NCBI GenBank assembly: GCA_019359435.1
Contig: JAHHHI010000087.1
Location: 1 to 64,000 of the forward strand
Origin: Kaiparowitsia implicata GSE-PSE-MK54-09C
Lineage (GTDB): Bacteria; Cyanobacteriota; Cyanobacteriia; Elainellales; Elainellaceae
Reading direction: 5' to 3'
DNA length: 64,000 bases
The notes beneath the pieces were generated by a model. It was not told where the DNA came from, did not search any database, and saw only the letters and a program-made list of their open reading frames with translations. Of this stretch, positions 1 to 64,000 are shown piece after piece. The translations under genes were made by a program, and so were the position numbers. How positions within the stretch are numbered: the stretch's first letter is position 1; each line of letters opens with the position of its first letter.

Positions 1-130
1 ATCGCTTCATTGCAAACTGGATGTGAGCAGTTGACGCACAAAATGAATGGGTTCATCTGCCCACTGGTACGTCGGTTGAACTTACAATTGATCTTTTCAT
101 CTGCTTAGAGTGATAGAAGAGGGGTATCAA

Positions 131-238
131 CATCAACGAGGGTTTTGGGGCACTGCACGACGCGCAGTGCCCCAAAACCCTTTATGTCCCGTGCGCACCG
201 CGCACGGGACATAAAGGGTCTGAGCTTATTCCCAGCTC
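131..238 (-). repeat. Two-hairpin intergenic element, family A, copy 1
   Basis: Two adjacent near-perfect inverted repeats lie just downstream of ugd. One spans 140-180 (17-nt arms GGGTTTTGGGGCACTGC and complement). The other spans 181-215 (16-nt arms, 3-nt loop) and can be extended by CCC/GGG. Read on the minus strand the element starts like AGCTGGGAATAAGCTCAG and matches the copies at 32699 and 40231, although its outer ends have diverged. It lies where a terminator for the ugd operon would be expected, so it may double as one (inference). Confidence 0.85.
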
Positions 239-290
239 AGGGTTTGTTAGGACGTGATAGCAGTGGGGCGATCGCCCCACTGCACCACCG

Positions 291-1628
291 CTAGGACTTC
301 AGACCAATGCCCTCATACTTAGCAACGCTGGTTTTATCCAACATGCGGCGACCGTCGATCACCAGAGGCTGGGGATCGCGCCCTTGCAGCAGTGCCGGAA
401 TCTCCTGGAACTGCTGCCAGCGGGTCATGATCAAAATGGCATCCGCTTGGGCGATCGCCTCGCTCAGGTCATCGCGAAAATCCACCAAGTTGCCAAAGAC
501 CTTCTCGGCCTCATGACGCGCGATCGGGTCGTAGGACGTCACGACGGCTTTTTCTTCTAGCAGCAGCTTAGTGACCGGCAGGGCCGGAGACTCACGGATA
601 TCGTCAGTGCCGGGCTTAAAGGCCATGCCCAAGACCGCCACCTTCAAACCGTCCAACGTTGGAAAGTGCCGCTTCAGCATCTCGATCATCTTGTCGGGCT
701 GCTGGGCATTCACCTCAATTACCGACTCCAGTAATGACATTGGGTTTCCCATCTGGTTGCCATAGGCAATCAGTGCCTTCACATCCTTAGGGAAGCAGCT
801 ACCGCCAAACCCGCAGCCCGCCGCTAGATAGGTGGTGAAGGAGGGAATGATGCGATCGCCAGTTTCCAGAATCGGCGTAAACCGCTTATCCATATGAACA
901 CCATGCATCGCTTCCACGACATCCACGCCTACGGTGGCACACAGGTTGCCGATTTCGTTTGAGAAGGAGATCAGCGTTGCCAAAAGCGAGTTGGCGGTGT
1001 ATTTGATCATCTCCGCCGTTTTGGTATTGGTGCGGATTTTATCTACCCCTTCAAACATGGCATAAAGTTCGCCCAAGGTGTCGATGCTGCGATCGTCGAT
1101 GCCGCCCAGCACAATGCGATCGGGATACATAAAGTCGGGAATCGCTTCTCCTTCCTTCAAGAACTCAGGGTTCATGCCCACACCAAAATCTGCGCCTGCC
1201 GTTTTACCCGATGCCTGCTTCAGAATCGGCAATACGACGCCATCGGTGGTTCCAGGCACTACCGTACTTTTCACAATCACAACGTGGTAGCTGTCCTTAT
1301 CCTTCAGCACCGTGCCGATTTGCTCAGAGACGAGCTTGATGTATTTCAGATCAATCTCTTGACCGTCAAAGGGGGTGCCTACTGCAATCAGCGACAGCTC
1401 AGAATTCATCACCGCTTTGCGCAGGTCAGTGGTGGCGGTGATATTGGTGCCGATGTGCTGTTGCAGCAGTTCCTCCAGCCCCGCTTCATAAATGGGAGGA
1501 ATGCCCTTATTGATCTTGTCGACCTTCGTCTGGTCTACATCTACACAGGTGACTTGGTGCCCTTTTGCGGCCAAGCACACGCCAGACACCAGACCCACAT
1601 ACCCTGTTCCAACAACCGAAACTCTCAT
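291..1628 (-). CDS. ugd: UDP-glucose 6-dehydrogenase
   Basis: The enzyme oxidises UDP-glucose to UDP-glucuronate in the cytoplasm with two NAD+. The 445-residue length is normal for the family. The N-terminus MRVSVVGTGYVGLVSG is the Rossmann GxGxxG nucleotide site. The central stretch GCGFGGSCFPKDVKAL carries the catalytic cysteine (GGSCFPKD). The C-terminal NAD-binding half contains GMAFKPGTDDIRESPA. The start codon directly abuts the stop codon of the upstream SDR gene, so the two are almost certainly cotranscribed as the last two genes of a minus-strand sugar-nucleotide operon. Its product is the expected substrate of the neighbouring UDP-xylose-synthase-like enzyme. Confidence 0.96.
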   Translation of the reverse strand: MRVSVVGTGYVGLVSGVCLAAKGHQVTCVDVDQTKVDKINKGIPPIYEAGLEELLQQHIGTNITATTDLRKAVMNSELSLIAVGTPFDGQEIDLKYIKLVSEQIGTVLKDKDSYHVVIVKSTVVPGTTDGVVLPILKQASGKTAGADFGVGMNPEFLKEGEAIPDFMYPDRIVLGGIDDRSIDTLGELYAMFEGVDKIRTNTKTAEMIKYTANSLLATLISFSNEIGNLCATVGVDVVEAMHGVHMDKRFTPILETGDRIIPSFTTYLAAGCGFGGSCFPKDVKALIAYGNQMGNPMSLLESVIEVNAQQPDKMIEMLKRHFPTLDGLKVAVLGMAFKPGTDDIRESPALPVTKLLLEEKAVVTSYDPIARHEAEKVFGNLVDFRDDLSEAIAQADAILIMTRWQQFQEIPALLQGRDPQPLVIDGRRMLDKTSVAKYEGIGLKS

Positions 1629-2738
1629 CTATGCATCCTCCGCTACTTGATTGCCTTGGTACCAAATCATGGTGCGTCGCAGCCCTTCGTCTACCGAAAT
1701 GCAGGGGTCGTAGCCCAAGTCATTGCGGGCTTTGGTGATGATGGGGCAGCGGCGGTTAGGGTTATCCACCAAGTAGGCTTTGTCGTCACTTTGCTGACGC
1801 ACCACTCTGCCCTGGTAGTCAAACAGTTCTTTAGACAGCTCCACCACCTTTTCGGCCAGCGTTGCCATGGAAATCTCGGGAGTTTCGATGCCGATGTTGT
1901 AGGCTTCGCCCCGATGACCCACCACAAGAATCTTGTAGTAACCCACGATGGCATCGGCGATGTAGCAAAAGGTTCGGGTGGGTGAGCCATCGGACAGCAT
2001 GACAATGTCGCGCCCAGCAAGCACATCCCGAGCAAAGTCGGGCAGCACGCGGCGATCGGTGATCTTTAGCCCTGGGCCAAAGTTGTTGAAGGGCCGCGCA
2101 ATTTTAATGGGCAGCTCATACTGCTCAGCAAAGTTAACGCAGAGGGTTTCGCCATAGCGCTTCGACTCGTCGTAGCAAGCTCGGGGGCCTGTGCAGGAGA
2201 CGTTACCACGATAGGTCTCGGGGGTGGGAATGCTCTCAGGCGTGGGGTCGCCGTAGATTTCGCTGGTGGAGTAGAACAGAAAGCCTTCGACGGGCTTGCC
2301 TGCGTCTTTCTGCTGTTTGCAATACTCTAGGAGCGATCGCAGCCCGTTCACATTCGCATCCATCGTCTCGATGGGGTACTTGCGGTAGAAGATGGGCGAG
2401 GCGATAGACGCCGCATGGATAATGTACTGAAAGTCTGCAATATCCTCAGGCAGGGGATGGGTAATGTCATGCCTTTGCAGCACCAAATTGGGGTCGCTCT
2501 TGAGGTCGGTCAACCACTCGGGCACGCCCCGGATGTAGTTGTCGTAGACGGTCAGGTGGATGGGCTGAGTCCCAGCGGTTTTGTTCCAATACAGCACTGC
2601 CTGAACCAGGTAGTACCCTAAAAATCCGGCTCCGCCCACAATCAGCAGGTTTTTGCCTGCCATTTGGCTAAATTCGGATTTGAGGTTGCCGCAGATATAT
2701 TGCAAATCTGCTTCAATGACGTCTTGCGCTGTTTTCAT
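1629..2738 (-). CDS. NAD-dependent epimerase/decarboxylase, UDP-glucuronate decarboxylase (UDP-xylose synthase)-like
   Basis: This is an extended short-chain dehydrogenase of 369 residues. Visible motifs are the cofactor loop GGAGFLG near residue 36, STSEIYGDP, and the catalytic tyrosine-lysine pair in GPRACYDESKRYGETL. That last context is characteristic of UDP-glucuronate decarboxylases, which convert UDP-glucuronate to UDP-xylose. The partner ugd starts immediately after its stop, giving a plausible two-step route UDP-glucose to UDP-glucuronate to UDP-xylose. Substrate specificity is inferred from motif and neighbour only; another 4,6-dehydratase or epimerase activity is possible. Confidence 0.82.
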   Translation of the reverse strand: MKTAQDVIEADLQYICGNLKSEFSQMAGKNLLIVGGAGFLGYYLVQAVLYWNKTAGTQPIHLTVYDNYIRGVPEWLTDLKSDPNLVLQRHDITHPLPEDIADFQYIIHAASIASPIFYRKYPIETMDANVNGLRSLLEYCKQQKDAGKPVEGFLFYSTSEIYGDPTPESIPTPETYRGNVSCTGPRACYDESKRYGETLCVNFAEQYELPIKIARPFNNFGPGLKITDRRVLPDFARDVLAGRDIVMLSDGSPTRTFCYIADAIVGYYKILVVGHRGEAYNIGIETPEISMATLAEKVVELSKELFDYQGRVVRQQSDDKAYLVDNPNRRCPIITKARNDLGYDPCISVDEGLRRTMIWYQGNQVAEDA

Positions 2739-2777
2739 AATGGGTTTTTGATTTGGCTAGAGTTCGGGGAATACCAA

Positions 2778-2807
2778 TCGTGGAAAATCTGGTCGTGGAA
2801 AATCTGG
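2778..2807. repeat. 15-bp tandem duplication
   Basis: The unit TCGTGGAAAATCTGG occurs twice in a row in the gap between the SDR gene and the SAF-domain oxidoreductase gene. It is one of several short head-to-tail duplications in gaps of this window. Confidence 0.8.
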
Positions 2808-2813
2808 GTCGCT

Positions 2814-2846
2814 TCTAGAAAGGCGCTCAGTGAGCGCCTTTCTAGA
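2814..2846. repeat. Perfect 16-bp inverted repeat with 1-nt centre
   Basis: The arms TCTAGAAAGGCGCTCA and TGAGCGCCTTTCTAGA flank a single G inside the sugar-nucleotide operon. In RNA this would be a very stable hairpin. No uridine run follows on the minus strand, so it is more likely an intercistronic processing, stabilising or attenuating element than a classical terminator (inference). Confidence 0.8.
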
Positions 2847-2857
2847 GAGTTACGTCA

Positions 2858-4171
2858 CTACACGCCGACCGGCATCCGCACTGGGAAGCGGGCATCTTGC
2901 TCGGCCCGCAGCTTGTGGGAGAGGGTATCAGTGGGGAGCTCAACATCGTCATAGGTGAGCACTTGGTCTTTGGGCACATCGCGCTTTAAGCGACAGCCTT
3001 CGGCCAATCCCATGGGCAACAGGTTCTCGGTGCGCACCGTGTCGTAGTTTTCGCACTGGCCGTAGGTCATGTACCAGCCCAAACCGTCGAGGGTTTCACC
3101 GGCCTTCAGGTCAATTTTTGCAGTGGTCGCCACATCCACTACGGGGGCTCCGAGGGGCGCAATCACGACGTCGTTGAACAGCACCGCCCGCGCAACGGAG
3201 AGAGGCACTTCATAAATAGTGAGGTGATAGGGGACGTAGAAGCTGTAAATAGGGCCGTCGCCTAGTTTGCCGTACTTGAGATAGTGCTTTTGCAGGTCGT
3301 CTTGGGCCTCAGCAAATACGTAGACGCCAGGGCTGGGCTGCCCCCCGACGACGTATTCCACAATGCCGCCGAGCGATCGCATCTGGTCAATGTCATACAT
3401 GCCCACCATGTCGTCCACATGACCGCGATATTCCAGCCCAATCATGCCGCGCTGAGCTACCTTCATCCCAGTGGCGTTGGCCACAATCGCCTGCTCAAAC
3501 GAAATTTTGGTGCCATCGGCAAAGCTAGTCACCATATGAGGCGTTTGCCCCCACTGCTTGGCAAAGCTGGCTTGGGTGGTGGGGTTGCGGTAGCGATCTT
3601 GCAAGCCCTTAATATTGCCACAGAGCAGCGGCTTCAGCCCAATGCTCTTGACAAAGCGATAAAGGTTGATTTCTACTCCAGGCTGGTCGCCATCGCAGCC
3701 GGTAATGATAACGCCAGCGCGATCCGCATATTCTTTGAGGATGGGGCCAACCGTGCCGTCGAGTTCGGCGTTCATCAGCACGATGTGCTTCTTATTCTCA
3801 ATAGCCATCAGGGTGACTTTTGCGCCGTATTCTACATGCCCAGTGGCTTCTACGAGCGCTTCAATGCTCTCGCTCTGGCACAGCACTAAGGGGTCAGCCG
3901 TCACGGCATACTTGTTCTGGGCGATCGCATCTTCCAATTCCCCTACCGAAGCCACGGTCACAATGTCATCCCGCGACACGCCACAGACGGTATAGGTTTC
4001 AATCGCGGCTTCGAGGGTGCGGTTGCAGATGGCCACTAGGCGCATCCCTGGCATGTAGTTCACGACCTGGTTTGCCAACCCCTTGCCCATAAACCCGGCC
4101 CCAAACATGCCAAATCGCACGGGATTGCCCGCCTCGGCACGCGCCTGCAATGCAGTATCTACAATTAACAT
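2858..4171 (-). CDS. SAF-domain NAD(P)-dependent oxidoreductase (homoserine-dehydrogenase-like fold)
   Basis: This 437-residue protein has an N-terminal Rossmann domain (FGMFGAGFMGKGLANQ, residues about 20-35) and a middle region resembling homoserine-dehydrogenase-like oxidoreductases. A C-terminal SAF-type domain (around GLAEGCRLKRDVPKDQVLTY) also occurs in FlgA and sialate-synthase relatives. Proteins of this type are often mislabelled as flagellar FlgA because of the SAF domain. It starts 2 bp from the stop of the rfbC-like gene and sits with rfbF, which points to nucleotide-sugar or cell-surface glycan synthesis. The exact reaction is unknown. Confidence 0.75.
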   Translation of the reverse strand: MLIVDTALQARAEAGNPVRFGMFGAGFMGKGLANQVVNYMPGMRLVAICNRTLEAAIETYTVCGVSRDDIVTVASVGELEDAIAQNKYAVTADPLVLCQSESIEALVEATGHVEYGAKVTLMAIENKKHIVLMNAELDGTVGPILKEYADRAGVIITGCDGDQPGVEINLYRFVKSIGLKPLLCGNIKGLQDRYRNPTTQASFAKQWGQTPHMVTSFADGTKISFEQAIVANATGMKVAQRGMIGLEYRGHVDDMVGMYDIDQMRSLGGIVEYVVGGQPSPGVYVFAEAQDDLQKHYLKYGKLGDGPIYSFYVPYHLTIYEVPLSVARAVLFNDVVIAPLGAPVVDVATTAKIDLKAGETLDGLGWYMTYGQCENYDTVRTENLLPMGLAEGCRLKRDVPKDQVLTYDDVELPTDTLSHKLRAEQDARFPVRMPVGV

Positions 4172-4173
4172 CG

Positions 4174-4716
4174 CTATACTCCTACGGTTAGTTCAAACGG
4201 GGCCCAAGCCTGGTCTTTGTCAGAAATCTCGGTCACGGGCAAGGCCCACTCAATGCCAAACGCTGGGTCATCATAGCGGAAGCCCCGCTCACAGCCAGGC
4301 GTGTAAAATTCCCCCACCTGATAAATCACCTCTGCGCCATCCGTCAAAGCTTGATAGCCATGAGCAAACAGTTCGGGGATGTAGAGCGATCGCCGGTTCT
4401 CAGCCGAGAGCTCTACCGTTACATGCTGCAAATAAGTCGGTGAGTTAGGGCGCATATCTACAATCACGTCGTAGATTGCACCCTTAATGCAGCGAATAAA
4501 CTTAGTCTCAGATGCAGGCGGCACCTGATAGTGCATGCCCCTTAAGGTGCCCGCTTTGTGGTTAAACGATAAATTGCATTGGGCCACCAGCGGTTTTAGC
4601 CCATGCGTTTCAAATTCATTGGCGCAAAATGCTCGGGCAAAGCCACCGCGATGGTCGGCTTTCACCTCTACATCAACGATAAACGCGCCCTTCAGCTTGG
4701 TTTCGGTGAATAGCAT
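4174..4716 (-). CDS. rfbC: dTDP-4-dehydrorhamnose 3,5-epimerase family protein
   Basis: This cupin-fold sugar epimerase is 180 residues from the chosen start, the usual family length. The motif GTLRGMHYQ contains the catalytic histidine, followed by IYDVIVDMRPNSPTY and PELFAHGYQ, all hallmark RfbC segments. The frame is open further upstream to 4863, but those 49 residues look unlike the family, so the ATG at 4716 (MLFTETKLKGAF) is preferred. It lies between rfbF and the SAF oxidoreductase. The substrate could be a CDP- or dTDP-4-keto sugar; because rfbF is the partner a CDP-sugar is plausible (inference). Confidence 0.88.
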   Translation of the reverse strand: MLFTETKLKGAFIVDVEVKADHRGGFARAFCANEFETHGLKPLVAQCNLSFNHKAGTLRGMHYQVPPASETKFIRCIKGAIYDVIVDMRPNSPTYLQHVTVELSAENRRSLYIPELFAHGYQALTDGAEVIYQVGEFYTPGCERGFRYDDPAFGIEWALPVTEISDKDQAWAPFELTVGV

Positions 4717-4959
4717 GACGGTTCGGTATAACGAGTCTGCAATAAATAGCCTGAAATATTGAGGAGATGTGTGAGGAATTGGAGTAGGTCTTGAAACAGG
4801 CTGCGAGAGCGTGACTCCAGACGTCATAGCGTGCCCCCATCGGTGTAGCTCAGAAAATTGCACAGCAAGGGGAGTCGGGCACCCCCCCGCACAGGTCTAC
4901 CCGACTCAATGGCATGCATGGCATCTGTAGCAGGCTCTCGATTCAGCCTGTGCCAAACC

Positions 4960-5733
4960 CTACCAAACCTTCCAAGGCGCAGTGCCCGACTTCCACAGCT
5001 TTTCTAAGGTGTTTTTGTCGCGCAGCGTATCCATGGGCTGCCAAAAGCCGCTGTGCTTATAGGCAGAGAGCTGCTCTAAATGCGCCAGCTTTTGCAAGGG
5101 CTCTTGCTCCCAGGTCGTTGTGTCGTCTTCGATGTAGTCAATCACACCGGGTTCTAGCACAAAGTAGCCGCCGTTAATCCAAGCTCCGTCTCCTTCAGGC
5201 TTTTCCTGAAAACTCGTAATTTGATTTTGCCCCTCTTCTAGCAAGATGGCACCAAATCGTCCGGGAGGCTGCACGGCTGTGAGCGTGGCCTGGGTGCCCT
5301 GAGCCTTGTGGAATTCAACCAGTTCGGTGATATTGACGTTGCTGACGCCATCCCCGTAGGTAAAGCAGAAGGTTTCATTGCCAACATGTTCGCGAACGCG
5401 CTTTAGGCGACCGCCTGTGAGGGTATTCTCACCCGTGTCTACAAGAGTGACGCGCCAAGGTTCTGCGCCACCAGAATGGACGTTCATTTGGTTAAAGCGC
5501 ATATCGAACGTGACGTTGGACATGCGCAGGAAGTAATTGGCAAAATACTCTTTAATGACGTATCCCTTATAACCGCAGCAGATGACGAAGTCATTGATGC
5601 CATGGGCCGAGTAGGTCTTCATGATGTGCCATAGAATCGGCTGCCCCCCAATTTCGACCATGGGTTTAGGCTTGATGCTCGTTTCTTCGCTTAAGCGCGT
5701 TCCCAATCCTCCAGCAAGAATCACGGCCTTCAT
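4960..5733 (-). CDS. rfbF: Glucose-1-phosphate cytidylyltransferase
   Basis: The enzyme makes CDP-glucose from CTP and glucose-1-phosphate, the first step to CDP-dideoxy and branched sugars of surface glycans. It has 257 residues, the family norm. The start [18 protein letters not shown] is the nucleotidyltransferase signature GGxGTRL, and [18 protein letters not shown] and TYGDGVSNV are typical of RfbF. It is the first gene of the minus-strand operon. No CDP-glucose 4,6-dehydratase (rfbG) is visible in the window. Confidence 0.95.
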
Positions 5734-5953
5734 GCAGTTGCCTCCCTCGTCGGTTTAGAGTTTTCGAGCGTCAATCAAGCGATCTGTTTTTCTTTTGGAA
5801 GTTACTAAGAAGTTAACAGCGTCTCTACTCGTAAGCTGTGAAGCCACAGTGAATCTCAGGGGAAATTCTGCAAAGATTGGTTCAAAGATGCGTAGTTTTG
5901 CCGCTGACAGGGGGCTGCAACTCTGGGTCTGCCTGCATGACGCTCGTGTTGAA

Positions 5954-6005
5954 CCTCTATCCCATAGGGCATTCGCTGCCCTCTATCCCATAGGGCATTT
6001 GCTGC
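5954..6005. repeat. 26-bp tandem duplication
   Basis: Two head-to-tail copies differ at one base. Each contains the palindrome-like core ATCCCATAGGGCAT. Confidence 0.85.
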
Positions 6006-6191
6006 TGGGATTGTAAAGATTGCCGTGTTTACAAAATACAAGACGGCTGAAGTGAGAGGAGTTGCCGCTAGACGGTGCGATCGCCCAGCCGTAGTGTCTC
6101 AATTAACAAAATGGGGTGAGGAGACCTGATTCAATAGGGACAATTACTGACAAGCCTGATGCACTCTATGCAGCTTCCTGAAGAAGAGGTC

Positions 6192-6260
6192 GGACAGTTC
6201 TGCGTGGGGTTTACCCACTGCGCTGTCCGCTAGTATCGGCCTCTCTGAATTGATTCAGAG
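6192..6260. ncRNA. Candidate structured leader upstream of the symporter gene
   Basis: Complementary stretches GGACAG...GCGTGGG and CCCACTGC...CTGTCC form a hairpin at 6192-6228 around GTTTA. A perfect hairpin CTCTGAAT-TG-ATTCAGAG follows at 6243-6260. A third, TTGAAGCGC-AGGAA-GCGCTTCAA, lies at 6473-6495. They sit 150-450 bp upstream of the symporter start on the same strand. No known riboswitch class was recognised; a long structured 5' leader or a small RNA is inferred only from pairing. Confidence 0.35.
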
Positions 6261-6646
6261 ACGTTGATTTCATCGCCTTTATCGCTTGAGTTGATGTGAT
6301 GCTAAGAACCTAGGCGAACAGGCTTAAGCTTGAGTGAACTGCGCGTGTTGCGTACCGTTCAGTAAAGCTTCAAGTCTTATTTTTAATAGGTTGTGCATCC
6401 CTTAAAGTAGCGCTGACTAATGCTTTGGGTTGTCTCACGTGTAGAATCAGGTCTTTGCGCCACGCTGAGGTGTTGAAGCGCAGGAAGCGCTTCAAGCATT
6501 ACAGGATTGCTGATGAACGATATGAATTTGAGTGCAGGTGCTGATAGCGGCATTCGGACTCAAATGCAGGTCAGGATTGAGCAATGCCAACTTAATCTCC
6601 GGCGAAGTAATTATGCCCAAATCATAGAACCATTCACTCAGCATTT

Positions 6647-8260
6647 ATGAAGCAATCTACTATGCACCACCATCTCTCGCCTCCAGACTCTTCTGGGTTG
6701 AAGGCTGCACCACCTAAACGGCTGCAATCCCTGGGTACGCTGGCGATCACTTTATTGATACTGGGGGCGATCGCCGTTCCTCCGGCCTTGGCTCAAGATG
6801 AAGAGGCGTCTATTGGCTTTGTGGATTCTTTGATATCGCCCATCGTGGATCTGCTAGCGACGATCCTATTCTTTAACATTGGCGGTGAGAACGGGTTTCC
6901 GTTTATTGTGCTGTGGCTGTTTGTGGCTGCGATCTTTTTCACCATTCGCATGGAGTTTATCAACCTGCGCGCCTTCAAACACGCCATCGACGTGGTGCGG
7001 GGCCGCTACGATAACCCTCACGATGAAGGCGAGGTGTCGCACTTTCAGGCCCTAGCGACGGCAGTATCTGGCACGGTGGGTCTGGGAAATATCGCTGGGG
7101 TAGCGGTCGCGATTCAGCTGGGTGGCCCTGGTGCGATGTTCTGGCTGACGATGGCAGGCTTCTGCGGCATGGTGAGCAAGTTTGTGGAATGCACGCTGGG
7201 GGTCAAGTATCGTCGTGTGATGGAAGATGGCACCGTATTGGGTGGCCCGATGTATTACCTCACGGGAGGGCTGAGTCAGCAGGGGAAGCGTCCGCTGGGG
7301 CAGGGACTGGCTGTGCTGTTCTGCATTCTCTGCCTCGGCGGCAGCCTCGGGGGCGCCAACATGTTTCAATCCAATCAAGCGTATGCGGCAATTTCTGGAA
7401 TTGTTCCGGGCTTTCCGGCTTGGCTATTTGGTTTAATTTTGGCGGCGTTGTCGGCATTTGTGATTATTGGTGGCATCCGACGCATTGGCGCCGTGGCTGA
7501 AAAGCTAGTGCCAGCCATGGCGTTGATTTATGTGCTGGCCTGCCTGTTTGTGCTGGTGGTGAATGCGGGACAGGTTCCGGCGGCCATTGGGACGATTATC
7601 AGCGAGGCGTTCTCGCCTACTGCAGTCGGCGGCGGAATCGTTGGCGTTATGGTGCAAGGGATTCGCCGCAGCTCGTTCTCTAATGAGGCAGGGGTTGGGT
7701 CGGCGGCGATCGCCCACTCAGCCGCACGCACCGATGAGCCCATCCGTGAAGGCATTGTGGCCTTGCTGGAGCCATTCATTGACACGATCGTCATTTGCAA
7801 TATGACGGCGATCGCCATTGTGTTAACTGGGGCCTATCAAAACCCTGACCTCAGCGGCGTGCAAATGACGGCCAGCGCCTTTGAAAGCGTCATCGGCTGG
7901 TTTCCTGTCGTGTTGAGCATTGCCGTATGCCTATTTGCGTTTTCCACCATCATTTCTTGGAGCTACTATGGCATCCAGGCGTGGGCATATCTGTTTGGTG
8001 AGCGCAGCACCCTCCTGTTTAAGATAATTTACGTGGCCTGCACGTTTTTAGGCACTCTAGCCAGTTTGCCGCTGATTATCGACTTTAGTGATTTACTGCT
8101 GCTGGGGATGGCCTTTCCCAACTTGCTCGGATGCTACCTCCTCTCTAACGAGGTGGCCGCCGACTTGAAAGACTACTGGCAGCGCCTGACCTCTGGTCAG
8201 ATGTTAACCTATGAGCAAATGCTGACTACAGAATCTGCGACAGAATCCGTTCGCAATTAA
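6647..8260 (+). CDS. Alanine/glycine:sodium symporter family protein (AgcS/AlsT type)
   Basis: This inner-membrane secondary transporter couples sodium to uptake of a small amino acid such as alanine or glycine. The first ~50 residues include a hydrophobic, signal-like segment ending near PPALAQDEE. The body shows family signatures ATAVSGTVGLGNIAGVAVAI (about residues 145-165), GGPGAMFWLTMAGFCGM and SSFSNEAGVGSAAIAHSAA. The 537-residue length is slightly long because of the N-terminal extension. It is monocistronic, with about 900 bp upstream and 1.4 kb downstream free of genes. Substrate is inferred from the family. Confidence 0.92.
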   Translation: MKQSTMHHHLSPPDSSGLKAAPPKRLQSLGTLAITLLILGAIAVPPALAQDEEASIGFVDSLISPIVDLLATILFFNIGGENGFPFIVLWLFVAAIFFTIRMEFINLRAFKHAIDVVRGRYDNPHDEGEVSHFQALATAVSGTVGLGNIAGVAVAIQLGGPGAMFWLTMAGFCGMVSKFVECTLGVKYRRVMEDGTVLGGPMYYLTGGLSQQGKRPLGQGLAVLFCILCLGGSLGGANMFQSNQAYAAISGIVPGFPAWLFGLILAALSAFVIIGGIRRIGAVAEKLVPAMALIYVLACLFVLVVNAGQVPAAIGTIISEAFSPTAVGGGIVGVMVQGIRRSSFSNEAGVGSAAIAHSAARTDEPIREGIVALLEPFIDTIVICNMTAIAIVLTGAYQNPDLSGVQMTASAFESVIGWFPVVLSIAVCLFAFSTIISWSYYGIQAWAYLFGERSTLLFKIIYVACTFLGTLASLPLIIDFSDLLLLGMAFPNLLGCYLLSNEVAADLKDYWQRLTSGQMLTYEQMLTTESATESVRN

Positions 8261-9729
8261 GAGAGTTCTCTGTTCTGCCAACGGGGTTTATCCATGACTT
8301 GGCAAACGTTAGCTCTATCAAATCTGTTTGTTGCCAATTCTCTGTAAGTTCTTTGTCAATCTGATAATTTATGGCCTGTTAGCATCCTCTAGCAGCTCAT
8401 TCATAAGCGCCATTGCAGCATGTTGCGAGATCTCGAAGTCGCGTCATATGGCTGTAGTGGCGCTTTATGCTGGAGGGCGATCGCCCTACAAACACGGCTT
8501 ATGATCACTCCGATCGCGTTCATATCTCTGCACCCAGGCGCGTCGTTTAGATGGGGGCAGCGATTGGTAGGTGCCATAGCATTGGCTAAATTGCCAAAAA
8601 TTCCGCAAGAACCGCATTGTGAACGATGCCGCTGCCAGTTCCTCGATCCGATCCGTTAATCGAGATGAAAACCAAAGCATGTCGGTACTCTTCTCTCAAG
8701 TGGACACCTTGAGTGTAGAAATACTCAATCAGACAATCAAAACACGCTATCAATCATGCCCATGAATGAAATTCATGCTGCGTTGGCCACCGATTCCGTG
8801 GCGGATATTCAGGTCGAGTCGTGCCCTATTAGAATGCTTGAATGTGGGTGTAGTCTGCGTTAAGCATGTGTCTAGTGCATACTGCTGCTCCAAGCTGCCG
8901 CTCCGTGCACGCAACCTCATGCTCAGGTTATTCGTCCAATCGGGTGATGTGAATTGTTTGCAATCTTTGTACTATCACTGCATTCAATCCGTTTTATCGC
9001 CCTGCTGATGAGAGGCGAACAAGCTCTCTGCGGTTTGCTTGGAGTCCTATCCATTGTGCAGTGTGCAATATTTCAGCCCTGTTGTATTCCAGACATGAAA
9101 TTCAGTGTGTGTGCTGTGAGTGCCTATAGCGTTTAAAGAGGGTTAAACGTCGGTTTGTCTGGTTTTAATTATTAAAGCTGCGTTTAGAGAGCTTCATGCG
9201 GGCCATCTATCGTGCTTTGTATGAGGCTTGTGCATCACGTTGATCAAGTTCGTCAGTTGATATTACTCGCCTATTTTCTCTGCTTAAATTCTAGAGCGTT
9301 ACATGTAGGGCGATCAAACTTCGTTTCGGTAGTTTAGACTACCGCTCTCTGTTTTATTCATGATTTATTCATAGTGCGTTCCATCGTTCTAGTCTGCATT
9401 GCAGAACTGGATCGAGCACTTGCATTCAATCTGCTGTCTAACAAGCGTTTGGTTAGGTTGGGTTTGGGCGATCGCCCTACATGCCCACAGCCATCTTTCA
9501 TCTATAGGGAGTCTATCTCTCATCCATCTGTAAAAAGTCTTTGAATGATTTTGGTGCTAGATCTTAGGTTATTAGGGCTAGTTCTTATATCCATCTCATC
9601 CGTATCAACCATAGATGTTGAGCCTGTTCCATAATCGTTACGCAAACCGTTACGCGATGCCTGGGGTGCGTTAGTTCTAGAGCATGGCGATGAATTGAGT
9701 CTGTTCTGTTGTTTTCTTGTAAGGCCTCG
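8261..9729. other. 1.5-kb gene-free region
   Basis: Only short open frames without family character are present. HIP1-type GGGCGATCGCCCTACA motifs occur near 8476 and 9469 and a related TAGGGCGATCAAAC near 9307. No tRNA, IS terminus or long repeat was recognised. It may hold promoters for the efflux operon or decayed sequence. Confidence 0.6.
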
Positions 9730-10989
9730 ATGAAAAGGGTTACCGTCGGTCGTTCAGGGCAATTTGTGGGGACGGCGCTGGCAACGGCGCTGCTGGTTGG
9801 CGCGTGCAGCGGTGGGCCACCCGATGGCATGATGGGTGGCCCACCGGGCTTTCCGGTGGAGCTGCAGCAGCTAGAGTCGGGCACCGTGCAAGCGTCATCA
9901 GAATTTGTAGGCGCGCTAGAAGCTCAAGAAAAAGTGTCGCTGCGGCCCGAGATCAGTGGCCGAGTCGTGCAGGTGTTTGTGGCCGAAGGCGACCCAGTCC
10001 AGGCCGGAACACCCATCGCACAACTACGCGCCGATCGCAGCCAAGCCGGGTTGACTGGGGCGATCGCCGATGTAGAAGAGGCTCAGGCGTCGGTTAATAC
10101 CGCGACGGCCCGATTGCGGGCGGCGGTGGCTCAACGCGAGCGAGCGGAATCTGATGTGCGATTGCAGGAAACCGAATTCCGCCGGACTGAAGCGCTGGTT
10201 ACGGAAGGTGCGCTAGCGCAGCAAGATCTCGACCGGGCTGCCAACAGTCGCAGCACCGCTCAATCAACCTTGCAGGCAGCCATCGAAGAAATAGGCGTAG
10301 CCGAGGCGTCTTTGGCAGAAGCGCGATCACGGTTTGAGCGATCGCGGGCTGACCAAGCCGTCGCCACTGAAGATGTGCAAGATCAGCGGATTGTGTCGCC
10401 CATTACAGGAGTGGTGGGCTCTCTTCCGGTAAATCTAGGCGACGTGGTCAGCGCCACCGACACGCTGGCCAGCATCGTTCAAAACGACATTCTAGAACTC
10501 AACATTTCTGTGCCGATTGAGCGCGCTCTTGACCTGCGGGTGGGGCTTCCCGTTGAGCTGCTAAATGCGGCAGGAGAAGCCGCCGTGCGAGGGCAAATTA
10601 GCTTTATTTCGCCCGATGTGAACCAGGGCAACCAGTCGGTGCTAGCGAAGATTGCGTTTGCCAATAATGGCAGCCTGCGAGATGGGCAATTTGTGCGAAC
10701 TCGCTTGATCTGGAGCACTGAGCCAGGCGTGTTGGTGCCCTCGGTCGCCGTGACGCGCATTGCGGGTCAGCCATTCGTGTATGTTGCCGAAACAGGAGAA
10801 GAACCTGGCCCTGATGGGCAACCCATGCAGATCGCACGGCAGCGCCCTGTAACGCTCGGAGCGTTGCAAGGCAACGACTATCAGGTGGTGTCTGGGCTAG
10901 AGCCTGGGGAACAAGTTGTTGTCTCTGGCATTTTGAATTTGCAGGATGGGGCTCCCATTTTGACGGAGCAGCCTGTGAGTCAGCAATAG
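9730..10989 (+). CDS. RND efflux periplasmic adaptor (membrane fusion protein), lipoprotein
   Basis: This subunit bridges the inner-membrane RND pump and an outer-membrane channel. From the ATG at 9730 the protein is 419 residues and starts with a lipoprotein signal ending in the lipobox LLVGACSGG. It has barrel-sandwich halves (LRPEISGRVVQVFVAEGDPV and DQRIVSPITGVVGSLPVNLG) flanking an alpha-hairpin rich in Ala, Glu and Arg (about 105-215), then beta-barrel and membrane-proximal domains ending ISFISPDVNQ...VVVSGILNLQDG. The frame opens 7 codons earlier (9709), but the lipoprotein start is preferred. The pump gene follows after 96 bp. Confidence 0.93.
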   Translation: MKRVTVGRSGQFVGTALATALLVGACSGGPPDGMMGGPPGFPVELQQLESGTVQASSEFVGALEAQEKVSLRPEISGRVVQVFVAEGDPVQAGTPIAQLRADRSQAGLTGAIADVEEAQASVNTATARLRAAVAQRERAESDVRLQETEFRRTEALVTEGALAQQDLDRAANSRSTAQSTLQAAIEEIGVAEASLAEARSRFERSRADQAVATEDVQDQRIVSPITGVVGSLPVNLGDVVSATDTLASIVQNDILELNISVPIERALDLRVGLPVELLNAAGEAAVRGQISFISPDVNQGNQSVLAKIAFANNGSLRDGQFVRTRLIWSTEPGVLVPSVAVTRIAGQPFVYVAETGEEPGPDGQPMQIARQRPVTLGALQGNDYQVVSGLEPGEQVVVSGILNLQDGAPILTEQPVSQQ

Positions 10990-11085
10990 TGGTTTAGGCT
11001 GAGTCAACCATGGGTTTTAGCCATTGGTGACTTTGAAAGCCAGCGTGAATGACCGTCTTCGCCCTATCGTTTCACCCTTTCAGCC

Positions 11086-14000
11086 ATGTTCGCCAAGTAT
11101 TTTATTCAGCGTCCGGTTCTGACGACGGTGTGCTCCATCATCATTGTGTTTCTGGGGGCGATCGCCGCTCCCAGCCTGCCAGTGGCGCAATTCCCTGACA
11201 TCAGCCCAACTCAGGTGGTGGTGACGGCCAACTACCCAGGGGCCGATGCCGAAACCGTGGAAGCCGCCGTGACGAACCTGATTGAGCAGGAGATTAACGG
11301 CGTTCAGGGGATGCGCTACATCAGCTCGACCAGCGGCAGCGACGGCACCAGCCAGGTAACGGTGACGTTTGAACCTACGGAAGATCCCGACTTGGCCACG
11401 GTGAATGTGCAAAGCCTTGTCTCGCGGGTAGAGCCGCGACTGCCGGAGCTGGTGACGCAAACCGGCGTGACCGTATCACAGCAGTCGAGCAACTTTTTGA
11501 TGGCGATCGCCGTGTTCTCTGAGAACAGCGAATATGACGCCACCTTCATGAGCAACTACATCGACCAGTTTATTGCCGACTCTATGCGGCGAATTCGGGG
11601 AGTGGGGTCGCTGCAAATTTTTGGCGAGCGCAAATATGCCATGCGCATCTGGCTTGACCCCAATCGGCTGGCCAGTCGAGGGCTAACCATTCAAGACGTT
11701 TCCACGGCCATTCGGGAGCAAAATATTCAGGTGGGGGCGGGGCAATTGGGGGCCCAACCATCTGACCCCGACCAAGAGTATCAGCTCAACCTGCGGGCCG
11801 AAAGCCGGCTCGCAAACGCCACCGAATTTGAAAATTTGATTGTAGCTAACGCTGAGGATGGCTCGCTGGTGCGCCTGCGTGATGTGGGGCGGGTAGAGCT
11901 GGGCGCTGAGAACTACGGCTCCTTCCTCACCTATAACGGGCGAGAGGCCACGGGAATTGGCATCACTCAGCGGGCCGGCACCAACGCCATTGAAACAGCG
12001 CAGGCCGTACGCGATGCCCTAGAAGAGCTGAAGCAGTCGTTTCCACCCGGTTTGGACTATGCGGTGGCGTTTGACTCGACCACCTTTGTGGCGCGATCGC
12101 TCCAAGACGTGATCGTTACCCTGATTACCGCCATTTTGCTGGTGGTGTTCGTGCTGTTTATCTTTCTGCAAGACTGGCGCGCTACGCTGGTGCCCGCGCT
12201 GGCGATTCCAATCTCGCTGGTGGGCGTGTTTATCTTCACCACCATCTTTGGCTTTTCCATTAACACGCTGACCCTGTTTGGATTGACCTTGGCAACCGGG
12301 GTTGTGGTCGACGACGCCATTGTGGTGGTTGAGGCGATCGCCGCCAATGTCGAAAAGGGAATGACCCCCTATCGCGCCGCAATCGAAGCGATGGAGGATT
12401 TGTCAGGAGCGGTCGTGGCGACCTCGTTGGTGCTCATGGCAGTATTCATCCCCGTCGCGCTGTTTCCGGGCACTACGGGGGCCATCTATCAGCAGTTTGC
12501 GCTGACTATTGCATTTTCTATTGTGGTGTCTACGTTCAACGCGCTCACCTTTTCGCCTGCGATGGCGGCCCTACTGCTGCGCCGCCACACCCAGCAGCCC
12601 AACTGGTTGGGGCGCATTTTCGATCGGTTTAACCGCTTTCTGGATGGGGTGCGGCAGCGCTATCAAAGTGCCCTCGATCTGCTGCTGCAGATTAAGTACT
12701 TTGTCCTGGCGGGGTTTGTCGCGGCGCTGGTGATTACCGGGTTTGTTTATCGCGCTGTGCCGACCTCCTTTTTGCCAGATGAAGATCAGGGCTACTTCAT
12801 TACCCTAGTGCAGGCCCCAGAGGGGGTATCGCTCAACTATACGAAGAACATTCTGGATCAGGCCTCAGAATTGGTGATGCAAGAGCCGGAAGTGCTGTCA
12901 AACTTTGCGGTTACGGGCTTTAGCTTTGCCGGAATTGCCCCTAATCAAGGCATTATGTTTACCCTGCTAAAACCCTGGGAAGAGCGTCGCGGTGCAGACC
13001 AAACGGTGGAGGGGATACTCGGTCGGGTGCAGGGCAAGTTCTTCGGCATTACCACTGCCCGCATTTTCTCGTTAAACCCTCCTGCAATTCAGGGTTTGGG
13101 CACCTTTGGCGGGTTTGAACTGCAGCTTCAAGATCAGCGAGGCAACCTGCCGTTGCCAGAATTTGTGGGCTATATGTATCAGCTGCTCGGGGCTGCAAAC
13201 CAGCATCCTGACCTGCAGGCAGTGTTTTCTACCTTTACGGCCAACACGCCCCAGCTGCTGGTAGAAGTGAACCGCGATCGCGCCAAGTCCTTAGATGTGG
13301 ATCTGCGCGATGTGTTCACCACGATGCAGGGTTTTCTGGGCTCAGAATATGTGAACGATTTCAACTTAGACCAGCGAACCTATCGGGTTTATGTGCAGGC
13401 GGATCAAGAGTTTCGCGCGCAGCCAGAGGATGTGAACCAGCTCTATGTGCGATCGCAGCGGGACGAAATGGTGCCCTTGGGCAATTTGGTGACGCTCACG
13501 CCGACCACCAGTGCCCAAACCATCAGTCACTACAATCTGTTTCGCTCAATTGCGGTGCAGGGGAATGCTGCACCGGGCAGCAGCTCGGGCCAAGCGATTC
13601 GAGCCATGGAGCAACTCGTCACGCAAGTGATGCCACGCACCATTGGCTATGAGTGGACGGGCACAGCCTTGGAGGAAGTAGAGTCTGGGGGACAGGCAGC
13701 GCTGTTCTTTGGCTTTGGGGTGATTATGGTATTTCTGGTGCTTGCAGCGCAGTATGAGAGCTACTTAGATCCCACGATTATTCTGCTAACGGTGCCGCTG
13801 GCAATTCTGGGAGCGTTGGGCGCAGCCTTTATTCGCGGCTATCCCAATGATGTGTATGTGCAGATCGGTCTCGTGATGCTGATTGGCCTAGCGAGCAAAA
13901 ACGCAATCCTCATTGTGGAATATGCCAACCAGCTGCGGCAAGAAGGGCTGGGCATTGTAAAGGCGGCAGTAGAAGCGGCTCAAGAGCGGTTGCGGCCCAT

Positions 14001-14295
14001 TTTAATGACGGGAATTTCGAGCTTGGTAGGCTTCTTTCCGCTGGCGATCGCCTCTGGTGCTGGGGGGGCGAGTCGCCGTTCCTTGGGCACAGCGTTGGTG
14101 GGGGGGTATTTTATCGCCACGCTGCTGAGTTTGTTTGTGGTGCCAGTGCTATATATCATCATTAAGCAACTGGGCGATCGCTTTATGCCTCGCTCGGGCG
14201 ATCGCTCCAATACACCAAGCGACCCCGGCGAGCCTGCTGCGGCTTATTATGGCCCCCCAGCCCCTTCCGAAGAATTCAATCCCCATCACGACTAA
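11086..14295 (+). CDS. RND multidrug efflux pump, AcrB/HAE1 family
   Basis: This is a proton-driven inner-membrane exporter of 1069 residues, the family length. It starts MFAKYFIQRPVLTTVCSIII (TM1) and has the first porter repeat with VTANYPGADAETVEAAVTN. The central helix TLFGLTLATGVVVDDAIVVV carries the two aspartates of the proton relay. The second half shows VMLIGLASKNAILIVEYANQ, which has the relay lysine-region motif GLxxKNAIL. It forms an operon with the adaptor upstream. No outer-membrane TolC-type gene is in the window. The substrate cannot be told from sequence. Confidence 0.95.
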   Translation: MFAKYFIQRPVLTTVCSIIIVFLGAIAAPSLPVAQFPDISPTQVVVTANYPGADAETVEAAVTNLIEQEINGVQGMRYISSTSGSDGTSQVTVTFEPTEDPDLATVNVQSLVSRVEPRLPELVTQTGVTVSQQSSNFLMAIAVFSENSEYDATFMSNYIDQFIADSMRRIRGVGSLQIFGERKYAMRIWLDPNRLASRGLTIQDVSTAIREQNIQVGAGQLGAQPSDPDQEYQLNLRAESRLANATEFENLIVANAEDGSLVRLRDVGRVELGAENYGSFLTYNGREATGIGITQRAGTNAIETAQAVRDALEELKQSFPPGLDYAVAFDSTTFVARSLQDVIVTLITAILLVVFVLFIFLQDWRATLVPALAIPISLVGVFIFTTIFGFSINTLTLFGLTLATGVVVDDAIVVVEAIAANVEKGMTPYRAAIEAMEDLSGAVVATSLVLMAVFIPVALFPGTTGAIYQQFALTIAFSIVVSTFNALTFSPAMAALLLRRHTQQPNWLGRIFDRFNRFLDGVRQRYQSALDLLLQIKYFVLAGFVAALVITGFVYRAVPTSFLPDEDQGYFITLVQAPEGVSLNYTKNILDQASELVMQEPEVLSNFAVTGFSFAGIAPNQGIMFTLLKPWEERRGADQTVEGILGRVQGKFFGITTARIFSLNPPAIQGLGTFGGFELQLQDQRGNLPLPEFVGYMYQLLGAANQHPDLQAVFSTFTANTPQLLVEVNRDRAKSLDVDLRDVFTTMQGFLGSEYVNDFNLDQRTYRVYVQADQEFRAQPEDVNQLYVRSQRDEMVPLGNLVTLTPTTSAQTISHYNLFRSIAVQGNAAPGSSSGQAIRAMEQLVTQVMPRTIGYEWTGTALEEVESGGQAALFFGFGVIMVFLVLAAQYESYLDPTIILLTVPLAILGALGAAFIRGYPNDVYVQIGLVMLIGLASKNAILIVEYANQLRQEGLGIVKAAVEAAQERLRPILMTGISSLVGFFPLAIASGAGGASRRSLGTALVGGYFIATLLSLFVVPVLYIIIKQLGDRFMPRSGDRSNTPSDPGEPAAAYYGPPAPSEEFNPHHD

Positions 14296-14328
14296 ACCCC
14301 TCTCCTACCAACCATGCCAACCGACGCC

Positions 14329-14511
14329 AGCATCAAGCTTGATCAGTTTCTTAAATGGGCCAATGTGGCTCAAACAGGAGGTGAAGCCAAGCTGCTGATT
14401 CAGGCGGGGGAGGTCATGGTCAACGGTGAGGTCGACACACGACGAGGGCGCAAACTTGTGGAGGGCGATCGCGTCAATGTCTTGGGAAAAACCTTTATCG
14501 TGCAGCTCTGA
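14329..14511 (+). CDS. Small S4-domain RNA-binding protein
   Basis: This protein of about 60-65 residues consists of one S4 fold: IKLDQFLKWANVAQTGGEAK, then LIQAGEVMVNGEVDTRRGRK and LVEGDRVNVLGKTF. This matches the YaaA/YbcJ-like free-standing S4 family, thought to bind structured RNA. The first ATG is at 14314 (MPTDAS), 18 bp after the RND pump stop; the coordinates here begin near the S4 core, and 14314 is the likely true start. It is probably at the tail of the efflux transcript. Confidence 0.8.
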   Translation, partial: SIKLDQFLKWANVAQTGGEAKLLIQAGEVMVNGEVDTRRGRKLVEGDRVNVLGKTFIVQL

Positions 14512-14620
14512 TCAGCGCAACTCCAATCGGCCCAACTCTAGACAGCGCAACGTTAAGCTCTAATAGCAAGCACAATGTTTAACTAATACGGCTTCTGGGC
14601 TCAAAGGCATGTTCCTGCAT

Positions 14621-14663
14621 CAGTTCGGCAAATGCCTAAACCGTGCTGCTCGCGGTGTCATTA
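14621..14663 (-). repeat. Partial copy of intergenic element, family B
   Basis: CAGTTCGGCAAATGCCTAAA followed by CCGTGCTGCTCGCG matches, with few differences, the reverse complement of one end of the element at 30887-31000 (CAGTTCTGCAAATGCCTAAA, then GCCGTGCTGCTCGCG). Only one end and half of the hairpin are present. Confidence 0.75.
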
Positions 14664-14665
14664 GA

Positions 14666-15490
14666 CTAGCCAGACTCAACCCCGTCTGGGCCTAAATCGT
14701 GAAACTCCATTGGGTTCCAGGAAAAAGCTGGCTCAACTCGACCTGCAGCGACTGCAACGCCCTCCGCAGCTAACAGAGCCTCTTGGTTGGGGGTGTGGCG
14801 TGACAATAGATCCCCATCTGCTGCCACAATGCGGTGCACGGGCAGGTGGGGCGATTTTTTCAGCAGGGCAGGGATAGCGCGGGCATAGCTGGGCGTGAGC
14901 CCTAGCGCCAACAGCAAGTCTCGAGTGCGCACTATGCGCCCGAGGGGAATGCGAGCCACAAACTCATTGAGGCGATCGCTCGGTTTATCTGACAGCGCCG
15001 GTAAGCACAACGGCAGCATCCGCACCTCATCACCGGGGCACACCACCCCATCCCGCACCACCATGCCCAACATCCCCCGCTTGCCATGAATCTGGCGCGA
15101 CAGACCCGGCTTCAGCCGCTCTAGACTGGCGCAAGGCTCACACAAAAACGTCAGCCGCACCTGCGCCTGCGCTCCTAATTGCACCACTGCGCCCGACGGC
15201 AGCGTCTCTACCCAGTCGCTGAGCAGCAGGTTCTCTTGCACCGCACCCGGAGCCAAGCCAAATTCGGTCAGTGCAGGCAAACTCGCAAACAACACCTGCC
15301 GGGGACTGCCAATCATCGCCTGAGAGTCCCCCTCAATTCCCCAGCCCCGTCGAAGCCGCAGCTGTGGCACGGGTTCAACCCAGGCTCCACGAATTGGCTT
15401 TTGAAATAGCCCCACAATTCTCAGGGCTGGTGCAAAATCAGGCGATCGCTGGAACGTCGGTGCAAGTGCCGCCATAAGCAGTGTGGGCAA
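14666..15490 (-). CDS. MOSC domain fused to MGMT/alkyltransferase-like DNA-binding domain
   Basis: This 274-residue protein appears to have two domains. Residues about 20-165 resemble a MOSC (molybdenum cofactor sulfurase C-terminal) domain: GWGIEGDSQ, VQENLLLSDW, and cysteines in FLCEPCASLE. Residues about 178-250 resemble the helix-turn-helix domain of O6-alkylguanine-DNA alkyltransferases: ARIPLGRIVRTRDLLLALGL, SYARAIPALLKK, PVHRIVAADGDL. The active-site PCHRV becomes PVHRI, so it cannot transfer alkyl groups to cysteine and resembles alkyltransferase-like (ATL) proteins. The role is unknown; sensing of damaged or modified bases coupled to sulfur or metal chemistry would be speculation. 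Confidence 0.7.
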   Translation of the reverse strand: MPTLLMAALAPTFQRSPDFAPALRIVGLFQKPIRGAWVEPVPQLRLRRGWGIEGDSQAMIGSPRQVLFASLPALTEFGLAPGAVQENLLLSDWVETLPSGAVVQLGAQAQVRLTFLCEPCASLERLKPGLSRQIHGKRGMLGMVVRDGVVCPGDEVRMLPLCLPALSDKPSDRLNEFVARIPLGRIVRTRDLLLALGLTPSYARAIPALLKKSPHLPVHRIVAADGDLLSRHTPNQEALLAAEGVAVAAGRVEPAFSWNPMEFHDLGPDGVESG

Positions 15491-15567
15491 TCTAGAATAG
15501 GTCAGTCATGATGGTGTAGCGCAAAAGCGCAGCCCTTCCTCCACACCATCATGACCTGAATGATCTA

Positions 15568-15609
15568 AGTTCGGGATACGCTCAAACCCCCTGAACCCGA
15601 ACTGACATT
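15568..15609 (+). repeat. Short form of family A element
   Basis: AGTTCGGGATACGCTCAAAC is followed within a few bases by GAACCCGAACTGACATTG. These are the two ends of the family A element without the central hairpins. It lies in the divergent gap between the MOSC fusion gene and the peroxiredoxin gene. Confidence 0.8.
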
Positions 15610-15722
15610 GAATACCACTCTCGAAGGGTGATGAGGGTGAACTGGCATACACCAGGTTGATGAGGGTACCGTCGATCAGCTTACAATCAAGACGGTTGCT
15701 GATATCACGCCTAGAACTAATA

Positions 15723-16193
15723 ATGGTACTCAATCCCGGCGATGTAGCCCCCGATTTCACCTTGCCTGATGGAGATGGCAATTCCATTAGTCTGTCAGAT
15801 TTACAGGGAAAATGGGTCGTGTTGTACTTTTACCCCCGTGATAATACTCCCGGTTGTACGAAAGAAGCCTGCAGCTTTCGCGATGCGTATAGCGACTTCG
15901 ATAGCGCTGAGGTTGCGGTGTTAGGTGTCAGCACTGACGATGCGAAATCTCATACGAAGTTTTCCACTAAGTTCAATCTGCCTTTCCCGCTATTGACGGA
16001 TGCAGAGGGGGAAATGGCAACAACCTATGACAGCTATGGGCTTAAAAAGTTCATGGGCAAGGAATACATGGGCATTAGCCGCAAAACCTTCATTATTGAC
16101 CCCACTGGCAAGATCGCTAAGATATACCCCAAAGTGAAGCCCGATAACCATGCAGCCCAGGTATTGGCAGATCTAGAGGCTCTGAAAGGATAG
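15723..16193 (+). CDS. prxQ: Peroxiredoxin Q (bacterioferritin comigratory protein type)
   Basis: This thiol peroxidase reduces hydrogen peroxide and organic peroxides with thioredoxin as donor. From the ATG at 15723 it is 156 residues. The active segment YPRDNTPGCTKEACSFRD has peroxidatic Cys45 and resolving Cys50, the five-residue spacing of the atypical 2-Cys PrxQ class. The chain ends normally near PKVKPDNHAAQVLADL. An in-frame ATG 22 codons upstream exists, but its extension overlaps the repeat-rich gap and lacks family similarity. A Nudix gene follows after 2 bp, so they are probably cotranscribed. Confidence 0.95.
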   Translation: MVLNPGDVAPDFTLPDGDGNSISLSDLQGKWVVLYFYPRDNTPGCTKEACSFRDAYSDFDSAEVAVLGVSTDDAKSHTKFSTKFNLPFPLLTDAEGEMATTYDSYGLKKFMGKEYMGISRKTFIIDPTGKIAKIYPKVKPDNHAAQVLADLEALKG

Positions 16194-16195
16194 CC

Positions 16196-16651
16196 ATGCG
16201 TCAACTCTGGCGATATTTACACTCAGCGATGGGAATCATTTTTCGGCATCCCATCACCGGCACTAGCGTCATTCCAGTGATGCCCGATGGCACCATTGTG
16301 CTAATTCGGCGACGCGATAACGGGTTATGGAGTTTGCCCGGTGGCATTGTTAACTGGGGAGAAAATATTTCAACTTCGGTGCAGCGTGAGCTAGAAGAAG
16401 AGACTGGCCTAGTGGTGAAGCAGGTCGGTCGCCTAGTCGGAATCTACTCATCTCCTGATCGCGACCCGCGCTTTCATTCAATTTGTGTAGCCGTAGAAGC
16501 CCATGTATCAGGCAACTTCCAGATACATGACACGCTAGAAGTGCTAGACGTGCAGGCGTTTGATCCTGGCGCAATTCCACTAGATACGCTGTCACATGAT
16601 CATCAGCAACAACTGCAAGATTATTTTGCGGGTTTAACGGCGATCGCCTAA
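16196..16651 (+). CDS. Nudix hydrolase
   Basis: This protein of 151 residues has a canonical Nudix box: G-IVNWG-E-NISTSVQ-RELEEETGL, with the REUxEExGU metal-binding glutamates. It hydrolyses a nucleoside diphosphate linked to another moiety; the substrate is not predictable, though oxidised nucleotides, ADP-ribose or NADH are usual. It begins 2 bp after prxQ, suggesting an oxidative-stress-related transcript (inference). Confidence 0.9.
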   Translation: MRQLWRYLHSAMGIIFRHPITGTSVIPVMPDGTIVLIRRRDNGLWSLPGGIVNWGENISTSVQRELEEETGLVVKQVGRLVGIYSSPDRDPRFHSICVAVEAHVSGNFQIHDTLEVLDVQAFDPGAIPLDTLSHDHQQQLQDYFAGLTAIA

Positions 16652-16765
16652 CCCAATATCAGGGGTGATATCACCAGTAATAGAGCGACCATAAGAACGC
16701 ATGGTGAATCATTTGCAGAGCAAATCCACATACAGCACGCACTAATTTAATCAGGTCAAGCATAA

Positions 16766-16850
16766 GTTCGATAGCGTTGTTTCGCTCTACGCTGCGAGCA
16801 TTGACAACACAAAACCGCGTGACCCGCATCGCGAGCGGCACGGTTTTAGG
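16766..16850 (+). repeat. Intergenic element, family B, diverged copy
   Basis: It begins AGTTCGATAGCGTTGTTTCG and continues to an imperfect hairpin with AAAACCG...GCGAGCGGCACGGTTTTAGG. Start and hairpin resemble the copy at 30887-31000. The far end has diverged. Confidence 0.65.
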
Positions 16851-17034
16851 AAGCTGCTGAGCTGCCGCCAGATCAATATACTTGACGTACTACAACGCCT
16901 CGGCTGAACTGCTCTAGAGCGACTGCCCATATTCTGCAACAGGTTTATCGCAAACCTCGGCAAAGAGCGCGTCGAGTCGATACTCCAATAGTAGACCCCA
17001 CAATCGGCACCTCAACCCCTCCAACCCCTAGTTC

Positions 17035-17099
17035 GTCCAAGTTCGGGCCAAAAAAGCAACGGGATACCTCACGTCGTGGGGTATCCCGTTGCTTGGACG
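17035..17099. repeat. Long hairpin enclosed by a second inverted repeat
   Basis: The arms AAGCAACGGGATACCTCAC and GTGGGGTATCCCGTTGCTT (17054-17094) pair over 19 positions with one wobble and a 3-nt loop GTC. Outside them CGTCCAAG (17035) and CTTGGACG (17092) are complementary, leaving TTCGGGCCAAAA as an apparent one-sided insertion. The left flank contains AGTTCGGG, the terminal core of family A. Confidence 0.8.
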
Positions 17100-17267
17100 T
17101 TGTGCTCGCAATTTGAATGGAATGCCAAAGGATTGGATTTTCCCCACATCCATAACGCTGAGTAAGTCAGCATTATGGGTGTAGCTGAAACAGTAAGCCT
17201 CTTGGCTACATTCTGTTTTTGTAGCTTTTTCCCAAAACTCTCTTCTAGAACAGGAAATACTTTGAAT

Positions 17268-17303
17268 TAGCCTCTCGTTTCCCGAAAGGAAGACGAGAGG
17301 CTA
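17268..17303. repeat. Inverted repeat (hairpin)
   Basis: TAGCCTCTCGT and ACGAGAGGCTA pair, with an inner TTCC/GGAA extension and a short loop. It sits about 325 bp beyond the 3' end of the PadR gene; no uridine tract follows on either strand, so terminator function is doubtful. Confidence 0.65.
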
Positions 17304-17627
17304 GGGGATGGAGAGCCGTGCTTCTTCCACAGGGTTAGCCGACTTGCAAAACTAGGATGCACTCAGCTTGTATCACTTAGTTTGTGTGCAACACACATGT
17401 ATGCGATAGGTAGTTACCACGGCAGAAAGATCGGAAGTCAGAACGCAACCTAGGTTCTATCTAACCTTCAACGGTAACTATAATCCTGACAGAACGTCCT
17501 AACTAGCCAGGCAGCCACAGCCTGTTTAGAAACACTCAAAGTTGCGCGTCAAGCACTCGTTAGATGCAAGGCAGTGCAAAGCTAGCTATTCAAAGCTGAG
17601 TCTAATCCTCTGCACGCCCAGAACTAT

Positions 17628-17996
17628 CTATCGAGCGCCGACGGGCTCCTTTGTGTTGCTGTTGGCATATTCAGACCATAGATGAGCCAAATCACGCGAT
17701 TTCTGCTGCCACTCTGGTGTGATTTGGTACATTCGCCGAGGCCTGCCACGCCCTTCAACCTTTTTCCAATAGCCTGTGATAGCAGACGTATCTTCCAAAA
17801 ACTTGAGTGCGCTGTAAAGAACCGTATCTGACAGCCGATAGTTTGGATACTCTGACTCGAGCAATTGGATCAGCTCTGTGCCATAGGAATCATGCTCTTG
17901 CAAAATTGCTAGCACGTAACAGACCGCTAGCTCCTTATTTAAGTAAGCAGGTGGAGGACTCTGGAAAAACTGGTAAATCTGATCAATAGTGGTCAT
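17628..17996 (-). CDS. PadR-family transcriptional regulator
   Basis: This DNA-binding protein of about 122 residues starts from the ATG at 17996 (MTTIDQIYQFFQSPP). The winged-helix PadR core is visible: ELAVCYVLAILQEHDSYGTE, YPNYRLSDTVLYSALKFLED, and the wing GRGRPRRMYQITPEW. The frame is open to 18119, but those residues look non-coding. Cyanobacterial clock modifier Pex belongs to this family and has similar size; whether this is an orthologue cannot be judged here. The gene is isolated, so its target is not suggested by context. Confidence 0.85.
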   Translation of the reverse strand: MTTIDQIYQFFQSPPPAYLNKELAVCYVLAILQEHDSYGTELIQLLESEYPNYRLSDTVLYSALKFLEDTSAITGYWKKVEGRGRPRRMYQITPEWQQKSRDLAHLWSEYANSNTKEPVGAR

Positions 17997-19120
17997 ACGC
18001 TTTGTCCAAGATGGCTCTTTACGACTGCAATCCCTGGTCGGGGGGCTTCTGGACAAAAGGGATTGATTTATGCTGCGAGTTTCAGATTGTAAACGGGAAC
18101 AACTGGGGAAAACCTCCATCCTCTGACAGAGGTAAAAGCTAGAGGCTAGCCCTTAAGTCATGGTTAGCTGCTCAAAACTTAGAGCAGCGTTCTGTTGAAC
18201 CATTGACCAAACTCAAGCCCGAGAATATGTTGCTGAACCCTACAGGCTACCGAACCGAAAAAGCCAGACAACTTAAATCGATCAGTAAGGCATGGGGGCT
18301 CAAAAACGCGAGTTATTTCCACTAGCACCGCAGTAACAGTGCCTTTCTGAGAATGACTCTCATCTCTATATACTAGATTTTAGACACTGAATTAATAATC
18401 GGGTTCACTCTTCAGGGGGATTTCTTTTGTTCTTTTGTAATGGCTGCCAATCAGCTCGGCTCGGCGCTTGACACACTTGAACTCTCTCAGCAATCATCAT
18501 AACGTTTGCTGACACCCAACGCAGTAGCAGCAGATAATGGGTCGAACCTGCACACTGCATAAGTTTTAGTTCGGTGAACAATAATATTATCTGAATTATC
18601 TGACAAGTCGTAAGCTAGGGCATAGCTTGAATAAAGATTAGCTCCACTTCAAGAATTAGGCCGCTTTCCTATTGGGAACACGCTGCGTGAGATTGGTAGA
18701 TATCGTACTAAAACTGATAGGGTGTCTTCATGGAGTGCATTTCAGACGATAAGGCACCGTCATATCTTAAAGGATAGGTATAGATTCTAACTGATGACGA
18801 CGAGCGTTGCTGAATAATGTTCCAGGGATTAAGGGGCACACTTTGCATCACGTATCAAACTGCAGATTGAGCCAATCATCCATGTTGAACAGGGAGCATC
18901 AATCTACTTTTTCAGATTAGCCTTTTACGGCGCAAGCTATGAAACAAGTCTCTGCAGTTAGTCGCGGTTAGTATTAGGCTGTTCAATGCTGAATCTATCG
19001 ACTGAATCGCTCGTTTTTGGTGGGAATTCACAAAAAATCCCTATTTTAAAATTGGAAAAAGATGCTGCAAGGTCTAAAAGTGAAGTCTGAAAGCTAATGC
19101 CAGAGGGCGATCGCCCCGTT
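17997..19120. other. 1.1-kb gene-free region
   Basis: No protein or RNA gene could be supported on either strand. It contains the upstream region of the PadR gene and the downstream region of the NarL-type regulator. Short AT-rich patches (about 18570-18620, 19020-19060) are present. Confidence 0.6.
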
Positions 19121-19783
19121 TTACACCAGCCCTGACCGGAGGGCAACCACAGCAGCCTGCACCCGATCATCAACCGCTAGCTTGTTCATAATGCCACGCA
19201 CATGCGTCTTTACAGTATTGGGGCTGAGGTATAGCGCTGCTGCGATTTCGGGATTGCTGCGGCCATCCACCACAAGTTTCAGCACTTCTACCTCGCGCTG
19301 AGAGAGCTGGCTCACCGCTGCTGCATCAGCCGCGTTTGTAGGAGATTTGAGGTGCTCCATCACTAAACGCGCCACCTGAGGGTCGAGATAACTGGCCCCT
19401 TCCAGCGCGGCTTCAATGGCAACCAACAACCGCTCAACAGTAGCGCCTTTAACACAGTAGGCATCGGCACCTGCTGAGAGTGCCGCAATCACTTCGTTTT
19501 CGGTGGTATGCGAGGTGAGCATCACGACCCGCACATCTGGCAGGGCTTCTTTAATCTTTTTCGTCGCGGCAATGCCATCCATCCGGGGCAAGCCAATATC
19601 CATCACGACGATATCAGGATGTAAGCTGAGCGTAGCTTCGACGGCCAGGTAGCCATCGTCTGCATGGCCCACGACTGTGATGTGAGGCTGGCTTGATAAC
19701 GACTGCTCAAGCCCCAATTGCATCATGGGGTCGTCTTCGACGATGAGCACCCGCGCAACGGCGGGGGCGGGGGCTTCGCTCAT
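19121..19783 (-). CDS. NarL/FixJ-family response regulator
   Basis: This two-component regulator has 220 residues. The receiver domain (about 10-130) has acidic pocket LIVEDDPM, phospho-acceptor Asp62 in VVMDIGLPRMDG, the conserved Thr/Ser in MLTSHT and Lys in AYCVKGAT. The LuxR-type helix-turn-helix (about 155-218) contains LSQREVEVLKLVVDGRSNPE and LYLSPNTVKTHVRGIMNKL. No sensor kinase is adjacent; the hybrid kinase at 24785 is 5 kb away on the other strand. The regulon is unknown. Confidence 0.95.
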   Translation of the reverse strand: MSEAPAPAVARVLIVEDDPMMQLGLEQSLSSQPHITVVGHADDGYLAVEATLSLHPDIVVMDIGLPRMDGIAATKKIKEALPDVRVVMLTSHTTENEVIAALSAGADAYCVKGATVERLLVAIEAALEGASYLDPQVARLVMEHLKSPTNAADAAAVSQLSQREVEVLKLVVDGRSNPEIAAALYLSPNTVKTHVRGIMNKLAVDDRVQAAVVALRSGLV

Positions 19784-19904
19784 GATGACGCTCCTTCAAG
19801 AGATAGCAGGCAAGAGATAGCAGATTACGGTTTATCCACGTTCTAGAAGAGTAACGCGACTTGGCAAAGAGCAGGTAGGGCGTAGCCGAGGATGTTTTGC
19901 GATT

Positions 19905-20654
19905 CTAAACGCCAGTGAGCCAAACCGCCACCCAAAAAAAGAGTGGCGCTAGCAGCGGCGCTGGCAAAAACGAGGCAACCCGAATTTTGGCAACCTCTAG
20001 CAGAATCAACCCAATTGCAAGAATCATTAACCCGCCAACCCCAGTAACCAGCATGACCACTGGAGACGTAGCAGGATCGGGCAGGGCTTGGGCCAGCAGC
20101 CCTGCGGTGAGCGATAGCGCCCCTTGATAGACCAGAATGGACAGCGCTGAGAAGCCGACGCCGATGCCATAGGTGCTAGTCAGGGCGATCGCCGCCAGCC
20201 CATCCATCGTGGCTTTTAGGGTGAGCAGGGTGCGATCGCCCACCAGACCATTGTTCAAGCTGCCAATCAGCGCCATTGGGCCAACGCAGTAGAGCAAACT
20301 TGCGGCTACAAATCCTTCAGTAAATTTGCCCTGCCCGCGAAAGCGCCGCTTTAGCCAGTCTCCCAACTGAGTCAGCCGCTTTTCCAACAGCAGCCACTCT
20401 CCCAACAGGCCACCGATCACCAGAGTCAGCAGGCCCAAAATGACGCCGTCTACGATGCCTGCCTGCACGCCGACCAAGCTGTTAGCCATGGTGAATCCGA
20501 TGACCAGCGTGGTGAGCCCCAAGGCCTGGGTAATGATGCGCTGCATGGGGGGCGGCAGGCGATCGCTAAAGATCAGTCCTAGCACCGTTCCTAAAATAAT
20601 CGTGGCAACATTGATCCAGGTGCCGCTGGTTCGTGCCCAAAAGTCCAGAGTCAT
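19905..20654 (-). CDS. DUF554 family membrane protein
   Basis: This integral membrane protein of 249 residues has about seven hydrophobic helices. Segments such as GTWINVATIILGTVLGL, FTEGFVAASLLYCVGPMALI and LKATMDGLAAIALTSTYGIGVG match the DUF554 (YdfK-like) family. Function is unknown; a transporter role has been suggested for such proteins. It is a single gene on the minus strand, divergent from ssb. Confidence 0.9.
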   Translation of the reverse strand: MTLDFWARTSGTWINVATIILGTVLGLIFSDRLPPPMQRIITQALGLTTLVIGFTMANSLVGVQAGIVDGVILGLLTLVIGGLLGEWLLLEKRLTQLGDWLKRRFRGQGKFTEGFVAASLLYCVGPMALIGSLNNGLVGDRTLLTLKATMDGLAAIALTSTYGIGVGFSALSILVYQGALSLTAGLLAQALPDPATSPVVMLVTGVGGLMILAIGLILLEVAKIRVASFLPAPLLAPLFFWVAVWLTGV

Positions 20655-20939
20655 GCTTGCCGTGTTGCGCCGAACGCTCTAAGGGAAGTGGGAAAAGCTC
20701 AAATCCATACCGTATTAGAAAAGCGTCCCGCCGATCTTCCTCCAATGAGGCGAACCATCCCGGCCAAAGCCGGAGCACGACAAGCCCCAGACAGGAAGGC
20801 GACTATCATTCGCTGTGCCTTTCTTCCCTCAAGACTTTGCAGTAGAATCAGCTATACATTGCCATGGATTTTGTTAAACTGAATATTGGTTCATGAGTAC
20901 TACTACCACTTTCCCCTTGGCGTCTACAGGACTGAGATA

Positions 20940-21392
20940 ATGAATAACTTCATCGTGATGGCAGAAATTGTGGAGGAGCCACAACTGCGCTATACCTCTG
21001 ATAATCAGCTGCCCATTACAGAGATGGTGGTGGAGTTTCCGGGGATTCGGGCTGAAGATGCTGCCTCGAAGGTGAAGGTCGTGGGCTGGGGCAATCTGGC
21101 ACAAGAAATTCAAGAGAATTTTCATGTGGGCGATCGCGTCATTGTTGAAGGGCGATTAACCATGCTCAGCGTTGATAACCCCAACGGGTTCAAAGAGAAA
21201 AAGGCAGAAATGACCGCGTCGCGGGTGCATCGGGTTGGCGTGGGTGAGGTCACATCGACTCAGCCTGAGCAAGAAGAACCCGCCGCCGCTCGACCTGCCG
21301 CTGCTAAGCCTGCTGCCGCTGCACCCGCTCGCAGCAGCAAACCGCCAGAACCGGCCCCGGCCCCTATGGAATATGACGACATTCCGTTCTAA
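20940..21392 (+). CDS. ssb: Single-stranded DNA-binding protein (Ycf41-type)
   Basis: From the ATG at 20940 (MNNFIVMAEIVEEPQLRYT) the protein is 150 residues: an OB-fold (about 1-100, with VKVVGWGNLAQEI and FHVGDRVIVEGRL), an Ala/Pro linker, and the acidic SSB tail EYDDIPF that recruits repair and replication partners. The N-terminal sequence is of the cyanobacterial/plastid Ycf41 kind rather than classical bacterial SSB. An upstream in-frame ATG at 20886 would add 18 atypical residues. It probably acts in replication or repair; a second, classical SSB is expected elsewhere. Confidence 0.9.
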   Translation: MNNFIVMAEIVEEPQLRYTSDNQLPITEMVVEFPGIRAEDAASKVKVVGWGNLAQEIQENFHVGDRVIVEGRLTMLSVDNPNGFKEKKAEMTASRVHRVGVGEVTSTQPEQEEPAAARPAAAKPAAAAPARSSKPPEPAPAPMEYDDIPF

Positions 21393-21553
21393 GTGCCGGT
21401 TGGGCACAGGCCTAAGCCATGTTCACGACGCAGGAATCCCCGCATACATCAGCAGCTCGCTATTGCAGCGTACCTATTGATTCATGCGGGGATTTCTCTA
21501 AATCCCTCCTCTCAATCCCTCTAGGTTGCTGGTTCAGCCTGACGTTCTCGGTC

Positions 21554-22150
21554 TCAGCCCACCGCAGGGGATATGAATAGGGAGCCAATCCACTGCAGCA
21601 CCAGCGCCATCAACACCACGGCCCCCACAAAAATGCCAACGACGGCGATCGCCATCAGAATCAGAAATAGGAGATTAGGCGGACGGGTCGGCTTGGGCTC
21701 GGCGATGTGGGCTTCGAGCAGCGTTAGGTTGCGCAGATTAGCCTTCCAAAAGACGTCAAATACGTTTCCCGCCACCGGGACGGATCCGATGACCGTGTCG
21801 GTCAGCAGATTCCCTACCATTTTGATAAGGGTGCTTTGGGGCAATCGCAGTCGAATAGCCTCCAGCACGATGTAACTCGAAATTCCTAAACTGAGCAAGT
21901 CACCGCCACCAGGGAGTAGTCCCAAAATGGGGTCAATACCAATGCGGAAACGGGTGAGAGGCAGGGGAATCGAATGGTCAAGCAGATAGCTGAGCATGCG
22001 GATTCGCCGCAGTACTGGAGCGTGGGCGATCGCCCGTGACGCCGCAGGCAACCCAGAGGCAGGCTGAGGCATAGGCATCGCTGGCGGTTGGTCTATGGGC
22101 TGTGGCGATGGTTGTCGGCGGGGCTGGCGGGACGGTTTTCGAGCAGGCAT
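21554..22150 (-). CDS. DUF4112 domain-containing membrane protein
   Basis: This 198-residue protein has a Pro/Gln/Arg-rich N-terminal tail (about 1-45), then the DUF4112 core RFRIGIDPILGLLPGGGDLL and IGSVPVAGNVFDVFWKANLR, and a C-terminal membrane helix (FLILMAIAVVGIFVGAVVLM). Function is unknown. It is separated from the broken Nudix gene by about 70 bp on the same strand. Confidence 0.88.
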   Translation of the reverse strand: MPARKPSRQPRRQPSPQPIDQPPAMPMPQPASGLPAASRAIAHAPVLRRIRMLSYLLDHSIPLPLTRFRIGIDPILGLLPGGGDLLSLGISSYIVLEAIRLRLPQSTLIKMVGNLLTDTVIGSVPVAGNVFDVFWKANLRNLTLLEAHIAEPKPTRPPNLLFLILMAIAVVGIFVGAVVLMALVLQWIGSLFISPAVG

Positions 22151-22216
22151 GGCAGCACTCAGAAAAAATAATGCAGGGGCGAGGGGTTCTGCTTTAGCCT
22201 AGCGTAGCCCTGCCGA

Positions 22217-22605
22217 CTATAGTGCGGCCCAGCAGCGATGGGGGCACTGCTCGCGGGTGAGGTGGGCGATCGCCCACCATTGAATTTCCCCACGCACCCA
22301 CCTGTGGGTCATCGCTCACCAACTGCGCCAGACGGGGGGACACCGCGCACCGATAGACCAGATTTAGCGTATGCTGCGTTTCAGTGGCAGTCCAAGAAAA
22401 AAACTGCTCCACGACCGTCAGCAGCCCATCTACCTGAAACTGTGAGATGCCTGTTTCCTCTTGCACCTCACGTCGCAGGCCCGTCATCAGGTCTTCCTCA
22501 GGATTCAGCCCTCCACCCGGCAAATCCCACAGGTCTGGCTCTATGCTGTAGCAGCACCTCAGCCCCATCCACAAACAGCCCCACCACGCTTACCCGCAAC
22601 CGCAC
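22217..22605 (-). pseudogene. Nudix hydrolase gene broken by two frameshifts
   Basis: Joining three frames rebuilds a complete Nudix protein of about 128 residues. From a GTG at 22605 the first frame reads MRLRVSVVGLFVDGAEVLLQ. The next frame reads SIEPDLWDLPGGGLNPEEDL and carries the Nudix box with RREVQEETGI. The last frame reads GEIQWWAIAHLTREQCPHRC and ends WAAL with TAG at 22217-22219. Each junction needs one base skipped (near 22540 and near 22300), and 389 nt minus two gives 129 codons. It is either a recent pseudogene or carries two assembly indels. It follows the E2 gene closely, so it may once have shared its transcript. Confidence 0.75.
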
Positions 22606-22628
22606 AGTGGGGACAACGGATGCATCTA

Positions 22629-23948
22629 CTAGAGCGTCAGAGATTGAGGATTGGTCTCAATTAGCGTAGCCAAATCCTTAAGGAAGGCCGCAGCATGAGC
22701 GCCATAGATAATGCGGTGATCGCAGGTGATGTTGACCTGCATCTGAGTTTTGACCCCGAGCATCCCGTCGGATGTGGCAACGACCTGAGGTCGTGAGGCC
22801 CCAATCGCCAAAATTGACCCCTGCCCTGGCGGCAAAATGGCATCAAACCGATCAACCCCAAACATTCCCAAGTTCGACAGCGTAAAGGTACCCGAGTTAT
22901 ATTCCTCCGGCTGCAGTTGCTTAGAGCGCGAGCGGCTCACCAGATCCTTCCAAGCGCGAGATAGTGAATACAGATCCATCTGATCAGCCTGTTGCAGCAC
23001 GGGGGTAATCAACCCACCGTCATCCATTGCAACGGCTACAGCCACGTTGATCGCGCTGCTGTGCTGCACGCCCTTGTCGCTATAGCTGGCGTAGAGCAAC
23101 GGGTGTTGTTTTAGGGTGACTGCTACCGCTTTAGCCAGCAGCGCCGTCATCGTCACGCCTTTGGACTTGACCTGCTTGTAGAGGGCGTCGAGGCCATCGG
23201 TGGTGATGGTATAGCCCACATGGAAGGTGGGCACGTCGAGGCTTGCCGCCATGTTGCGAACCACAGCGCTCTGTAGCGTTGTGAAGGGCACAAGTTGCCC
23301 AGGGGCCGCTGGGGCAGGCGCGGGGGCGCTAGGTCTAGGGGCGGCAGCCGGGGCAGGCGCAGGCGCAGGTGTCGGTGCAGCAGCTGGAGCCGCCGGGGCA
23401 GACGCTGGAGCCGCAATGGATGGCGTCGGCGTTTTACCAGCGGCCTGTTCTACATCTGCAGCCACGATCCGCCCATGGGGGCCGCTGCCCGGCACGGTAG
23501 ACAGGTCAACTTTGAGATCTTTCGCCAGCTTGCGGGCGCGAGGCGAAATGGCGACCCGTCCGCTCTTCGCAGAACCGTTGCTGCTTGCGGCAGGGGCTTC
23601 AAGCGTTTCTTCAAGAGCTGACTCTGGAGCTGCTGACCCACTGCTCGACACAATCGCCGCACCACCTGACAGACTGGCTGCTTTCTCTTTGGCGGCATCC
23701 ATTTCGGCTTCGGTTTCGGCAATGAGGGCGATCGCCTCACCCACAGGCGCAGTTCCCCCCGCTTCAACCACAATGGCCGCCATGTAGCCCGCGTTAAAGG
23801 ACTCGACATCCATATCAGCCTTATCGGACTCAACCACCAGCACGGTTTCACCCTTTTCGACCTTGTCACCGGGCGACTTCAACCACGACACAATTTTGCC
23901 TTCGGTCATCGTAGAGCTGAGGGCAGGCATGAAAACTTCGTAAATCAT
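22629..23948 (-). CDS. pdhC: Dihydrolipoamide acetyltransferase, E2 of pyruvate dehydrogenase
   Basis: This is the core of the pyruvate dehydrogenase complex, moving acetyl groups from lipoyl-lysine to CoA. It has 439 residues. The lipoyl domain has its lysine in VVESDKADMDVE. The E3/E1-binding domain (ISPRARKLAKDLKVDLSTV, GPHGRIVAADVE) lies between Ala/Pro-rich linkers. The catalytic domain ends with the CDHRIIYGAHAAAFL active-site region, a variant of HRxxDG with Y-G in place of the usual V-D-G. The other complex genes are not adjacent, as is usual in cyanobacteria. Confidence 0.95.
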   Translation of the reverse strand: MIYEVFMPALSSTMTEGKIVSWLKSPGDKVEKGETVLVVESDKADMDVESFNAGYMAAIVVEAGGTAPVGEAIALIAETEAEMDAAKEKAASLSGGAAIVSSSGSAAPESALEETLEAPAASSNGSAKSGRVAISPRARKLAKDLKVDLSTVPGSGPHGRIVAADVEQAAGKTPTPSIAAPASAPAAPAAAPTPAPAPAPAAAPRPSAPAPAPAAPGQLVPFTTLQSAVVRNMAASLDVPTFHVGYTITTDGLDALYKQVKSKGVTMTALLAKAVAVTLKQHPLLYASYSDKGVQHSSAINVAVAVAMDDGGLITPVLQQADQMDLYSLSRAWKDLVSRSRSKQLQPEEYNSGTFTLSNLGMFGVDRFDAILPPGQGSILAIGASRPQVVATSDGMLGVKTQMQVNITCDHRIIYGAHAAAFLKDLATLIETNPQSLTL

Positions 23949-24784
23949 GGATTGCGACTTCCGACTGAATGACTAGAGTAAGACTGAACCGTTAGACCTT
24001 GCAGATTAGTGGAACATCAGTCAATACATTGACCAGTGACGTGACTTCTCTCAAGCGTCAAGCCCTGATCTCTCGTGCAGCCTATAGCTCTGATTTCAGA
24101 TCTACCCCACCGGATCTACCCTACTCAGGATCTACCTAATTCAGAATTTGCAGAATAGACTGACCTGTGCGGTTCACTGACGACAGCATCCAAAATTGTA
24201 TCTTGTTACGAAACCTGAAGTGAGCTTTGGCGAACAAAATCCAGCGGTTGAGTACTAGGGGCTGTTATCAATCGACTGTTGACCACTCAAAAATCTGCAT
24301 CTCCTAGCCTGTTTCTGGGTCGGGCGTAGCAACGCTGATGAAATAGGGATTTTAGTCAGGATTGATGATATGCCCTGGGTTTGCCTGCGTCTCGACGAGC
24401 TGTGAGCGTGGCTCTGCCGCCTGCGTGCCACCTGCTGAGGATTGGGGAATTCTAAAGCTCAGATAAAATTATTAACCTGTTCTAGCGAGGATATTTTCCA
24501 TAATCTAGGCCAACGGGCGATCGCCCAACCGTCGTGTTTCAGGCCATTGCAGCTCTACTATCTCAGCTGCGATAGGGTGCAAATGACATCATTCTTGGAT
24601 TTGATCAAAACGCTAAACTTTTTAGGCTCTACATCGTTAGGTTCTCTGCTCTAATTCTGGTTATTTCACCACTGCGCTGCGTTATAGAACGTTGTGCTAA
24701 CCGGCATTAGAGCAAATCCATGCTTGAACCCAACTTAGAAATGGGGCTGTTCAAACCACTTTTTTCGTGTGATGTTTTGCGCTT
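23949..24784. other. Gene-free region
   Basis: The gap separates the divergent E2 and histidine-kinase genes. It contains a triplicated GGATCTACC/AGATCTACC motif near 24100-24140 and one HIP1 site. Small open frames show no family character. Confidence 0.6.
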
Positions 24785-26581
24785 ATGCCAAGTTTTGATG
24801 CATTTGTGCAATGTCCAGAGGTATCTGGTGCGGTGTTTGATGTGCTGGTCGCAGCCCAGCGACAGATGCAGCCCCACGGTGTGGGAGTCGTGCTGACAGA
24901 ACAAGATATCGAGGCTGCGGTGCTGCCGGTCGCGCAGGTGGGCGATCGCTTCTTGCTGGTATTGTCTGCATCGTTTAGCGTGTTGATGCAGGGGCGATCG
25001 CCCACAAACTCTTCCCCATCTGTCCTGATAAATTCCCCAGCCCAACCCACCCTTTCCCGTCGCCAATTCACCAAACCTGCGTTGTGCCATGCTACTGTGA
25101 CACCCTCGCCGTCCTATGCACTGGCGTTGACCTTTGAGCCAGCGGCGATCGCCCAATTTGTGCAGGAATTACTGCTGCACCTGCCGCCGCACAGTTCCCA
25201 AGCCAAACAGTTGCAGCAGCAACTATCGCTCGTGCAGCCCAACGACCCGGCTCTGCAAAGCAGCTTTACGCTAACGCTTATTGCCAGCCTAGCTCAGGCC
25301 AACGGGGATGCTCTAGCAGCGCAGTCTACAAATAGTCAGGGTGGGGCGATCGCCCCGATAGACGCAGATCTTGCGGTTCTACAGCAGCAGAATCAGTCCC
25401 TTGCGCAGCAGGTAACCGACCGCACCCAAGACTTGCGCGACGCCATTTTGTCAGCAGAAGCAGCCAGCCGCACCAAGAGCGAGTTTGTAGCCGCCATGAG
25501 CCACGAACTGCGCACCCCACTCACTGCAATTATCGGCATGTCGGCCACACTGCTGCGGTGGTCCTTGGGGGGCTTGAGCGATCGCCAGCGCAGCTTTGTG
25601 CAAACCATCCACAGCAGCGGGCAACACCTGTTGGAAATCATCAACGACATTCTGGATCTGTCCCAGATGGAATCGGGATCAGCCGTGCTAAGGCTGCAGG
25701 AATTTTCCCTAGCGGGGATGACGCAGCAAGTGCTCAACACCATGAAAGAGACAGCCGCCAAGCATCAGGTTCAGCTAGATGCAGATGTTCAAGTCGAGGC
25801 CAAGCGCGATCGCTTTATCGGCGACCCGCATCGCATCCGCCAGGTGTTGCTAAACCTGGTGGGTAATGCCGTCAAATTTACACCCGAGGGCGGTCGCGTC
25901 ACTCTGCGGGTGTATGTCAACTCGGCAGAAGCGCTATTTCAGGTAAAAGATACGGGCATTGGCATCCCCGACCATCAGCAATGGCTCCTGTTCAACACCT
26001 TTCAGCAGCTAGATGGCTCCTATCAGCGCAGCTACGAGGGCACTGGGCTGGGGCTGGCACTCAGCAAGCAACTTGTGGATCTGCACGGTGGGCACATTCA
26101 TGTGGACTCAACCGTGGGCATTGGCTCGATTTTTACGGTGCATCTGCCCCATCGCACCGACTCGACTGCAGAGCTTGCGCTCAGCGCAGATTTAGGCGTC
26201 AGTCCTGATGGGTCAAAAGGGCGGATCGTGCTCATCGAAAGCCACGAAGAGAGCGCCGACGTTATCTGCAGCATGCTCACTGCCGCAGGCTATCAGCTTG
26301 TTTGGATTGTGGAAGACTCGATGGCTGTGAGTCAGATTGAGCTGCTGCAGCCTGCTGCGGTGCTGATTGATGTAGATGATTTTCCAGGCCATGGCTGTGC
26401 CTTGATTCAGCAACTGCGCGACAACCTCTCCACGCAGCAGTTGCGAATTATGGCGATCGCCCCCCATCCGTCCCATCCGCTGGGAGCACACAGCCTATCG
26501 CTGGGAGCCAATGACTACATCGCAAAGCCCATCCAGCCCGAGCAGGTGCTGGCAAAAGTGCTGGCGCTACTGATGCCCTAA
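24785..26581 (+). CDS. Hybrid sensor histidine kinase with degenerate C-terminal receiver
   Basis: This soluble 598-residue kinase has no membrane segment. Residues about 1-170 form an unrecognised sensor region. A coiled coil (about 195-235: LAVLQQQNQSLAQQVTDRTQ) precedes the HisKA domain with phospho-acceptor His240 in AAMSHELRTPLTAIIGMSA. The ATPase domain has N-box NLVGNAVKFTPEGG, G1 VKDTGIGIPD and G2 GTGLGLALSKQL. The last 120 residues look like a receiver with LIDVDDFPGHG and AKP lysine, but the usual DD pair is LIESHEE. The stimulus and partner regulator are unknown. Confidence 0.92.
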   Translation: MPSFDAFVQCPEVSGAVFDVLVAAQRQMQPHGVGVVLTEQDIEAAVLPVAQVGDRFLLVLSASFSVLMQGRSPTNSSPSVLINSPAQPTLSRRQFTKPALCHATVTPSPSYALALTFEPAAIAQFVQELLLHLPPHSSQAKQLQQQLSLVQPNDPALQSSFTLTLIASLAQANGDALAAQSTNSQGGAIAPIDADLAVLQQQNQSLAQQVTDRTQDLRDAILSAEAASRTKSEFVAAMSHELRTPLTAIIGMSATLLRWSLGGLSDRQRSFVQTIHSSGQHLLEIINDILDLSQMESGSAVLRLQEFSLAGMTQQVLNTMKETAAKHQVQLDADVQVEAKRDRFIGDPHRIRQVLLNLVGNAVKFTPEGGRVTLRVYVNSAEALFQVKDTGIGIPDHQQWLLFNTFQQLDGSYQRSYEGTGLGLALSKQLVDLHGGHIHVDSTVGIGSIFTVHLPHRTDSTAELALSADLGVSPDGSKGRIVLIESHEESADVICSMLTAAGYQLVWIVEDSMAVSQIELLQPAAVLIDVDDFPGHGCALIQQLRDNLSTQQLRIMAIAPHPSHPLGAHSLSLGANDYIAKPIQPEQVLAKVLALLMP

Positions 26582-26892
26582 TTCTCTAATTCTGTCTTGT
26601 TGGCAGCAGCAGCAAGGTTTGGCACGGTGCACATGCTGCATCCACAGACCGCCTATGGCTCAAGGGCGATCGCTCAACAATGGAGGAGAGAGCCGCTAGT
26701 TCTTAACTCTAATTTCAAGCAGTGTCAACGCCAGCAGGTTGGGTTTAAAGTCCGAGTTCCCAAAAGTTGGGTAGAATTCATTGCCCATTTTGCTAGTGCA
26801 AGTGTACTATTGATAGTTAGTACGCTTGCACTAAAGTTTTTGCTCTATTTTTTGGTGATCCTTAAACCCCTTACGTCTCTCCAGGAGTCGCT
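26582..26892. other. Intergenic region with a strong hairpin
   Basis: It carries one HIP1 variant, AT-rich sequence and the inverted repeat at 26794-26833. An open frame over 26597-27070 is considered spurious. Confidence 0.6.
26794..26833. terminator. 16-bp inverted repeat followed by T-rich tract
   Basis: The arms TAGTGCAAGTGTACTA and TAGTACGCTTGCACTA pair with one mismatch across an 8-nt loop. They are followed by AAAGTTTTTGCTCTATTTTTT. It could terminate the histidine-kinase transcript on the plus strand, or be an operator or leader hairpin about 60 bp before the next gene. Confidence 0.5.
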
Positions 26893-27975
26893 ATGCAAGA
26901 CACATCGCTTAATATTCAGTCAGAGCTTAAGGCTATTCAGGCACGGCTGCAATCTCTGGGCTCTCCCTCAGATGGGCGCAGCTCTAGCCGCGCTGCGGCT
27001 CATAGAAGCAGCCCATCACCCACCCCACCCGAGCCCTCTCGCCGCCCGATTGCTCCGGCCAGCATGGTAGAAATGTTTCCGGCTCAGGCTCAAAATTTGG
27101 CGGCTCACAGTCTGCCAACTGCTTCTGTGGCCCCTGTGGCAACTGCGTTTGCGCCGGAATCCGGCGCACGGCCGCATCCTGCTCAAGCAGCCAGAGCCAC
27201 GACGGGCGCAAACGCGCTGGCCGCGACCCAATTGTCGGAACTCATGCAGCAGCTCGAAGCCAAGGCAGAGCAGGTGAATCATCTCTCTACCCAACAGGAA
27301 GCCGCCCTGTTAGAAATTAAGGCGATCGCCCAGCAGCTAGAGCGCGACTGGCACTCGACCCAAAGTGCGGGTCGTCCCCTTTCAAAGCAGTGGGATGCCA
27401 CACTGGCCAACCTGCAGGCTGATCTTACCCACAATCTTAATGCACAGGTGCCCTACGTCGAACGCGATGCCTCGGGGGCGTGGGTCGTCACTTCGCGCGG
27501 GATCGACCTATTCCGCGCAGAGCGCGAATCAGAGCAAATGGCGGAAGTTCTGCGGCGGCGACAGCGCCCGAGTCGGCCTGCTCCGGGGGATAGGGTGGTG
27601 CAAGCGGTGCTGGCGTTGGGCCGTTGGATTCAGCCCCTGGTGTCTTCTACAGGTTCCACCACTGCGGAGCCTAGACTGCCACGGCGGCGCATGTCGGCAG
27701 CCCGTCCTTCTCGTGCTGCGGTAGCCGATCGCCCTCCCATGTCAATGGTGACGGCGGCCTTGTGGATTGGCGGTGCGGCGATCGCCCGATTAGCAATTGA
27801 TGCGGTGCTGCTGTCGTTCCCCAGCTTTTGGGTGCCTGCGGTGGCCTTGATTGTCGCTCCTGCTGCGATCGCCGCCTATCGCACCACCGTAAACCCTGAG
27901 AGCAGTATTCTCTGGGGCTATCGGCTGTTCATGATTATGGTGGGGCTGCTGCTGGGCGGTCGTCTGCTGCCTTAA
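26893..27975 (+). CDS. Hypothetical protein: coiled-coil cytoplasmic part and C-terminal membrane helices
   Basis: This 360-residue protein was not recognised. The N-terminus (1-20) is helical and charged, followed by a long Ser/Pro/Ala-rich disordered stretch to about residue 110. A coiled coil (about 115-160: LSELMQQLEAKAEQVNHLST) and a segment with YVERDASGAWVVTSRGIDLF follow. Two hydrophobic segments lie near 285-345 (ALWIGGAAIARLAIDAVLL and WVPAVALIVAPAAIAAY), then a final hydrophobic tail. It looks like a cyanobacterial membrane-anchored scaffold or structural protein. The next small gene follows 67 bp downstream. Confidence 0.75.
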   Translation: MQDTSLNIQSELKAIQARLQSLGSPSDGRSSSRAAAHRSSPSPTPPEPSRRPIAPASMVEMFPAQAQNLAAHSLPTASVAPVATAFAPESGARPHPAQAARATTGANALAATQLSELMQQLEAKAEQVNHLSTQQEAALLEIKAIAQQLERDWHSTQSAGRPLSKQWDATLANLQADLTHNLNAQVPYVERDASGAWVVTSRGIDLFRAERESEQMAEVLRRRQRPSRPAPGDRVVQAVLALGRWIQPLVSSTGSTTAEPRLPRRRMSAARPSRAAVADRPPMSMVTAALWIGGAAIARLAIDAVLLSFPSFWVPAVALIVAPAAIAAYRTTVNPESSILWGYRLFMIMVGLLLGGRLLP

Positions 27976-28042
27976 GAGGCGAGATAAGGATGTTTGGCGA
28001 TGTGATCAATCAGCTGTTGTATTTCTCGGTGGAGCGAGTGAA

Positions 28043-28435
28043 ATGAACCATCGGCCTATGGGGCGATCGTCCGTTAACCCCTTTTTGATTGGTGGGCTGC
28101 TGGTAGCCGCCGTGGGGCTGTTCATGGATTTCTCTGGGGGATTCCCCACCTGGCGCAAAAGCGTAGCCCACGAACCCTGCCAAGGCACCATCAACACCCA
28201 AAACATGCTATCGCAAGAAACCCTGGCACAAATGCTGACGGTGCCAGAGCGCGATCGCAGAGATACAGTTCAGCAAATTGTCGGCGAACCCTATTGCCAG
28301 CTTCAGAGTTTACAGGTGAGGGCAGGTGTCACGGCCGAGCGGCAGGTCTATCCTCTTGCTTTTGATCCCGAAACTCGGCTGGTCATTCTTTATGAAGGCG
28401 ACGAGTATGCGGGTTATCGGTTCAGTTTTCAATAA
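28043..28435 (+). CDS. Hypothetical membrane-anchored protein
   Basis: This 130-residue protein has an N-terminal hydrophobic segment (NPFLIGGLLVAAVGLFMDFS) that could be a signal anchor. An extracytoplasmic domain with two cysteines follows, with VGEPYCQLQSLQVRAGVTAE, LAFDPETRLVILYEGDEYAG and YRFSFQ at the end. It was not recognised by family. Codon use and domain-like composition support a real gene. Confidence 0.75.
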   Translation: MNHRPMGRSSVNPFLIGGLLVAAVGLFMDFSGGFPTWRKSVAHEPCQGTINTQNMLSQETLAQMLTVPERDRRDTVQQIVGEPYCQLQSLQVRAGVTAERQVYPLAFDPETRLVILYEGDEYAGYRFSFQ

Positions 28436-28628
28436 ACTTAGTGCGGGTGCTCTTGCCCACGGCTGCAAAGAGCAGGTGGGCTGGGTTCTCGCATTGGTTA
28501 GCCCAGCGAGACATCCACGGCATGTGGGTCATGATGCAGGTCATGATGCAATCCGGGCGATCGCCCCCCAGGCCCCGTCTGCCCTTGCGCTGGTGCCCAC
28601 GCTCAACGTTTCCTCGGCGCGGGTTTTT

Positions 28629-29102
28629 GTGCACCCGTGTCGGCGGAGGCTGCTGCTTGGGCTTAGCCTCGTGCTGGTCGCGGGTTGCACACCGTCTCCG
28701 TCAGGGCAAGTGCGATCGCTCCCAATTCAGCAAACGTGGGAACTCCAACCCGGCGGCTCGGTTGGCGACCATCCGATTGTGGGCGGGCTCGGAGATGTCT
28801 CGATTGCGCTGCGGGGCGATCGCGTCTATGCACCGTTTGATGGTGAACTGATGCGCAACGATATCGACAGTTGCTACATCTTCTCTAGCCCTGATTTGCC
28901 CGCTTACATCTTTCGGCTGTGTGGGCTGCGATCGCCGCAGACGGGGCGGGTGAGACGAGGCGATCGGTTGGGCAAGGCCGACATGCTGCAATTTGCAGCC
29001 CTACGCCGCCAGCCCGACGGCAAATGGACCATGGTAGAACCGGCCAACGATGTGTTGCAGCGCGTGCTGGCTCCTCAGGATGTGCGCGTGGGCGGCGAGT
29101 AA
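28629..29102 (+). CDS. Hypothetical lipoprotein, weakly LytM/M23-like
   Basis: The frame is open from 28326, but the overlap with the previous gene and odd composition argue for an internal start; GTG 28629 gives 157 residues. A signal with lipobox (RRRLLLGLSLVLVAGCTPSP) marks it as a lipoprotein. The domain VYAPFDGELMRNDIDSCYIF, then GRVRRGDRLGKADMLQFAAL and DGKWTMVEPANDVLQR, resembles the fold of M23/LytM proteins but lacks an obvious HxH metal site, so it is at most a degenerate, non-enzymatic relative. Confidence 0.65.
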   Translation: MHPCRRRLLLGLSLVLVAGCTPSPSGQVRSLPIQQTWELQPGGSVGDHPIVGGLGDVSIALRGDRVYAPFDGELMRNDIDSCYIFSSPDLPAYIFRLCGLRSPQTGRVRRGDRLGKADMLQFAALRRQPDGKWTMVEPANDVLQRVLAPQDVRVGGE

Positions 29103-29453
29103 GCCTTGATAGAGCACACCCATCTCGACTGGCTTAGAGGGCACGGATAAGTTCCTCTAGGTCAACGCTTGTTGTGGAAACAGTTCAGACGAACCGAGCG
29201 TGCAGAGATGAACTCTGTACTCCCCGTTAAGCACGACGGCAGCACGCCACGTGCTCGCTCTGCTATTTTGTTGGGCCACTGTGGAGTGATGAGTTGGGTA
29301 AGTTGGTCAGGCCTGGTCGTGTTGTGAAACCTGCGCCATCTAAGGGTTTTAGAGCGATTTACAAACCAAATAAAGACCCATTAGCATTTCAAACGCTATT
29401 TCTGTTGATTCACCTCTGTTGATTCTTCTGTTGATTAAGTGGAAAAGCAAGCA
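29103..29453. other. Gene-free gap
   Basis: No gene was recognised. Short direct repeats of CTGTTGATTC (three times near 29402-29436) lie just before the next start codon. Confidence 0.6.
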
Positions 29454-30701
29454 ATGAACCGCATCTATTGGTTAACGGTGGGGGCGATGGCGATCGCCCT
29501 GAGTCAGGGTGCAGCGGCTCGAGCTGATGAGATTGGGCTGGCATTCGACGACGCGCAGCCTGATCAATCCATCGCCGCAGCGAATCAGACTCCTGCAAAA
29601 ACTGCTGCCCCAGTGTCGGCTGAGGCGGTGTCGCAGGAAAGCCCTCTCACCATTCCGCAACTTGCAGCCGAGGCACCTGTGCAGCCCGAAGCGCATCGAG
29701 AGGGCATCGATCTGCCACCGCCACCGCCCAGAGGGGCGATCGCCCCAGCCCCAGCCCCAGCCTCAGAACCAACCCCAGCCCCAGAACCAGAGATTCAGCC
29801 CCAGTTGGATGTACTAGCCGAGGCCGCGCCAGCCGAAGCGATCATTGAGGCCAAACCTGCCGAGACGACCGCTTCCACAAGTTCATTCAGCGTTGATTTT
29901 TCGCTTGATATGGCGTCTGTTGCAGTAGTGCAACCAGCGCCCGAATCCACGGCCCCGGCTCCTCCCCCGTTGCTGCCTGTAGCTCCTACTCTGGATCACC
30001 TATTTACAGGAGGAACAGAGTCTCTGGTGGCGCGAACAGTCGGCAGTGCCGAGGGCACGCGAACCCCCGAGGGACATCGCAATCCTGCATTTTACGGGCA
30101 TACCGATCCCGGCAACGGCGTATGGAATCTGGGCACCTTCTCCTATCAGCATGGAGCAGTCTCGCCGGAAGAGGCAGATGATAAACAGCTCAAGCGGCTG
30201 CATCGGCAAGCGCATACGATCCACCAAAAGGCGATCGCTCTAGGGCTTAGCCTAACCCTCGAAGAAACCCTCAACGGCATTGACTTAGCCAATCAAGCAC
30301 CGCTGGCGGCGCTCGATCGGGGTGGCTATCTAGATTGGTTGGTCAAGGCAAAAGAGATGGGAATGGAGGGGGATGCGGCGATCGCTTGGGCCCGCACGCG
30401 TTCGTTCATCGACCCCGACAGCCAGCAATGGAACGCTCCCGGCCTAGGCAACAACATTAACAGCATTTCTCATGACCAAGAGCGCCGCATGAGAATGATC
30501 ACCCTAGCCCTCAACGCCTACCGCCAAGACACAGGCAGCAGCCTAGAGCAGATGGCACAACTGCCCACCGGTGCCGCCTCAGCATCAGACACGGCAGCAA
30601 TTGAGGCTGATGAAACCATCACCGCCGAACGGCAGACGTCTCAGGGCATTCATCGCATTTTCGAGCCGCTGTTTAACCTGTCTCGGAGTCAGCGCTGGTA
30701 A
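29454..30701 (+). CDS. Exported hypothetical protein with long Ala/Pro linker
   Basis: From ATG 29454 (MNRIYWLTVGAMAIALSQGA) the protein is 415 residues with a cleavable signal peptide ending near AARADE. Residues 30-190 are low-complexity Ala/Pro/Glu. The C-terminal globular part begins SLVARTVGSAEGTRTPEGHR and continues GNGVWNLGTFSYQHGA and NAPGLGNNINSISHDQERRM. This part is conserved-looking and includes a SAEGTR segment, but no enzyme family was recognised. It could be a periplasmic or cell-wall protein; a remote lysozyme-like fold is possible but unproven. Confidence 0.7.
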   Translation: MNRIYWLTVGAMAIALSQGAAARADEIGLAFDDAQPDQSIAAANQTPAKTAAPVSAEAVSQESPLTIPQLAAEAPVQPEAHREGIDLPPPPPRGAIAPAPAPASEPTPAPEPEIQPQLDVLAEAAPAEAIIEAKPAETTASTSSFSVDFSLDMASVAVVQPAPESTAPAPPPLLPVAPTLDHLFTGGTESLVARTVGSAEGTRTPEGHRNPAFYGHTDPGNGVWNLGTFSYQHGAVSPEEADDKQLKRLHRQAHTIHQKAIALGLSLTLEETLNGIDLANQAPLAALDRGGYLDWLVKAKEMGMEGDAAIAWARTRSFIDPDSQQWNAPGLGNNINSISHDQERRMRMITLALNAYRQDTGSSLEQMAQLPTGAASASDTAAIEADETITAERQTSQGIHRIFEPLFNLSRSQRW

Positions 30702-31038
30702 GGCGGCTGTAGGGTTGAGGCTTCAACAGGGCTTCACAGAGCCTCTAACCATGGGCAGAGTCAGAGTTCGCAGGTTCTCAACGGCTTCGCTGCAGGGGCC
30801 ACCGCGTTCCAGATGCCATACCCACCGATCCCAGAGCCAGCCTTCATCCTTAAGCGCCGCAACGTGTGGCGCAGTAGCCATCGCTGTAACGTTAGTTCGA
30901 TAGCACTGCTCTATCCCCACGTCGCGGGCTGAAACAACGCTAAACCGTGCCGCTCGCGACGCGAGCAGCACGGCTTTAGGCATTTGCAGAACTGGCGTTG
31001 CTGTAAGATGATGAGCCATAAATTGCATAGGCACCGAT
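30702..31038. other. Intergenic region upstream of bicA-like gene
   Basis: It holds the family B element (30887-31000). No gene was supported. Confidence 0.6.
30887..31000 (+). repeat. Intergenic element, family B, best copy
   Basis: It starts TAACGTTAGTTCGATAGC and ends GCAGAACTGGCGTTG, so the ends are imperfect inverted repeats with AGTTC core. Inside, TAAACCGTGCCGCTCGC and GCGAGCAGCACGGCTTTA (30941-30978) form a near-perfect hairpin around GAC. It lies about 40 bp upstream of the SulP gene start. Confidence 0.75.
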
Positions 31039-32688
31039 GTGAACAAAATCGGCTTTCAGCATTGGCGGGGCGATCTATTTGGGGGGCTGACGGCAGCCGT
31101 CGTGGCGCTACCGCTGGCACTCGCGTTTGGGGTGGCTTCTGGGGCAGGGGCGATCGCCGGACTGTATGGTGCGGTGATATCTGGCTTTTTTGCATCGCTG
31201 TTTGGGGGCACCCCAGCACAGGTCACAGGGCCCACCGGGCCAATGACCGTCATCATCACTACCGTCATTGGGGGGCTCATGGCGCGTCATCCCGAAACAG
31301 GGCTGGCTATGGCCTTCACCGTCGTGATGATCGGCGGTCTGGTGCAAATTGCATTTGGGCTGCTGCGCCTAGGGCAATACATCACCATGATGCCCTACAC
31401 CGTCATCTCTGGCTTTATGTCGGGGATTGGGGTCATCATCATTCTGCTGCAGATGCCGCCGCTGCTCGGCTACCAGAGTAGCGGCGGCATCTGGGGCACG
31501 CTGCACCAGATGCCCACCTACCTGCGCCAGCCTAACCTGGCAGCTGTGGGGTTAGGGCTGTTCACCCTGGGGATGGTGTCTCTGGCACCTTCCCGGCTCA
31601 ATCGAATCTTGCCAACCCCGCTCTTGGCGTTGGTCATTAGTACCGTAGTCTCAATGCTATTGGCTCCGGAGGCAGTACCGCGCATTGGCACCATTCCCAC
31701 TGGGTTGCCCACGATTAACCTGCCCACCTTTGCCCTGGCCGACTTGCGAACGATGCTGGGCTATGGCCTAATGCTGGGAGTCCTTGGCTCTATCGACTCA
31801 CTGTTAACTTCCCTGGTCGCCGACAACCTAACCCGCACGCAGCACAAGTCCGACAAAGAACTGATTGGACAGGGCATTGGCAACTGTCTGGCGGGCCTCT
31901 GCGGCGGGCTGCCCAGCGCTGGCGCTACGATGCGAACTGTCACCAATGTGCAGGCGGGTGGGCGCACCCCCCTCTCAGGCATGATTCACGCCCTCACCTT
32001 GCTGGTGATCACCCTATGGGCGGCACCATTGACTACCACAATTCCCCATGCGGTCTTGTCGGGGCTGCTGCTCAAGGTAGGGCTCGACATTATTGATTGG
32101 AGCTTTATTAAGCGCGCGCCTCGACTATCGCGCAAAGCCACGGGGCTGATGTACCTAGTGCTAGCGCTAACCGTGTTTGTAGATTTGATTACGGCGGTGC
32201 TGGTGGGTGTGTTTATTGCCAACCTGCTGACCATCAAACGACTTACTGATGTGCAGAGCGATCGCATTCGCGCCGTGAGCGACTCAGAAGCAGCGGCAGG
32301 GCTAAGCGCTGCAGAGCAATTTCTGCTGAATCAGGCCCAGGGCAACATTCTGCTGTTTCAGCTCGGGGGAGCACTGAGTTTTGGCGCCGCCAAAACCATG
32401 GCTCAGCGAATGTCGATTGTCAAAAACTATCAGGTAATGGTGCTGGATTTAAGCGACGTGCCGGTGCTTGGCGTTACCGCTGCACTGGCGATTGAAACCA
32501 TCGTAGAAGACTCCGTGCGACAGCAGCGCCATACCTTTATTGTGGTCACTCCCGGCCAACCCCGGCGGCGACTCAGCAAGCTAGACCTGGATCGGTTTGC
32601 TCGGGCTCACTTAGTCGAGAACCGGCTTCAGGCGTTGCAGCAAGCCGCAGCGCTGATCCCATCCACCCCGTCTGCCGCTAAACGTTAA
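31039..32688 (+). CDS. bicA: SulP-family anion transporter, BicA-like sodium/bicarbonate transporter
   Basis: This inner-membrane transporter has 549 residues. About 12 hydrophobic segments are followed by a cytoplasmic STAS domain (about 425-535; LFQLGGALSFGAAK, VLDLSDVPVLGVTAALAIE). Segments GDLFGGLTAAVVALPLALAF, GPTGPMTVIITTVIGGL, YVISGFMSGIGV-like PYTVISGFMSGIGVIII and KELIGQGIGNCLAGLCGGLP closely resemble cyanobacterial BicA, a low-affinity high-flux bicarbonate importer of the CO2-concentrating mechanism. The start is GTG within ATGTGA. Other SulP transporters (sulfate, molybdate) are an alternative, but similarity to BicA is strong. Confidence 0.85.
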   Translation: MNKIGFQHWRGDLFGGLTAAVVALPLALAFGVASGAGAIAGLYGAVISGFFASLFGGTPAQVTGPTGPMTVIITTVIGGLMARHPETGLAMAFTVVMIGGLVQIAFGLLRLGQYITMMPYTVISGFMSGIGVIIILLQMPPLLGYQSSGGIWGTLHQMPTYLRQPNLAAVGLGLFTLGMVSLAPSRLNRILPTPLLALVISTVVSMLLAPEAVPRIGTIPTGLPTINLPTFALADLRTMLGYGLMLGVLGSIDSLLTSLVADNLTRTQHKSDKELIGQGIGNCLAGLCGGLPSAGATMRTVTNVQAGGRTPLSGMIHALTLLVITLWAAPLTTTIPHAVLSGLLLKVGLDIIDWSFIKRAPRLSRKATGLMYLVLALTVFVDLITAVLVGVFIANLLTIKRLTDVQSDRIRAVSDSEAAAGLSAAEQFLLNQAQGNILLFQLGGALSFGAAKTMAQRMSIVKNYQVMVLDLSDVPVLGVTAALAIETIVEDSVRQQRHTFIVVTPGQPRRRLSKLDLDRFARAHLVENRLQALQQAAALIPSTPSAAKR

Positions 32689-32698
32689 CGCTAACTTT

Positions 32699-32813
32699 AG
32701 TTCGGGATAAGCTCAACCCCTTAATGTGCCGTGCGCGACGCGCACGGCACATTTATTTGGGGCATCGCGCGTCGCGCGATGCCCCAAAACCCTCTTAACC
32801 CGAACTGACGTTA
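32699..32813 (+). repeat. Two-hairpin intergenic element, family A, copy 2
   Basis: Left end AGTTCGGGATAAGCTCAA, right end TAACCCGAACTGACGTTA. Hairpin 1 (32723-32753) has arms AATGTGCCGTGCGC and complement with loop GAC. Hairpin 2 (32756-32788) has arms TTTGGGGCATCGCGCG and complement with a single central T. It fills the gap between the convergent bicA-like and rodA genes and may act as a bidirectional terminator. Confidence 0.9.
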
Positions 32814-32875
32814 ACGCCGGGAGAGAGTTCAGCTCGGTTGCTTCAAGCTCACATAATCGTTAAAGATTAAAGCGA

Positions 32876-34147
32876 TTAAAACTTAAGGCGATGGCGAAAG
32901 TTGTAGATCGATTCCACCAGTCCAATCGCAATAAAATTTGTGAGCAGTGACGATCGCCCATAGCTGATCCACGGGAGCGCAATTCCCGTAACGGGTGCGA
33001 GGCCGATAGTCATGCCAATGTTGACCAAGACCTGAAACACAATCATTGACAGCACGCCAAAGGCAATCAACGAGCCAAAGTTGTCTCGGGCGTTTTGGGC
33101 AATAATGAGCAGCCGCAGGCATACCAACCAAAACAAAAACACTACGACCATGCAGCCAATAAAGCCCATCTCTTCACCAATAACGGTAAAGATAAAATCG
33201 GTATGCTGCTCCGGGATAAAGTTGAGCTGCGTTTGACTGCCTTGGGCTAGCCCTTGCCCAAACATGCCGCCTGCACCAATGGCAATGCGTGACTGAATGA
33301 GGTGATAGCCGCCCCCCAGCGGGTCTTTGTCGGGGTTAACGAATAGGATGATGCGGTCTTGTTGATAGGGTGCCAGAAAATTCCACAAAAACTTGCCCAG
33401 CCCGCCCGAAAGCAGGTTGATGACACCAGCTCCTACTGCACCATGCCAGCGCCAAGCAATGGTGCGCCAGCCTACCACCATCATCAAGGCTGACCAAGCA
33501 AACCAAATGGGCAGATAGACCACAAATAGAATTGTAGACACCAAGGGTGAACCCAGCAGCACCAACCAGCCCAAATTGGCGTTGCCCCAGTACAGCATGC
33601 CAATGGTGATGGCCATGAATACAAGGGCTGTGCCCAAGTCGGGCTGCTTCATAATCAGCAGCATGGGGGGAATGGTAATGGCAACCGCCTGCAAGATCAC
33701 GGGTACGGTCTTAGCCGTGCGCCGATGCAGAATTCCGGCTAGTGTCACAATGACGCCTAGCTTTGCCAGATCTGAGGGCTGCACATTGAAGCTACCAATC
33801 AAGAGCCAGCGCTGTGCCCCGTTGGCTTCAACCCCAATCAGCAATACCAACAGCAGCACCGCATTGGTTAAGCCATAGATAATCCAATACCAGTGGACGA
33901 GGGGATCATACCGCCAGCGGGCGATCGCCAGTGCCAGCCCCAGACCAACTAGCGCCGTAGTGGCATGCATCTCCCAATCGTTCAGATCCAGGCCAATTTC
34001 AGTGCTGCGAATGGCAAGACCACCAATGATCACCAGCGCAATGGTAGCGACCATCAAGAGCCAATCCACCTCGTGCCAAGGTTGCGCTAGAGATTTCCAT
34101 CGAATGCGACTGAAGGAACGCTGGAGCATAGACCTCTCCCAAGGCAA
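32876..34147 (-). CDS. rodA: Rod-shape-determining peptidoglycan polymerase RodA (SEDS family)
   Basis: This membrane glycosyltransferase polymerises lipid II during cell elongation. It has 423 residues and about ten TM helices. SEDS signatures include QPSDLAKLGVIVTLAGIL, LIMKQPDLGTALVFMAI, GGGYHLIQSRIAIGAGGMFG, QTQLNFIPEQHTDFIFTVIG and PVTGIALPWISYGRSSLLTN. The QHTDFIF motif is typical of RodA rather than FtsW. The start at 34147 or 34129 (six codons later) cannot be separated. Confidence 0.93.
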   Translation of the reverse strand: MPWERSMLQRSFSRIRWKSLAQPWHEVDWLLMVATIALVIIGGLAIRSTEIGLDLNDWEMHATTALVGLGLALAIARWRYDPLVHWYWIIYGLTNAVLLLVLLIGVEANGAQRWLLIGSFNVQPSDLAKLGVIVTLAGILHRRTAKTVPVILQAVAITIPPMLLIMKQPDLGTALVFMAITIGMLYWGNANLGWLVLLGSPLVSTILFVVYLPIWFAWSALMMVVGWRTIAWRWHGAVGAGVINLLSGGLGKFLWNFLAPYQQDRIILFVNPDKDPLGGGYHLIQSRIAIGAGGMFGQGLAQGSQTQLNFIPEQHTDFIFTVIGEEMGFIGCMVVVFLFWLVCLRLLIIAQNARDNFGSLIAFGVLSMIVFQVLVNIGMTIGLAPVTGIALPWISYGRSSLLTNFIAIGLVESIYNFRHRLKF

Positions 34148-34383
34148 ACGGAGTCAGATAGACAGTATAGGGGCAAGACTTGAACTAAGTGAGGACTCAA
34201 AAGCTGAGACTTAAACTGGCTATATGTTTGTGGCGATTTTTGGAGACCGGTAGTCCGTTAAGACGCCATCGTGTGAGTGGCTCACCGATCCCATTAGAGG
34301 ACTGCACCCATTCCTGTACTGAATTAGGGCCAGATTCAACCCGATCCGACTCATTACCTCAACGCCATTTACGTTAACAGCAT

Positions 34384-35445
34384 TTACGTCAACGCCATGA
34401 CCGACACCCGCGCCGCCACCTGTTGCGCAATTTTGGTCAGCGCAATAGCCGAAGCTGAGTCAGGATACTCCACCACGATGGGAATGCCGCGATCGCCCCC
34501 TTGTCGGAGCACCATTTCCAACGGCACACAGCCCAACAGCGGCAGTTGCAGCTCATCACTCGTGCGCTGCCCACCACCGGAGCCAAAAATATCGTACTGG
34601 CGATCGGGCATATCTGGCGGAATGAAGTAGCTCATATTTTCCACAATCCCCAGCACGGGCACCTGCAACTGCTGAAACATCCGCAATCCACGGCGGGCAT
34701 CCATCAGCGCAACGGCTTGCGGTGTGGTGACAATGACCGCGCCCGCCATCGGCACGGCCTGGGCCAGCGTCAGCTGTGCATCCCCTGTGCCCGGCGGCAT
34801 ATCTACAATCAAGTAATCCAGATCGCCCCATTCCACCTGATAGAGAAACTGGCGGATAATGCCATTGAGCATTGGCCCACGCCAGATCACAGGCTGATCG
34901 GCATCGATCAAAAACCCCATCGAGACTAACTTGACGCCAAAATTGAAGGCCGGTTCCAACACTTCACCCTGCGCACCCTGCTGCACCTTAACCTGGGCAC
35001 CCCCCAACCCGAGCATGGTCGGGGCGTTGGGGCCATAGATATCTGCATCAATTAGCCCTACTTTTGCCCCGGCCTGCGCTAGCGCTACTGCAATGTTGAC
35101 GGCAACAGTACTTTTTCCTACACCGCCCTTGCCGCTCGAAACCGCCACGATATTATTGATCCCCGCGATGCCGCGCCGATCGGGTAATTCTCGCTGCTGT
35201 GGCGTTTCTGCGGTTACATCTACCGCGACCGAGGCAACCCCGGGCAAGGCTTTTACCGCAATTTCGCACTCTTCTACGATAAAAGCGCGCAGGGGACAGG
35301 CGGGCGTTGTCAACACCAGCGTGAACCGCACGTTGCCGTCTGCCACTTCAACATTGCGAATCATGTTGAGATCAACAAGGCTCTTGCGGAGTTCTGGGTC
35401 TTGCACCGGACGCAGCACGTCCAGAATGGAGGCGGTATCTAGCAT
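34384..35445 (-). CDS. mrp: Mrp/NBP35-type iron-sulfur carrier P-loop ATPase
   Basis: The protein binds and delivers iron-sulfur clusters. It is 353 residues from ATG 35445 (MLDTASILDVLRPVQDPELR). The N-terminal MIP18/DUF59 domain (1-85) is followed by the deviant Walker A AVSSGKGGVGKSTVAVNIAV, LIDADIYGPNAPTMLGL and LIVDMPPGTGDAQLTL. The CxxC used by many ApbC proteins is not evident in the C-terminal part. Upstream codons to 35523 are repetitive (YTFPRYTFPRY) and come from a tandem repeat, so the later start is chosen. Confidence 0.92.
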   Translation of the reverse strand: MLDTASILDVLRPVQDPELRKSLVDLNMIRNVEVADGNVRFTLVLTTPACPLRAFIVEECEIAVKALPGVASVAVDVTAETPQQRELPDRRGIAGINNIVAVSSGKGGVGKSTVAVNIAVALAQAGAKVGLIDADIYGPNAPTMLGLGGAQVKVQQGAQGEVLEPAFNFGVKLVSMGFLIDADQPVIWRGPMLNGIIRQFLYQVEWGDLDYLIVDMPPGTGDAQLTLAQAVPMAGAVIVTTPQAVALMDARRGLRMFQQLQVPVLGIVENMSYFIPPDMPDRQYDIFGSGGGQRTSDELQLPLLGCVPLEMVLRQGGDRGIPIVVEYPDSASAIALTKIAQQVAARVSVMALT

Positions 35446-36165
35446 GGTAAAAGGGGAAAGTATGCTTGAGAATTCGTATCTGGGGAATGTGTATCTGGGA
35501 AACGTGTAGCAGGGTGATGACATTGCATCCAGTGCTAGCCCTGCCTTTTTGGTGGAAAGACGGCGAAGCGGTGACTAGCCGCCTACAGGATGGCGATCGC
35601 AAGCCCATGGCAGCGATCGCTATGGCAAACTACATAGACAAACTACACAGGCAAACCGCATGAATGCCGTGGACTTACACAGATTCAGCGCTCTACCCCG
35701 TTGGCCTATCAACTCAGCCAGAGCAGCGCCAACCCTGCAGGCTTGCTTCCAACTTGTAAACTCGTGCAAGCAAGTTCTAACGTCAGGGTGCCGCTGATGA
35801 TCTTACCGCAGCCGCAGCCCTCTCTGCGCTGAGGCTAGGCGGGTTGGTCTGCACCCATGCCACCAGGATGATGGCTGTGGGCTGCTGAATGCATTAGATT
35901 TAATCTTTCTCGTGATGGTTCGATCTGGATGCAGATGAGGGGAAGAGGAGCAGCGTCTGGGGCGATCGCCCCTTACATAATTTCCACCCCAGATGCAGAC
36001 GTTCACCCACGTTCAGGATGCTAGCGAACGGTTGCACGCTGCGGGTTTTGAAGGGCAGAACCCTATCCATGGCTGTGCGATCGCCCCTGAAGTTTCCACA
36101 ATAGAGAAACGGGTGAGAAACGGGGGCACACCCCCTGACGCCCTATGGTTAGGAAAACCAGCACT
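35446..36165. other. Gene-free region with tandem repeat
   Basis: It contains a 15-bp tandem duplication (GTATCTGGGGAATGT-like, 35476-35505) upstream of mrp and several HIP1 sites. No gene was supported. Confidence 0.6.
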
Positions 36166-37782
36166 ATGAAGCGCTTTGCCCACCTATTTCAACAGGTTGA
36201 CGCCACCCCCTCCACTAACGCCAAGGTCGCAGCATTAGCGGCTTATTTTCAGGAAGAATCGCCCCACAATGCTGTGTGGGCACTGTATCTGTTGATGGGT
36301 AAGACTCGCAAGCGGCTGGTTACCTCTCGCGTTTTGCGCGACGCCTACCTCTCTATTTCTGAGATTCCCGAATGGCTGTTTGAAGAATGCTATGCCCAGG
36401 TGGGCGATTCGGCTGAGGTGATAGCCCTGCTGTTGCAGCAGCAGCCAGAGCTGATTCAGTCGGCGGCAGAGATTCCTCTTGCGGTTTGGATGGAGGAGAT
36501 CTTGCCCAAGGTGAAGATGGTGGAGCAGGAGGATGATCTACAGCGGCTAATTGTGTCGTGGTGGCGATCGCTCCATCCCTTTGAAGCCTTTATCCTCAAC
36601 AAGCTGCTGACGGGCGCGTTTCGGTTTGGAGCCTCAGCCAAGCTGGTGATTAAGGGACTGGCTGCGGCCAGCGACATTTCAGAACCGGAGTTGGCCCATC
36701 GCTTGATGGGAGACTTTGCACCCACGGTGGCGTTTTATCAACAGCTGGTGCAGGAGGGCGACGGCGAGGTCGCCCCCAGCCGCCCCTATCCCTTCTTTTT
36801 GGCGTCGTCGCTCGAAGAAGATCGATTCGTTGAGGAAGACCTCAGCCATTGGCAAGCCGAGTGGAAGTGGGACGGCATTCGGGCTCAGCTGATTCGGCGG
36901 GAGGATGAGAGCTCCATTTGGTCGCGGGGCGAAGATCTGATTACCCATCAGTTTCCCGAATTGGCCGATAGCCTTGCCCAATGGCCCAACGGCACCGTGC
37001 TGGATGGTGAAATTCTGTGTTGGACAGAGGCGGAGGGCGATCGCCCGATGAACTTCAACGCGCTGCAAAAACGGCTGGGGCGCAAGCGGGTCACTGCAAA
37101 AACCATGGCGGAGTATCCCGTCTGCTTTATGGCCTATGACCTGCTAGAGCAAGCGGGGCAAGACTTGCGGACGCTGCCGCTGAGCGATCGCCGTAGCCGC
37201 CTGCTAGGGTTGCTAGAAACCATCGCCCCACCCCAAATGCGCCCTTCGGAGACGCTAAATTTCGACACATGGGCAGAGATCCAGACATTACGGGAGCGAT
37301 CGCGCGATCGCGGAGCCGAAGGGCTCATGCTCAAAGCGCTAGATAGTCCCTATCTGGTCGGGCGCAAGCGCGGCCACTGGTGGAAGTATAAAGTAGAGCC
37401 CATGACGCTCGATGCGGTGCTGATCTATGCCCAAGCCGGCAGCGGCAAGCGCGCTAACCTGTTCACCGACTACACCTTTGCCCTCTGGCAGGACGCAGAA
37501 CTCGTGACCTTTGCCAAGGCTTACTCTGGGCTAGATAACAAAGAAATTGACGCCCTCGACAAATGGATTCGTCAGCACACGATTGAGAAATTTGGCCCGG
37601 TGCGCGCTGTGGAACCGATTCAAGTCTTCGAAATTGGGTTTGAGGGCATCGCCGAGTCCAAACGGCACAAATCGGGCATTTCGGTGCGATTTCCTCGCAT
37701 TTTACGCTGGCGCACCGACAAGCCCGCCGCCGAGGCCGACACGCTAGCGACCGCTCGGCAAATTCTCACACAGCATGGCTAG
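36166..37782 (+). CDS. ATP-dependent DNA ligase (bacterial PP_1105-like family)
   Basis: The enzyme seals DNA nicks using ATP. It is 538 residues from ATG 36166 (MKRFAHLFQQVDATPSTNAK). The N-terminal alpha-helical DNA-binding domain (1-200) is followed by the adenylation domain with nucleophile Lys234 in EWKWDGIRAQLI. Motif III is FMAYDLLE, motif IV EGLMLKAL, motif V HWWKYK. The OB-fold ends near SVRFPRILRWRTDKP. Relatives typically sit in a four-gene cluster with an Lhr-type helicase, a phosphoesterase and an exonuclease; none is next to it here. An earlier ATG (36145) would add seven residues. Confidence 0.93.
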   Translation: MKRFAHLFQQVDATPSTNAKVAALAAYFQEESPHNAVWALYLLMGKTRKRLVTSRVLRDAYLSISEIPEWLFEECYAQVGDSAEVIALLLQQQPELIQSAAEIPLAVWMEEILPKVKMVEQEDDLQRLIVSWWRSLHPFEAFILNKLLTGAFRFGASAKLVIKGLAAASDISEPELAHRLMGDFAPTVAFYQQLVQEGDGEVAPSRPYPFFLASSLEEDRFVEEDLSHWQAEWKWDGIRAQLIRREDESSIWSRGEDLITHQFPELADSLAQWPNGTVLDGEILCWTEAEGDRPMNFNALQKRLGRKRVTAKTMAEYPVCFMAYDLLEQAGQDLRTLPLSDRRSRLLGLLETIAPPQMRPSETLNFDTWAEIQTLRERSRDRGAEGLMLKALDSPYLVGRKRGHWWKYKVEPMTLDAVLIYAQAGSGKRANLFTDYTFALWQDAELVTFAKAYSGLDNKEIDALDKWIRQHTIEKFGPVRAVEPIQVFEIGFEGIAESKRHKSGISVRFPRILRWRTDKPAAEADTLATARQILTQHG

Positions 37783-37896
37783 CCGCTCACGCTAAAAACT
37801 AGAGGTTTTAGGATGTAACGCAACGCAGGGAAATGTCGCCATCCCTCAGCTAAGTCTGGAGGTGGGGTGCCTCAACCCCGGACGCCCCACGTCACG

Positions 37897-39132
37897 CTAG
37901 CCGCGTCCCTGAACCACATGTTTAACGGTAGTCAAGCTTTCGAGAGAAATAATGCCTCGACGAATGCCTTTCTGATTAGACATGCCTAGGGCGATCGGTG
38001 CGCCCGGTTGGGGATTGCGCGAAAACCGAGGCGATGTGTTGATGTAGGTCGTCGCGCTATTGATGCGGCGGGCAAACTCGTTGCTCTCTACGTAGGATTC
38101 TGTAACCAGGCAGTCGGCATGGCCGCTGCTGTAGCTGTTGATCCAGGCGATCGCCTCATTCAGACCCTCAACCTGGCGAAACGCAACGGTGCGGTTGAGA
38201 TACGCACGGTTCCATTCGGCGTCTTCTGCCAGAATCAGGTCGGGATACTCTGTCACCAACGCGGCATCGCCCCGCAGTTGAAAACCTGCCTCGCGGAGCG
38301 ATCGCCACAGACCTTTCAACGTAGACGGCTCATGGTGACGATGCACCAGCACCTTTTCAATGGCGTTGACTGGATCAGGTTCGCGGGTGTGGCTATCTAA
38401 AATCACTGAACGGGCCAAGTCTAGTCCGCCAGAGGGCGACCAATAGAGATAGCAATTGCCCATTGAGGTGCGCAAGACGGGCACCGTGGCCTGGCGCACG
38501 ACCTGCGTGACCAGACTCACCCGTCCGTAGGGAATGACCAAATCTATCAACTGATCTTGCACAATAAGCTCGCGGATAGAGTCTCCCTGTTCGGAGGAGA
38601 TCAGCCCCAAGCATCCGGGGGGATACCCTGCTTCGTCTAGCGCCAGCTGCAACGATTCGGCGATCGCCTGGTTTGAGTGGCTGGCCTCAGCGCTGCCCCG
38701 CAACACCAAGCAGTTGCCCGTACGAATGCATAGCCCAGCGGCGATCGCCCCCAGTTCAGGAAACGCTTCATACACGAGCGCAATGACGCCCAAGGGCATC
38801 AACTGACAATAGGTCTGCGCTTTTTCAAACTGGTACGGCGTGTTGAGCAACTGTTGAGAGGGATCAGTTAACTGGGCTAAGCGCTGCAAAATTTGCACTA
38901 CCGCATCGAGTCGTTCGGGCGTTAGCTTCAGCCAATCCAGCACCAGGTCAGGAAGCGCCATCTCGCGCCCCGTTTCGAGGTCAATAGTGTTCGCTTCTAG
39001 CACCTTATCTTTGTCTTCTTTAAGTGCCTTTGCCATCAGCCGTAGAGCATGGCTGCGGCGGGTGCCTTCCATCCCGGCTAATTCCGCAGAAGCCAGATGA
39101 GCAGATTGTAAAACCTCAATCCAGTCCGACAC
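37897..39132 (-). CDS. Gamma-glutamyl phosphate reductase-like protein lacking the catalytic cysteine
   Basis: This aldehyde-dehydrogenase-fold protein of 411 residues aligns with ProA end to end: PLGVIALVYEAFPELGAIAA, CLVLRGSAEASHSNQ, PYGRVSLVTQ, GNCYLYW, and the C-terminal SPRFSRNPQPGAPIALGMSN. In ProA the catalytic cysteine lies in a segment like RPGVCNAMETLLVH; here it reads EPDPVNAIEKVLVH, so valine 255 replaces it (codon GTC confirmed at 38368-38370). Proline-pathway reductase activity is therefore doubtful. It is likely a paralogue with another role, with an active proA elsewhere (inference). It stands alone on the minus strand. Confidence 0.85.
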   Translation of the reverse strand: MSDWIEVLQSAHLASAELAGMEGTRRSHALRLMAKALKEDKDKVLEANTIDLETGREMALPDLVLDWLKLTPERLDAVVQILQRLAQLTDPSQQLLNTPYQFEKAQTYCQLMPLGVIALVYEAFPELGAIAAGLCIRTGNCLVLRGSAEASHSNQAIAESLQLALDEAGYPPGCLGLISSEQGDSIRELIVQDQLIDLVIPYGRVSLVTQVVRQATVPVLRTSMGNCYLYWSPSGGLDLARSVILDSHTREPDPVNAIEKVLVHRHHEPSTLKGLWRSLREAGFQLRGDAALVTEYPDLILAEDAEWNRAYLNRTVAFRQVEGLNEAIAWINSYSSGHADCLVTESYVESNEFARRINSATTYINTSPRFSRNPQPGAPIALGMSNQKGIRRGIISLESLTTVKHVVQGRG

Positions 39133-39224
39133 AGAATTTATGCAGCCCCTTAGTATTTGGTTTCATCATGATTTTAATGGCGCGTGGTGCGATCGCGCCG
39201 CTGGGCAACGTGCAAATGCCGACA

Positions 39225-39638
39225 CTAGTAGCGTCGGCAGGCCAGCCATAACATAAACACCAACATCATTGAGAGGGCTAGCGCTGCAATCACCCGAAAC
39301 GTAACACTAGAACTCAAGGGAGACTGTAGCGTTGTCACCAGTAAGAGAAACACTAACCCAAAAATCAGGAGCAGCGTTAGCGGCACATAGCCTCGAGACA
39401 GATTATTGGGGTTTACTGTAATCCACTGGTTCCCATTCCAGCGCCACACCCGTTTATAAGGATAGTTGGTAGACAACTGCTCAATGGAGTGGCCGCTATC
39501 TTGCACCACAAAAATTTGCTGGCAGCGGTTGCAGCCAAATGCATCGGTCAGAGCGATGGGCACAAGCCGCCCCCGGCGTCGACAGGGACAGGGGTACTCA
39601 TCATTTAGGTCGATTTTTTGCGGCTTTTGACTGTGCAC
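39225..39638 (-). CDS. Zinc-ribbon membrane protein, hypothetical
   Basis: The protein of 137 residues starts at a GTG. The N-terminal cytoplasmic part has two cysteine pairs, YPCPCRRRGR and FGCNRCQQIF, forming a likely zinc ribbon, then YPYKRVWRWNGNQW. Two C-terminal TM helices follow (VPLTLLLIFGLVFLLLVTTL and VIAALALSMMLVFMLWLA). It looks like a cyanobacteria-specific conserved hypothetical. A TATAGT hexamer (39657-39662) lies about 20 bp before the start. Confidence 0.75.
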   Translation of the reverse strand: MHSQKPQKIDLNDEYPCPCRRRGRLVPIALTDAFGCNRCQQIFVVQDSGHSIEQLSTNYPYKRVWRWNGNQWITVNPNNLSRGYVPLTLLLIFGLVFLLLVTTLQSPLSSSVTFRVIAALALSMMLVFMLWLACRRY

Positions 39639-40018
39639 AAGAACAGCTAAATCACACTATAAAACGGTGTGGCACTCAGTATACATATAAGGGTGGCGGT
39701 CTTGGTATGAGCGAGCGGGTGGCAAAAATTGCGTCAATGCTCTAACTCACTAGCCTCAACAAGACCTCAAAAAGTAAAACGCTCCCCGGCACCGCTACTC
39801 AATAATGGGCTTAATGCGCTGTCATAGAATCTATGACAAACTGGGCGATCGCCCAAGATTTCTACAATCTCTCCCAACTGTAATCAAAAACAACAGCAGA
39901 CGCTAGTGTTTTGCTGAGATGATGCGCGATCGCCCTCGCACACTCTGATCGCCCGACTGGAAGTGAACACCACAATTCCAGCACGCACACTCTGCTTAGC
40001 TTTGATGCATTAATCTGA
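39639..40018. other. Gene-free gap before tRNA-Gly
   Basis: HIP1 sites are near 39844 and 39928. Apart from the possible promoter element nothing was recognised. Confidence 0.6.
39657..39662 (-). promoter_or_regulatory. Possible -10 element for the zinc-ribbon protein gene
   Basis: TATAGT in TTTTATAGTGTG on the minus strand lies 18-19 bp upstream of the GTG start. No good -35 box is seen, so support is weak and the transcript leader would be very short. Confidence 0.3.
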
Positions 40019-40090
40019 AGCGGGTAACGCGATTCGAACGCGCGACATTCACCTTGGCAAGGTGACGCTCTACCACTGAGCTATACCCGC
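40019..40090 (-). tRNA. tRNA-Gly (GCC)
   Basis: The minus strand folds as a complete 72-nt tRNA. The acceptor stem is GCGGGTA/TACCCGC with discriminator T. The D arm is GCTCAGTGGTAGAGC. The anticodon arm CACCTTGCCAAGGTG carries anticodon GCC. The T arm CGCGTTCGAATCGCG completes it. The 3' CCA is not encoded. No intron. Confidence 0.97.
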
Positions 40091-40230
40091 AAACTGCGCT
40101 GGCTGCCAAGAAGCAAAAGTGTGATTTCTTGCTCGTATACATTTGGCGCATTCCTAGGATGCCAAACTTTGGAGTGCCTGTCAACCCTTTATTAACCCTA
40201 TATTAAACCTCTGGCATCTATACTTACCTG

Positions 40231-40333
40231 AGTTCGGGAGAAGCTCAAACCCTTAACGTGCGGCACATTAAGGATTTTGGGGCATCGCGCGTCGCGCGAT
40301 GCCCCAAAATCCTTTTAACCCGAACTGACATTA
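40231..40333 (+). repeat. Two-hairpin intergenic element, family A, copy 3
   Basis: Left end AGTTCGGGAGAAGCTCAAAC, right end TAACCCGAACTGACATTA. Hairpin 2 (40270-40314) is perfect over 22-nt arms (start AAGGATTTTGGGGCATCGCG). Hairpin 1 has collapsed to ACGTGCGGCACATTAA, as if its loop and inner stem were deleted. It lies between tRNA-Gly and ribH. Confidence 0.9.
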
Positions 40334-40390
40334 TGCTTGGGATCAGCAAATGAACTGTACTCATCCTGATCAGTCCTGAGATCAGTTGGC

Positions 40391-40975
40391 TTAGTTAGGG
40401 TCTTCAGCGTTGGTAGCGCTGCGGAGAGAAGCCTTGATCGGAGAAGTCGTGCTACCGGCGATCGCCCCATCTTGCCCATGGCCGCTTGCCGGAGCCATAC
40501 TGCGAATCTGCCGCATCAGACTCCCCATTTCAATAGCGCTCATGGCATATTCCCAGCCCTTGTTGCTCTTAATGCCCGCGCGCTCAAGCGCCTGTTGCAG
40601 CGTATCGGTTGTGAGCACTCCAAAAATCACGGGCACACCGGTTTGCAGTTGCGTAGCGGCAATGCCCTTAGCTACTTCTCCTGCCACATAGTCAAAGTGG
40701 GGGGTTTGTCCCTTAATCACCGCGCCGATGCAGACAATGGCATCATACCGGCCTGAGAGCGCCAGTTGACGCGCCACTAGCGGGATCTCAAAACTGCCGG
40801 GCACCCATGCATAATCTATTTGAGATCCATGGGGATCTGCGTCAATGCCGTGCCGCTTAAAGCAATCCTGACAGGCTTCTAGCAATTTTGTAGTCACTAG
40901 GTCGTTAAACCGACCAATGACAATGGCAAACCGTAATGGCTCAACCTGGGTAAACGTTCCCTCAAAAACTGCCAT
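40391..40975 (-). CDS. ribH: 6,7-dimethyl-8-ribityllumazine synthase
   Basis: This is the penultimate enzyme of riboflavin synthesis, condensing the ribityl-aminouracil with dihydroxybutanone phosphate. It has 194 residues: the family core plus a ~30-residue polar C-terminal tail. Signatures are [44 protein letters not shown] with the active-site histidine, [20 protein letters not shown] and [13 protein letters not shown]. psbZ lies upstream on the same strand, about 360 bp away. Confidence 0.97.
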
Positions 40976-41336
40976 TCCTGCTTTATTCCCTGCTATATCG
41001 GTCTAGGTTGGTCAACGATGAGAGCCACTGCATCTAGCAGCAGACTGTTTCTATCAGCCGCTGCTAGATGCAGCGGTACAGGCTGCACTAGATTTTTGCG
41101 TTTTCTTTGAGCCTTCGGCTGAGGCTAGGCTATCCCGGCTTAGCAGAATGGCTGATAAACCGCGCGCTCACCCTTGCTGTTGCTCATGCAAAATGCTCAA
41201 GTCAAAAACCAGGGGCTAGGCGATCGCCCACACCGTTGCGGTTCCTATGATACTCTCCATCACCCAACGGGATCGCCCGACGGGCTCGTCCGACAGGTTT
41301 GCCTGTCAGCGGTCTGTAAACCTGTGGGTGAGGTTG
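40976..41336. other. Intergenic region between ribH and psbZ
   Basis: It includes a HIP1 site and a possible imperfect hairpin around 41300-41330 (CAGGTTTG...AAACCTG), which could end the psbZ transcript. No gene. Confidence 0.55.
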
Positions 41337-41525
41337 CTACACCACGAGATAGTTGAGCGCGCCCACCAGCAGCACTAGCCCAACCCAGGCCACAGAACCA
41401 ACGAGAATTAGCCGTTTCGATAAATCCCAATTTTGGGGTGATGCATAGGCAACGGGTACCCCGATCACCATCACAAACGACATCACCACCAGCCCCGCCA
41501 ATGCAATCTGGAACAGAATAGACAT
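41337..41525 (-). CDS. psbZ: Photosystem II protein PsbZ
   Basis: This small thylakoid membrane subunit of photosystem II has exactly 62 residues from the ATG at 41525, the normal size. Two TM helices ([20 protein letters not shown] and [20 protein letters not shown]) flank the lumen-side loop [15 protein letters not shown]. The sequence is highly typical. A 13-codon upstream extension of the frame is ignored. PsbZ helps hold the PSII core and antenna together. Confidence 0.97.
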
Positions 41526-41940
41526 GGTTTTCCTCCCAACAAAGCCAAAGGGCAACAGCACCATCGAGACCCCCGCAGAGACCCCGTTAAACGCCCCAGT
41601 AGTTAAGCTATCAGAAATCGACCCCTCGCGGGATATTCTCTCCCAAGATTTGGAGGGTAGGGTCTGACAAGATTGGGGGGTAGGGTTAAGGAGGGCTTGT
41701 GTCTCCCACGGTGTTCTCCAGATTTACCAGATTTAATTGAGATGGATAGGGACTCTTACTCAATCACTTTTCTTGAAGGAAAAAGAAAAAGAATTCAAAG
41801 AAAAGAATTCTGAATCCAGTAAGAATTCAGAATTTAGCAAGCGGTGACAACGCGCGTTGAGGGTGGCCTTTGGGGTATGACCTATTGGGGTCTGCCCGCG
41901 CACTCATTCACGTCCAAATTCTTCTACTCCCCACGGCCCC
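41526..41940. other. Intergenic region between divergent psbZ and CCA-enzyme genes
   Basis: It is AT-richer than its surroundings, with an A/G-rich patch near 41780 and an inverted repeat AATTCTGAAT...AATTCAGAATT (41806-41834). Promoters for both genes must lie here but were not assigned. Confidence 0.55.
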
Positions 41941-44775
41941 ATGCACCTTGTTCTCTGCCACACTACTGCTGACTTCGACACGCTGGGCGCAGCGGTGGGG
42001 TTAACGCGACTGCATCCGGGGATGCGGATTGTGCTGACCGGGGGGGCGCATCCGACGGTGCGGGAGTTTTTAGCGCTGCATCGGGATGAATATCCACTGA
42101 TTGAGCGGCGGGCGGTAGCGGCAGAGCAGATTCAGTCGCTGTGGGTGGTCGATACACAGTGGCGCGATCGCCTGGGCAAAGCGGCAGAATGGCTCGACTT
42201 GCCAGGGATTCCCATCCACCTCATCGACCACCATGCGGGTGTGGATCAGGATGCTGGACGTGACGCTGCTGCTGCAGGTTTGATCCAATCGATGGATCGC
42301 CAGGTGGAGGCTGTGGGCGCGGCAACGACAGTCGTGGTGGAACTGCTTCAGTCCGCAGCGGTCACGCTAAACGCCATCGACGCAACGGTGATGGCGCTTG
42401 GTATTCACGTGGATACGGGATCGTTGACCTTTGACCACACTACCGTGCGAGATGCGGCGGCGCTGACCTGGCTGATGCAGCAAGGGGCAAATGTGCGGGC
42501 GATCGCCGACTATGTAGAACCTGGCTTGTCGCCCCAGTTGCAGGATTTGCTGACCGAGGCATTGGATACCCTGCATACGGAGACGCTGCGGGGCTTTCAG
42601 CTAGGGTGGGTGTTGCTCAATGCGGCAGAGTATGTGCCGGGGCTGTCAAGTTTGGCAAGCCACCTGGCAGACCTGACGGAGTGTGATGTGCTGCTGCTGG
42701 GCTGTCGCTATGGGCGCAACGACCAGGGCGAGAGTCGGGTGACGGTGATTGGGCGATCGCGCGGGTCGGCATTGGCAGACGCGGTGAATCTGGGCGAACT
42801 GATGACGCCCCTGGGGGGCGGTGGCCATGCCAAGGCTGCCGCCGTCACGGTGAAGTCCACCAATCCGGGGGAGGTGGTGAGTCGCCTGGTGCAACAGGTG
42901 CGATCGCACTTGCCTCACCCACCCACTGCTCAAGAGCTGATGTCCTCTCCGGTGCGCACCATCCGCCCAGACGTGACGATCGCCGAGGCCCAGCGGATTT
43001 TGCTGCGCTACGGACACTCTGGCCTGTCAGTCGTGAATGAGGCCGATGATCTTGTGGGGGTGATCTCGCGTCGCGATCTGGATCTTGCCTTTCACCACGG
43101 CTTTAGCCATGCCCCGGTCAAGGGATACATGACCACCCAAATCCGAACGATTACGCCAGACACCCCCCTGCCAGATATTGAAGCGCTGATGGTCACCTAC
43201 GACATTGGCCGACTGCCCGTAATCGAACAGGGTAACTTAGTGGGCATCGTGACTCGCACAGATGTGCTGCGCCAACTGCACCAGCAGACGGTGGGGGGAA
43301 TCCCCAAGCAGCCCCAAGAGCCTGGCTACTGTCCCCTACCGGAGGTGCTGTGGCAAGCGGTGGGCGATTTTTTAGGAGACGACCAGGCCGAACGCGCCGG
43401 ACAGGCCGAACATTCAGAGGAGACGCTGTGGTCAGTGCTGATGCGCGCGGCGCAGCTGGCCCAAGCGCGGGGCTGGCAGCTCTACATGGTGGGTGGGGCT
43501 GTGCGCGACCTGTTGCGCTCGATGCCTGCGCTGGTTGAGCCAGCCATGCCCTGGTCAGCCGATGCAATGCCCGATATTGACCTAGTGGTGGATGGGGTAC
43601 GCCATCAGGAGGATGAAGCAGCAGGAGTGGATCTGGCGCGATCGCTCCAGTCACAGTATCCCGAGGCGCGGCTGCAGGTGCATGGTCGGTTTCAGACGGC
43701 GGCACTGCTGTGGCACCGTGACTCCGCCCTCGATTCGCTGTGGATTGATATTGCGACGGCGCGCACCGAGTTCTATCCCTACCCAGCGGCGAATCCCGAG
43801 GTAGAAGCAAGCTCGATTCGGCAGGATCTATACCGGCGTGATTTCACCATCAACGCGATGGCGATCCGGCTGACGCCCCCGCGCCAGGGCGAACTCTTGG
43901 ATTTCTTTGGGGGTTTGCGAGACTTGCAGCAGCGGCAGATTCGGGTGCTGCATGCCAACAGTTTTATTGAAGACCCCACGCGCATCTTTCGGGCGGTGCG
44001 GTTTGCCGTGCGGCTGGGGTTTATGCTCGAACCCCAAACAGAGGGCTACATTCGCCATGCGATCGCCAGCGGTATTTATCAGCGCGTTCAAGCCGACCAG
44101 CAGCGTGCCCCAGCCCTCCAAACTCGGCTAAAGCGTGAGCTGCACTATATCCTCGATGCGCCTTACTGGCGCACGGCAATTCAGCATCTGGCCGATCTAG
44201 GGGCGCTGCGCTGCCTTCATCCTGACCTGCATCTGACCGAGGGCCTGTGGCATCAGCTGCGTCTGGTGGATCGCGCCCTGCGGCGGTTTGCCCCCTCACC
44301 CGCGCCAGAGCACTGGCAAATGCTGTTGGAAGTGCTGCTGGCAGCGGTGCCCCCCAGTGACGCGCTAGGGGGCACTGCCGATCGCGCCACGTTAGCCGCT
44401 GGGCTGCAGCTCTCTGCCGACAGCATTGAGCGACTGCAGCAGTTGGCGGGTGTAGAGGCGCAGTTGGCTGAAGCGTTGCCCCAGTGCCAGCGCCCGAGCG
44501 AGGTGGTGCACCTGCTCCAGCCTTATGATCTGCCCCTGCTGATTTTGGTGAGTGCGCGGGGCGATCGCCCGCTGCGGCGGCAAATCTGGCAATACCTCAC
44601 TCGCTGGGCGGTGATGGAGCCTCTGCTGAACGGGAACGACCTCAAACGCTTGGGTTACAAACCGGGGCGTCACTTTTCCACCATGCTCGATGCCCTGCGT
44701 CAGGCCACCCTGGATGGGCAGGTGACCACACCCGCGGAAGCTGAGGCGTTTTTGAAGGCGCAGTTTCCCAGTTAA
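41941..44775 (+). CDS. tRNA nucleotidyltransferase/poly(A) polymerase family protein with DHH and CBS domains
   Basis: This fusion has 944 residues. A DHH/DHHA1 phosphoesterase-like part (1-325) has TTADFDTLGAAVGL, HLIDHHAG and GGGGHAKAAA. Two CBS repeats (about 335-455) have LMSSPVRTI and GYMTTQIRTI. The nucleotidyltransferase head has YMVGGAVRDLL and DIDLVVDG with the catalytic aspartates, RRDFTINAMAIR and EDPTRIFRAVRFAVRLGF. The C-terminal tRNA-binding region follows. It adds CCA or part of it to tRNAs, which fits tRNA genes here that lack encoded CCA. The same architecture occurs in Aquifex and cyanobacteria. Confidence 0.93.
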   Translation: MHLVLCHTTADFDTLGAAVGLTRLHPGMRIVLTGGAHPTVREFLALHRDEYPLIERRAVAAEQIQSLWVVDTQWRDRLGKAAEWLDLPGIPIHLIDHHAGVDQDAGRDAAAAGLIQSMDRQVEAVGAATTVVVELLQSAAVTLNAIDATVMALGIHVDTGSLTFDHTTVRDAAALTWLMQQGANVRAIADYVEPGLSPQLQDLLTEALDTLHTETLRGFQLGWVLLNAAEYVPGLSSLASHLADLTECDVLLLGCRYGRNDQGESRVTVIGRSRGSALADAVNLGELMTPLGGGGHAKAAAVTVKSTNPGEVVSRLVQQVRSHLPHPPTAQELMSSPVRTIRPDVTIAEAQRILLRYGHSGLSVVNEADDLVGVISRRDLDLAFHHGFSHAPVKGYMTTQIRTITPDTPLPDIEALMVTYDIGRLPVIEQGNLVGIVTRTDVLRQLHQQTVGGIPKQPQEPGYCPLPEVLWQAVGDFLGDDQAERAGQAEHSEETLWSVLMRAAQLAQARGWQLYMVGGAVRDLLRSMPALVEPAMPWSADAMPDIDLVVDGVRHQEDEAAGVDLARSLQSQYPEARLQVHGRFQTAALLWHRDSALDSLWIDIATARTEFYPYPAANPEVEASSIRQDLYRRDFTINAMAIRLTPPRQGELLDFFGGLRDLQQRQIRVLHANSFIEDPTRIFRAVRFAVRLGFMLEPQTEGYIRHAIASGIYQRVQADQQRAPALQTRLKRELHYILDAPYWRTAIQHLADLGALRCLHPDLHLTEGLWHQLRLVDRALRRFAPSPAPEHWQMLLEVLLAAVPPSDALGGTADRATLAAGLQLSADSIERLQQLAGVEAQLAEALPQCQRPSEVVHLLQPYDLPLLILVSARGDRPLRRQIWQYLTRWAVMEPLLNGNDLKRLGYKPGRHFSTMLDALRQATLDGQVTTPAEAEAFLKAQFPS

Positions 44776-44879
44776 AGAACGTAAGATTGCTAGTCCTGAG
44801 GGTGGCGTAAAGGGGTTGAATAGGGATGAGGGCGGGTTCTGCCGATTGCTTTAGCCGGGCGATCGCTCTACCCCATCGG

Positions 44880-44905
44880 CTGAATGCTTCTGCTGAATGC
44901 TTCTA
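44880..44905. repeat. 13-bp tandem duplication
   Basis: CTGAATGCTTCTG is followed by CTGAATGCTTCTA just upstream of the kinase-like gene. Confidence 0.7.
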
Positions 44906-44992
44906 TCGCAGAGGAGCATCGAGGGAGTCGCCAGTCACGCTACTATGTATCAGACCCTCGGGGTCAGGCGAGTTGGAGTGGAGAGCTTAGAC

Positions 44993-46366
44993 ATGGTATT
45001 TGCAGCGGGTTCGACCCTCCACAAGGGCGCGTATCGAATTGAATCACTCCTGCATTCAGACCCCTATAGCCTGACGTTGAAAGGGGTTCAGACCGAGTCT
45101 GCTCGGTCAGTTGTGCTGCAAACTCTAAACCCTGCTTTGATGAACCGGGCGGAGATCCAGTCGAGCGCTTTGCTGGCGCAAGTTAGGGATGCATTTTTGA
45201 CGACGACGGCTGAGGTGTTTGGGCCTGCCTCTGAGGCTACTCCCAAACTGGTAGAGTGCTTTGTCGAGCAAGAGTTGCCCGTTGTGGTGGTAGACGCGCA
45301 CCCCGGGCAAGCCGTGCCGCCGATGATAGATTGGCTGCCTGCGTTAGAGCTATGGGTAGCGCTGGCAGAGTTATCGCCTAGGCCTATTCACTCAGCGACC
45401 TCTGCGCCAGATGCGGATGTGGATGACAGTGCCGTCATGGATCAGCATTTAGCCAGCATGGTTGTGCTGCCGCCGGATGCCACCCTAGAACCCCTGGCAG
45501 ATGCACCCTCTGAAGAAGCCGCAGGAGAGTTGGCAACACTCGCCAGCCGTGAGAACAGCAGTGCCAGCCATTCTAAAGTAGCTGCGGATTTAGGGGTGTC
45601 GGGCGCATCGGTGCAGTCTCCATCCCTACCGGCGATCGCCCCAGACTCTATCCCGGCTTCAACCCGTGAAACAGGCAACGTGTCTCGGCCCACAGTCATG
45701 GTGGCGGAGACGCCTTCTCGATGGCGGCGCATTTGGCTACCCTCGGCGCTGGCGCTGACGGCACTCGCAACGGGGTTAGTGGGAGCCGTAGTGGGCCTGG
45801 GGCTGCGTGGGGGCGAAGAAGCGCCGTTGGGTCAGTTGCTTACCAAAGAGCAGTCGTTTCCCAGCATTGACGGCTGGCCAGGTTCCATCACAGCGCCCAT
45901 TAGTGATGCACGGCGACGGCGATTGGCCGGGCGCAGCCGCTCTGAAGAAGGCTTCATCCCCCTCGAAGACGAACCAATTTATTTTGATTCTCAACAGCGT
46001 CGCCAGTCTACGCGCATCCCTGAGCCAGAGACCACATTCTGGCAAGACGACGTTGTGCCAGAGCCGTCTTATCAGCAAGAGTCTGCGCCAATCGTGCCAG
46101 ATTATGGCCTAGACGCAGCCCCTGAGCCCCGCCGTATTAGTCCGCTGCCCAATGAAAATGTAGCGCCAGCGCCAGACATAGCGGCAGAGGAGCCTGTGCT
46201 GGCAGACCCCGCTGCTGAGCCAGAACCTATCTATGCGGCACCCGGTGAGGAGCGATCGCCCCAACTCGACTCCGCACCTCAAAAGCCTGTGCCCGATATG
46301 TTTCAAACCCCGCCCTCTGGCGAATCGCCCTTTGTGCCCTACGAGGCTCCCGATGCGTCGCCATAG
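44993..46366 (+). CDS. Membrane-anchored protein with kinase N-lobe-like domain (non-catalytic)
   Basis: From ATG 44993 the protein is 457 residues. The first ~115 residues resemble only the N-lobe of Ser/Thr kinases: [20 protein letters not shown] mimics the glycine loop, [10 protein letters not shown] has Gln where the ATP-binding Lys should be, and [20 protein letters not shown] resembles the hinge. No catalytic loop follows. A disordered acidic stretch leads to one TM helix ([20 protein letters not shown], about 250-275) and a Pro/Glu-rich extracytoplasmic tail. It is likely a pseudokinase-derived protein of unknown role. Its 3' end overlaps gcvP by 28 bp, convergently. Confidence 0.65.
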
Positions 46367-49300
46367 GCCTCCATCGGCAGGCAGGCACAGACTAAGTTGC
46401 GATCGCCATAGGCATTGTCGACCCGCGCCACCGCTGGCCAAAACTTGGCGTCTCGCAAACTGGGGACTGGATAGGCTGCCTGCTCTCGCGAGTAAGGGTG
46501 GGGCCAGTCTGAGGCGAGCAGCATCGCAGCGGGATGAGGCGCCTGCTTCAGCAGATTGCGCTGGGGATCTGCCGTCCCAACTTCCACATCCCGGATTTCG
46601 TCTCGAATGGCAATCATGGCGTCACAGAAGCGATCGAGTTCCGCTAGGGACTCGCTCTCAGTGGGTTCTACCATAATCGTGCCCGCCACCGGCCAAGACA
46701 TCGTCGGCGGATGGAAGCCATAGTCAATCAGCCGCTTGGCGACATCTTCTGCCTCAATGCTGGCGCTTTTTTTGAATGGGCGCAGGTCAATGATGCACTC
46801 GTGCGCCACCAGACCGGTTTTGCCGGTATAGAGCACGGGGTAATGCCCCTCTAGCCGCTTCGCAATATAGTTGGCGTTGAGGATGGCGATTTCAGTGGCG
46901 CGGGTTAGCCCGGCGGCTCCCATCAGCGCAATATACATCCAAGAAATCGGGAGAATGCTGCTACTGCCCCACGGCGCAGCAGACACCGCCCCAATGCCCT
47001 GATCGCCCGCTGTCGACACGACCGAGTGGCCCGGCAGATAATCCGCCAGGTGCGCCGCTACGCCAATCGGCCCCACCCCTGGCCCGCCGCCGCCATGGGG
47101 AATGCAAAACGTTTTATGCAAATTAAGGTGGCACACATCGGCCCCCAAATCACCCGGACGGCACAGCCCCACTTGGGCATTCATGTTGGCCCCATCCATA
47201 TACACCTGTCCCCCGTGGGCGTGGATGGCACTGCAAATCTCTTGAATGCCTTCTTCAAACACGCCGTGGGTAGACGGGTAGGTGATCATCAGTGCGGCTA
47301 GGTTGGCGCTATGCTTGTCGGCCTTGGCGGTGAGATCGGCGATGTCAATATTGCCATCGCGATCGCACGCAACTGGTATCACCGTCATCCCCGCCATCAC
47401 CGCGCTAGCCGGATTGGTGCCATGCGCCGACTCGGGAATGAGGCAAATGGTGCGGTGCGCCTCGCCCCGCTGCAAGTGGTACTGGCGAATCACCAACAGG
47501 CCCGTATATTCGCCCTGAGACCCAGCGTTGGGCTGCAGCGACACTGCCGCAAACCCTGTGATTTCTGCCAGCCAGGTTTTAAGCTGTCGAAATAAAACCT
47601 GGTAGCCCTGGGTTTGCGCTATCGGCGCAAAGGGGTGAATCTGCCCAAACTCCGGCCAGGTGACGGGCAGCATCTCCGCAGTCGCATTGAGCTTCATGGT
47701 GCAAGAGCCGAGTGGAATCATCGCCGTCGCCAGGGATAGATCCTTCTGCTGCAAGCGATACATGTAGCGCAACAGCTCCGTTTCGGTCTGATAGCGGTGG
47801 AAGGTGGGATGGGTCAGGAAGGGTGAGGTGCGGGTGAGGTGCGGCGGCATCTCAGTCGCGCTAGTCGCCGGTGGCGTCACTGTGACGGCCTCGTCGTTTG
47901 GGGTGAAAAGGCGCAGCAGATCATCCAGATCGGCCAAGGTCGTCGTTTCGTCTAGGGTGAGGGTGAGGGTGTGAGCATCCAGACGGCGCAGGTTAATCTG
48001 ATGGGCGATCGCCCGTTCCATCACGGCATCGGCATCGGCTACCGTCACGCGCAACGTGTCGAAGTAGGGCGCACTCCCCAAGCTATAGCCTAGGCGCGTC
48101 AAACCAACTGCCAGCGCCACCGTTAGCTGATGAATGCGGCGGGCAATGCGGCTCAGCCCCTGCGGCCCGTGATACACCGCATACATTCCGGCCATGACCG
48201 CCAGCAGTACCTGCGCCGTGCAGATATTGCTAGTCGCCTTATCTCGACGAATGTGCTGCTCGCGCGTTTGCAGCGCCAATCGCAAGGCCCGGTTGCCCAT
48301 CGCATCTTTTGACACACCGACGAGCCGACCGGGGATTTGCCGCTTATAGGCATCCTTTGTGGCAAAAAAGGCCGCATGGGGGCCGCCATAGCCGAGGGGC
48401 ACGCCAAAGCGCTGGCTATTGCCCACAACGATGTCTGCGCCAAACTCGCCGGGGGGCATGAGCAGCGTCAGGCTAAGCAGATCCGCCGCAACAGTCACCA
48501 GCGTCCCTGCTGCATGGGCGCGTTGAATCAGCTCGCGATAGTCATACACTGCCCCATCGGTCGCGGGGTATTGCAGCAGCATGCCTACCATAGCGTCGTT
48601 CGGCTCTACGGTGCGGTGGTCGCCCACCTGCACCTCAATGCCCAGTGGCAGCGCTCGGGTGCGAATCACGTCTAGGGTTTGGGGATGGCAGGCATCAGAC
48701 ACCCAGAAGAGATTGCCTTTGCCTTTATGCAGCCCGTAGCTCATGCTCATGGCTTCGGCGGCGGCAGTGCTTTCATCCAACAGCGAGGCGTTGGCGATCT
48801 CCATCCCCGTTAGGTCAATCACCAGGGTCTGGAAGTTGAGCAGTGCCTCGAGCCGACCTTGGGAAATTTCGGGCTGGTAGGGGGTGTATTGGGTATACCA
48901 GCCGGGGTTTTCTAAAATATTGCGCTGGATCACCGGGGGCGTGATGCAGTTGGCATAGCCCATGCCGATGTAGGAGCGAACCTGTTGGTTTTGGCGGGCG
49001 ATCGCCCGCAAGTCTTGCAGCAGCGTGTGTTCGTCCTTGCCATGGGGCAAGCCGCTGAGGTGCAGCGAGTCTCGGCAAGAGGGCGACCCTGAACGCCCCA
49101 GCCGAATTGAAGCAGGGACGGTTGCATCAATCAAGGCCGCGAGTGAGTCATACCCGAGCGTTGCCAGCATCGTCTGCACGTCCGACTCCGATGGCCCAAT
49201 GTGGCGCGGCACAAAGTTATCCGGCGGCACCCAGTCTAAACCCTGTTCTAGGCTGTTGGCGGTTGCAGCATCTCCTGTTGTCTGAGGCGCAGGTGCCACC

Positions 49301-49383
49301 TCAGACGCAGAAGAGGCAGGAGCCGTGGACTGAACCGGTTCGTCAAACAGGGCAGACATCGAGGGAGAAAACTCAGACGACAT
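46339..49383 (-). CDS. gcvP: Glycine dehydrogenase (decarboxylating), P protein
   Basis: This PLP enzyme of the glycine cleavage system is needed for photorespiration. Its 1014 residues include a ~60-residue Ala/Ser-rich N-terminal extension before the family start [20 protein letters not shown]. Signatures are [35 protein letters not shown], and the PLP lysine in [20 protein letters not shown]. The true start may be at an internal ATG (for example MSALFDEPV, eight codons in). gcvH lies upstream on the same strand after a 378-bp gap. No gcvT is in the window. Confidence 0.96.
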
Positions 49384-49761
49384 GGGATGCAGTTAACTAA
49401 GCGAGGGTGGATATAGCAGCAGGAGAGGAATCCTCGTTGACGCGGGTCTTATCACAAAAGCGACCCATCAAATTGATTCGACAACGAAATGTAAACCAAA
49501 CCCTCTCATTATTATGAAGGATTGAACCTGTCTGGGGGATGATTCTCTGTCATATCAGCGCCAACGCCGTTAGGTGAGTTTGCACGGGCGATCGCACCAA
49601 CTCATGTTCCCCCAAAGTTGAGCTTTTTTAAGGAGCAGCGGTTTAGGGCAGGTCAGGAAACCATATAACACCCATCGCCCTGATGAACGCCCCGCACCAG
49701 ACCCTGTTGAAAACACATGATCTGAAATGCCTGTGAGCTGCCGCAATGCCGAGAATTCCCT
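49384..49761. other. Gap between gcvH and gcvP
   Basis: No gene, no recognised glycine-riboswitch core and only a HIP1-type site near 49589. The gcvP promoter may lie here. Confidence 0.55.
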
Positions 49762-50151
49762 CTAGTCGCCTTCCACCTGCTCGCGGTATTCGTCTGAGGT
49801 CAGCGCGTCATCCAGCTCATCTGAATCATCGACCTTGACCTTGAGCAGCCAGGCCTCACCATAGGGGTCATCCGCTAGCAGCTCTGGCGCAGTAATCAGC
49901 GCGTCGTTGCGATCGACCACCGTGCCGGTCACCGGTGCTTTGAGATCTTCTACCGCTTTGACCGATTCCACCGTGCCAAAGGTTTCACCCTGTTCTAGCT
50001 CGGTGCCCACATCTGGCAATTCCAAAAACACAATATCGCCCAGCTGATCCACCGCAAAGGCGGTGATGCCAATCGTGGCGATGTCGCCATCTAGGCGGGC
50101 GTATTCATGGGAATCCATGTATCTCAAATCATCGGGATAGTCAAAAGCCAT
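49762..50151 (-). CDS. gcvH: Glycine cleavage system H protein
   Basis: This lipoyl carrier of the glycine cleavage system shuttles the aminomethyl group between P, T and L proteins. It has 129 residues, the usual length. The lipoylated lysine is in [18 protein letters not shown]. It starts [20 protein letters not shown] and ends with an acidic tail. It shares strand and pathway with gcvP downstream. Confidence 0.97.
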
Positions 50152-50452
50152 AAACGTTCTAACCGTGCTAGACAGCCTATTAGTGTAGCCCTGAGCGGGT
50201 TAGGAGAGTGCTACCAACGCTCCCCAAATCCTGCCATTAAGACGTTTACCACATTTATCGCGGGGCCACCCGAAAGTCCAGAACAAAACTGACAGTCTTA
50301 ACGGAATCTGGCCCGGTCATTTTGGGGAAAACGGGAATGGGTCACGGCAGTTCAGGGCAACAGAGGTTGAACTCATCCCAACTCAGGTCAGGTTAGGTAA
50401 AAAGGGAACCCTGGCAGGGGCATCGCTACCGAGGCGGCGGGGCGGATGGGGA
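50152..50452. other. Gene-free gap
   Basis: Nothing recognisable between gcvH and the cyclic-di-GMP protein gene. Confidence 0.55.
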
Positions 50453-53008
50453 TTAACTGCTGGGTTGGGCGGCCATAGAGCCCGAGGGGTAGAGCGAGGT
50501 GAGCAAGTCTGTCGCGGCTTCGGCTGGAAGGGGGTGAGAGAAAAAGTATCCCTGGCCGTATTCGCACGCGCTCTGGTTCAGCAGGTGCAGATGGGTTTGA
50601 TTTTCGATGCCCTCGGCCACGACTTCGATGCCCAGCTTGTGGCCCAAGGTGATGATGGTTTGCACAATGTCTTGGTTTTCGCTGCTGTGATCCATGCAGC
50701 TCACAAAGGACTGATCAATTTTGAGGGCATCGACGGGCAGACGGTGCAGATAGCTCAGCGAGGAGTAGCCGGTGCCAAAATCATCAATGCTGAACTGCAC
50801 CCCTAGCCGCTTCAGCTTCACCATTAGGTGAATTGCAGCTTCTACATCAACCATAGCGGTGCTTTCGGTGATTTCTAACTGCACGGTATTCACGGGCAGG
50901 TTCACTTGGCGCAGGGTATCGGCCAGATGTTGCTCTAGATCGGGTTGCTCAAACTGCCGCCGCGACAGGTTAATGCTCATCTTGAGGGCATAGCCCGGAA
51001 ACTGCTGCTGCCAAGTTTTGAGCTGCTGGCAGGCGGTTTGAAACACCCACTGCCCCAAGATGATGATAAATCCCGTTTCTTCGGCAATGGGGATGAAGTC
51101 GCTGGGGGGAATGATGCCTCGGTCGGGCGATCGCCAGCGTACTAGTGCTTCAAACCCTGAGATGGTGCCCGTTTGAAGGCAGATGATGGGCTGATAGTGC
51201 AACACCATGTCTTGCTGGCGGAGGGCTTGGGGCAGGTCGCTTTCGAGCTGCAAGCGGTGAACGGCGGCGGCGCGCATGCTGGATGAAAACAGGACATAGC
51301 GCGATCGCCCGAGGGCTTTGGCCCGAAACATGGCCGTATAGGCGTCCCGAATTAGGGCCTCGGGGGACGACTCTTGTCCGGGCTGGGACAGGGCGATGCC
51401 AATGCTGGCGGTAATGCCTAACTGCTGCTGCTGCACAAATATGGGCTCTGCTAGGGCTGTTTGCAACTGATCCAGGCATTGCTCGAGGTCACCTTGGCGG
51501 ATGGATGGCAGCAACAGGGCAAACTCATCGCCGCCTACGCGGGCTAGGGTTGCCGTGGCGGGTTTGTGCAGCAGCAGCCGCTGGGTCACGGTTTGCAGCA
51601 GGCGATCGCCCACGCTGTGCCCAAAGCTTTGATTAATCAGCCGAAATCGATCGATATCCAAAAAGGCAACTGCCGTCACCTGATCCTCACGGGACGAAGC
51701 CGACGCCATTAGCGATCGCCGCACCTGTTCCACAAAAACAACCCGGTTGGGCAACCCCGTGAGGCTGTCGTGGGTGCTGCGATAAAACAGCTTGTGGAGC
51801 ACCGCCAGCCCGCTGGCGAGGCCCATCACGACTAAGGGCTCGGCTAGGGGCAGCCACAGCAATTGCCCAAAGGCGATCGCCACCCCACCCACCAGCACGC
51901 CCCCCATGAGCAGCACTGCGACCCCAATTCGCAAAGGCCGCCGAATGCCCCAAACGCAACCACTGGCGATCGCCGCCCAACTCAGCAGCCATAGCGTTTT
52001 GCCCCAGGGGGGCAATCCTCGAAACAGCACCGGTTCTGCCGCGGCAATATCCAACAGGTGGCTGACCAATTGCCCATGGGCCACCACCCCCGGCATGGTG
52101 AACCCATCAGACCGCACCAGGCTGTAGGGCGTGTAGAACTCATCCTTCAAACTGGTGGCCGTGGTGCCGACCAACACAATGCGATCGCGCAGCATCGTCG
52201 GATCAACTTGCCCATTGAGCAACTGGCGGATCGAGATATGCTGGGCGGGCGACTGACGATGCCGATAGCGCGTCAGGATCTGGTAGCCCCGCTCGTCAAT
52301 GGATTGATACGCGCCAAACCCCTGAGTTAGGGGGTGAATTTGCGTTTGGCCTAGGGTGAGGGTGGTGTCGTCAACCTCAAACTGGGCGGAGGCGGTGGGG
52401 TCGGCGGTGAGATAGGCGATCGCCACCCGCAGGGCAAAGGAATAGTAATATCGGTCGGGCGATCGCACAAACAGCAGGTTGCGCCGCAGCACCCAGTCGG
52501 GATCAAGCACCAGATCATTAAACCCCACTCGCGACCAGGGCACCCCAGGCGGCGCGGGCACCTCACCTAGCATCGGGTCAAGGCCCACGTTCATGACGGT
52601 GATTACATTCGAGCGGGCCAACTCAGCCTCCAACGCTTCAGACCCTGGCGGGTTTGGGCGATCGCGGTAGAGATCTAGCCCGATGACGCGCGGCTGCGCC
52701 TGCTGCACTTTGGTCAGCACCTGCGCCAACTGCTCATCTGAGAGCGGCCACTGATATTGCTGAATGTCGGACTGGGTCATTCCTAAAATGACCAAACGTG
52801 GATCGGGCGGTTTATCTGCTTGCTGCCGCTGCCACAGATCAAACCCCATCAGTTCTAGTGGTTGCAGCAGGCCTATGGGGCGCAATGCCGACAATAGCCC
52901 TGTAGTCAGCACGCTCGCCAACAGCACAGCACGGGCTCGCTGGCGCAGGTGGGCCGTGAGCTGCCGAGCCGGGCTAGAGCGCTGAGAACGATGCGATCGC
53001 TCAACCAT
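50453..53008 (-). CDS. CHASE2-GGDEF-EAL cyclic-di-GMP signalling protein
   Basis: This membrane sensor of 851 residues starts from ATG 53008 (MVERSHRSQRSSPARQ). The first TM helix (about 25-45) is followed by an extracytoplasmic CHASE2 domain (about 50-320: LVILGMTQSDIQQYQWPLSD, RIVLVGTTATSLKDEFYTPY). Three TM helices (about 335-410) precede a GGDEF domain with intact motif ARVGGDEFALLLP and an EAL domain with GFEALVRWRSP, plus INLSRRQFEQ and DDFGTGYSSLSYL. Both diguanylate cyclase and phosphodiesterase sites look usable, so either or both activities are possible. An upstream extension to 53149 is unlikely. Confidence 0.93.
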   Translation of the reverse strand: MVERSHRSQRSSPARQLTAHLRQRARAVLLASVLTTGLLSALRPIGLLQPLELMGFDLWQRQQADKPPDPRLVILGMTQSDIQQYQWPLSDEQLAQVLTKVQQAQPRVIGLDLYRDRPNPPGSEALEAELARSNVITVMNVGLDPMLGEVPAPPGVPWSRVGFNDLVLDPDWVLRRNLLFVRSPDRYYYSFALRVAIAYLTADPTASAQFEVDDTTLTLGQTQIHPLTQGFGAYQSIDERGYQILTRYRHRQSPAQHISIRQLLNGQVDPTMLRDRIVLVGTTATSLKDEFYTPYSLVRSDGFTMPGVVAHGQLVSHLLDIAAAEPVLFRGLPPWGKTLWLLSWAAIASGCVWGIRRPLRIGVAVLLMGGVLVGGVAIAFGQLLWLPLAEPLVVMGLASGLAVLHKLFYRSTHDSLTGLPNRVVFVEQVRRSLMASASSREDQVTAVAFLDIDRFRLINQSFGHSVGDRLLQTVTQRLLLHKPATATLARVGGDEFALLLPSIRQGDLEQCLDQLQTALAEPIFVQQQQLGITASIGIALSQPGQESSPEALIRDAYTAMFRAKALGRSRYVLFSSSMRAAAVHRLQLESDLPQALRQQDMVLHYQPIICLQTGTISGFEALVRWRSPDRGIIPPSDFIPIAEETGFIIILGQWVFQTACQQLKTWQQQFPGYALKMSINLSRRQFEQPDLEQHLADTLRQVNLPVNTVQLEITESTAMVDVEAAIHLMVKLKRLGVQFSIDDFGTGYSSLSYLHRLPVDALKIDQSFVSCMDHSSENQDIVQTIITLGHKLGIEVVAEGIENQTHLHLLNQSACEYGQGYFFSHPLPAEAATDLLTSLYPSGSMAAQPSS

Positions 53009-53197
53009 AGATGAACCCACGTAGTAGAACACCAGGTGTCTGGGTGCCCCGCTGAGTTCTGAGGGCGATCGCCCATACCGGGCAATTTGGGGACTTCGAC
53101 ACATCTCATGTTTTCTAGCTAGCGCAGGCGAAATCCGGATTTTATCCAAAACTCTTGTGCGTCAGCCAGCCTAAGAAAAGGCCCCAACCCCATCCTA

Positions 53198-53296
53198 AAA
53201 GCGGATTCCACTCGTGGGTCTAAGTTGCGTAGTTTCGGTAGAAAACACCCTGATGGTGGCCGCATTCTGAAAGCGGATTCCACTCGTGGGTCTAAG
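53198..53296. repeat. 27-bp direct repeat, 72-bp period
   Basis: The identical unit (AAAGCGGATTCCACTCGTGG then GTCTAAG) occurs at 53198-53224 and 53270-53296. A weaker related stretch (AAATCCGGATTTTATCC) lies near 53130. It falls in the gap between the two flanking minus-strand genes; the last copy ends at the DMT transporter stop region. Confidence 0.85.
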
Positions 53297-54200
53297 AGGG
53301 CGATCGCCCCCCGCCCCCCCGCAATATATCGCCCATAGCCAGCGCAGCACCCCCCACAATCAGCCCGCAGGCCAGCGCCAGCCACCAGCTTGCAGTTGCC
53401 ATGCCCGCCCCAACCAGCAGCAGAGTGGAGAGCAGCGGTGCCCCATAGGACAACACCCCCAGCATCTTAATGTTGCCGCGCTTGACGCCATAATCCCAGG
53501 TAAAAAATGCCGCGCCCACAGGCCCCAGCCCCAGCCCCACAATCGCCAATGCCTGCTGCCCCGTCGGCATCACAAATGATTCGAGCAGCCCATGGCAGAG
53601 CCAAGAGAGCACCGCCGCCACCCCACAAAACGCCCCCACCGCATCAATGGGAATCTCACCAAACCGCCGCGACAGAATGGAATAGCCTGACCAGATCACC
53701 GCGCAGGCCACCGCACAGCCATAGCCAAACCCATACTCAGGCCGAAAGCTCAGCGCTGCCCCATCGCTAATCAGCAGAATTGCACCCGCAAATCCGGCGA
53801 TCGCCCCCGCCCCATGAAACCAGCGCAGCGTCTCCCCCGGCAGCAATGCCGAAAACAGCACAATCAGCAGCGGCCACAGGTAGGCAATCAGGCTGGCCTC
53901 AACCGTCGGCGCATTCTGCAAGGCCAAAAAATAAAAAAAGTGATACCCAAATAAGCCAGAGACACCCACCAGCCACACCTGCCACGGCAGCCGCAGCCGC
54001 ACCCAGGGCGCCTGCCCTTGCCGCACCCAAAGCCCTACCCCAATCAAAAACGCCAGCGTAAAGCAAATGCCCGTGAGTTGAAACGGGGGGATAGGCCCAC
54101 TCAGCCGGGTCAGCAAGGCTAGCGTGGCCCACATCAAAATCGCCGAAACCCCAATCAGTGTGGCGTTGGCTGACGCCGCCGGGGCAGACCGTGATTCCAT
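53292..54200 (-). CDS. EamA/DMT-family transporter
   Basis: This inner-membrane transporter has 302 residues with ten predicted TM helices in two EamA repeats. Segments such as LIGVSAILMWATLALLTRLS, LFGYHFFYFLALQNAPTVEA and LGPVGAAFFTWDYGVKRGNI resemble YddG-type aromatic or other amino-acid exporters. The substrate is not determined. The C-terminal end GRSPS runs into a HIP1 site and a direct repeat. Confidence 0.9.
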   Translation of the reverse strand: MESRSAPAASANATLIGVSAILMWATLALLTRLSGPIPPFQLTGICFTLAFLIGVGLWVRQGQAPWVRLRLPWQVWLVGVSGLFGYHFFYFLALQNAPTVEASLIAYLWPLLIVLFSALLPGETLRWFHGAGAIAGFAGAILLISDGAALSFRPEYGFGYGCAVACAVIWSGYSILSRRFGEIPIDAVGAFCGVAAVLSWLCHGLLESFVMPTGQQALAIVGLGLGPVGAAFFTWDYGVKRGNIKMLGVLSYGAPLLSTLLLVGAGMATASWWLALACGLIVGGAALAMGDILRGGGGRSPS

Positions 54201-54779
54201 AACACCTCGGATAGCTGAGAACCAGTAGCTGAGCGCTTGTAGCTGGAGCCTGTAGCGGGCGATCGCCCCGCCGCTGCAATCAAATCAAACGCTGTTCGGG
54301 CATTGGTACAGTGCATCAATGCCCAAACCGCGCCTCCAAACCTTCCCAGATTAACGTCAGTCTCCAATGCCGGGGGGTAGGAAGATGCAAAGAACCAACG
54401 GGCCTGACTACTCTTGGGGCATCGCCGGGTCAATGTCCTTAATGGGTATGGAACAAGACTGTCTTAGCAACGAGCTTTCGCATGTCAAATCCATGATGAG
54501 CATGAGTGATAGGGCTGCACTCGTTTTTTTCAGATTCCGGTTTTTTGGGTTCTGGTTGGAAATCGGTTGAGTGGGTATCGGGTTATTTTCTCAGCAGAGA
54601 GAACCGTCTAGCTTTGTCGCCTGAGGCGATCGCCCGCTTCTGATATTTACATGCCAAAATTCAGGAAACTGCTGTATCTTTCAAGTATTTTCAGTTTTTT
54701 TTTGAACTCCTAAAATAATTGAGTCTGTCCAGAGTTTGATCGATTGTTCGCAATCTAAGTCACCCAGAGAACGACATGT
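54201..54779. other. Gene-free region
   Basis: It separates the divergent DMT transporter and flavoprotein genes. An AT-rich stretch near 54660-54720 (including a T9 run) is the likely promoter area for the flavoprotein gene. No gene was supported. Confidence 0.6.
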
Positions 54780-56417
54780 ATGGCAAGCGATAGAGAATTG
54801 TTTCCTAGTCTCAGTGCGTCAGAGATTGAGATTCTGCGGAGTTATGGTGAGGAAGTGCCGCTCAACAAAGGCGAGGTGCTGTTTGATGTGGGCGATCAGG
54901 CCATTAATTTTTACGCCGTGCTGGATGGGGCAATTGAAATCTCTGACCCGGCTGCTGATAATCGCCGGGTTACAGTGCATGAGGCGGGAGGGTTTACGGG
55001 CGATAGCGACATGCTCTCTAGCCGGGCTGCCGTTGTGCGGGGCACCGTGTTGGAATATGGGCGTGCCATTCGGGTGCTGCCTGCCAAGCTGATGGATATG
55101 ATTGCCAATCAGCCTGAGATCAGCCAGGTGTTGCTGCAATCATTTTTGCTGCGCCGCGCCCACTTGCTAGCCGATGGCAATTATGGAGCCCGACTGATTG
55201 GCTCTCGCTATTCACCAGACACCTTTCGCATTCGTGAGTTCTTTAGCCGCAATCATATTCCCCTCACTTGGATTGACCTAGAACGAGATGAGCAGGCTGC
55301 TGGGCTGCTAGAGACGTTTCAGGTCGCCCCCGAAGAGACCCCAATCCTGATCGCAGGGCCACAGCAAATCTACAAAAACCCGTCGTTGGGGGCGATCGCC
55401 CACTGCTTCGGCATTTCTGACCACATTCAAGATGTAGAATACGACGTGCTCATTGTCGGGGCAGGGCCCGCCGGGCTAGCAGCCAGCGTGTATGCAGCCT
55501 CCGAAGGGCTAAACACCCTCACCATTGATAGCGTTGGCCCTGGTGGGCAAGCGGGCACCAGTTCTCGAATTGAAAACTATTTGGGGTTCCCCACCGGCAT
55601 CTCCGGCGATGAACTCGCCAGTCGTGCCTATGCCCAGGTGCAAAAGTTTGGCGGGGCGGTCTCGATTCCCCATCGCGCCAAGACGTTGGAATGCGGCGGC
55701 AGTGTGTATACGCTGCGCCTAGACAACGGTAGCTTGATCCGGGGGCGAGCGGTGGTGATTGCCAGCGGCGCTCAATATCGCAAACTAAATCTACCCAACC
55801 TTGCAAACTTTGAAGGTAGCGGTGTGTATTACGGCGCTACGCCCATGGAAGCCCAAACCTGTAAAAACGAAGAGCTCATTGTAGTCGGCGGAGGCAACTC
55901 TGCTGGGCAAGCCGCGATGTTTTTGTCACGTACAGCCAAGCATGTGCACTTGATGATTCGCAGTGCTTCGTTGGACAAAAGCATGTCGCGCTATCTCATC
56001 ACCCGCATCGAAAAAACGCCTAACATCACCTTGCACAGCCAGACAGAAATCGAGACACTGATTGGCGATGGGCACCTAGAGCGCGTTGCATGTCGCCGCA
56101 CCGCAGGAGAACAATTCATGCTTGAAGCGCAGCATGTGTTCTCGTTCATTGGCGCCCAACCTTGCACCGAATGGGTCAAGGACTGCGTCACGCTAGATGA
56201 GAAGGGCTTTGTGATGACCGGCACACAGTTGACTCCAGAATCGCTAGGGCAAGTCAATTGGCCGCTCAACCGTCGCCCGTTCATGCTTGAAACTAGCCGT
56301 CCTGGGATTTTTGCCGTCGGGGATGTGCGCAGTGAATCGACCAAACGAGTAGCATCGGCTGTCGGTGAGGGCTCGGTCTGCATCAGCTTCGTTCACCAAT
56401 ACCTAGGCAAGGCTTAA
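54780..56417 (+). CDS. FAD-dependent oxidoreductase with N-terminal cyclic-nucleotide-binding domain
   Basis: This 545-residue protein resembles thioredoxin reductase but is extended. Residues about 10-125 form a cNMP-binding domain (LNKGEVLFDVGDQAINFYAV). Residues about 135-210 look thioredoxin/glutaredoxin-like (RIREFFSRNHIPLTWIDLER) but have no CxxC. The flavoprotein half has FAD loop DVLIVGAGPAGLAASVYAAS, NADPH loop LIVVGGGNSAGQAAMFLS and FAVGDVRSESTKRVASAVGE. The redox-active CxxC of thioredoxin reductase is replaced by GATPMEAQTC. Electrons must therefore go to another acceptor. It may link cAMP or redox signals to NADPH oxidation (inference). Confidence 0.9.
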   Translation: MASDRELFPSLSASEIEILRSYGEEVPLNKGEVLFDVGDQAINFYAVLDGAIEISDPAADNRRVTVHEAGGFTGDSDMLSSRAAVVRGTVLEYGRAIRVLPAKLMDMIANQPEISQVLLQSFLLRRAHLLADGNYGARLIGSRYSPDTFRIREFFSRNHIPLTWIDLERDEQAAGLLETFQVAPEETPILIAGPQQIYKNPSLGAIAHCFGISDHIQDVEYDVLIVGAGPAGLAASVYAASEGLNTLTIDSVGPGGQAGTSSRIENYLGFPTGISGDELASRAYAQVQKFGGAVSIPHRAKTLECGGSVYTLRLDNGSLIRGRAVVIASGAQYRKLNLPNLANFEGSGVYYGATPMEAQTCKNEELIVVGGGNSAGQAAMFLSRTAKHVHLMIRSASLDKSMSRYLITRIEKTPNITLHSQTEIETLIGDGHLERVACRRTAGEQFMLEAQHVFSFIGAQPCTEWVKDCVTLDEKGFVMTGTQLTPESLGQVNWPLNRRPFMLETSRPGIFAVGDVRSESTKRVASAVGEGSVCISFVHQYLGKA

Positions 56418-56480
56418 CCGTAAGCACGACACTAAAACCTTAGCCCCATCCATAGTCACTAGATCACTGTGAGTAACCTG

Positions 56481-56523
56481 AGTTCGGGATACGCTCAAAC
56501 CCTGTTAACCCAAACTGACGTTA
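56481..56523 (+). repeat. Short form of family A element
   Basis: AGTTCGGGATACGCTCAAAC, CCTG, then TTAACCCAAACTGACGTTA: both element ends without the central hairpins. Nearly identical to the copy at 15568. It lies just before a bidirectional terminator. Confidence 0.85.
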
Positions 56524-56526
56524 GAT

Positions 56527-56561
56527 AAAGTGAAACCCTTTCATCGAAAGGGTTTCACTTT
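56527..56561. terminator. Bidirectional rho-independent terminator
   Basis: A perfect 16-bp stem AAAGTGAAACCCTTTC/GAAAGGGTTTCACTTT closes a 3-nt loop ATC. T-rich sequence follows on the plus strand (TGGTTTT); the minus strand has a shorter T-containing tail (TATC). It sits between the convergent flavoprotein and PBP1A genes and can serve both. Confidence 0.8.
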
Positions 56562-56595
56562 GGTTTTAATTGCTCAATCGATGGTGTTGCTGAAT

Positions 56596-59208
56596 CTATA
56601 CATCTCCATCGCTAGCGGGGGGCGGTGCGGGCGCGGGCGCGGCTGCGGGTGGTGCAGGTGGCGGTGGCGGAGCCGGTGCAGGTGCGGGTATTGAGAATGT
56701 GGGAGCAGTTGAGGAAGGTCGCTCGGCAGCCGGGTCAGCAACTGGAGCAGGGACGATAGGTGACAGCGCAGGGGCAGGCGCGGGGGCAGACTCACTAGGA
56801 GGGGCCGCTTCTGGACTGGGTTCAGGAGCGGCCGATTCATAGGTGCGCGTAGGGCGACGCTCTTGCTCATCAGACGCACGAGGCGATGCTTGCGCGGGTT
56901 CTTGCTCAGCGGGGGCAGCATCTTGTCGGCGGGTGCTGCGAGCGGCAGCAGGCCGAGAAGAGCCCCCAGACTCTCTGTCCCCGCCAGAACTCGTAGTGCG
57001 GCGTTCTTCGCGCCCGTCTGGGCTAACACGAGTGACGCGCAGCCGACCTGGACGAACTTGCTGCGGCTCAATGGTCTGCTCGGTGACGATAAGTCGCTGG
57101 GGCGGCGCTTCGAAATTTTCGACGGGCATATCTTCCGTCGCTTTTTCCATAAAATTGCGCCACACGCGGGCGGCAGTCGAACTGGCCCCGCGGGTGGGTC
57201 TATTGTCGTCGTTGCCAAACCACACTCCAGTGGCCATTTGGGGAATATAGCCCACAAACCAGAGGTCGCGCAGTTCTTCAGAGGTGCCGGTTTTGCCTGC
57301 GACGGGACGTCCGCGCAGAGCTGCGTTGCCGCCGGTGCCTTCATTGACTACGCCCCGTAGCATCCACGTCATTAGGCGAGCTGCTTCAGGGTCGAGCGCA
57401 GGATTTGAGGTGTCTTCAAATTCATAGAGCACTTCGCCCCGCCGATTGGTAATTCGGGTAATGGCATGGGCGGGAACATGGACGCCATCATTGGCCAAAG
57501 TGCCATAGGCACTGGTGAGCTCAAGCGGGGTGACTTCAATGCTGCCTAGGGCCATAGAATACTCAGGCCGTAGCTCAGACTGAATGCCCATTTTCTGTGC
57601 AAGCTCAATGACTGGGTCAAACCCAACGTCGATCAACACTTGAACAGCAATAGTGTTAATGGAGCTAATAAGAGCCTCGCGCATGGAGCGTTCGCCGCTG
57701 TAGCGCTTGCCGTAGTTTTCAGGCTCGTAGCCATCGACAAACAGCTTGCCGTCTACATAGCTTTTGTAGGGCGAAAACCGAGCGCCGATTGCTGCCGCAT
57801 ACACAAAGGTCTTAAAGGTAGAGCCAGGCTGTCGCATCGCCTGCACGGCCCGGTTAAACTGACTTTCGTTAAACTCGCTGCCGCCGACCAGAGCAAGCAC
57901 TTCACCTGTGCGTGGGTCGATAGAGACCATGGCACCTTCAGAAAACCGCTGGGAGCTACCGTAGTTTTCTAGCGCTTCATCCATGGTTTCTTGCGCTGTG
58001 TCCTGCAAGGCAGGATTCAGCGTGGTTTCAATGGTAAGACCACCCTCTTCTAGCGCGTCTTGGCTGACAAGCTGGGGCAGCTCTTGCTGGATGTAAATGG
58101 TAAAGAAGGGGTAGCGGCTATAGAGGTTTCGGGGTTCGTTGGGCATCACTTCTAGAGGAGAGGCGATCGCCGTATTTTGTTGATCTAGCGTGATAAACCC
58201 GTTTGCCCCCATCCGTTGCAGCACGACGTTGCGGCGCTGCTTCGCAAGCTCAGGGTCAACCAGCGGAGAATAGGAGCTTGGCGCTGGGGCAATGCCAGCA
58301 ATAGTGGCTATTTCTGGCAGGGTGAGATCTTCTACGGGTTTGCCAAAGTAAATCCAGGCGGCATCGGCTACCCCGTAAGCCCCAGAGCCTAAGTAAACCA
58401 AGTTTAGGTAGCGCTCTAGAATTTGCTCTTTGGTAAGCGCAGCTTCGAGGCGATGGGCGATAAATGCTTCTCGCACCTTGCGAGAGATGGATTGTTCTGA
58501 GCCCAGGTATACAATTCGCGTGAGCTGCTGGGTAATGGTGCTCGCGCCTTCGACCACTTCGCCAGCGGTGAAGTTGGCGTAAGCAGCTCGAGCGATCGCC
58601 CGATAGTCTACCCCGTTGTGCTCATAAAACTTGCGGTCTTCTGAGGCGATAAATGCGTTGATCAGATCCTCGGGCAAGTCATCTAGCGCTTCTTCATCGC
58701 GAGTGGCAGGCCCCAACTGCTGCAAAATGCTGCCATCTCCCGCTCGAATGGTAAGGGTGCCATCTCGCTCATAGACCAGAGCATCTTCGGCATCCGGAAG
58801 ATCAAGTTGAAGTTCGTCAATGGTGTGAAATGTGGCGGCGGCAGCCCCACCGCCACCTGACACCAGCACCATCAACACCCAGGCAGCCCAGCGGCGGTAG
58901 AGGGGGCGAGGGGCTCTAGGCGGACGCGGGCCGTTAGGCGGCTCGTTAGGCGGCTCGTGGGGAGATAAGGGGCGATCGCCCCCCTCTTGGCTTTGCGCCT
59001 CATCCGCACCCTGGGCTTGGCCCGATACCGTTGACCCTGGCGCCGCTGAACTCGAGATGACAGGGCTGTTTGAATCCATGGCTGCATGGGTGCCACGTGC
59101 GGCTCGATTTAACCGACGAGACGACCGTGACCGCACCTGTCGTCGCCCCTGTTCCTCCGAGCCAATATCTCGCACAAATAACTGAAGCTTGGTTAGAAAA
59201 CTGGTCAC
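56596..59208 (-). CDS. Class A penicillin-binding protein (PBP1A-like)
   Basis: This bifunctional peptidoglycan synthase has 870 residues. A cytoplasmic tail of ~110 residues, one TM helix (WAAWVLMVLVSGGGGAAAAT) and a GT51 glycosyltransferase domain (NAFIASEDRKFYEHNGVDYR, GASTITQQLTR) come first. The transpeptidase domain has SxxK motif PGSTFKTF, SIN in ISSINTIAV, and KTGTSEELRD. The last ~170 residues are a disordered Pro/Ala/Ser/Glu tail, common in cyanobacterial PBPs. The frame continues to a normal stop; the chosen start MTSFLTKLQLFVRDIG is the first good ATG. Confidence 0.94.
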   Translation of the reverse strand: MTSFLTKLQLFVRDIGSEEQGRRQVRSRSSRRLNRAARGTHAAMDSNSPVISSSAAPGSTVSGQAQGADEAQSQEGGDRPLSPHEPPNEPPNGPRPPRAPRPLYRRWAAWVLMVLVSGGGGAAAATFHTIDELQLDLPDAEDALVYERDGTLTIRAGDGSILQQLGPATRDEEALDDLPEDLINAFIASEDRKFYEHNGVDYRAIARAAYANFTAGEVVEGASTITQQLTRIVYLGSEQSISRKVREAFIAHRLEAALTKEQILERYLNLVYLGSGAYGVADAAWIYFGKPVEDLTLPEIATIAGIAPAPSSYSPLVDPELAKQRRNVVLQRMGANGFITLDQQNTAIASPLEVMPNEPRNLYSRYPFFTIYIQQELPQLVSQDALEEGGLTIETTLNPALQDTAQETMDEALENYGSSQRFSEGAMVSIDPRTGEVLALVGGSEFNESQFNRAVQAMRQPGSTFKTFVYAAAIGARFSPYKSYVDGKLFVDGYEPENYGKRYSGERSMREALISSINTIAVQVLIDVGFDPVIELAQKMGIQSELRPEYSMALGSIEVTPLELTSAYGTLANDGVHVPAHAITRITNRRGEVLYEFEDTSNPALDPEAARLMTWMLRGVVNEGTGGNAALRGRPVAGKTGTSEELRDLWFVGYIPQMATGVWFGNDDNRPTRGASSTAARVWRNFMEKATEDMPVENFEAPPQRLIVTEQTIEPQQVRPGRLRVTRVSPDGREERRTTSSGGDRESGGSSRPAAARSTRRQDAAPAEQEPAQASPRASDEQERRPTRTYESAAPEPSPEAAPPSESAPAPAPALSPIVPAPVADPAAERPSSTAPTFSIPAPAPAPPPPPAPPAAAPAPAPPPASDGDV

Positions 59209-59908
59209 CTTTTCCCCTCACATCCACCACAGTTGTCGCGGTGCTATAGCCTTCGAACGCGCTGGCGCTGCGACTCTGCTGCACCTAAAACCCCGTTGAA
59301 ACCCCTTAAGAAACTTACAGGGGATTCACGCTGGAATCAGCAAGCCCGAGTTGCGCCCTACTAACCGATTACCCTAGCAAATTCTAGAGTCTCGCCTCTA
59401 GCCTTTTCAGCGCTGCACGCTCAGGACTGCAAGCAGCATTTAACCGCTTTCTGCGCCAACTGAGTGCTTAACTGACAGATTGGCTTAACTGACAGATTGA
59501 CGGATCTTACAACAACATTCAAGCATTCCCTGTTTGAGGGGTGCACCTAAGATCGTGCAGACTTGAATCGTGTGGTTCTAGCTGAACTAGGTTGACTCGT
59601 TGTTGACTCGTTTAGGTTTACGCACTTGTCCGCTCAAGATCTGCCAGCTCATGAATGATCTCCAGAAAGCTTAACCCAAATTTGATATTCTTTACGAGCC
59701 GCAAATTTGACCATGACTTAAGGCACTAGATTCCAGGCATCAAACCACTCTAGATAGAAAATCTATGAAACGTCTATGATGCCAGAGCCAGGGTGCCGAC
59801 CAGGGTGCCGAGTTGTCTCGTGTTCTGCACCGTGGCGATAAGGTGGCACACGCCTATGCCGTTTCATTCCGTTTAGCACAGTACTCCGCCCGCAGCGATA
59901 TCCAGTTT
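59209..59908. other. Gene-free region with tandem repeat
   Basis: It separates the divergent PBP1A and methionine gamma-lyase-like genes. A 17-bp tandem duplication GCTTAACTGACAGATTG (59466-59499) is the only structure noted. No gene. Confidence 0.6.
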
Positions 59909-61147
59909 ATGTCTAGCTCTCCTAGTCACCCGCTCCTTCAGGCCGCAGAAATGGCTCTGCAGCCTGCCTTTAGCGCTATTGATGCCCAGGTAAAACAGCA
60001 TTTGCGGCGCGTGTTGGATGCCTTTCGCCAGCAGGGGGTAGGGGTGCAGCATTTTGCGTCGGTTAGCGGCTACGGTCATGACGATCTGGGGCGGCAGGTG
60101 ATGGATCGCGTATTTGCCCAGGTGATGGGGGGCGAGGCGGCTATGGTGCGGGTGCAGATGGTGTCGGGCACCCATGCGATCGCCTGTGCGCTATACGGGG
60201 TGCTGCGGCCTAAAGACGAAATGCTGGCGATCGCCGGAGCCCCCTATGACACGCTAGAGGAAGTGATTGGGCTGCGGGGGAGTGGGCAAGGATCTCTGGC
60301 AGACTTTGGCATTGGCTACCGCCAGCTTGACCTGACTCCTCAGGGTGGCATTGACTGGGCGGCTCTCACCACTGCAGTGCGGCCAGAAACTCGGCTGATC
60401 CACATTCAGCGATCTTGCGGCTATGCCTGGCGCAGCAGCCTGTCGATTGCAGACATTGGCAAAATTGTGGCGATCGCCAAGCAGCAAAATCCCGAGGTGG
60501 TGTGCTGTGTTGATAACTGCTATGGCGAATTTGTGGAGCCGCAGGAGCCGCTGGCCGTAGGAGCTGACTTAATTGCAGGCTCGTTGATCAAAAACCCTGG
60601 GGGAACAGTGGTCACAGCGGGGGGCTATGTGGCAGGCCGTGCCGACCTAGTTGAGCAGGCTGCCTGCCGACTCACCGCGCCGGGCATTGGTCGGGAAGGG
60701 GGAGCAACGTTTGATCAAAATCGGCTGCTGTTTCAGGGGTTATTTTTGGCTCCGCAGATGGTGGGCGAGGCTATGAAGGGAAATTTGCTAACGGGGTGGG
60801 TGTTTCAGCAGTTGGGCTATGCGGTGAATCCCCTGCCGGATGCGCCCCGCAGAGATGTGATTCAGGCAGTGAAGCTGGGGTCGCCCGAGAAGGTCATCGC
60901 CTTTTGCGAGGCCATCCAGCGCTATTCGCCAGTAGGGTCATACCTGAGCCCGGTGCCTGCGGCCATGCCTGGGTATGAAAGCCAGTTGGTGATGGCGGGC
61001 GGCACGTTTATTGATGGCAGCACCTCAGAGTTTTCGGCCGATGGCCCCTTGCGGGAGCCGTATATCGTATTTTGCCAAGGCGGCACCCATTGGACTCATG
61101 CAGCGATCGCCCTCGAAGCGGCGATTGAGGCGGTTGGCCCCGCCTAG
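59909..61147 (+). CDS. Methionine gamma-lyase family PLP enzyme (YnbB/aluminum-resistance type)
   Basis: This fold-type I PLP enzyme has 412 residues from ATG 59909 (MSSSPSHPLLQAAEMALQPA). Visible motifs are FASVSGYGHDDLGRQVMDRV, MVSGTHAIACALYGVLRP, VVCCVDNCYGEFVEPQEP and the presumed PLP lysine in IAGSLIKNPGGTVVTAGGYV. Relatives are annotated as methionine gamma-lyase or aluminum-resistance protein, with no firm substrate. A 32-codon upstream extension is unlikely. The following cbiG-type gene converges on it. Confidence 0.9.
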   Translation: MSSSPSHPLLQAAEMALQPAFSAIDAQVKQHLRRVLDAFRQQGVGVQHFASVSGYGHDDLGRQVMDRVFAQVMGGEAAMVRVQMVSGTHAIACALYGVLRPKDEMLAIAGAPYDTLEEVIGLRGSGQGSLADFGIGYRQLDLTPQGGIDWAALTTAVRPETRLIHIQRSCGYAWRSSLSIADIGKIVAIAKQQNPEVVCCVDNCYGEFVEPQEPLAVGADLIAGSLIKNPGGTVVTAGGYVAGRADLVEQAACRLTAPGIGREGGATFDQNRLLFQGLFLAPQMVGEAMKGNLLTGWVFQQLGYAVNPLPDAPRRDVIQAVKLGSPEKVIAFCEAIQRYSPVGSYLSPVPAAMPGYESQLVMAGGTFIDGSTSEFSADGPLREPYIVFCQGGTHWTHAAIALEAAIEAVGPA

Positions 61148-61155
61148 CCCGTCGC

Positions 61156-61635
61156 CTAGCCCATCTTGCAAGAATCGCCCTCAGTTATGACAGAACCGGC
61201 CACTGCCACGGTGATAGCGCCCAAGGCCGACGGCACAATCTGCTTAGGCACCCACAGCGGTTCAGAGCCTGCTACCACAGGCTGAATCCCCAGGGCGAAC
61301 GCGTGCTGCTGAGCTAGCAACGCGGCAGCTTCGGCGACGCTGGGGCACCCCACCCGCTGAGCTACGCGGTCTGATGGATAGGGCACCCGCACCTGTCGCA
61401 ATTCCTCTGGCGAAAATCCCCAAAGGGGCAGGGGGCGATCGCCACAAAACTTCACCAGACCCGGTTCTAAGGTTTTGGCCTGAAGGGTGGCCAGGGCGGC
61501 GATCGCCCCTTCGTCTAGCGCATGGGCCGCAAACACCTGAGTAATGGCTTGGGCGATCGCCGCCGCCGTTACGCCTCGCTGACACCCAAGGCCAACCCAC
61601 AAAGGCGGCAAGTCGGTTAGGACTAATGGCGTCAT
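61156..61635 (-). CDS. CobE/CbiG C-terminal domain protein (cobalamin biosynthesis)
   Basis: This protein of 159 residues from ATG 61635 (MTPLVLTDLPPLWVGLGCQR) matches the free-standing C-terminal domain of CbiG (CobE): VGLGCQRGVTAAAIAQAI, LATLQAKTLEPGLVKFCGDR and VRVPYPSDRVAQRVGCPSVA. It takes part in ring contraction in B12 synthesis, in the cytoplasm. The start codon region lies in a 17-bp tandem repeat next to tRNA-Leu. The frame extends into the tRNA, which argues for this start. Confidence 0.85.
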   Translation of the reverse strand: MTPLVLTDLPPLWVGLGCQRGVTAAAIAQAITQVFAAHALDEGAIAALATLQAKTLEPGLVKFCGDRPLPLWGFSPEELRQVRVPYPSDRVAQRVGCPSVAEAAALLAQQHAFALGIQPVVAGSEPLWVPKQIVPSALGAITVAVAGSVITEGDSCKMG

Positions 61636-61656
61636 TGTACTAATGGCGTCATTGTA
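61623..61656. repeat. 17-bp tandem duplication abutting tRNA-Leu
   Basis: CTAATGGCGTCATTGTA occurs twice head to tail. The unit contains the cbiG-type start codon (minus strand), so the start is duplicated; the outer ATG at 61652 reaches a stop within a few codons. The repeat ends one base before the tRNA 3' end. Confidence 0.85.
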
Positions 61657-61740
61657 TGGGGGTGGAGGGACTTGAACCCTCACGACTTATACAGTCAACG
61701 GATTTTAAGTCCGCAGCGTCTACCATTCCGCCACACCCCC
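61657..61740 (-). tRNA. tRNA-Leu (UAA), intron-less
   Basis: The minus strand forms a complete 84-nt class II tRNA. The acceptor stem is GGGGGTG/CACCCCC with discriminator A. The anticodon arm CGGACTTAAAATCCG has anticodon TAA. There is a long variable arm and a T arm with GGTTCAAGTCC. The CCA is not encoded. The anticodon loop is uninterrupted, whereas this gene carries a group I intron in many cyanobacteria. Confidence 0.97.
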
Positions 61741-61997
61741 GAGCCATCGCCTTGCGGCGATTTTTTGATGCTTGTCTATTTCATCACCTTTGTTGCTCGC
61801 TGGCAACGCATTGCCGCATCCTACATTGATGACAATTGATAACAACGGGGTGCCAATACCGCAGTGCAGACTCAGAAACCTTCAGCAGGGTGATCCGTTC
61901 CACCGCTACTGCGACAGCAAGATACCATTACCCTGTATAGCATTCAGCGCGCAACTGTGCCTATAGTGTGGGCTGAACCCCCTGCATTGACGAGGTG

Positions 61998-62771
61998 ATG
62001 AATCCGTTGCATTCTCAAACTGTTTTAATCACGGGAGCCAGCAGCGGCATTGGGGCCGCTTGCGCTCATGCCTTTGCGGCGACTGGGGCCCGCCTGCTGT
62101 TAGCGGCGCGGCGGCTAGAGCGCCTGCAAGCGCTGGCGGCAGACCTCACGACCGCCGGAGCCTCTGACATAGAACTGCTCGCGCTGGATGTGCGCGATCG
62201 CCCCCAGGTTGAAGCAACGCTGGGCCATCTCCCCAAGGACTGGGCTGCGATCGACGTGCTGGTGAACAACGCCGGACTCAGCCGAGGCCTCGACAAGCTG
62301 CATGAGGGCCAGATTGCCGACTGGGACGAGATGATCGATACCAACGTAAAAGGCTTGCTTTATGTAACGCGGGCGCTGGTGCCTGGAATGGTGCAGCGGC
62401 AGCGGGGGCACATCATCAACATCGGCTCCATCGCCGGACACCAGACCTACCCCAACGGCAACGTCTATTGCGCCACCAAGGCCGCCGTGCGCGCCCTAAC
62501 CGAAGGGCTAAAGCTCGACCTGCTGGGCACGCCTCTGCGAGTCAGCACGGTAGATCCCGGTCTGGTGGAAACAGAATTTAGCGAGGTGCGCTTTCACGGC
62601 GATGGCGATCGCGCCAAAGCAGTCTACCAGGGCCTCACCCCGCTCACCCCTGCCGATGTCGCCGAGGTCGTCATGTTCTGCGCTAGCCGCCCCGCCCATG
62701 TCAACATTAACGAAATCATTCTCATGCCGACCGATCAGGCCAGCGCCACGCTGGTAAATCGGCAGGCCTAG
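61998..62771 (+). CDS. Short-chain dehydrogenase/reductase (YdfG-like)
   Basis: This classical SDR has 257 residues from ATG 61998 (a GTG immediately precedes it). The cofactor loop is ITGASSGIGAACA. The NNAG motif is LVNNAGLSRG, the catalytic serine is in NIGSIAGHQT, and the Tyr-Lys pair is in YCATKAAVRALTEG. The PG motif is VDPGLVETEFSEVR. It resembles YdfG, an NADP-dependent 3-hydroxy acid/serine dehydrogenase; the exact substrate is not fixed by sequence. Confidence 0.92.
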   Translation: MNPLHSQTVLITGASSGIGAACAHAFAATGARLLLAARRLERLQALAADLTTAGASDIELLALDVRDRPQVEATLGHLPKDWAAIDVLVNNAGLSRGLDKLHEGQIADWDEMIDTNVKGLLYVTRALVPGMVQRQRGHIINIGSIAGHQTYPNGNVYCATKAAVRALTEGLKLDLLGTPLRVSTVDPGLVETEFSEVRFHGDGDRAKAVYQGLTPLTPADVAEVVMFCASRPAHVNINEIILMPTDQASATLVNRQA

Positions 62772-62819
62772 TCGGTTCGTTTGGCCTTACCTATCCAACA
62801 GGCAACCGCTCAATCGGCG

Positions 62820-63386
62820 TTAAAACTGCAACCCCACGCCAGCCTGAACTGAGGTTGCAGCACCGCTGCCTCGACGATAGCCGTCAAAGGCAATGACCGC
62901 ATTGCCAAAGAGCACCAAATCGCTATTGGGCAGAATGTAGTCAATCCCTGGCTGCAAGACAAAGCTAGAGCGATTCCCGACGGGTGAGGCGTTATCGTCG
63001 CTTCCCAGCGGCAGCGAGACCCCCGCCCCCACATAGACATCAGTATTCCAGCTCAGGGGAAAGTCGTAGGAAACCGTGGGCACGAGCGCCACCTGTTCGC
63101 CAATAAACGCTTGCGCCCGCAGAGACACCGGCACCTCTAACAGGCGATAGCGAAATGACACCACGCCGCCCACAGAGCTATCTTCGCCCTCGCCACCGCT
63201 GGTAATACCCACGGCGGGGCCTACGCCCACATAGCTGCCATAGGCGGCTTGCGCGTGAGCGGGCGCAGCCATGGCGGCCACCACGCCTAAGCTGACCGCA
63301 CTACTGATGACCGCATTATTGAGAACACCACCACCGCCCCATCGCAGGCCGACTTGCCAAAGCTGATCTTGCGTCATTTGCCTCAC
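62820..63386 (-). CDS. Secreted beta-barrel-like hypothetical protein
   Basis: This 188-residue protein has an N-terminal signal-like region ending AAMAAPAHAQAAYGSY. The rest is glycine-rich with alternating hydrophobic residues and a terminal aromatic (VQAGVGLQF), as in small outer-membrane beta barrels. Repeated turns such as YVGVGPAVGITSGGEGED and YVGAGVSLPLGSDDNASP fit hairpin loops. No named family was recognised; the outer membrane is inferred. Confidence 0.75.
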   Translation of the reverse strand: MRQMTQDQLWQVGLRWGGGGVLNNAVISSAVSLGVVAAMAAPAHAQAAYGSYVGVGPAVGITSGGEGEDSSVGGVVSFRYRLLEVPVSLRAQAFIGEQVALVPTVSYDFPLSWNTDVYVGAGVSLPLGSDDNASPVGNRSSFVLQPGIDYILPNSDLVLFGNAVIAFDGYRRGSGAATSVQAGVGLQF

Positions 63387-63656
63387 TCCTCATGTCCCGC
63401 AGAATGTCCCGCAGAGGGTGGGGTTGGCGAGAACAGCCCCAAATTACTCCTAAACATTAGCCCAAACCCACCAAAATTCGCTCAAAATCTTGGAGTTTTG
63501 AGCGGGCGATCGCCCCATAATTTGCGATCGAGAGGATAGAGCCGAGACTCGCCACCCGTTGTTAGCGTAAGTTCGAATCCGTTGGTTCAGCCTTCGCGTC
63601 GAGGGCAACACAGGTTTAGGAATTTGCCGAGCTAGACGGTTTGTTTAGGAAATCCG

Positions 63657-64000
63657 TCAGGGGTTGACGGCCTGCCACTGCCACTGCTGAACCGCATTTA
63701 GCCAGTATCGATCGCGGTTTTGTGGGTCGCCCCGCAGTGCCAGGTGATCTACCTCTGTGGGGTTGAGCAGCAGCAGGCAAAAGGTCGGCAGCGGGGTTGT
63801 GGGGTCTGGTGGCTCGGGGTCAAATTGGGCGATGTCGGCGCGGGGCGCTTGGGGCTGGGGCCAGGCAAACTGCACGCGGGCATTATCGGAGAGCGATTGC
63901 CATTGGGCATGCCGCACGGTGGCTAGGGAGGAATCGGCGGTGTCTGCGGTGATGACGGTCAGCGTTCCCAATAGCCGAAACTGCTCCCGCGACTTGGGAA
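63657..64000 (-). CDS. Pyridoxamine 5'-phosphate oxidase-like FMN-binding protein (partial, 5' end outside window)
   Basis: The frame is open through the right edge. The visible C-terminal part reads PKSREQFRLLGTLTVITAD then LSDNARVQFAWPQPQAPR and CLLLLNPTEVDHLALRGDPQ, ending WQAVNP. This matches the cyanobacterial Alr4036-type PNPOx-like family (Pyridox_oxase_2). At least 114 C-terminal residues are present. Function of this branch is unknown; it probably binds FMN. Confidence 0.88.
   Translation of the reverse strand, partial: PKSREQFRLLGTLTVITADTADSSLATVRHAQWQSLSDNARVQFAWPQPQAPRADIAQFDPEPPDPTTPLPTFCLLLLNPTEVDHLALRGDPQNRDRYWLNAVQQWQWQAVNP

Follow-up and report, generated by a model that had tools for sequence, protein, structure and literature searches.

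Paired stem changes in a cyanobacterial IS982-type MITE probably arise by template-switch correction of DNA

The 64,000-nucleotide stretch of DNA analysed here (the window), located on contig C94 of Kaiparowitsia implicata (genome G000, 6.72 Mb in 109 contigs), carries copies of a short repeat with two hairpins whose stems differ between copies by paired changes. Matching IS982 elements, the ends of the repeat and the type of its target duplications together identify it, at the level of sequence, as a MITE, that is, a non-autonomous relative of an IS982-family insertion sequence. We propose that its paired stem changes come from template-switch (quasipalindrome) correction of DNA, which we consider the probable explanation. 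Covarying stems usually count as the strongest argument that an RNA is functional. In this case the signal comes from selfish DNA that bears footprints of DNA copying and gives no indication of acting as an RNA.

Anatomy of the element and its copies in the window

The element is 122-124 bp long and contains two near-perfect palindromes of ~19 bp inside IS982-type inverted ends, with the consensus AACCTGAGTTCGGGATAAGCTCAAA-CCC-TTAATGTGCCGTGCGC-GAC-GCGCACGGCACATTAA-GGG-TTTTGGGGCATCGCGCG-T-CGCGCGATGCCCCAAAA-CCC-TCTTAACCCGAACTGACGTT. The two palindromes abut: hairpin 1 is made of the first CCC arm and the GGG arm, and hairpin 2 of the same GGG arm and the last CCC arm, the middle arm being common to both. 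There are two length classes, 124 bp and 48 bp, the shorter being what remains once everything between the two CCC direct repeats is removed; intermediate lengths of about 81-94 bp represent partial deletions. Complete loss of the hairpins between these direct repeats would give the 48-bp form.

The original prediction had placed three copies in the window. All three are there, with extents corrected as below, and two 48-bp hairpin-less copies had been overlooked:

129-243, minus strand: copy 1, a decayed two-hairpin MITE; hairpins still matched, ends changed
177-219, minus strand: hairpin 1 of copy 1; 20-bp arms, perfect
139-181, minus strand: hairpin 2 of copy 1; 21-bp arms, 95% complementary
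15562-15609, plus strand: 48-bp hairpin-less form, ends only
32693-32812, plus strand: copy 2, a near-intact MITE with both inverted ends present
32723-32753, plus strand: hairpin 1 of copy 2
32756-32788, plus strand: hairpin 2 of copy 2
40225-40332, plus strand: copy 3, a MITE that lacks an internal 16 bp of hairpin 1
40270-40291/40293-40314, plus strand: hairpin 2 of copy 3; 22-bp arms, perfect
56475-56522, plus strand: 48-bp hairpin-less form, ends only

The ends had been described as common to all three copies, which does not hold for copy 1: on the left, 3 letters of AGTTCGGGATAAGC mismatch; on the right, it is shortened by ~10 bp (TTAACCCGAA); and 5 of 27 end positions are changed in addition to the deletion. 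Copy 2, which has lost 4 bp between its hairpins, lies between convergent ORFs ending at 32688 and 32876, which we take, by eye from their translations, to encode a SulP-like transporter and an FtsW/RodA-like protein, respectively; the flanking TAACGCTA / TAACGCCG resemble an eroded target duplication. Copy 3 is on the 5' side of a tRNA-Gly. Folding as DNA is far more stable than for shuffled sequence (z = -12.0, -11.2 and -8.2 for copies 1, 2 and 3), and the long hairpin arms of the window copies are 95-100% complementary. Two other near-perfect hairpins in the window, at 17054-17094 and 56527-56561, are unrelated to the MITE; the latter adjoins a 48-bp form and is followed by a T-rich stretch.

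Further copies are abundant in the genome. The end motif AACSTSAGTTCGGG, allowing at most 1 mismatch, has 338 genome matches versus 11 for the reversed control pattern, and a DNA search of the genome gave 238 first-look candidates; 40 copies were scored and all were strong. Many full copies are identical across 124 bp. We put the copy number at roughly a hundred or more, the counts resting on ~0.84 Mb of K. implicata sequence plus search lists. Like a MITE, the element is short, without a transposase and multicopy. No relative of it was found in the plasmid collection searched.

Mobility, parentage and distribution

Perfect target duplications of 6-9 bp flank 36 of the 45 K. implicata copies with readable ends, and 11/15 and 11/11 such copies in two further genomes, G013 and G003, each from another genus of the same family. 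The MITE duplications are mostly 6-7 bp, and nearly all start with TA and finish with A; this reading treats the element as ACC...CGT, and since the A and T at its own termini resemble the target, the exact boundary letters are to some extent ambiguous. The 48-bp forms also have target duplications and are present in all three genera. A REP element (RAYT/IS200-IS605 linked), as the original prediction had suggested alongside a MITE, was rejected: target duplications are present, the ends are of the DDE-transposase type, and the consensus stem feet are without GTAG or CGTC.

The ends ACCTGAGTTCGGGATAAG / CTTAACCCGAACTGACGT bound an insertion sequence of Trichocoleus exactly, and IS982 elements of K. 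implicata and of G021, a member of the same genus as G003, closely. The duplications around these insertion sequences (TAGCTA, TATTTA, TAAATA, TATCATA) are of the same kind as those of the MITE. The Trichocoleus element has both MITE ends exact and the duplication TATTTA, and carries a candidate transposase ORF resembling those of G021 and of Nostocales HT-58-2. The latter two genomes each have an intact IS982 element scoring 260 bits against a cut-off of 130 (967 bp, 292 aa and TAGCTA in G021; TAAATA in HT-58-2). In K. implicata, 979-bp elements with the MITE's ends carry an IS982 transposase broken by shared stops, a piece of which scored 149 bits against the same cut-off of 130; the IS982 copies with the closest ends have 3 stops each, and one IS982 copy, on contig C7, has an unbroken 250-aa frame but more distant ends. 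The relatives at C1:382-1362, C35:19238-20218 and C97 near 12077-12781 have the same stops (2 TGA, 1 TAG), as if a transposase acting in trans had mobilised an already broken element. Between C1 and C35 the sequences are nearly the same, and neither copy is flanked by matching target duplications.

The inverted ends, the target duplications, the matching IS982 elements and the many near-identical copies thus bear out the prediction of a non-autonomous mobile element. The anatomy shows mobility; an IS982 transposase would act in trans on the ends, and the element would go into TA-rich targets with duplication of 6-7 bp.

Beyond K. implicata, the 124-bp two-hairpin element is found in G013 at 86-88% identity and in G003 at 74-77%. 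While G021 is without the two-hairpin element, at least 40 copies with 95-100% identity are present in G003, a contrast that points to a recent burst there. A same-locus search of the G003/G021 pair gave no alignable empty site, the homologous region of G021 being only ~70% identical. G003, G013 and G009 all have high-copy MITEs with IS982 ends, yet the search for an IS982 transposase found none above the family cut-off in any of them. The end motif itself occurs in many phyla, and MITE families in other cyanobacterial genomes combine these IS982 ends with interiors unrelated to this one, of 103 bp (L149-L154), 164-165 bp (L158-L162) and 205 bp (L165-L166).

Stems change in pairs

Read directly and aligned, the three window copies show every paired stem difference quoted in the original prediction. 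In hairpin 1, a G-C pair in copy 2 (GTGCCG/CGGCAC) becomes C-G in copy 1 (GTCCCG/CGGGAC); in hairpin 2, two adjacent pairs change from CATCGC/GCGATG in copies 2 and 3 to CACTGC/GCAGTG in copy 1; and AAGGG/CCCT in copy 1 stands against AAGGA/TCCTT in copy 3.

Covariation was then measured over 32 stem pairs. Distinct K. implicata haplotypes with nearly intact ends have 23 paired and 5 single changes, where ~1 paired change is expected if the arms are independent. Relatedness was handled via minimum-spanning-tree edges of at most 8 changes, and the null was random re-pairing of stem columns, 2000 times. On these recent edges the ratio of paired to single changes is 15:7 in K. implicata, 4:5 in G013 and 5:9 in G003, with random re-pairing giving 0.63, 0.20 and 0.22 paired changes, respectively (p<=0.0005 in each of the three genomes). 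The stems covary much more than chance would allow. Counts based on the consensus inflate shared events; tree-based counts and private changes point in the same direction.

These private paired changes, seen in no other sampled copy, occur in young and in decayed copies alike, and this is hard to reconcile with dispersed copies exchanging entire hairpins by gene conversion or homologous replacement. That explanation would account for the same sub-family changes being common to many copies; we regard it as extremely unlikely.

Matching of the stems weakens with age. Single mismatches affect 5/672 pairs in young copies and 50/249 in old ones. Taken together, the decayed copies show 212 broken pairs versus 327 expected, so their stems match better than by chance yet are well short of perfect, and several of them pair at chance level. 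In copy 1, 1/32 stem pairs is broken versus 10.4 expected from end divergence; such expectations are scaled by how far the ends depart from the genome consensus, and for sub-families whose ends differ this makes copies look older than they are.

Probable footprints of DNA copying

Several features of the changes bear on how they arose. Among distinct paired changes 35/66 are transversions, a share no lower than among single changes (55/147). The excess is marginal, with p=0.04 when distinct events are counted and 0.31 for singletons, and we claim only that transversions are not depleted among paired changes. Single mismatches of the G.T and A.C types are about equally common (84:78). The exact reverse complement of the commonest loop ranks second in 5 of the 6 loops in the three genomes, and in the sixth (AAA/TTT, G003) it ties for second. 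In three copies a triple change runs across the shared middle arm (CCC/GGG/CCC to GCC/GGC/GCC), and another is found in G003 (AGC/GCT/AGC); a folded RNA pairs such an arm with one partner at a time. In the copy at L098:12701, each arm of hairpin 2 has gained one base.

If an RNA were under selection, transversions should be rare and the intermediates should tolerate G.U on one strand. The equal G.T and A.C mismatches, the many transversions, the loop inversions, the triple changes and the still-matched copy 1 therefore fit template-switch correction better than RNA selection. The claim that structure is kept while sequence drifts stands, and the evidence favours arm-to-arm copying of DNA over the RNA selection it might suggest.

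Two other copies have unusual stems. At L129:2125-2248 (G013, nearly intact ends), four adjacent hairpin 1 pairs are replaced at once in both arms, and at L147:8218-8297 (G003) the perfect palindrome continues into the flanks (GGACAGTTTTTCTGAAACCC.../...GGGTTTCAGAAAAACTGTCC), a stem that might have been extended by a template switch.

Gene context

Gene context was counted in regions L066-L105 plus the window, with genes taken as plain ORF calls. In K. implicata, 21 copies lie in convergent intergenic regions versus 7.2 expected by length (p=8e-7), and 2 in divergent ones versus 11.0 expected. Tandem gene pairs show no orientation bias (9 vs 8), and neither of the two other genomes has a significant convergent excess. 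Since a terminator signature is absent at copy 2, the simplest reading of the convergent preference is tolerated insertion away from promoters.

This distribution, together with the very stable folds, is what could be cited for a structured RNA or a mobile (bidirectional) transcription terminator with compensatory RNA evolution. We consider this very unlikely. The lack of bias at tandem pairs and of a significant excess in the other genomes does not favour it, nor do the freely inverted loops and the equal mismatch types. An Rfam scan of the window found two tRNAs only, with no match to the element above the gathering score. At copy 2 no terminator-like site was found, that is, no GC-rich hairpin followed by a T tract, and the intrinsic terminator proposed for the repeat was rejected.

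Discussion

We propose the following mechanism. After a base change in one arm, replication across the extruded hairpin would sometimes use the other arm as template; the outcome would be either a return to the old base or a complementary change in the opposite arm, and a switch that runs through the loop could invert the loop. Judging by the footprints, paired changes, loop inversions and changes along the middle arm would then need no functional RNA. Mismatches grow with age and maintenance is incomplete, so that correction is either slow or works only on almost perfect arms.

The rise of mismatches with age and the chance-level decayed copies also leave room for selection within the mobile lineage, which may add to the matching of stems. 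Selection on the mobile element as the whole explanation would mean that imperfect hairpins make a copy less mobile or more damaging to its host, that new copies descend only from those with matched stems, and that paired changes are ordinary two-step compensations. The nearly perfect young stems and the mismatches of old ones agree with it, as do single G-T and paired A-T states at the same pair (40/50, 79/87) in different copies. It does not predict the paired transversions, triple changes and loop inversions. Moreover, the hairpin-less 48-bp forms have target duplications in all three genera, MITEs with the same ends have unrelated interiors, and decayed copy 1 still has matched stems. We hold it to be an unlikely, if credible, account. 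Quite unlikely, in our view, is that the paired changes arise or become fixed during transposition, via a folded single-stranded or replicative IS982 intermediate; if so, the intermediate would rewrite one arm from the other, new copies being born perfect and residents decaying.

As template-switch correction, with one arm copied onto the other by replication, is the most likely source of the paired changes, they are no proof of a working RNA here, a caution for covariation-based discovery of non-coding RNAs. The many copies in each of three genera also provide a natural data set in which to measure bacterial template-switch correction.

The element has counterparts among known mobile repeats. 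MITECca01 of Cardinium is an IS982-derived MITE of about 240 bp that retains pieces of its parent (PMC9769881); both are non-autonomous, with IS982-family ends, many copies and the parental insertion sequence (in our case a putative one) in the genome. MITECca01 is described there with neither hairpins nor paired changes, whereas our element has two internal near-perfect palindromes. Nezha (Zhou et al. 2008, as cited in PMC10969869 and PMC3733652) is likewise a cyanobacterial MITE. REP/GTAG and CGTC palindromes (PMC3733652) are likewise short, intergenic, palindromic and of high copy number, but our element, unlike them, has DDE-type inverted ends and target duplications. For the changes themselves, the closest likeness is to the template-switching footprints reported in RNA genes by Monttinen and Loytynoja 2022 (PMC8794818), where loops are inverted, stems gain insertions and several stem pairs change together, as they do here. 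Those cases are rRNA genes under RNA selection, in which loop inversions are rare; the present element is mobile DNA in many copies, shows no trace of constraint on an RNA and often has its loops inverted.

Follow-up and report, generated by a model that had tools for sequence, protein, structure and literature searches.

A MOSC Domain Joined to an Alkyltransferase-like Domain in a Conserved Family of Cyanobacterial Proteins

The 64,000-nucleotide stretch of Kaiparowitsia implicata DNA analyzed in this work (hereafter, the window) contains a minus-strand gene (14,666–15,490) whose translation carries the motifs FLCEPCASLE and PVHRI in a single chain of 274 amino acids. The initial annotation placed the first motif in a MOSC domain and read the second as the altered PCHRV motif of an MGMT-like, alkyltransferase-like (ATL) domain, a pairing that it considered undescribed. 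Are these two domains truly parts of one protein, and what could a protein built in this way do?

Domain architecture and predicted structure

Both halves were recognized by Pfam above its curated cut-offs. The MOSC family (PF03473) matched residues 78–157 (E = 2.3e-6; 28.1 bits against a cut-off of 22.7) and DNA_binding_1 (PF01035) matched residues 175–245 (E = 7.6e-8); NCBIfam returned only a very weak MoaC/MOSC match. The AlphaFold2 model, built from a 17-row family alignment, had a mean pLDDT of 89.6 and a pTM of 0.84. When its parts were compared with the PDB using VIA-align, the MOSC domain (residues 22–162; 15,005–15,427, minus strand) matched Bacillus subtilis YuaD with Z = 19.3 over 140 aligned residues at 1.9 Å, Geobacillus stearothermophilus YiiM with Z = 16.9, and human mARC1 with Z = 15.1. 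The ATL domain (residues 166–260; 14,711–14,995, minus strand) matched Schizosaccharomyces pombe Atl1 with Z = 13.2 over 93 aligned residues at 2.4 Å, a Vibrio ATL with Z = 12.6, and human AGT with Z = 10.2. A sequence profile of the C-terminal half gave E values of 9.9e-12 for Atl1, 3e-9 for the Vibrio ATL, and 1e-4 for AGTs among solved structures, with an alignment that also covers the ATL C-terminal extension, and hhalign connected the fused domain to cyanobacterial ATLs (probability 98.8, E = 8.8e-17). Profile, fold search, and hhalign agree that the ATL fold is present with its C-terminal extension and without the N-terminal AGT domain. The domain assignments of the initial annotation were thus confirmed, neither half falling into another fold.

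The MOSC and ATL domains are joined in a single protein. Chance, or a merger of two genes by a missed stop or read-through, was ruled out because both domains share one frame in 64 full-length members of the family. The exact start of the chain is less certain: TTG was assigned by rule, and the real start may be the ATG at codon 6 or a later one; pLDDT is below 50 at residues 5–19, and most relatives begin at a position equivalent to residues 20–23. An active AGT was also rejected, as the nucleophilic Cys of PCHR is missing from the protein, in which PVHRI (residues 217–221; 14,828–14,842, minus strand) replaces the PCHRV of AGTs and the PWHRV of ATLs.

The C-terminal half is not the 3-alpha domain that follows the MOSC domain of YiiM. 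Pfam found no match to PF03475 in the window protein, in two other fusions, or in seven truncated members described below, whereas YiiM itself, taken as a positive comparison, matched at 2.5e-14. Also by hhalign, the full ATL domain showed no sequence link to the 3-alpha domain.

Distribution of the family and genome context

The fusion is a conserved family found in dozens of cyanobacteria. Counting the window's own genome in each set, 11 of 40 near genomes and 9 of 386 sampled across the phylum carry a full-length member; single-domain matches in five more genomes of the phylum sample were rejected as family members. A scan of 84,980 species genomes yielded 68 loci, of which 54 are fusions (L025–L078, with L035 broken): 51 cyanobacterial, two from Herpetosiphon (Chloroflexota), and one from a Bacteroidota metagenome-assembled genome (MAG). 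Pfam confirmed both domains in six scanned representatives, the Bacteroidota one remaining under the DNA_binding_1 cut-off. The 64 full-length rows used throughout consist of 17 from alignment A1 and 47 of the 54 loci, after removal of the broken L035 and of six loci that duplicate A1 rows; some family rows are near copies, 67 of 75 passing a 93% identity filter. The members come mainly from Nostocales and Leptolyngbyaceae, with Herpetosiphon and the Bacteroidota MAG in addition, and some are plasmid-borne. Broken or cut copies also occur in Nostocales (L084, L089, and L035); Nostoc sp. FACHB-152 has both an intact copy (L044) and one that breaks off past the MOSC half (L084).

Nine of ten matched plasmid records, from Nostocales and Gloeothece, contain the fusion along nearly its whole length, and two of these copies were verified with Pfam. 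Five of the nine are annotated as "MGMT family protein" and four as hypothetical. The former label masks the MOSC half, so that the architecture described here corrects it. One copy lies on plasmid A of Trichormus variabilis ATCC 29413 (AVA_RS26275), where an annotated IscB is found two genes away. No relative of the fusion was found in phage records.

The fused domain is distinct from the usual repair proteins of these organisms. In a tree of DNA-binding domains that included 25 of the 64 fused ones, these grouped into a single clade (100/99), set off from 15 ATLs and 30 AGTs by a long stem (3.1). The window's genome also encodes an ordinary ATL (PWHRV) and an ordinary AGT (PCHRV), and the fusion is therefore a third, separate gene. 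We also observed a second ATL-like protein (L128), a 144-amino-acid frame with PWHRV that diverges from the usual cyanobacterial ATL, and ATL-sized cyanobacterial proteins in which PWQR replaces PWHR (L133, L134, and L136).

A sister group of 11 truncated proteins was identified in Bradyrhizobium, Poribacteria, gammaproteobacteria, Argonema, and a Shapirobacteria bin, after L084 (broken), L089 (contig end), and L092 (degenerate) had been dropped. They share the MOSC domain of the fusions, continue with a helix-turn-helix (HTH) of the pattern S-Y-x-R-A-x-P, and end ahead of the PxHR loop. In a MOSC-only tree of 66 rows (L081t, whose N-terminal part is cut, was excluded), full-length and truncated members fell on opposite sides in 97% of 200 bootstrap trees. 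The truncated C-terminal part is homologous to the HTH of the fused ATL domain (hhalign probability 96.1, E = 3.6e-9), indicating that this HTH can exist without the base pocket. Its descent from the 3-alpha domain of YiiM was rejected, as the two align in register but not significantly (probability 1.2%, E = 0.045). The model of a truncated member (mean pLDDT 89.7) had no ATL or AGT chain among the 50 PDB matches listed, which is not proof of absence.

Divergent from the fusion in the window are a peroxiredoxin gene (AhpC-TSA/Redoxin by Pfam, Bcp-like; 15,657–16,193, plus strand) and a Nudix hydrolase gene (16,196–16,651, plus strand; Pfam NUDIX, 1.9e-19). The pair has the same order in L026 and L027 and lies about 3 kb from the fusion in L025, and an unrelated Nudix cluster adjoins the fusion in L037, L040, and L078 and the broken copy L084. 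This neighborhood is weakly compatible with nucleotide sanitation. Close Nostoc relatives have PAP_fibrillin and SurE upstream, and in other members the fusion adjoins genes for Nudix, GNAT, P450, or adenylate kinase proteins. No operon partner was constant across the lineages compared, and the context therefore supports nothing firmly; likewise, we found no electron-donor domain, either fused or in constant linkage. On the other side of the gene, the window contains, by eye, a 65-amino-acid frame resembling a small S4-type RNA-binding protein (14,314–14,511, plus strand) and a membrane-fusion-like protein with a 1069-amino-acid RND-type efflux transporter (9,709–14,295, plus strand).

Finally, we assessed the co-occurrence with synthesis of the molybdenum cofactor (Moco). 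The gene moaC was present in all 29 genomes searched (19 with full-length, nine with truncated, and one with MOSC-only proteins), including three gammaproteobacterial genomes of 1.7–1.9 Mb. Among near relatives, it was found in 10 of 11 fusion-bearing genomes, the exception being a genome estimated as 91% complete (G015), and in 26 of 29 fusion-free ones. Because so many fusion-free relatives carry moaC, this is a test passed rather than a proof, and co-occurrence inside the cyanobacteria is uninformative. Few genomes of the phylum (5 of 117) encode the classic 3-alpha domain of YiiM, and searches of the window's genome returned none. One relative's genome encodes a YiiM-type MOSC plus 3-alpha protein in a single frame of 591 amino acids (L151:976–2748, plus strand) that, by eye, adds a ferredoxin-reductase-like and a [2Fe-2S]-like part; such proteins are mentioned in PMC10637980.

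Conserved residues in the two halves

In the MOSC half, residues Arg-64, Gln-65, Glu-86, Asn-87, Arg-112, Cys-117, Pro-119, Cys-120, Arg-138, and Gly-139 are invariant in the 64 full-length rows. The CEPC motif (residues 117–120; 15,131–15,142, minus strand) ends in Cys-120, the invariant MOSC cysteine that is a Mo ligand in studied members. Cys-117, Pro-119, and Cys-120 are found in all 64 full-length and all 11 truncated members, numbers that are partly built in because the genome scan pattern contained CEPC, including Cys-120. In the A1 rows, found without that pattern, the motif is CEPC in 16 of 17 and CDPC in the other. In the truncated members, Asn-87 is kept in 9 of 11 and the Arg-64 position is Arg in seven and Lys in three of 11.

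For Escherichia coli YiiM, a published model places Cys-120 beside Mo and the cofactor in contact with Arg-55, Ala-56, Asn-87, Arg-117, Gln-115, Ser-118, Ser-200, and Trp-201 (PMC5818509). Cys-120 and Asn-87 of the window protein align with the residues of the same numbers in YiiM. Arg-64 corresponds to YiiM Arg-55 by the register of the secondary structure, MAFFT having placed Arg-64 against a nearby residue. The phosphate-binding Gln-115 and Ser-118 of YiiM are not kept in the fusion.

The residues of the fused ATL domain are under constraint as well. The Arg finger (Arg-204), Pro-207, Arg-220, and Leu-240 are present in all 64 full-length rows, Pro-217, His-219, and Glu-243 in 63, and Gln-236 in 62. 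The exceptions to PxHR are L075 (PLYR) and L057 (HVHR). The variable position is Ile in 28, Val in 27, Leu in seven, Thr in one, and Lys in one, and never Cys or Trp, so that Ile, Val, or Leu replaces the ATL Trp in 62 of 64; in the reference ATLs and AGTs this column was set by their selection through PWHR and PCHR, and the PWQR proteins were left out of the ATL rows. Because clipping of the AGT rows removed everything past the motif, the missing C-terminal Trp there is no result.

The HTH (residues 189–211; 14,858–14,926, minus strand) contains Ser-201, Tyr-202, the Arg finger, and the invariant Pro-207. Three residues past the Arg finger, the recognition helix has Pro in 64 of 64 fusions compared with Gly in 15 of 15 ATLs and Gly (21) or Ala (nine) in 30 AGTs. 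The base-flipping Tyr is found in 50 of 64 and lost in 14, including the window protein. The frame of the pocket has thus been kept, but the DNA-reading helix has been remodeled.

Ser-201 is conserved in 60 of 64 full-length and 10 of 11 truncated members and Tyr-202 in 58 of 64 and 10 of 11, and the Arg finger is Lys or Gly in 3 of 11 truncated rows. As the Ser-Tyr pair is kept in both groups and the Arg finger is relaxed in the truncated one, this pattern suggests that one helix end could serve the cofactor, with Arg-204 and PxHR serving the substrate in full-length members.

The structural comparisons point to a similar arrangement. Aligned to G. stearothermophilus YiiM, the window model is matched up to model residue 196 and chain residue 200, and the truncated model, aligned to E. 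coli YiiM, up to 168 and 199, right before Ser-200–Trp-201; the ranges given by VIA-align report end residues only. The alignments to YiiM thus stop just ahead of Ser-201–Tyr-202 in the window protein and Ser-173–Tyr-174 in the truncated model. By Pfam and alignment, Ser-200 and Trp-201 fall within the 3-alpha domain of YiiM, and in the published model they contact the cofactor phosphate (PMC5818509). In these models, the fused HTH seems to occupy the place of the 3-alpha domain.

Proposed function and comparison with known systems

All MOSC enzymes assayed in vitro are N-reductive on N-oxygenated compounds (PMC10637980), and YiiM, YcbX, and mARC act on 6-N-hydroxylaminopurine (PMC10637980, PMC3831636). 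From this chemistry of its class we infer that of the fusion. Moco-binding MOSC enzymes are known to use N-hydroxylated purines as substrates (PMC5818509, PMC3831636, PMC10637980), and since studied relatives such as YiiM are Moco reductases of these compounds, both halves would belong to purine-damage biology. The initial annotation had proposed a link between base recognition and sulfur or molybdenum-type chemistry, or thiolated nucleobases; the molybdenum-type part is possible, nothing found points to sulfur or thiolated bases, and N-hydroxylated purines would provide a better link.

We therefore favor, with roughly even confidence, a MOSC-class Moco base reductase of YiiM/mARC-like chemistry that has an ATL-derived domain at the position of the YiiM 3-alpha domain. 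On the MOSC side, Moco would be held by Cys-120 with Arg-64 and Asn-87. The cofactor cavity would be closed by Ser-201–Tyr-202, where the recognition helix begins, as Ser-200–Trp-201 close it in the model of E. coli YiiM. Lacking both Cys and Trp, the ATL pocket could accommodate a purine that is N-hydroxylated or N-oxygenated in another way and present it to the Mo center, where N-OH would be reduced to NH and the base restored. The most likely substrate would be a damaged nucleobase, either in nucleotides or in DNA. What YiiM/YcbX-type enzymes act on physiologically has been called an open question (PMC3831636), and the fusion to a base-flipping-type domain points to a nucleobase.

DNA may be the site of the damaged base, given the retained Arg finger, PxHR, and Glu, but the invariant Pro in place of Gly stands against it. 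A molybdenum enzyme that repairs DNA directly, its ATL-derived domain flipping an N-hydroxylated or N-oxidized base toward Moco for reduction to the normal base, is in our view doubtful. We know of no DNA-repair enzyme that reverses damage directly via reduction at molybdenum. Were the fusion to act on DNA, direct damage reversal would gain a reductive route that depends on molybdenum.

The strongest competitor to the base reductase, although we judge it unlikely, is a general Moco N-reductase of amidoximes, N-oxides, or hydroxylamines in which the ATL-derived part serves solely as a structural cap over the cofactor cavity and has no role on nucleic acids. The sister group has the MOSC domain and HTH without the PxHR pocket, keeping Ser-Tyr while relaxing the Arg finger, and the recognition-helix Pro, the loss of the base-flipping Tyr in part of the family, and the coexisting ordinary ATL and AGT are all in agreement with a cap. 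However, PxHR, Glu-243, Gln-236, and Arg-204 are near-invariant in the full-length members, beyond the apparent needs of a cap, and nucleobase analogues are substrates of studied MOSC enzymes.

The initial annotation had also stated that ATLs bind O6-alkylguanine and flag it for repair. Accordingly phrased for the fusion, its C-terminal half would direct O6-alkylguanine in DNA to nucleotide excision repair, with the MOSC domain as a partner-binding or redox-sensing module. ATLs, above AGTs, are the nearest solved relatives of this half, the Arg finger and PxHR are retained, and an interaction with UvrA is described for S. pombe Atl1 or E. coli ATL (PMC10779285). Binding of O6-alkylguanine is nevertheless weakened by the absence of the base-flipping Tyr and the ATL Trp from the window protein and by Pro for Gly, the last two of these changes being widespread in the family, and further by the PWHRV ATL and the AGT already in the cell. 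Moreover, few residues are better conserved than those of the MOSC active site, and we consider such a flag improbable.

A Moco- or redox-responsive regulator, with the MOSC domain as ligand sensor and the HTH as output, would explain why the HTH is present in both groups and the MOSC pocket is conserved. AGT-type HTHs, however, show no sequence preference in their binding to the minor groove (PMC10779285). There is no constant gene neighborhood as a target and the catalytic-type Cys is invariant, making regulation a very improbable role. MOSC domains were initially predicted to be sulfur carriers, and CEPC has two cysteines. A sulfur carrier or handler of thiolated nucleobases is nonetheless hardly credible, as studied MOSC proteins are Moco N-reductases (PMC10637980) and no sulfur-transfer or thiolation gene was found among the Pfam-identified neighbors.

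Both domains are of known kinds, and their combination is apparently unreported, in agreement with the initial annotation. No paper pairing a MOSC domain with an ATL or MGMT was found in a literature search to which subscription papers were mostly closed. The accessible parts of the mARC review name MOSC fusions with 3-alpha, flavin/[2Fe-2S], NifS, MoaB, and XdhC domains, not ATL (PMC10637980); those of the AGT/ATL review name EndoV and histone-like fusions, not MOSC (PMC10779285); and those of a survey of new molybdoprotein fusions name none with ATL.

Compared with YiiM of E. coli and Geobacillus, a 6-hydroxyaminopurine reductase composed of MOSC and 3-alpha domains, the fusion shares the MOSC fold, the invariant Cys, the E-N motif with Asn-87, a helical C-terminal domain in roughly the same position, and a Ser-aromatic pair. 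It differs in its ATL-type C-terminal domain, in CEPC replacing RSPC, and in the loss of Gln-115 and Ser-118. The MOSC fold is likewise that of B. subtilis YuaD and human mARC1, but YuaD-type proteins have no further domain and mARC has other extensions (PMC10637980). With S. pombe Atl1, the Vibrio ATL, and E. coli YbaZ, the C-terminal half has in common the whole ATL fold and its C-terminal extension, the Arg finger, PxHR, and Glu; in the fusion, Ile, Val, or Leu stands for Trp and Pro for Gly, a MOSC domain is joined, and the domain forms its own long branch. Finally, the archaeal AGT-EndoV and ATL-EndoV fusions also join an ATL/AGT C-terminal domain to another domain (PMC10779285), but the partner there is a nuclease, whereas in the fusion described here it is a molybdoenzyme-type MOSC domain.
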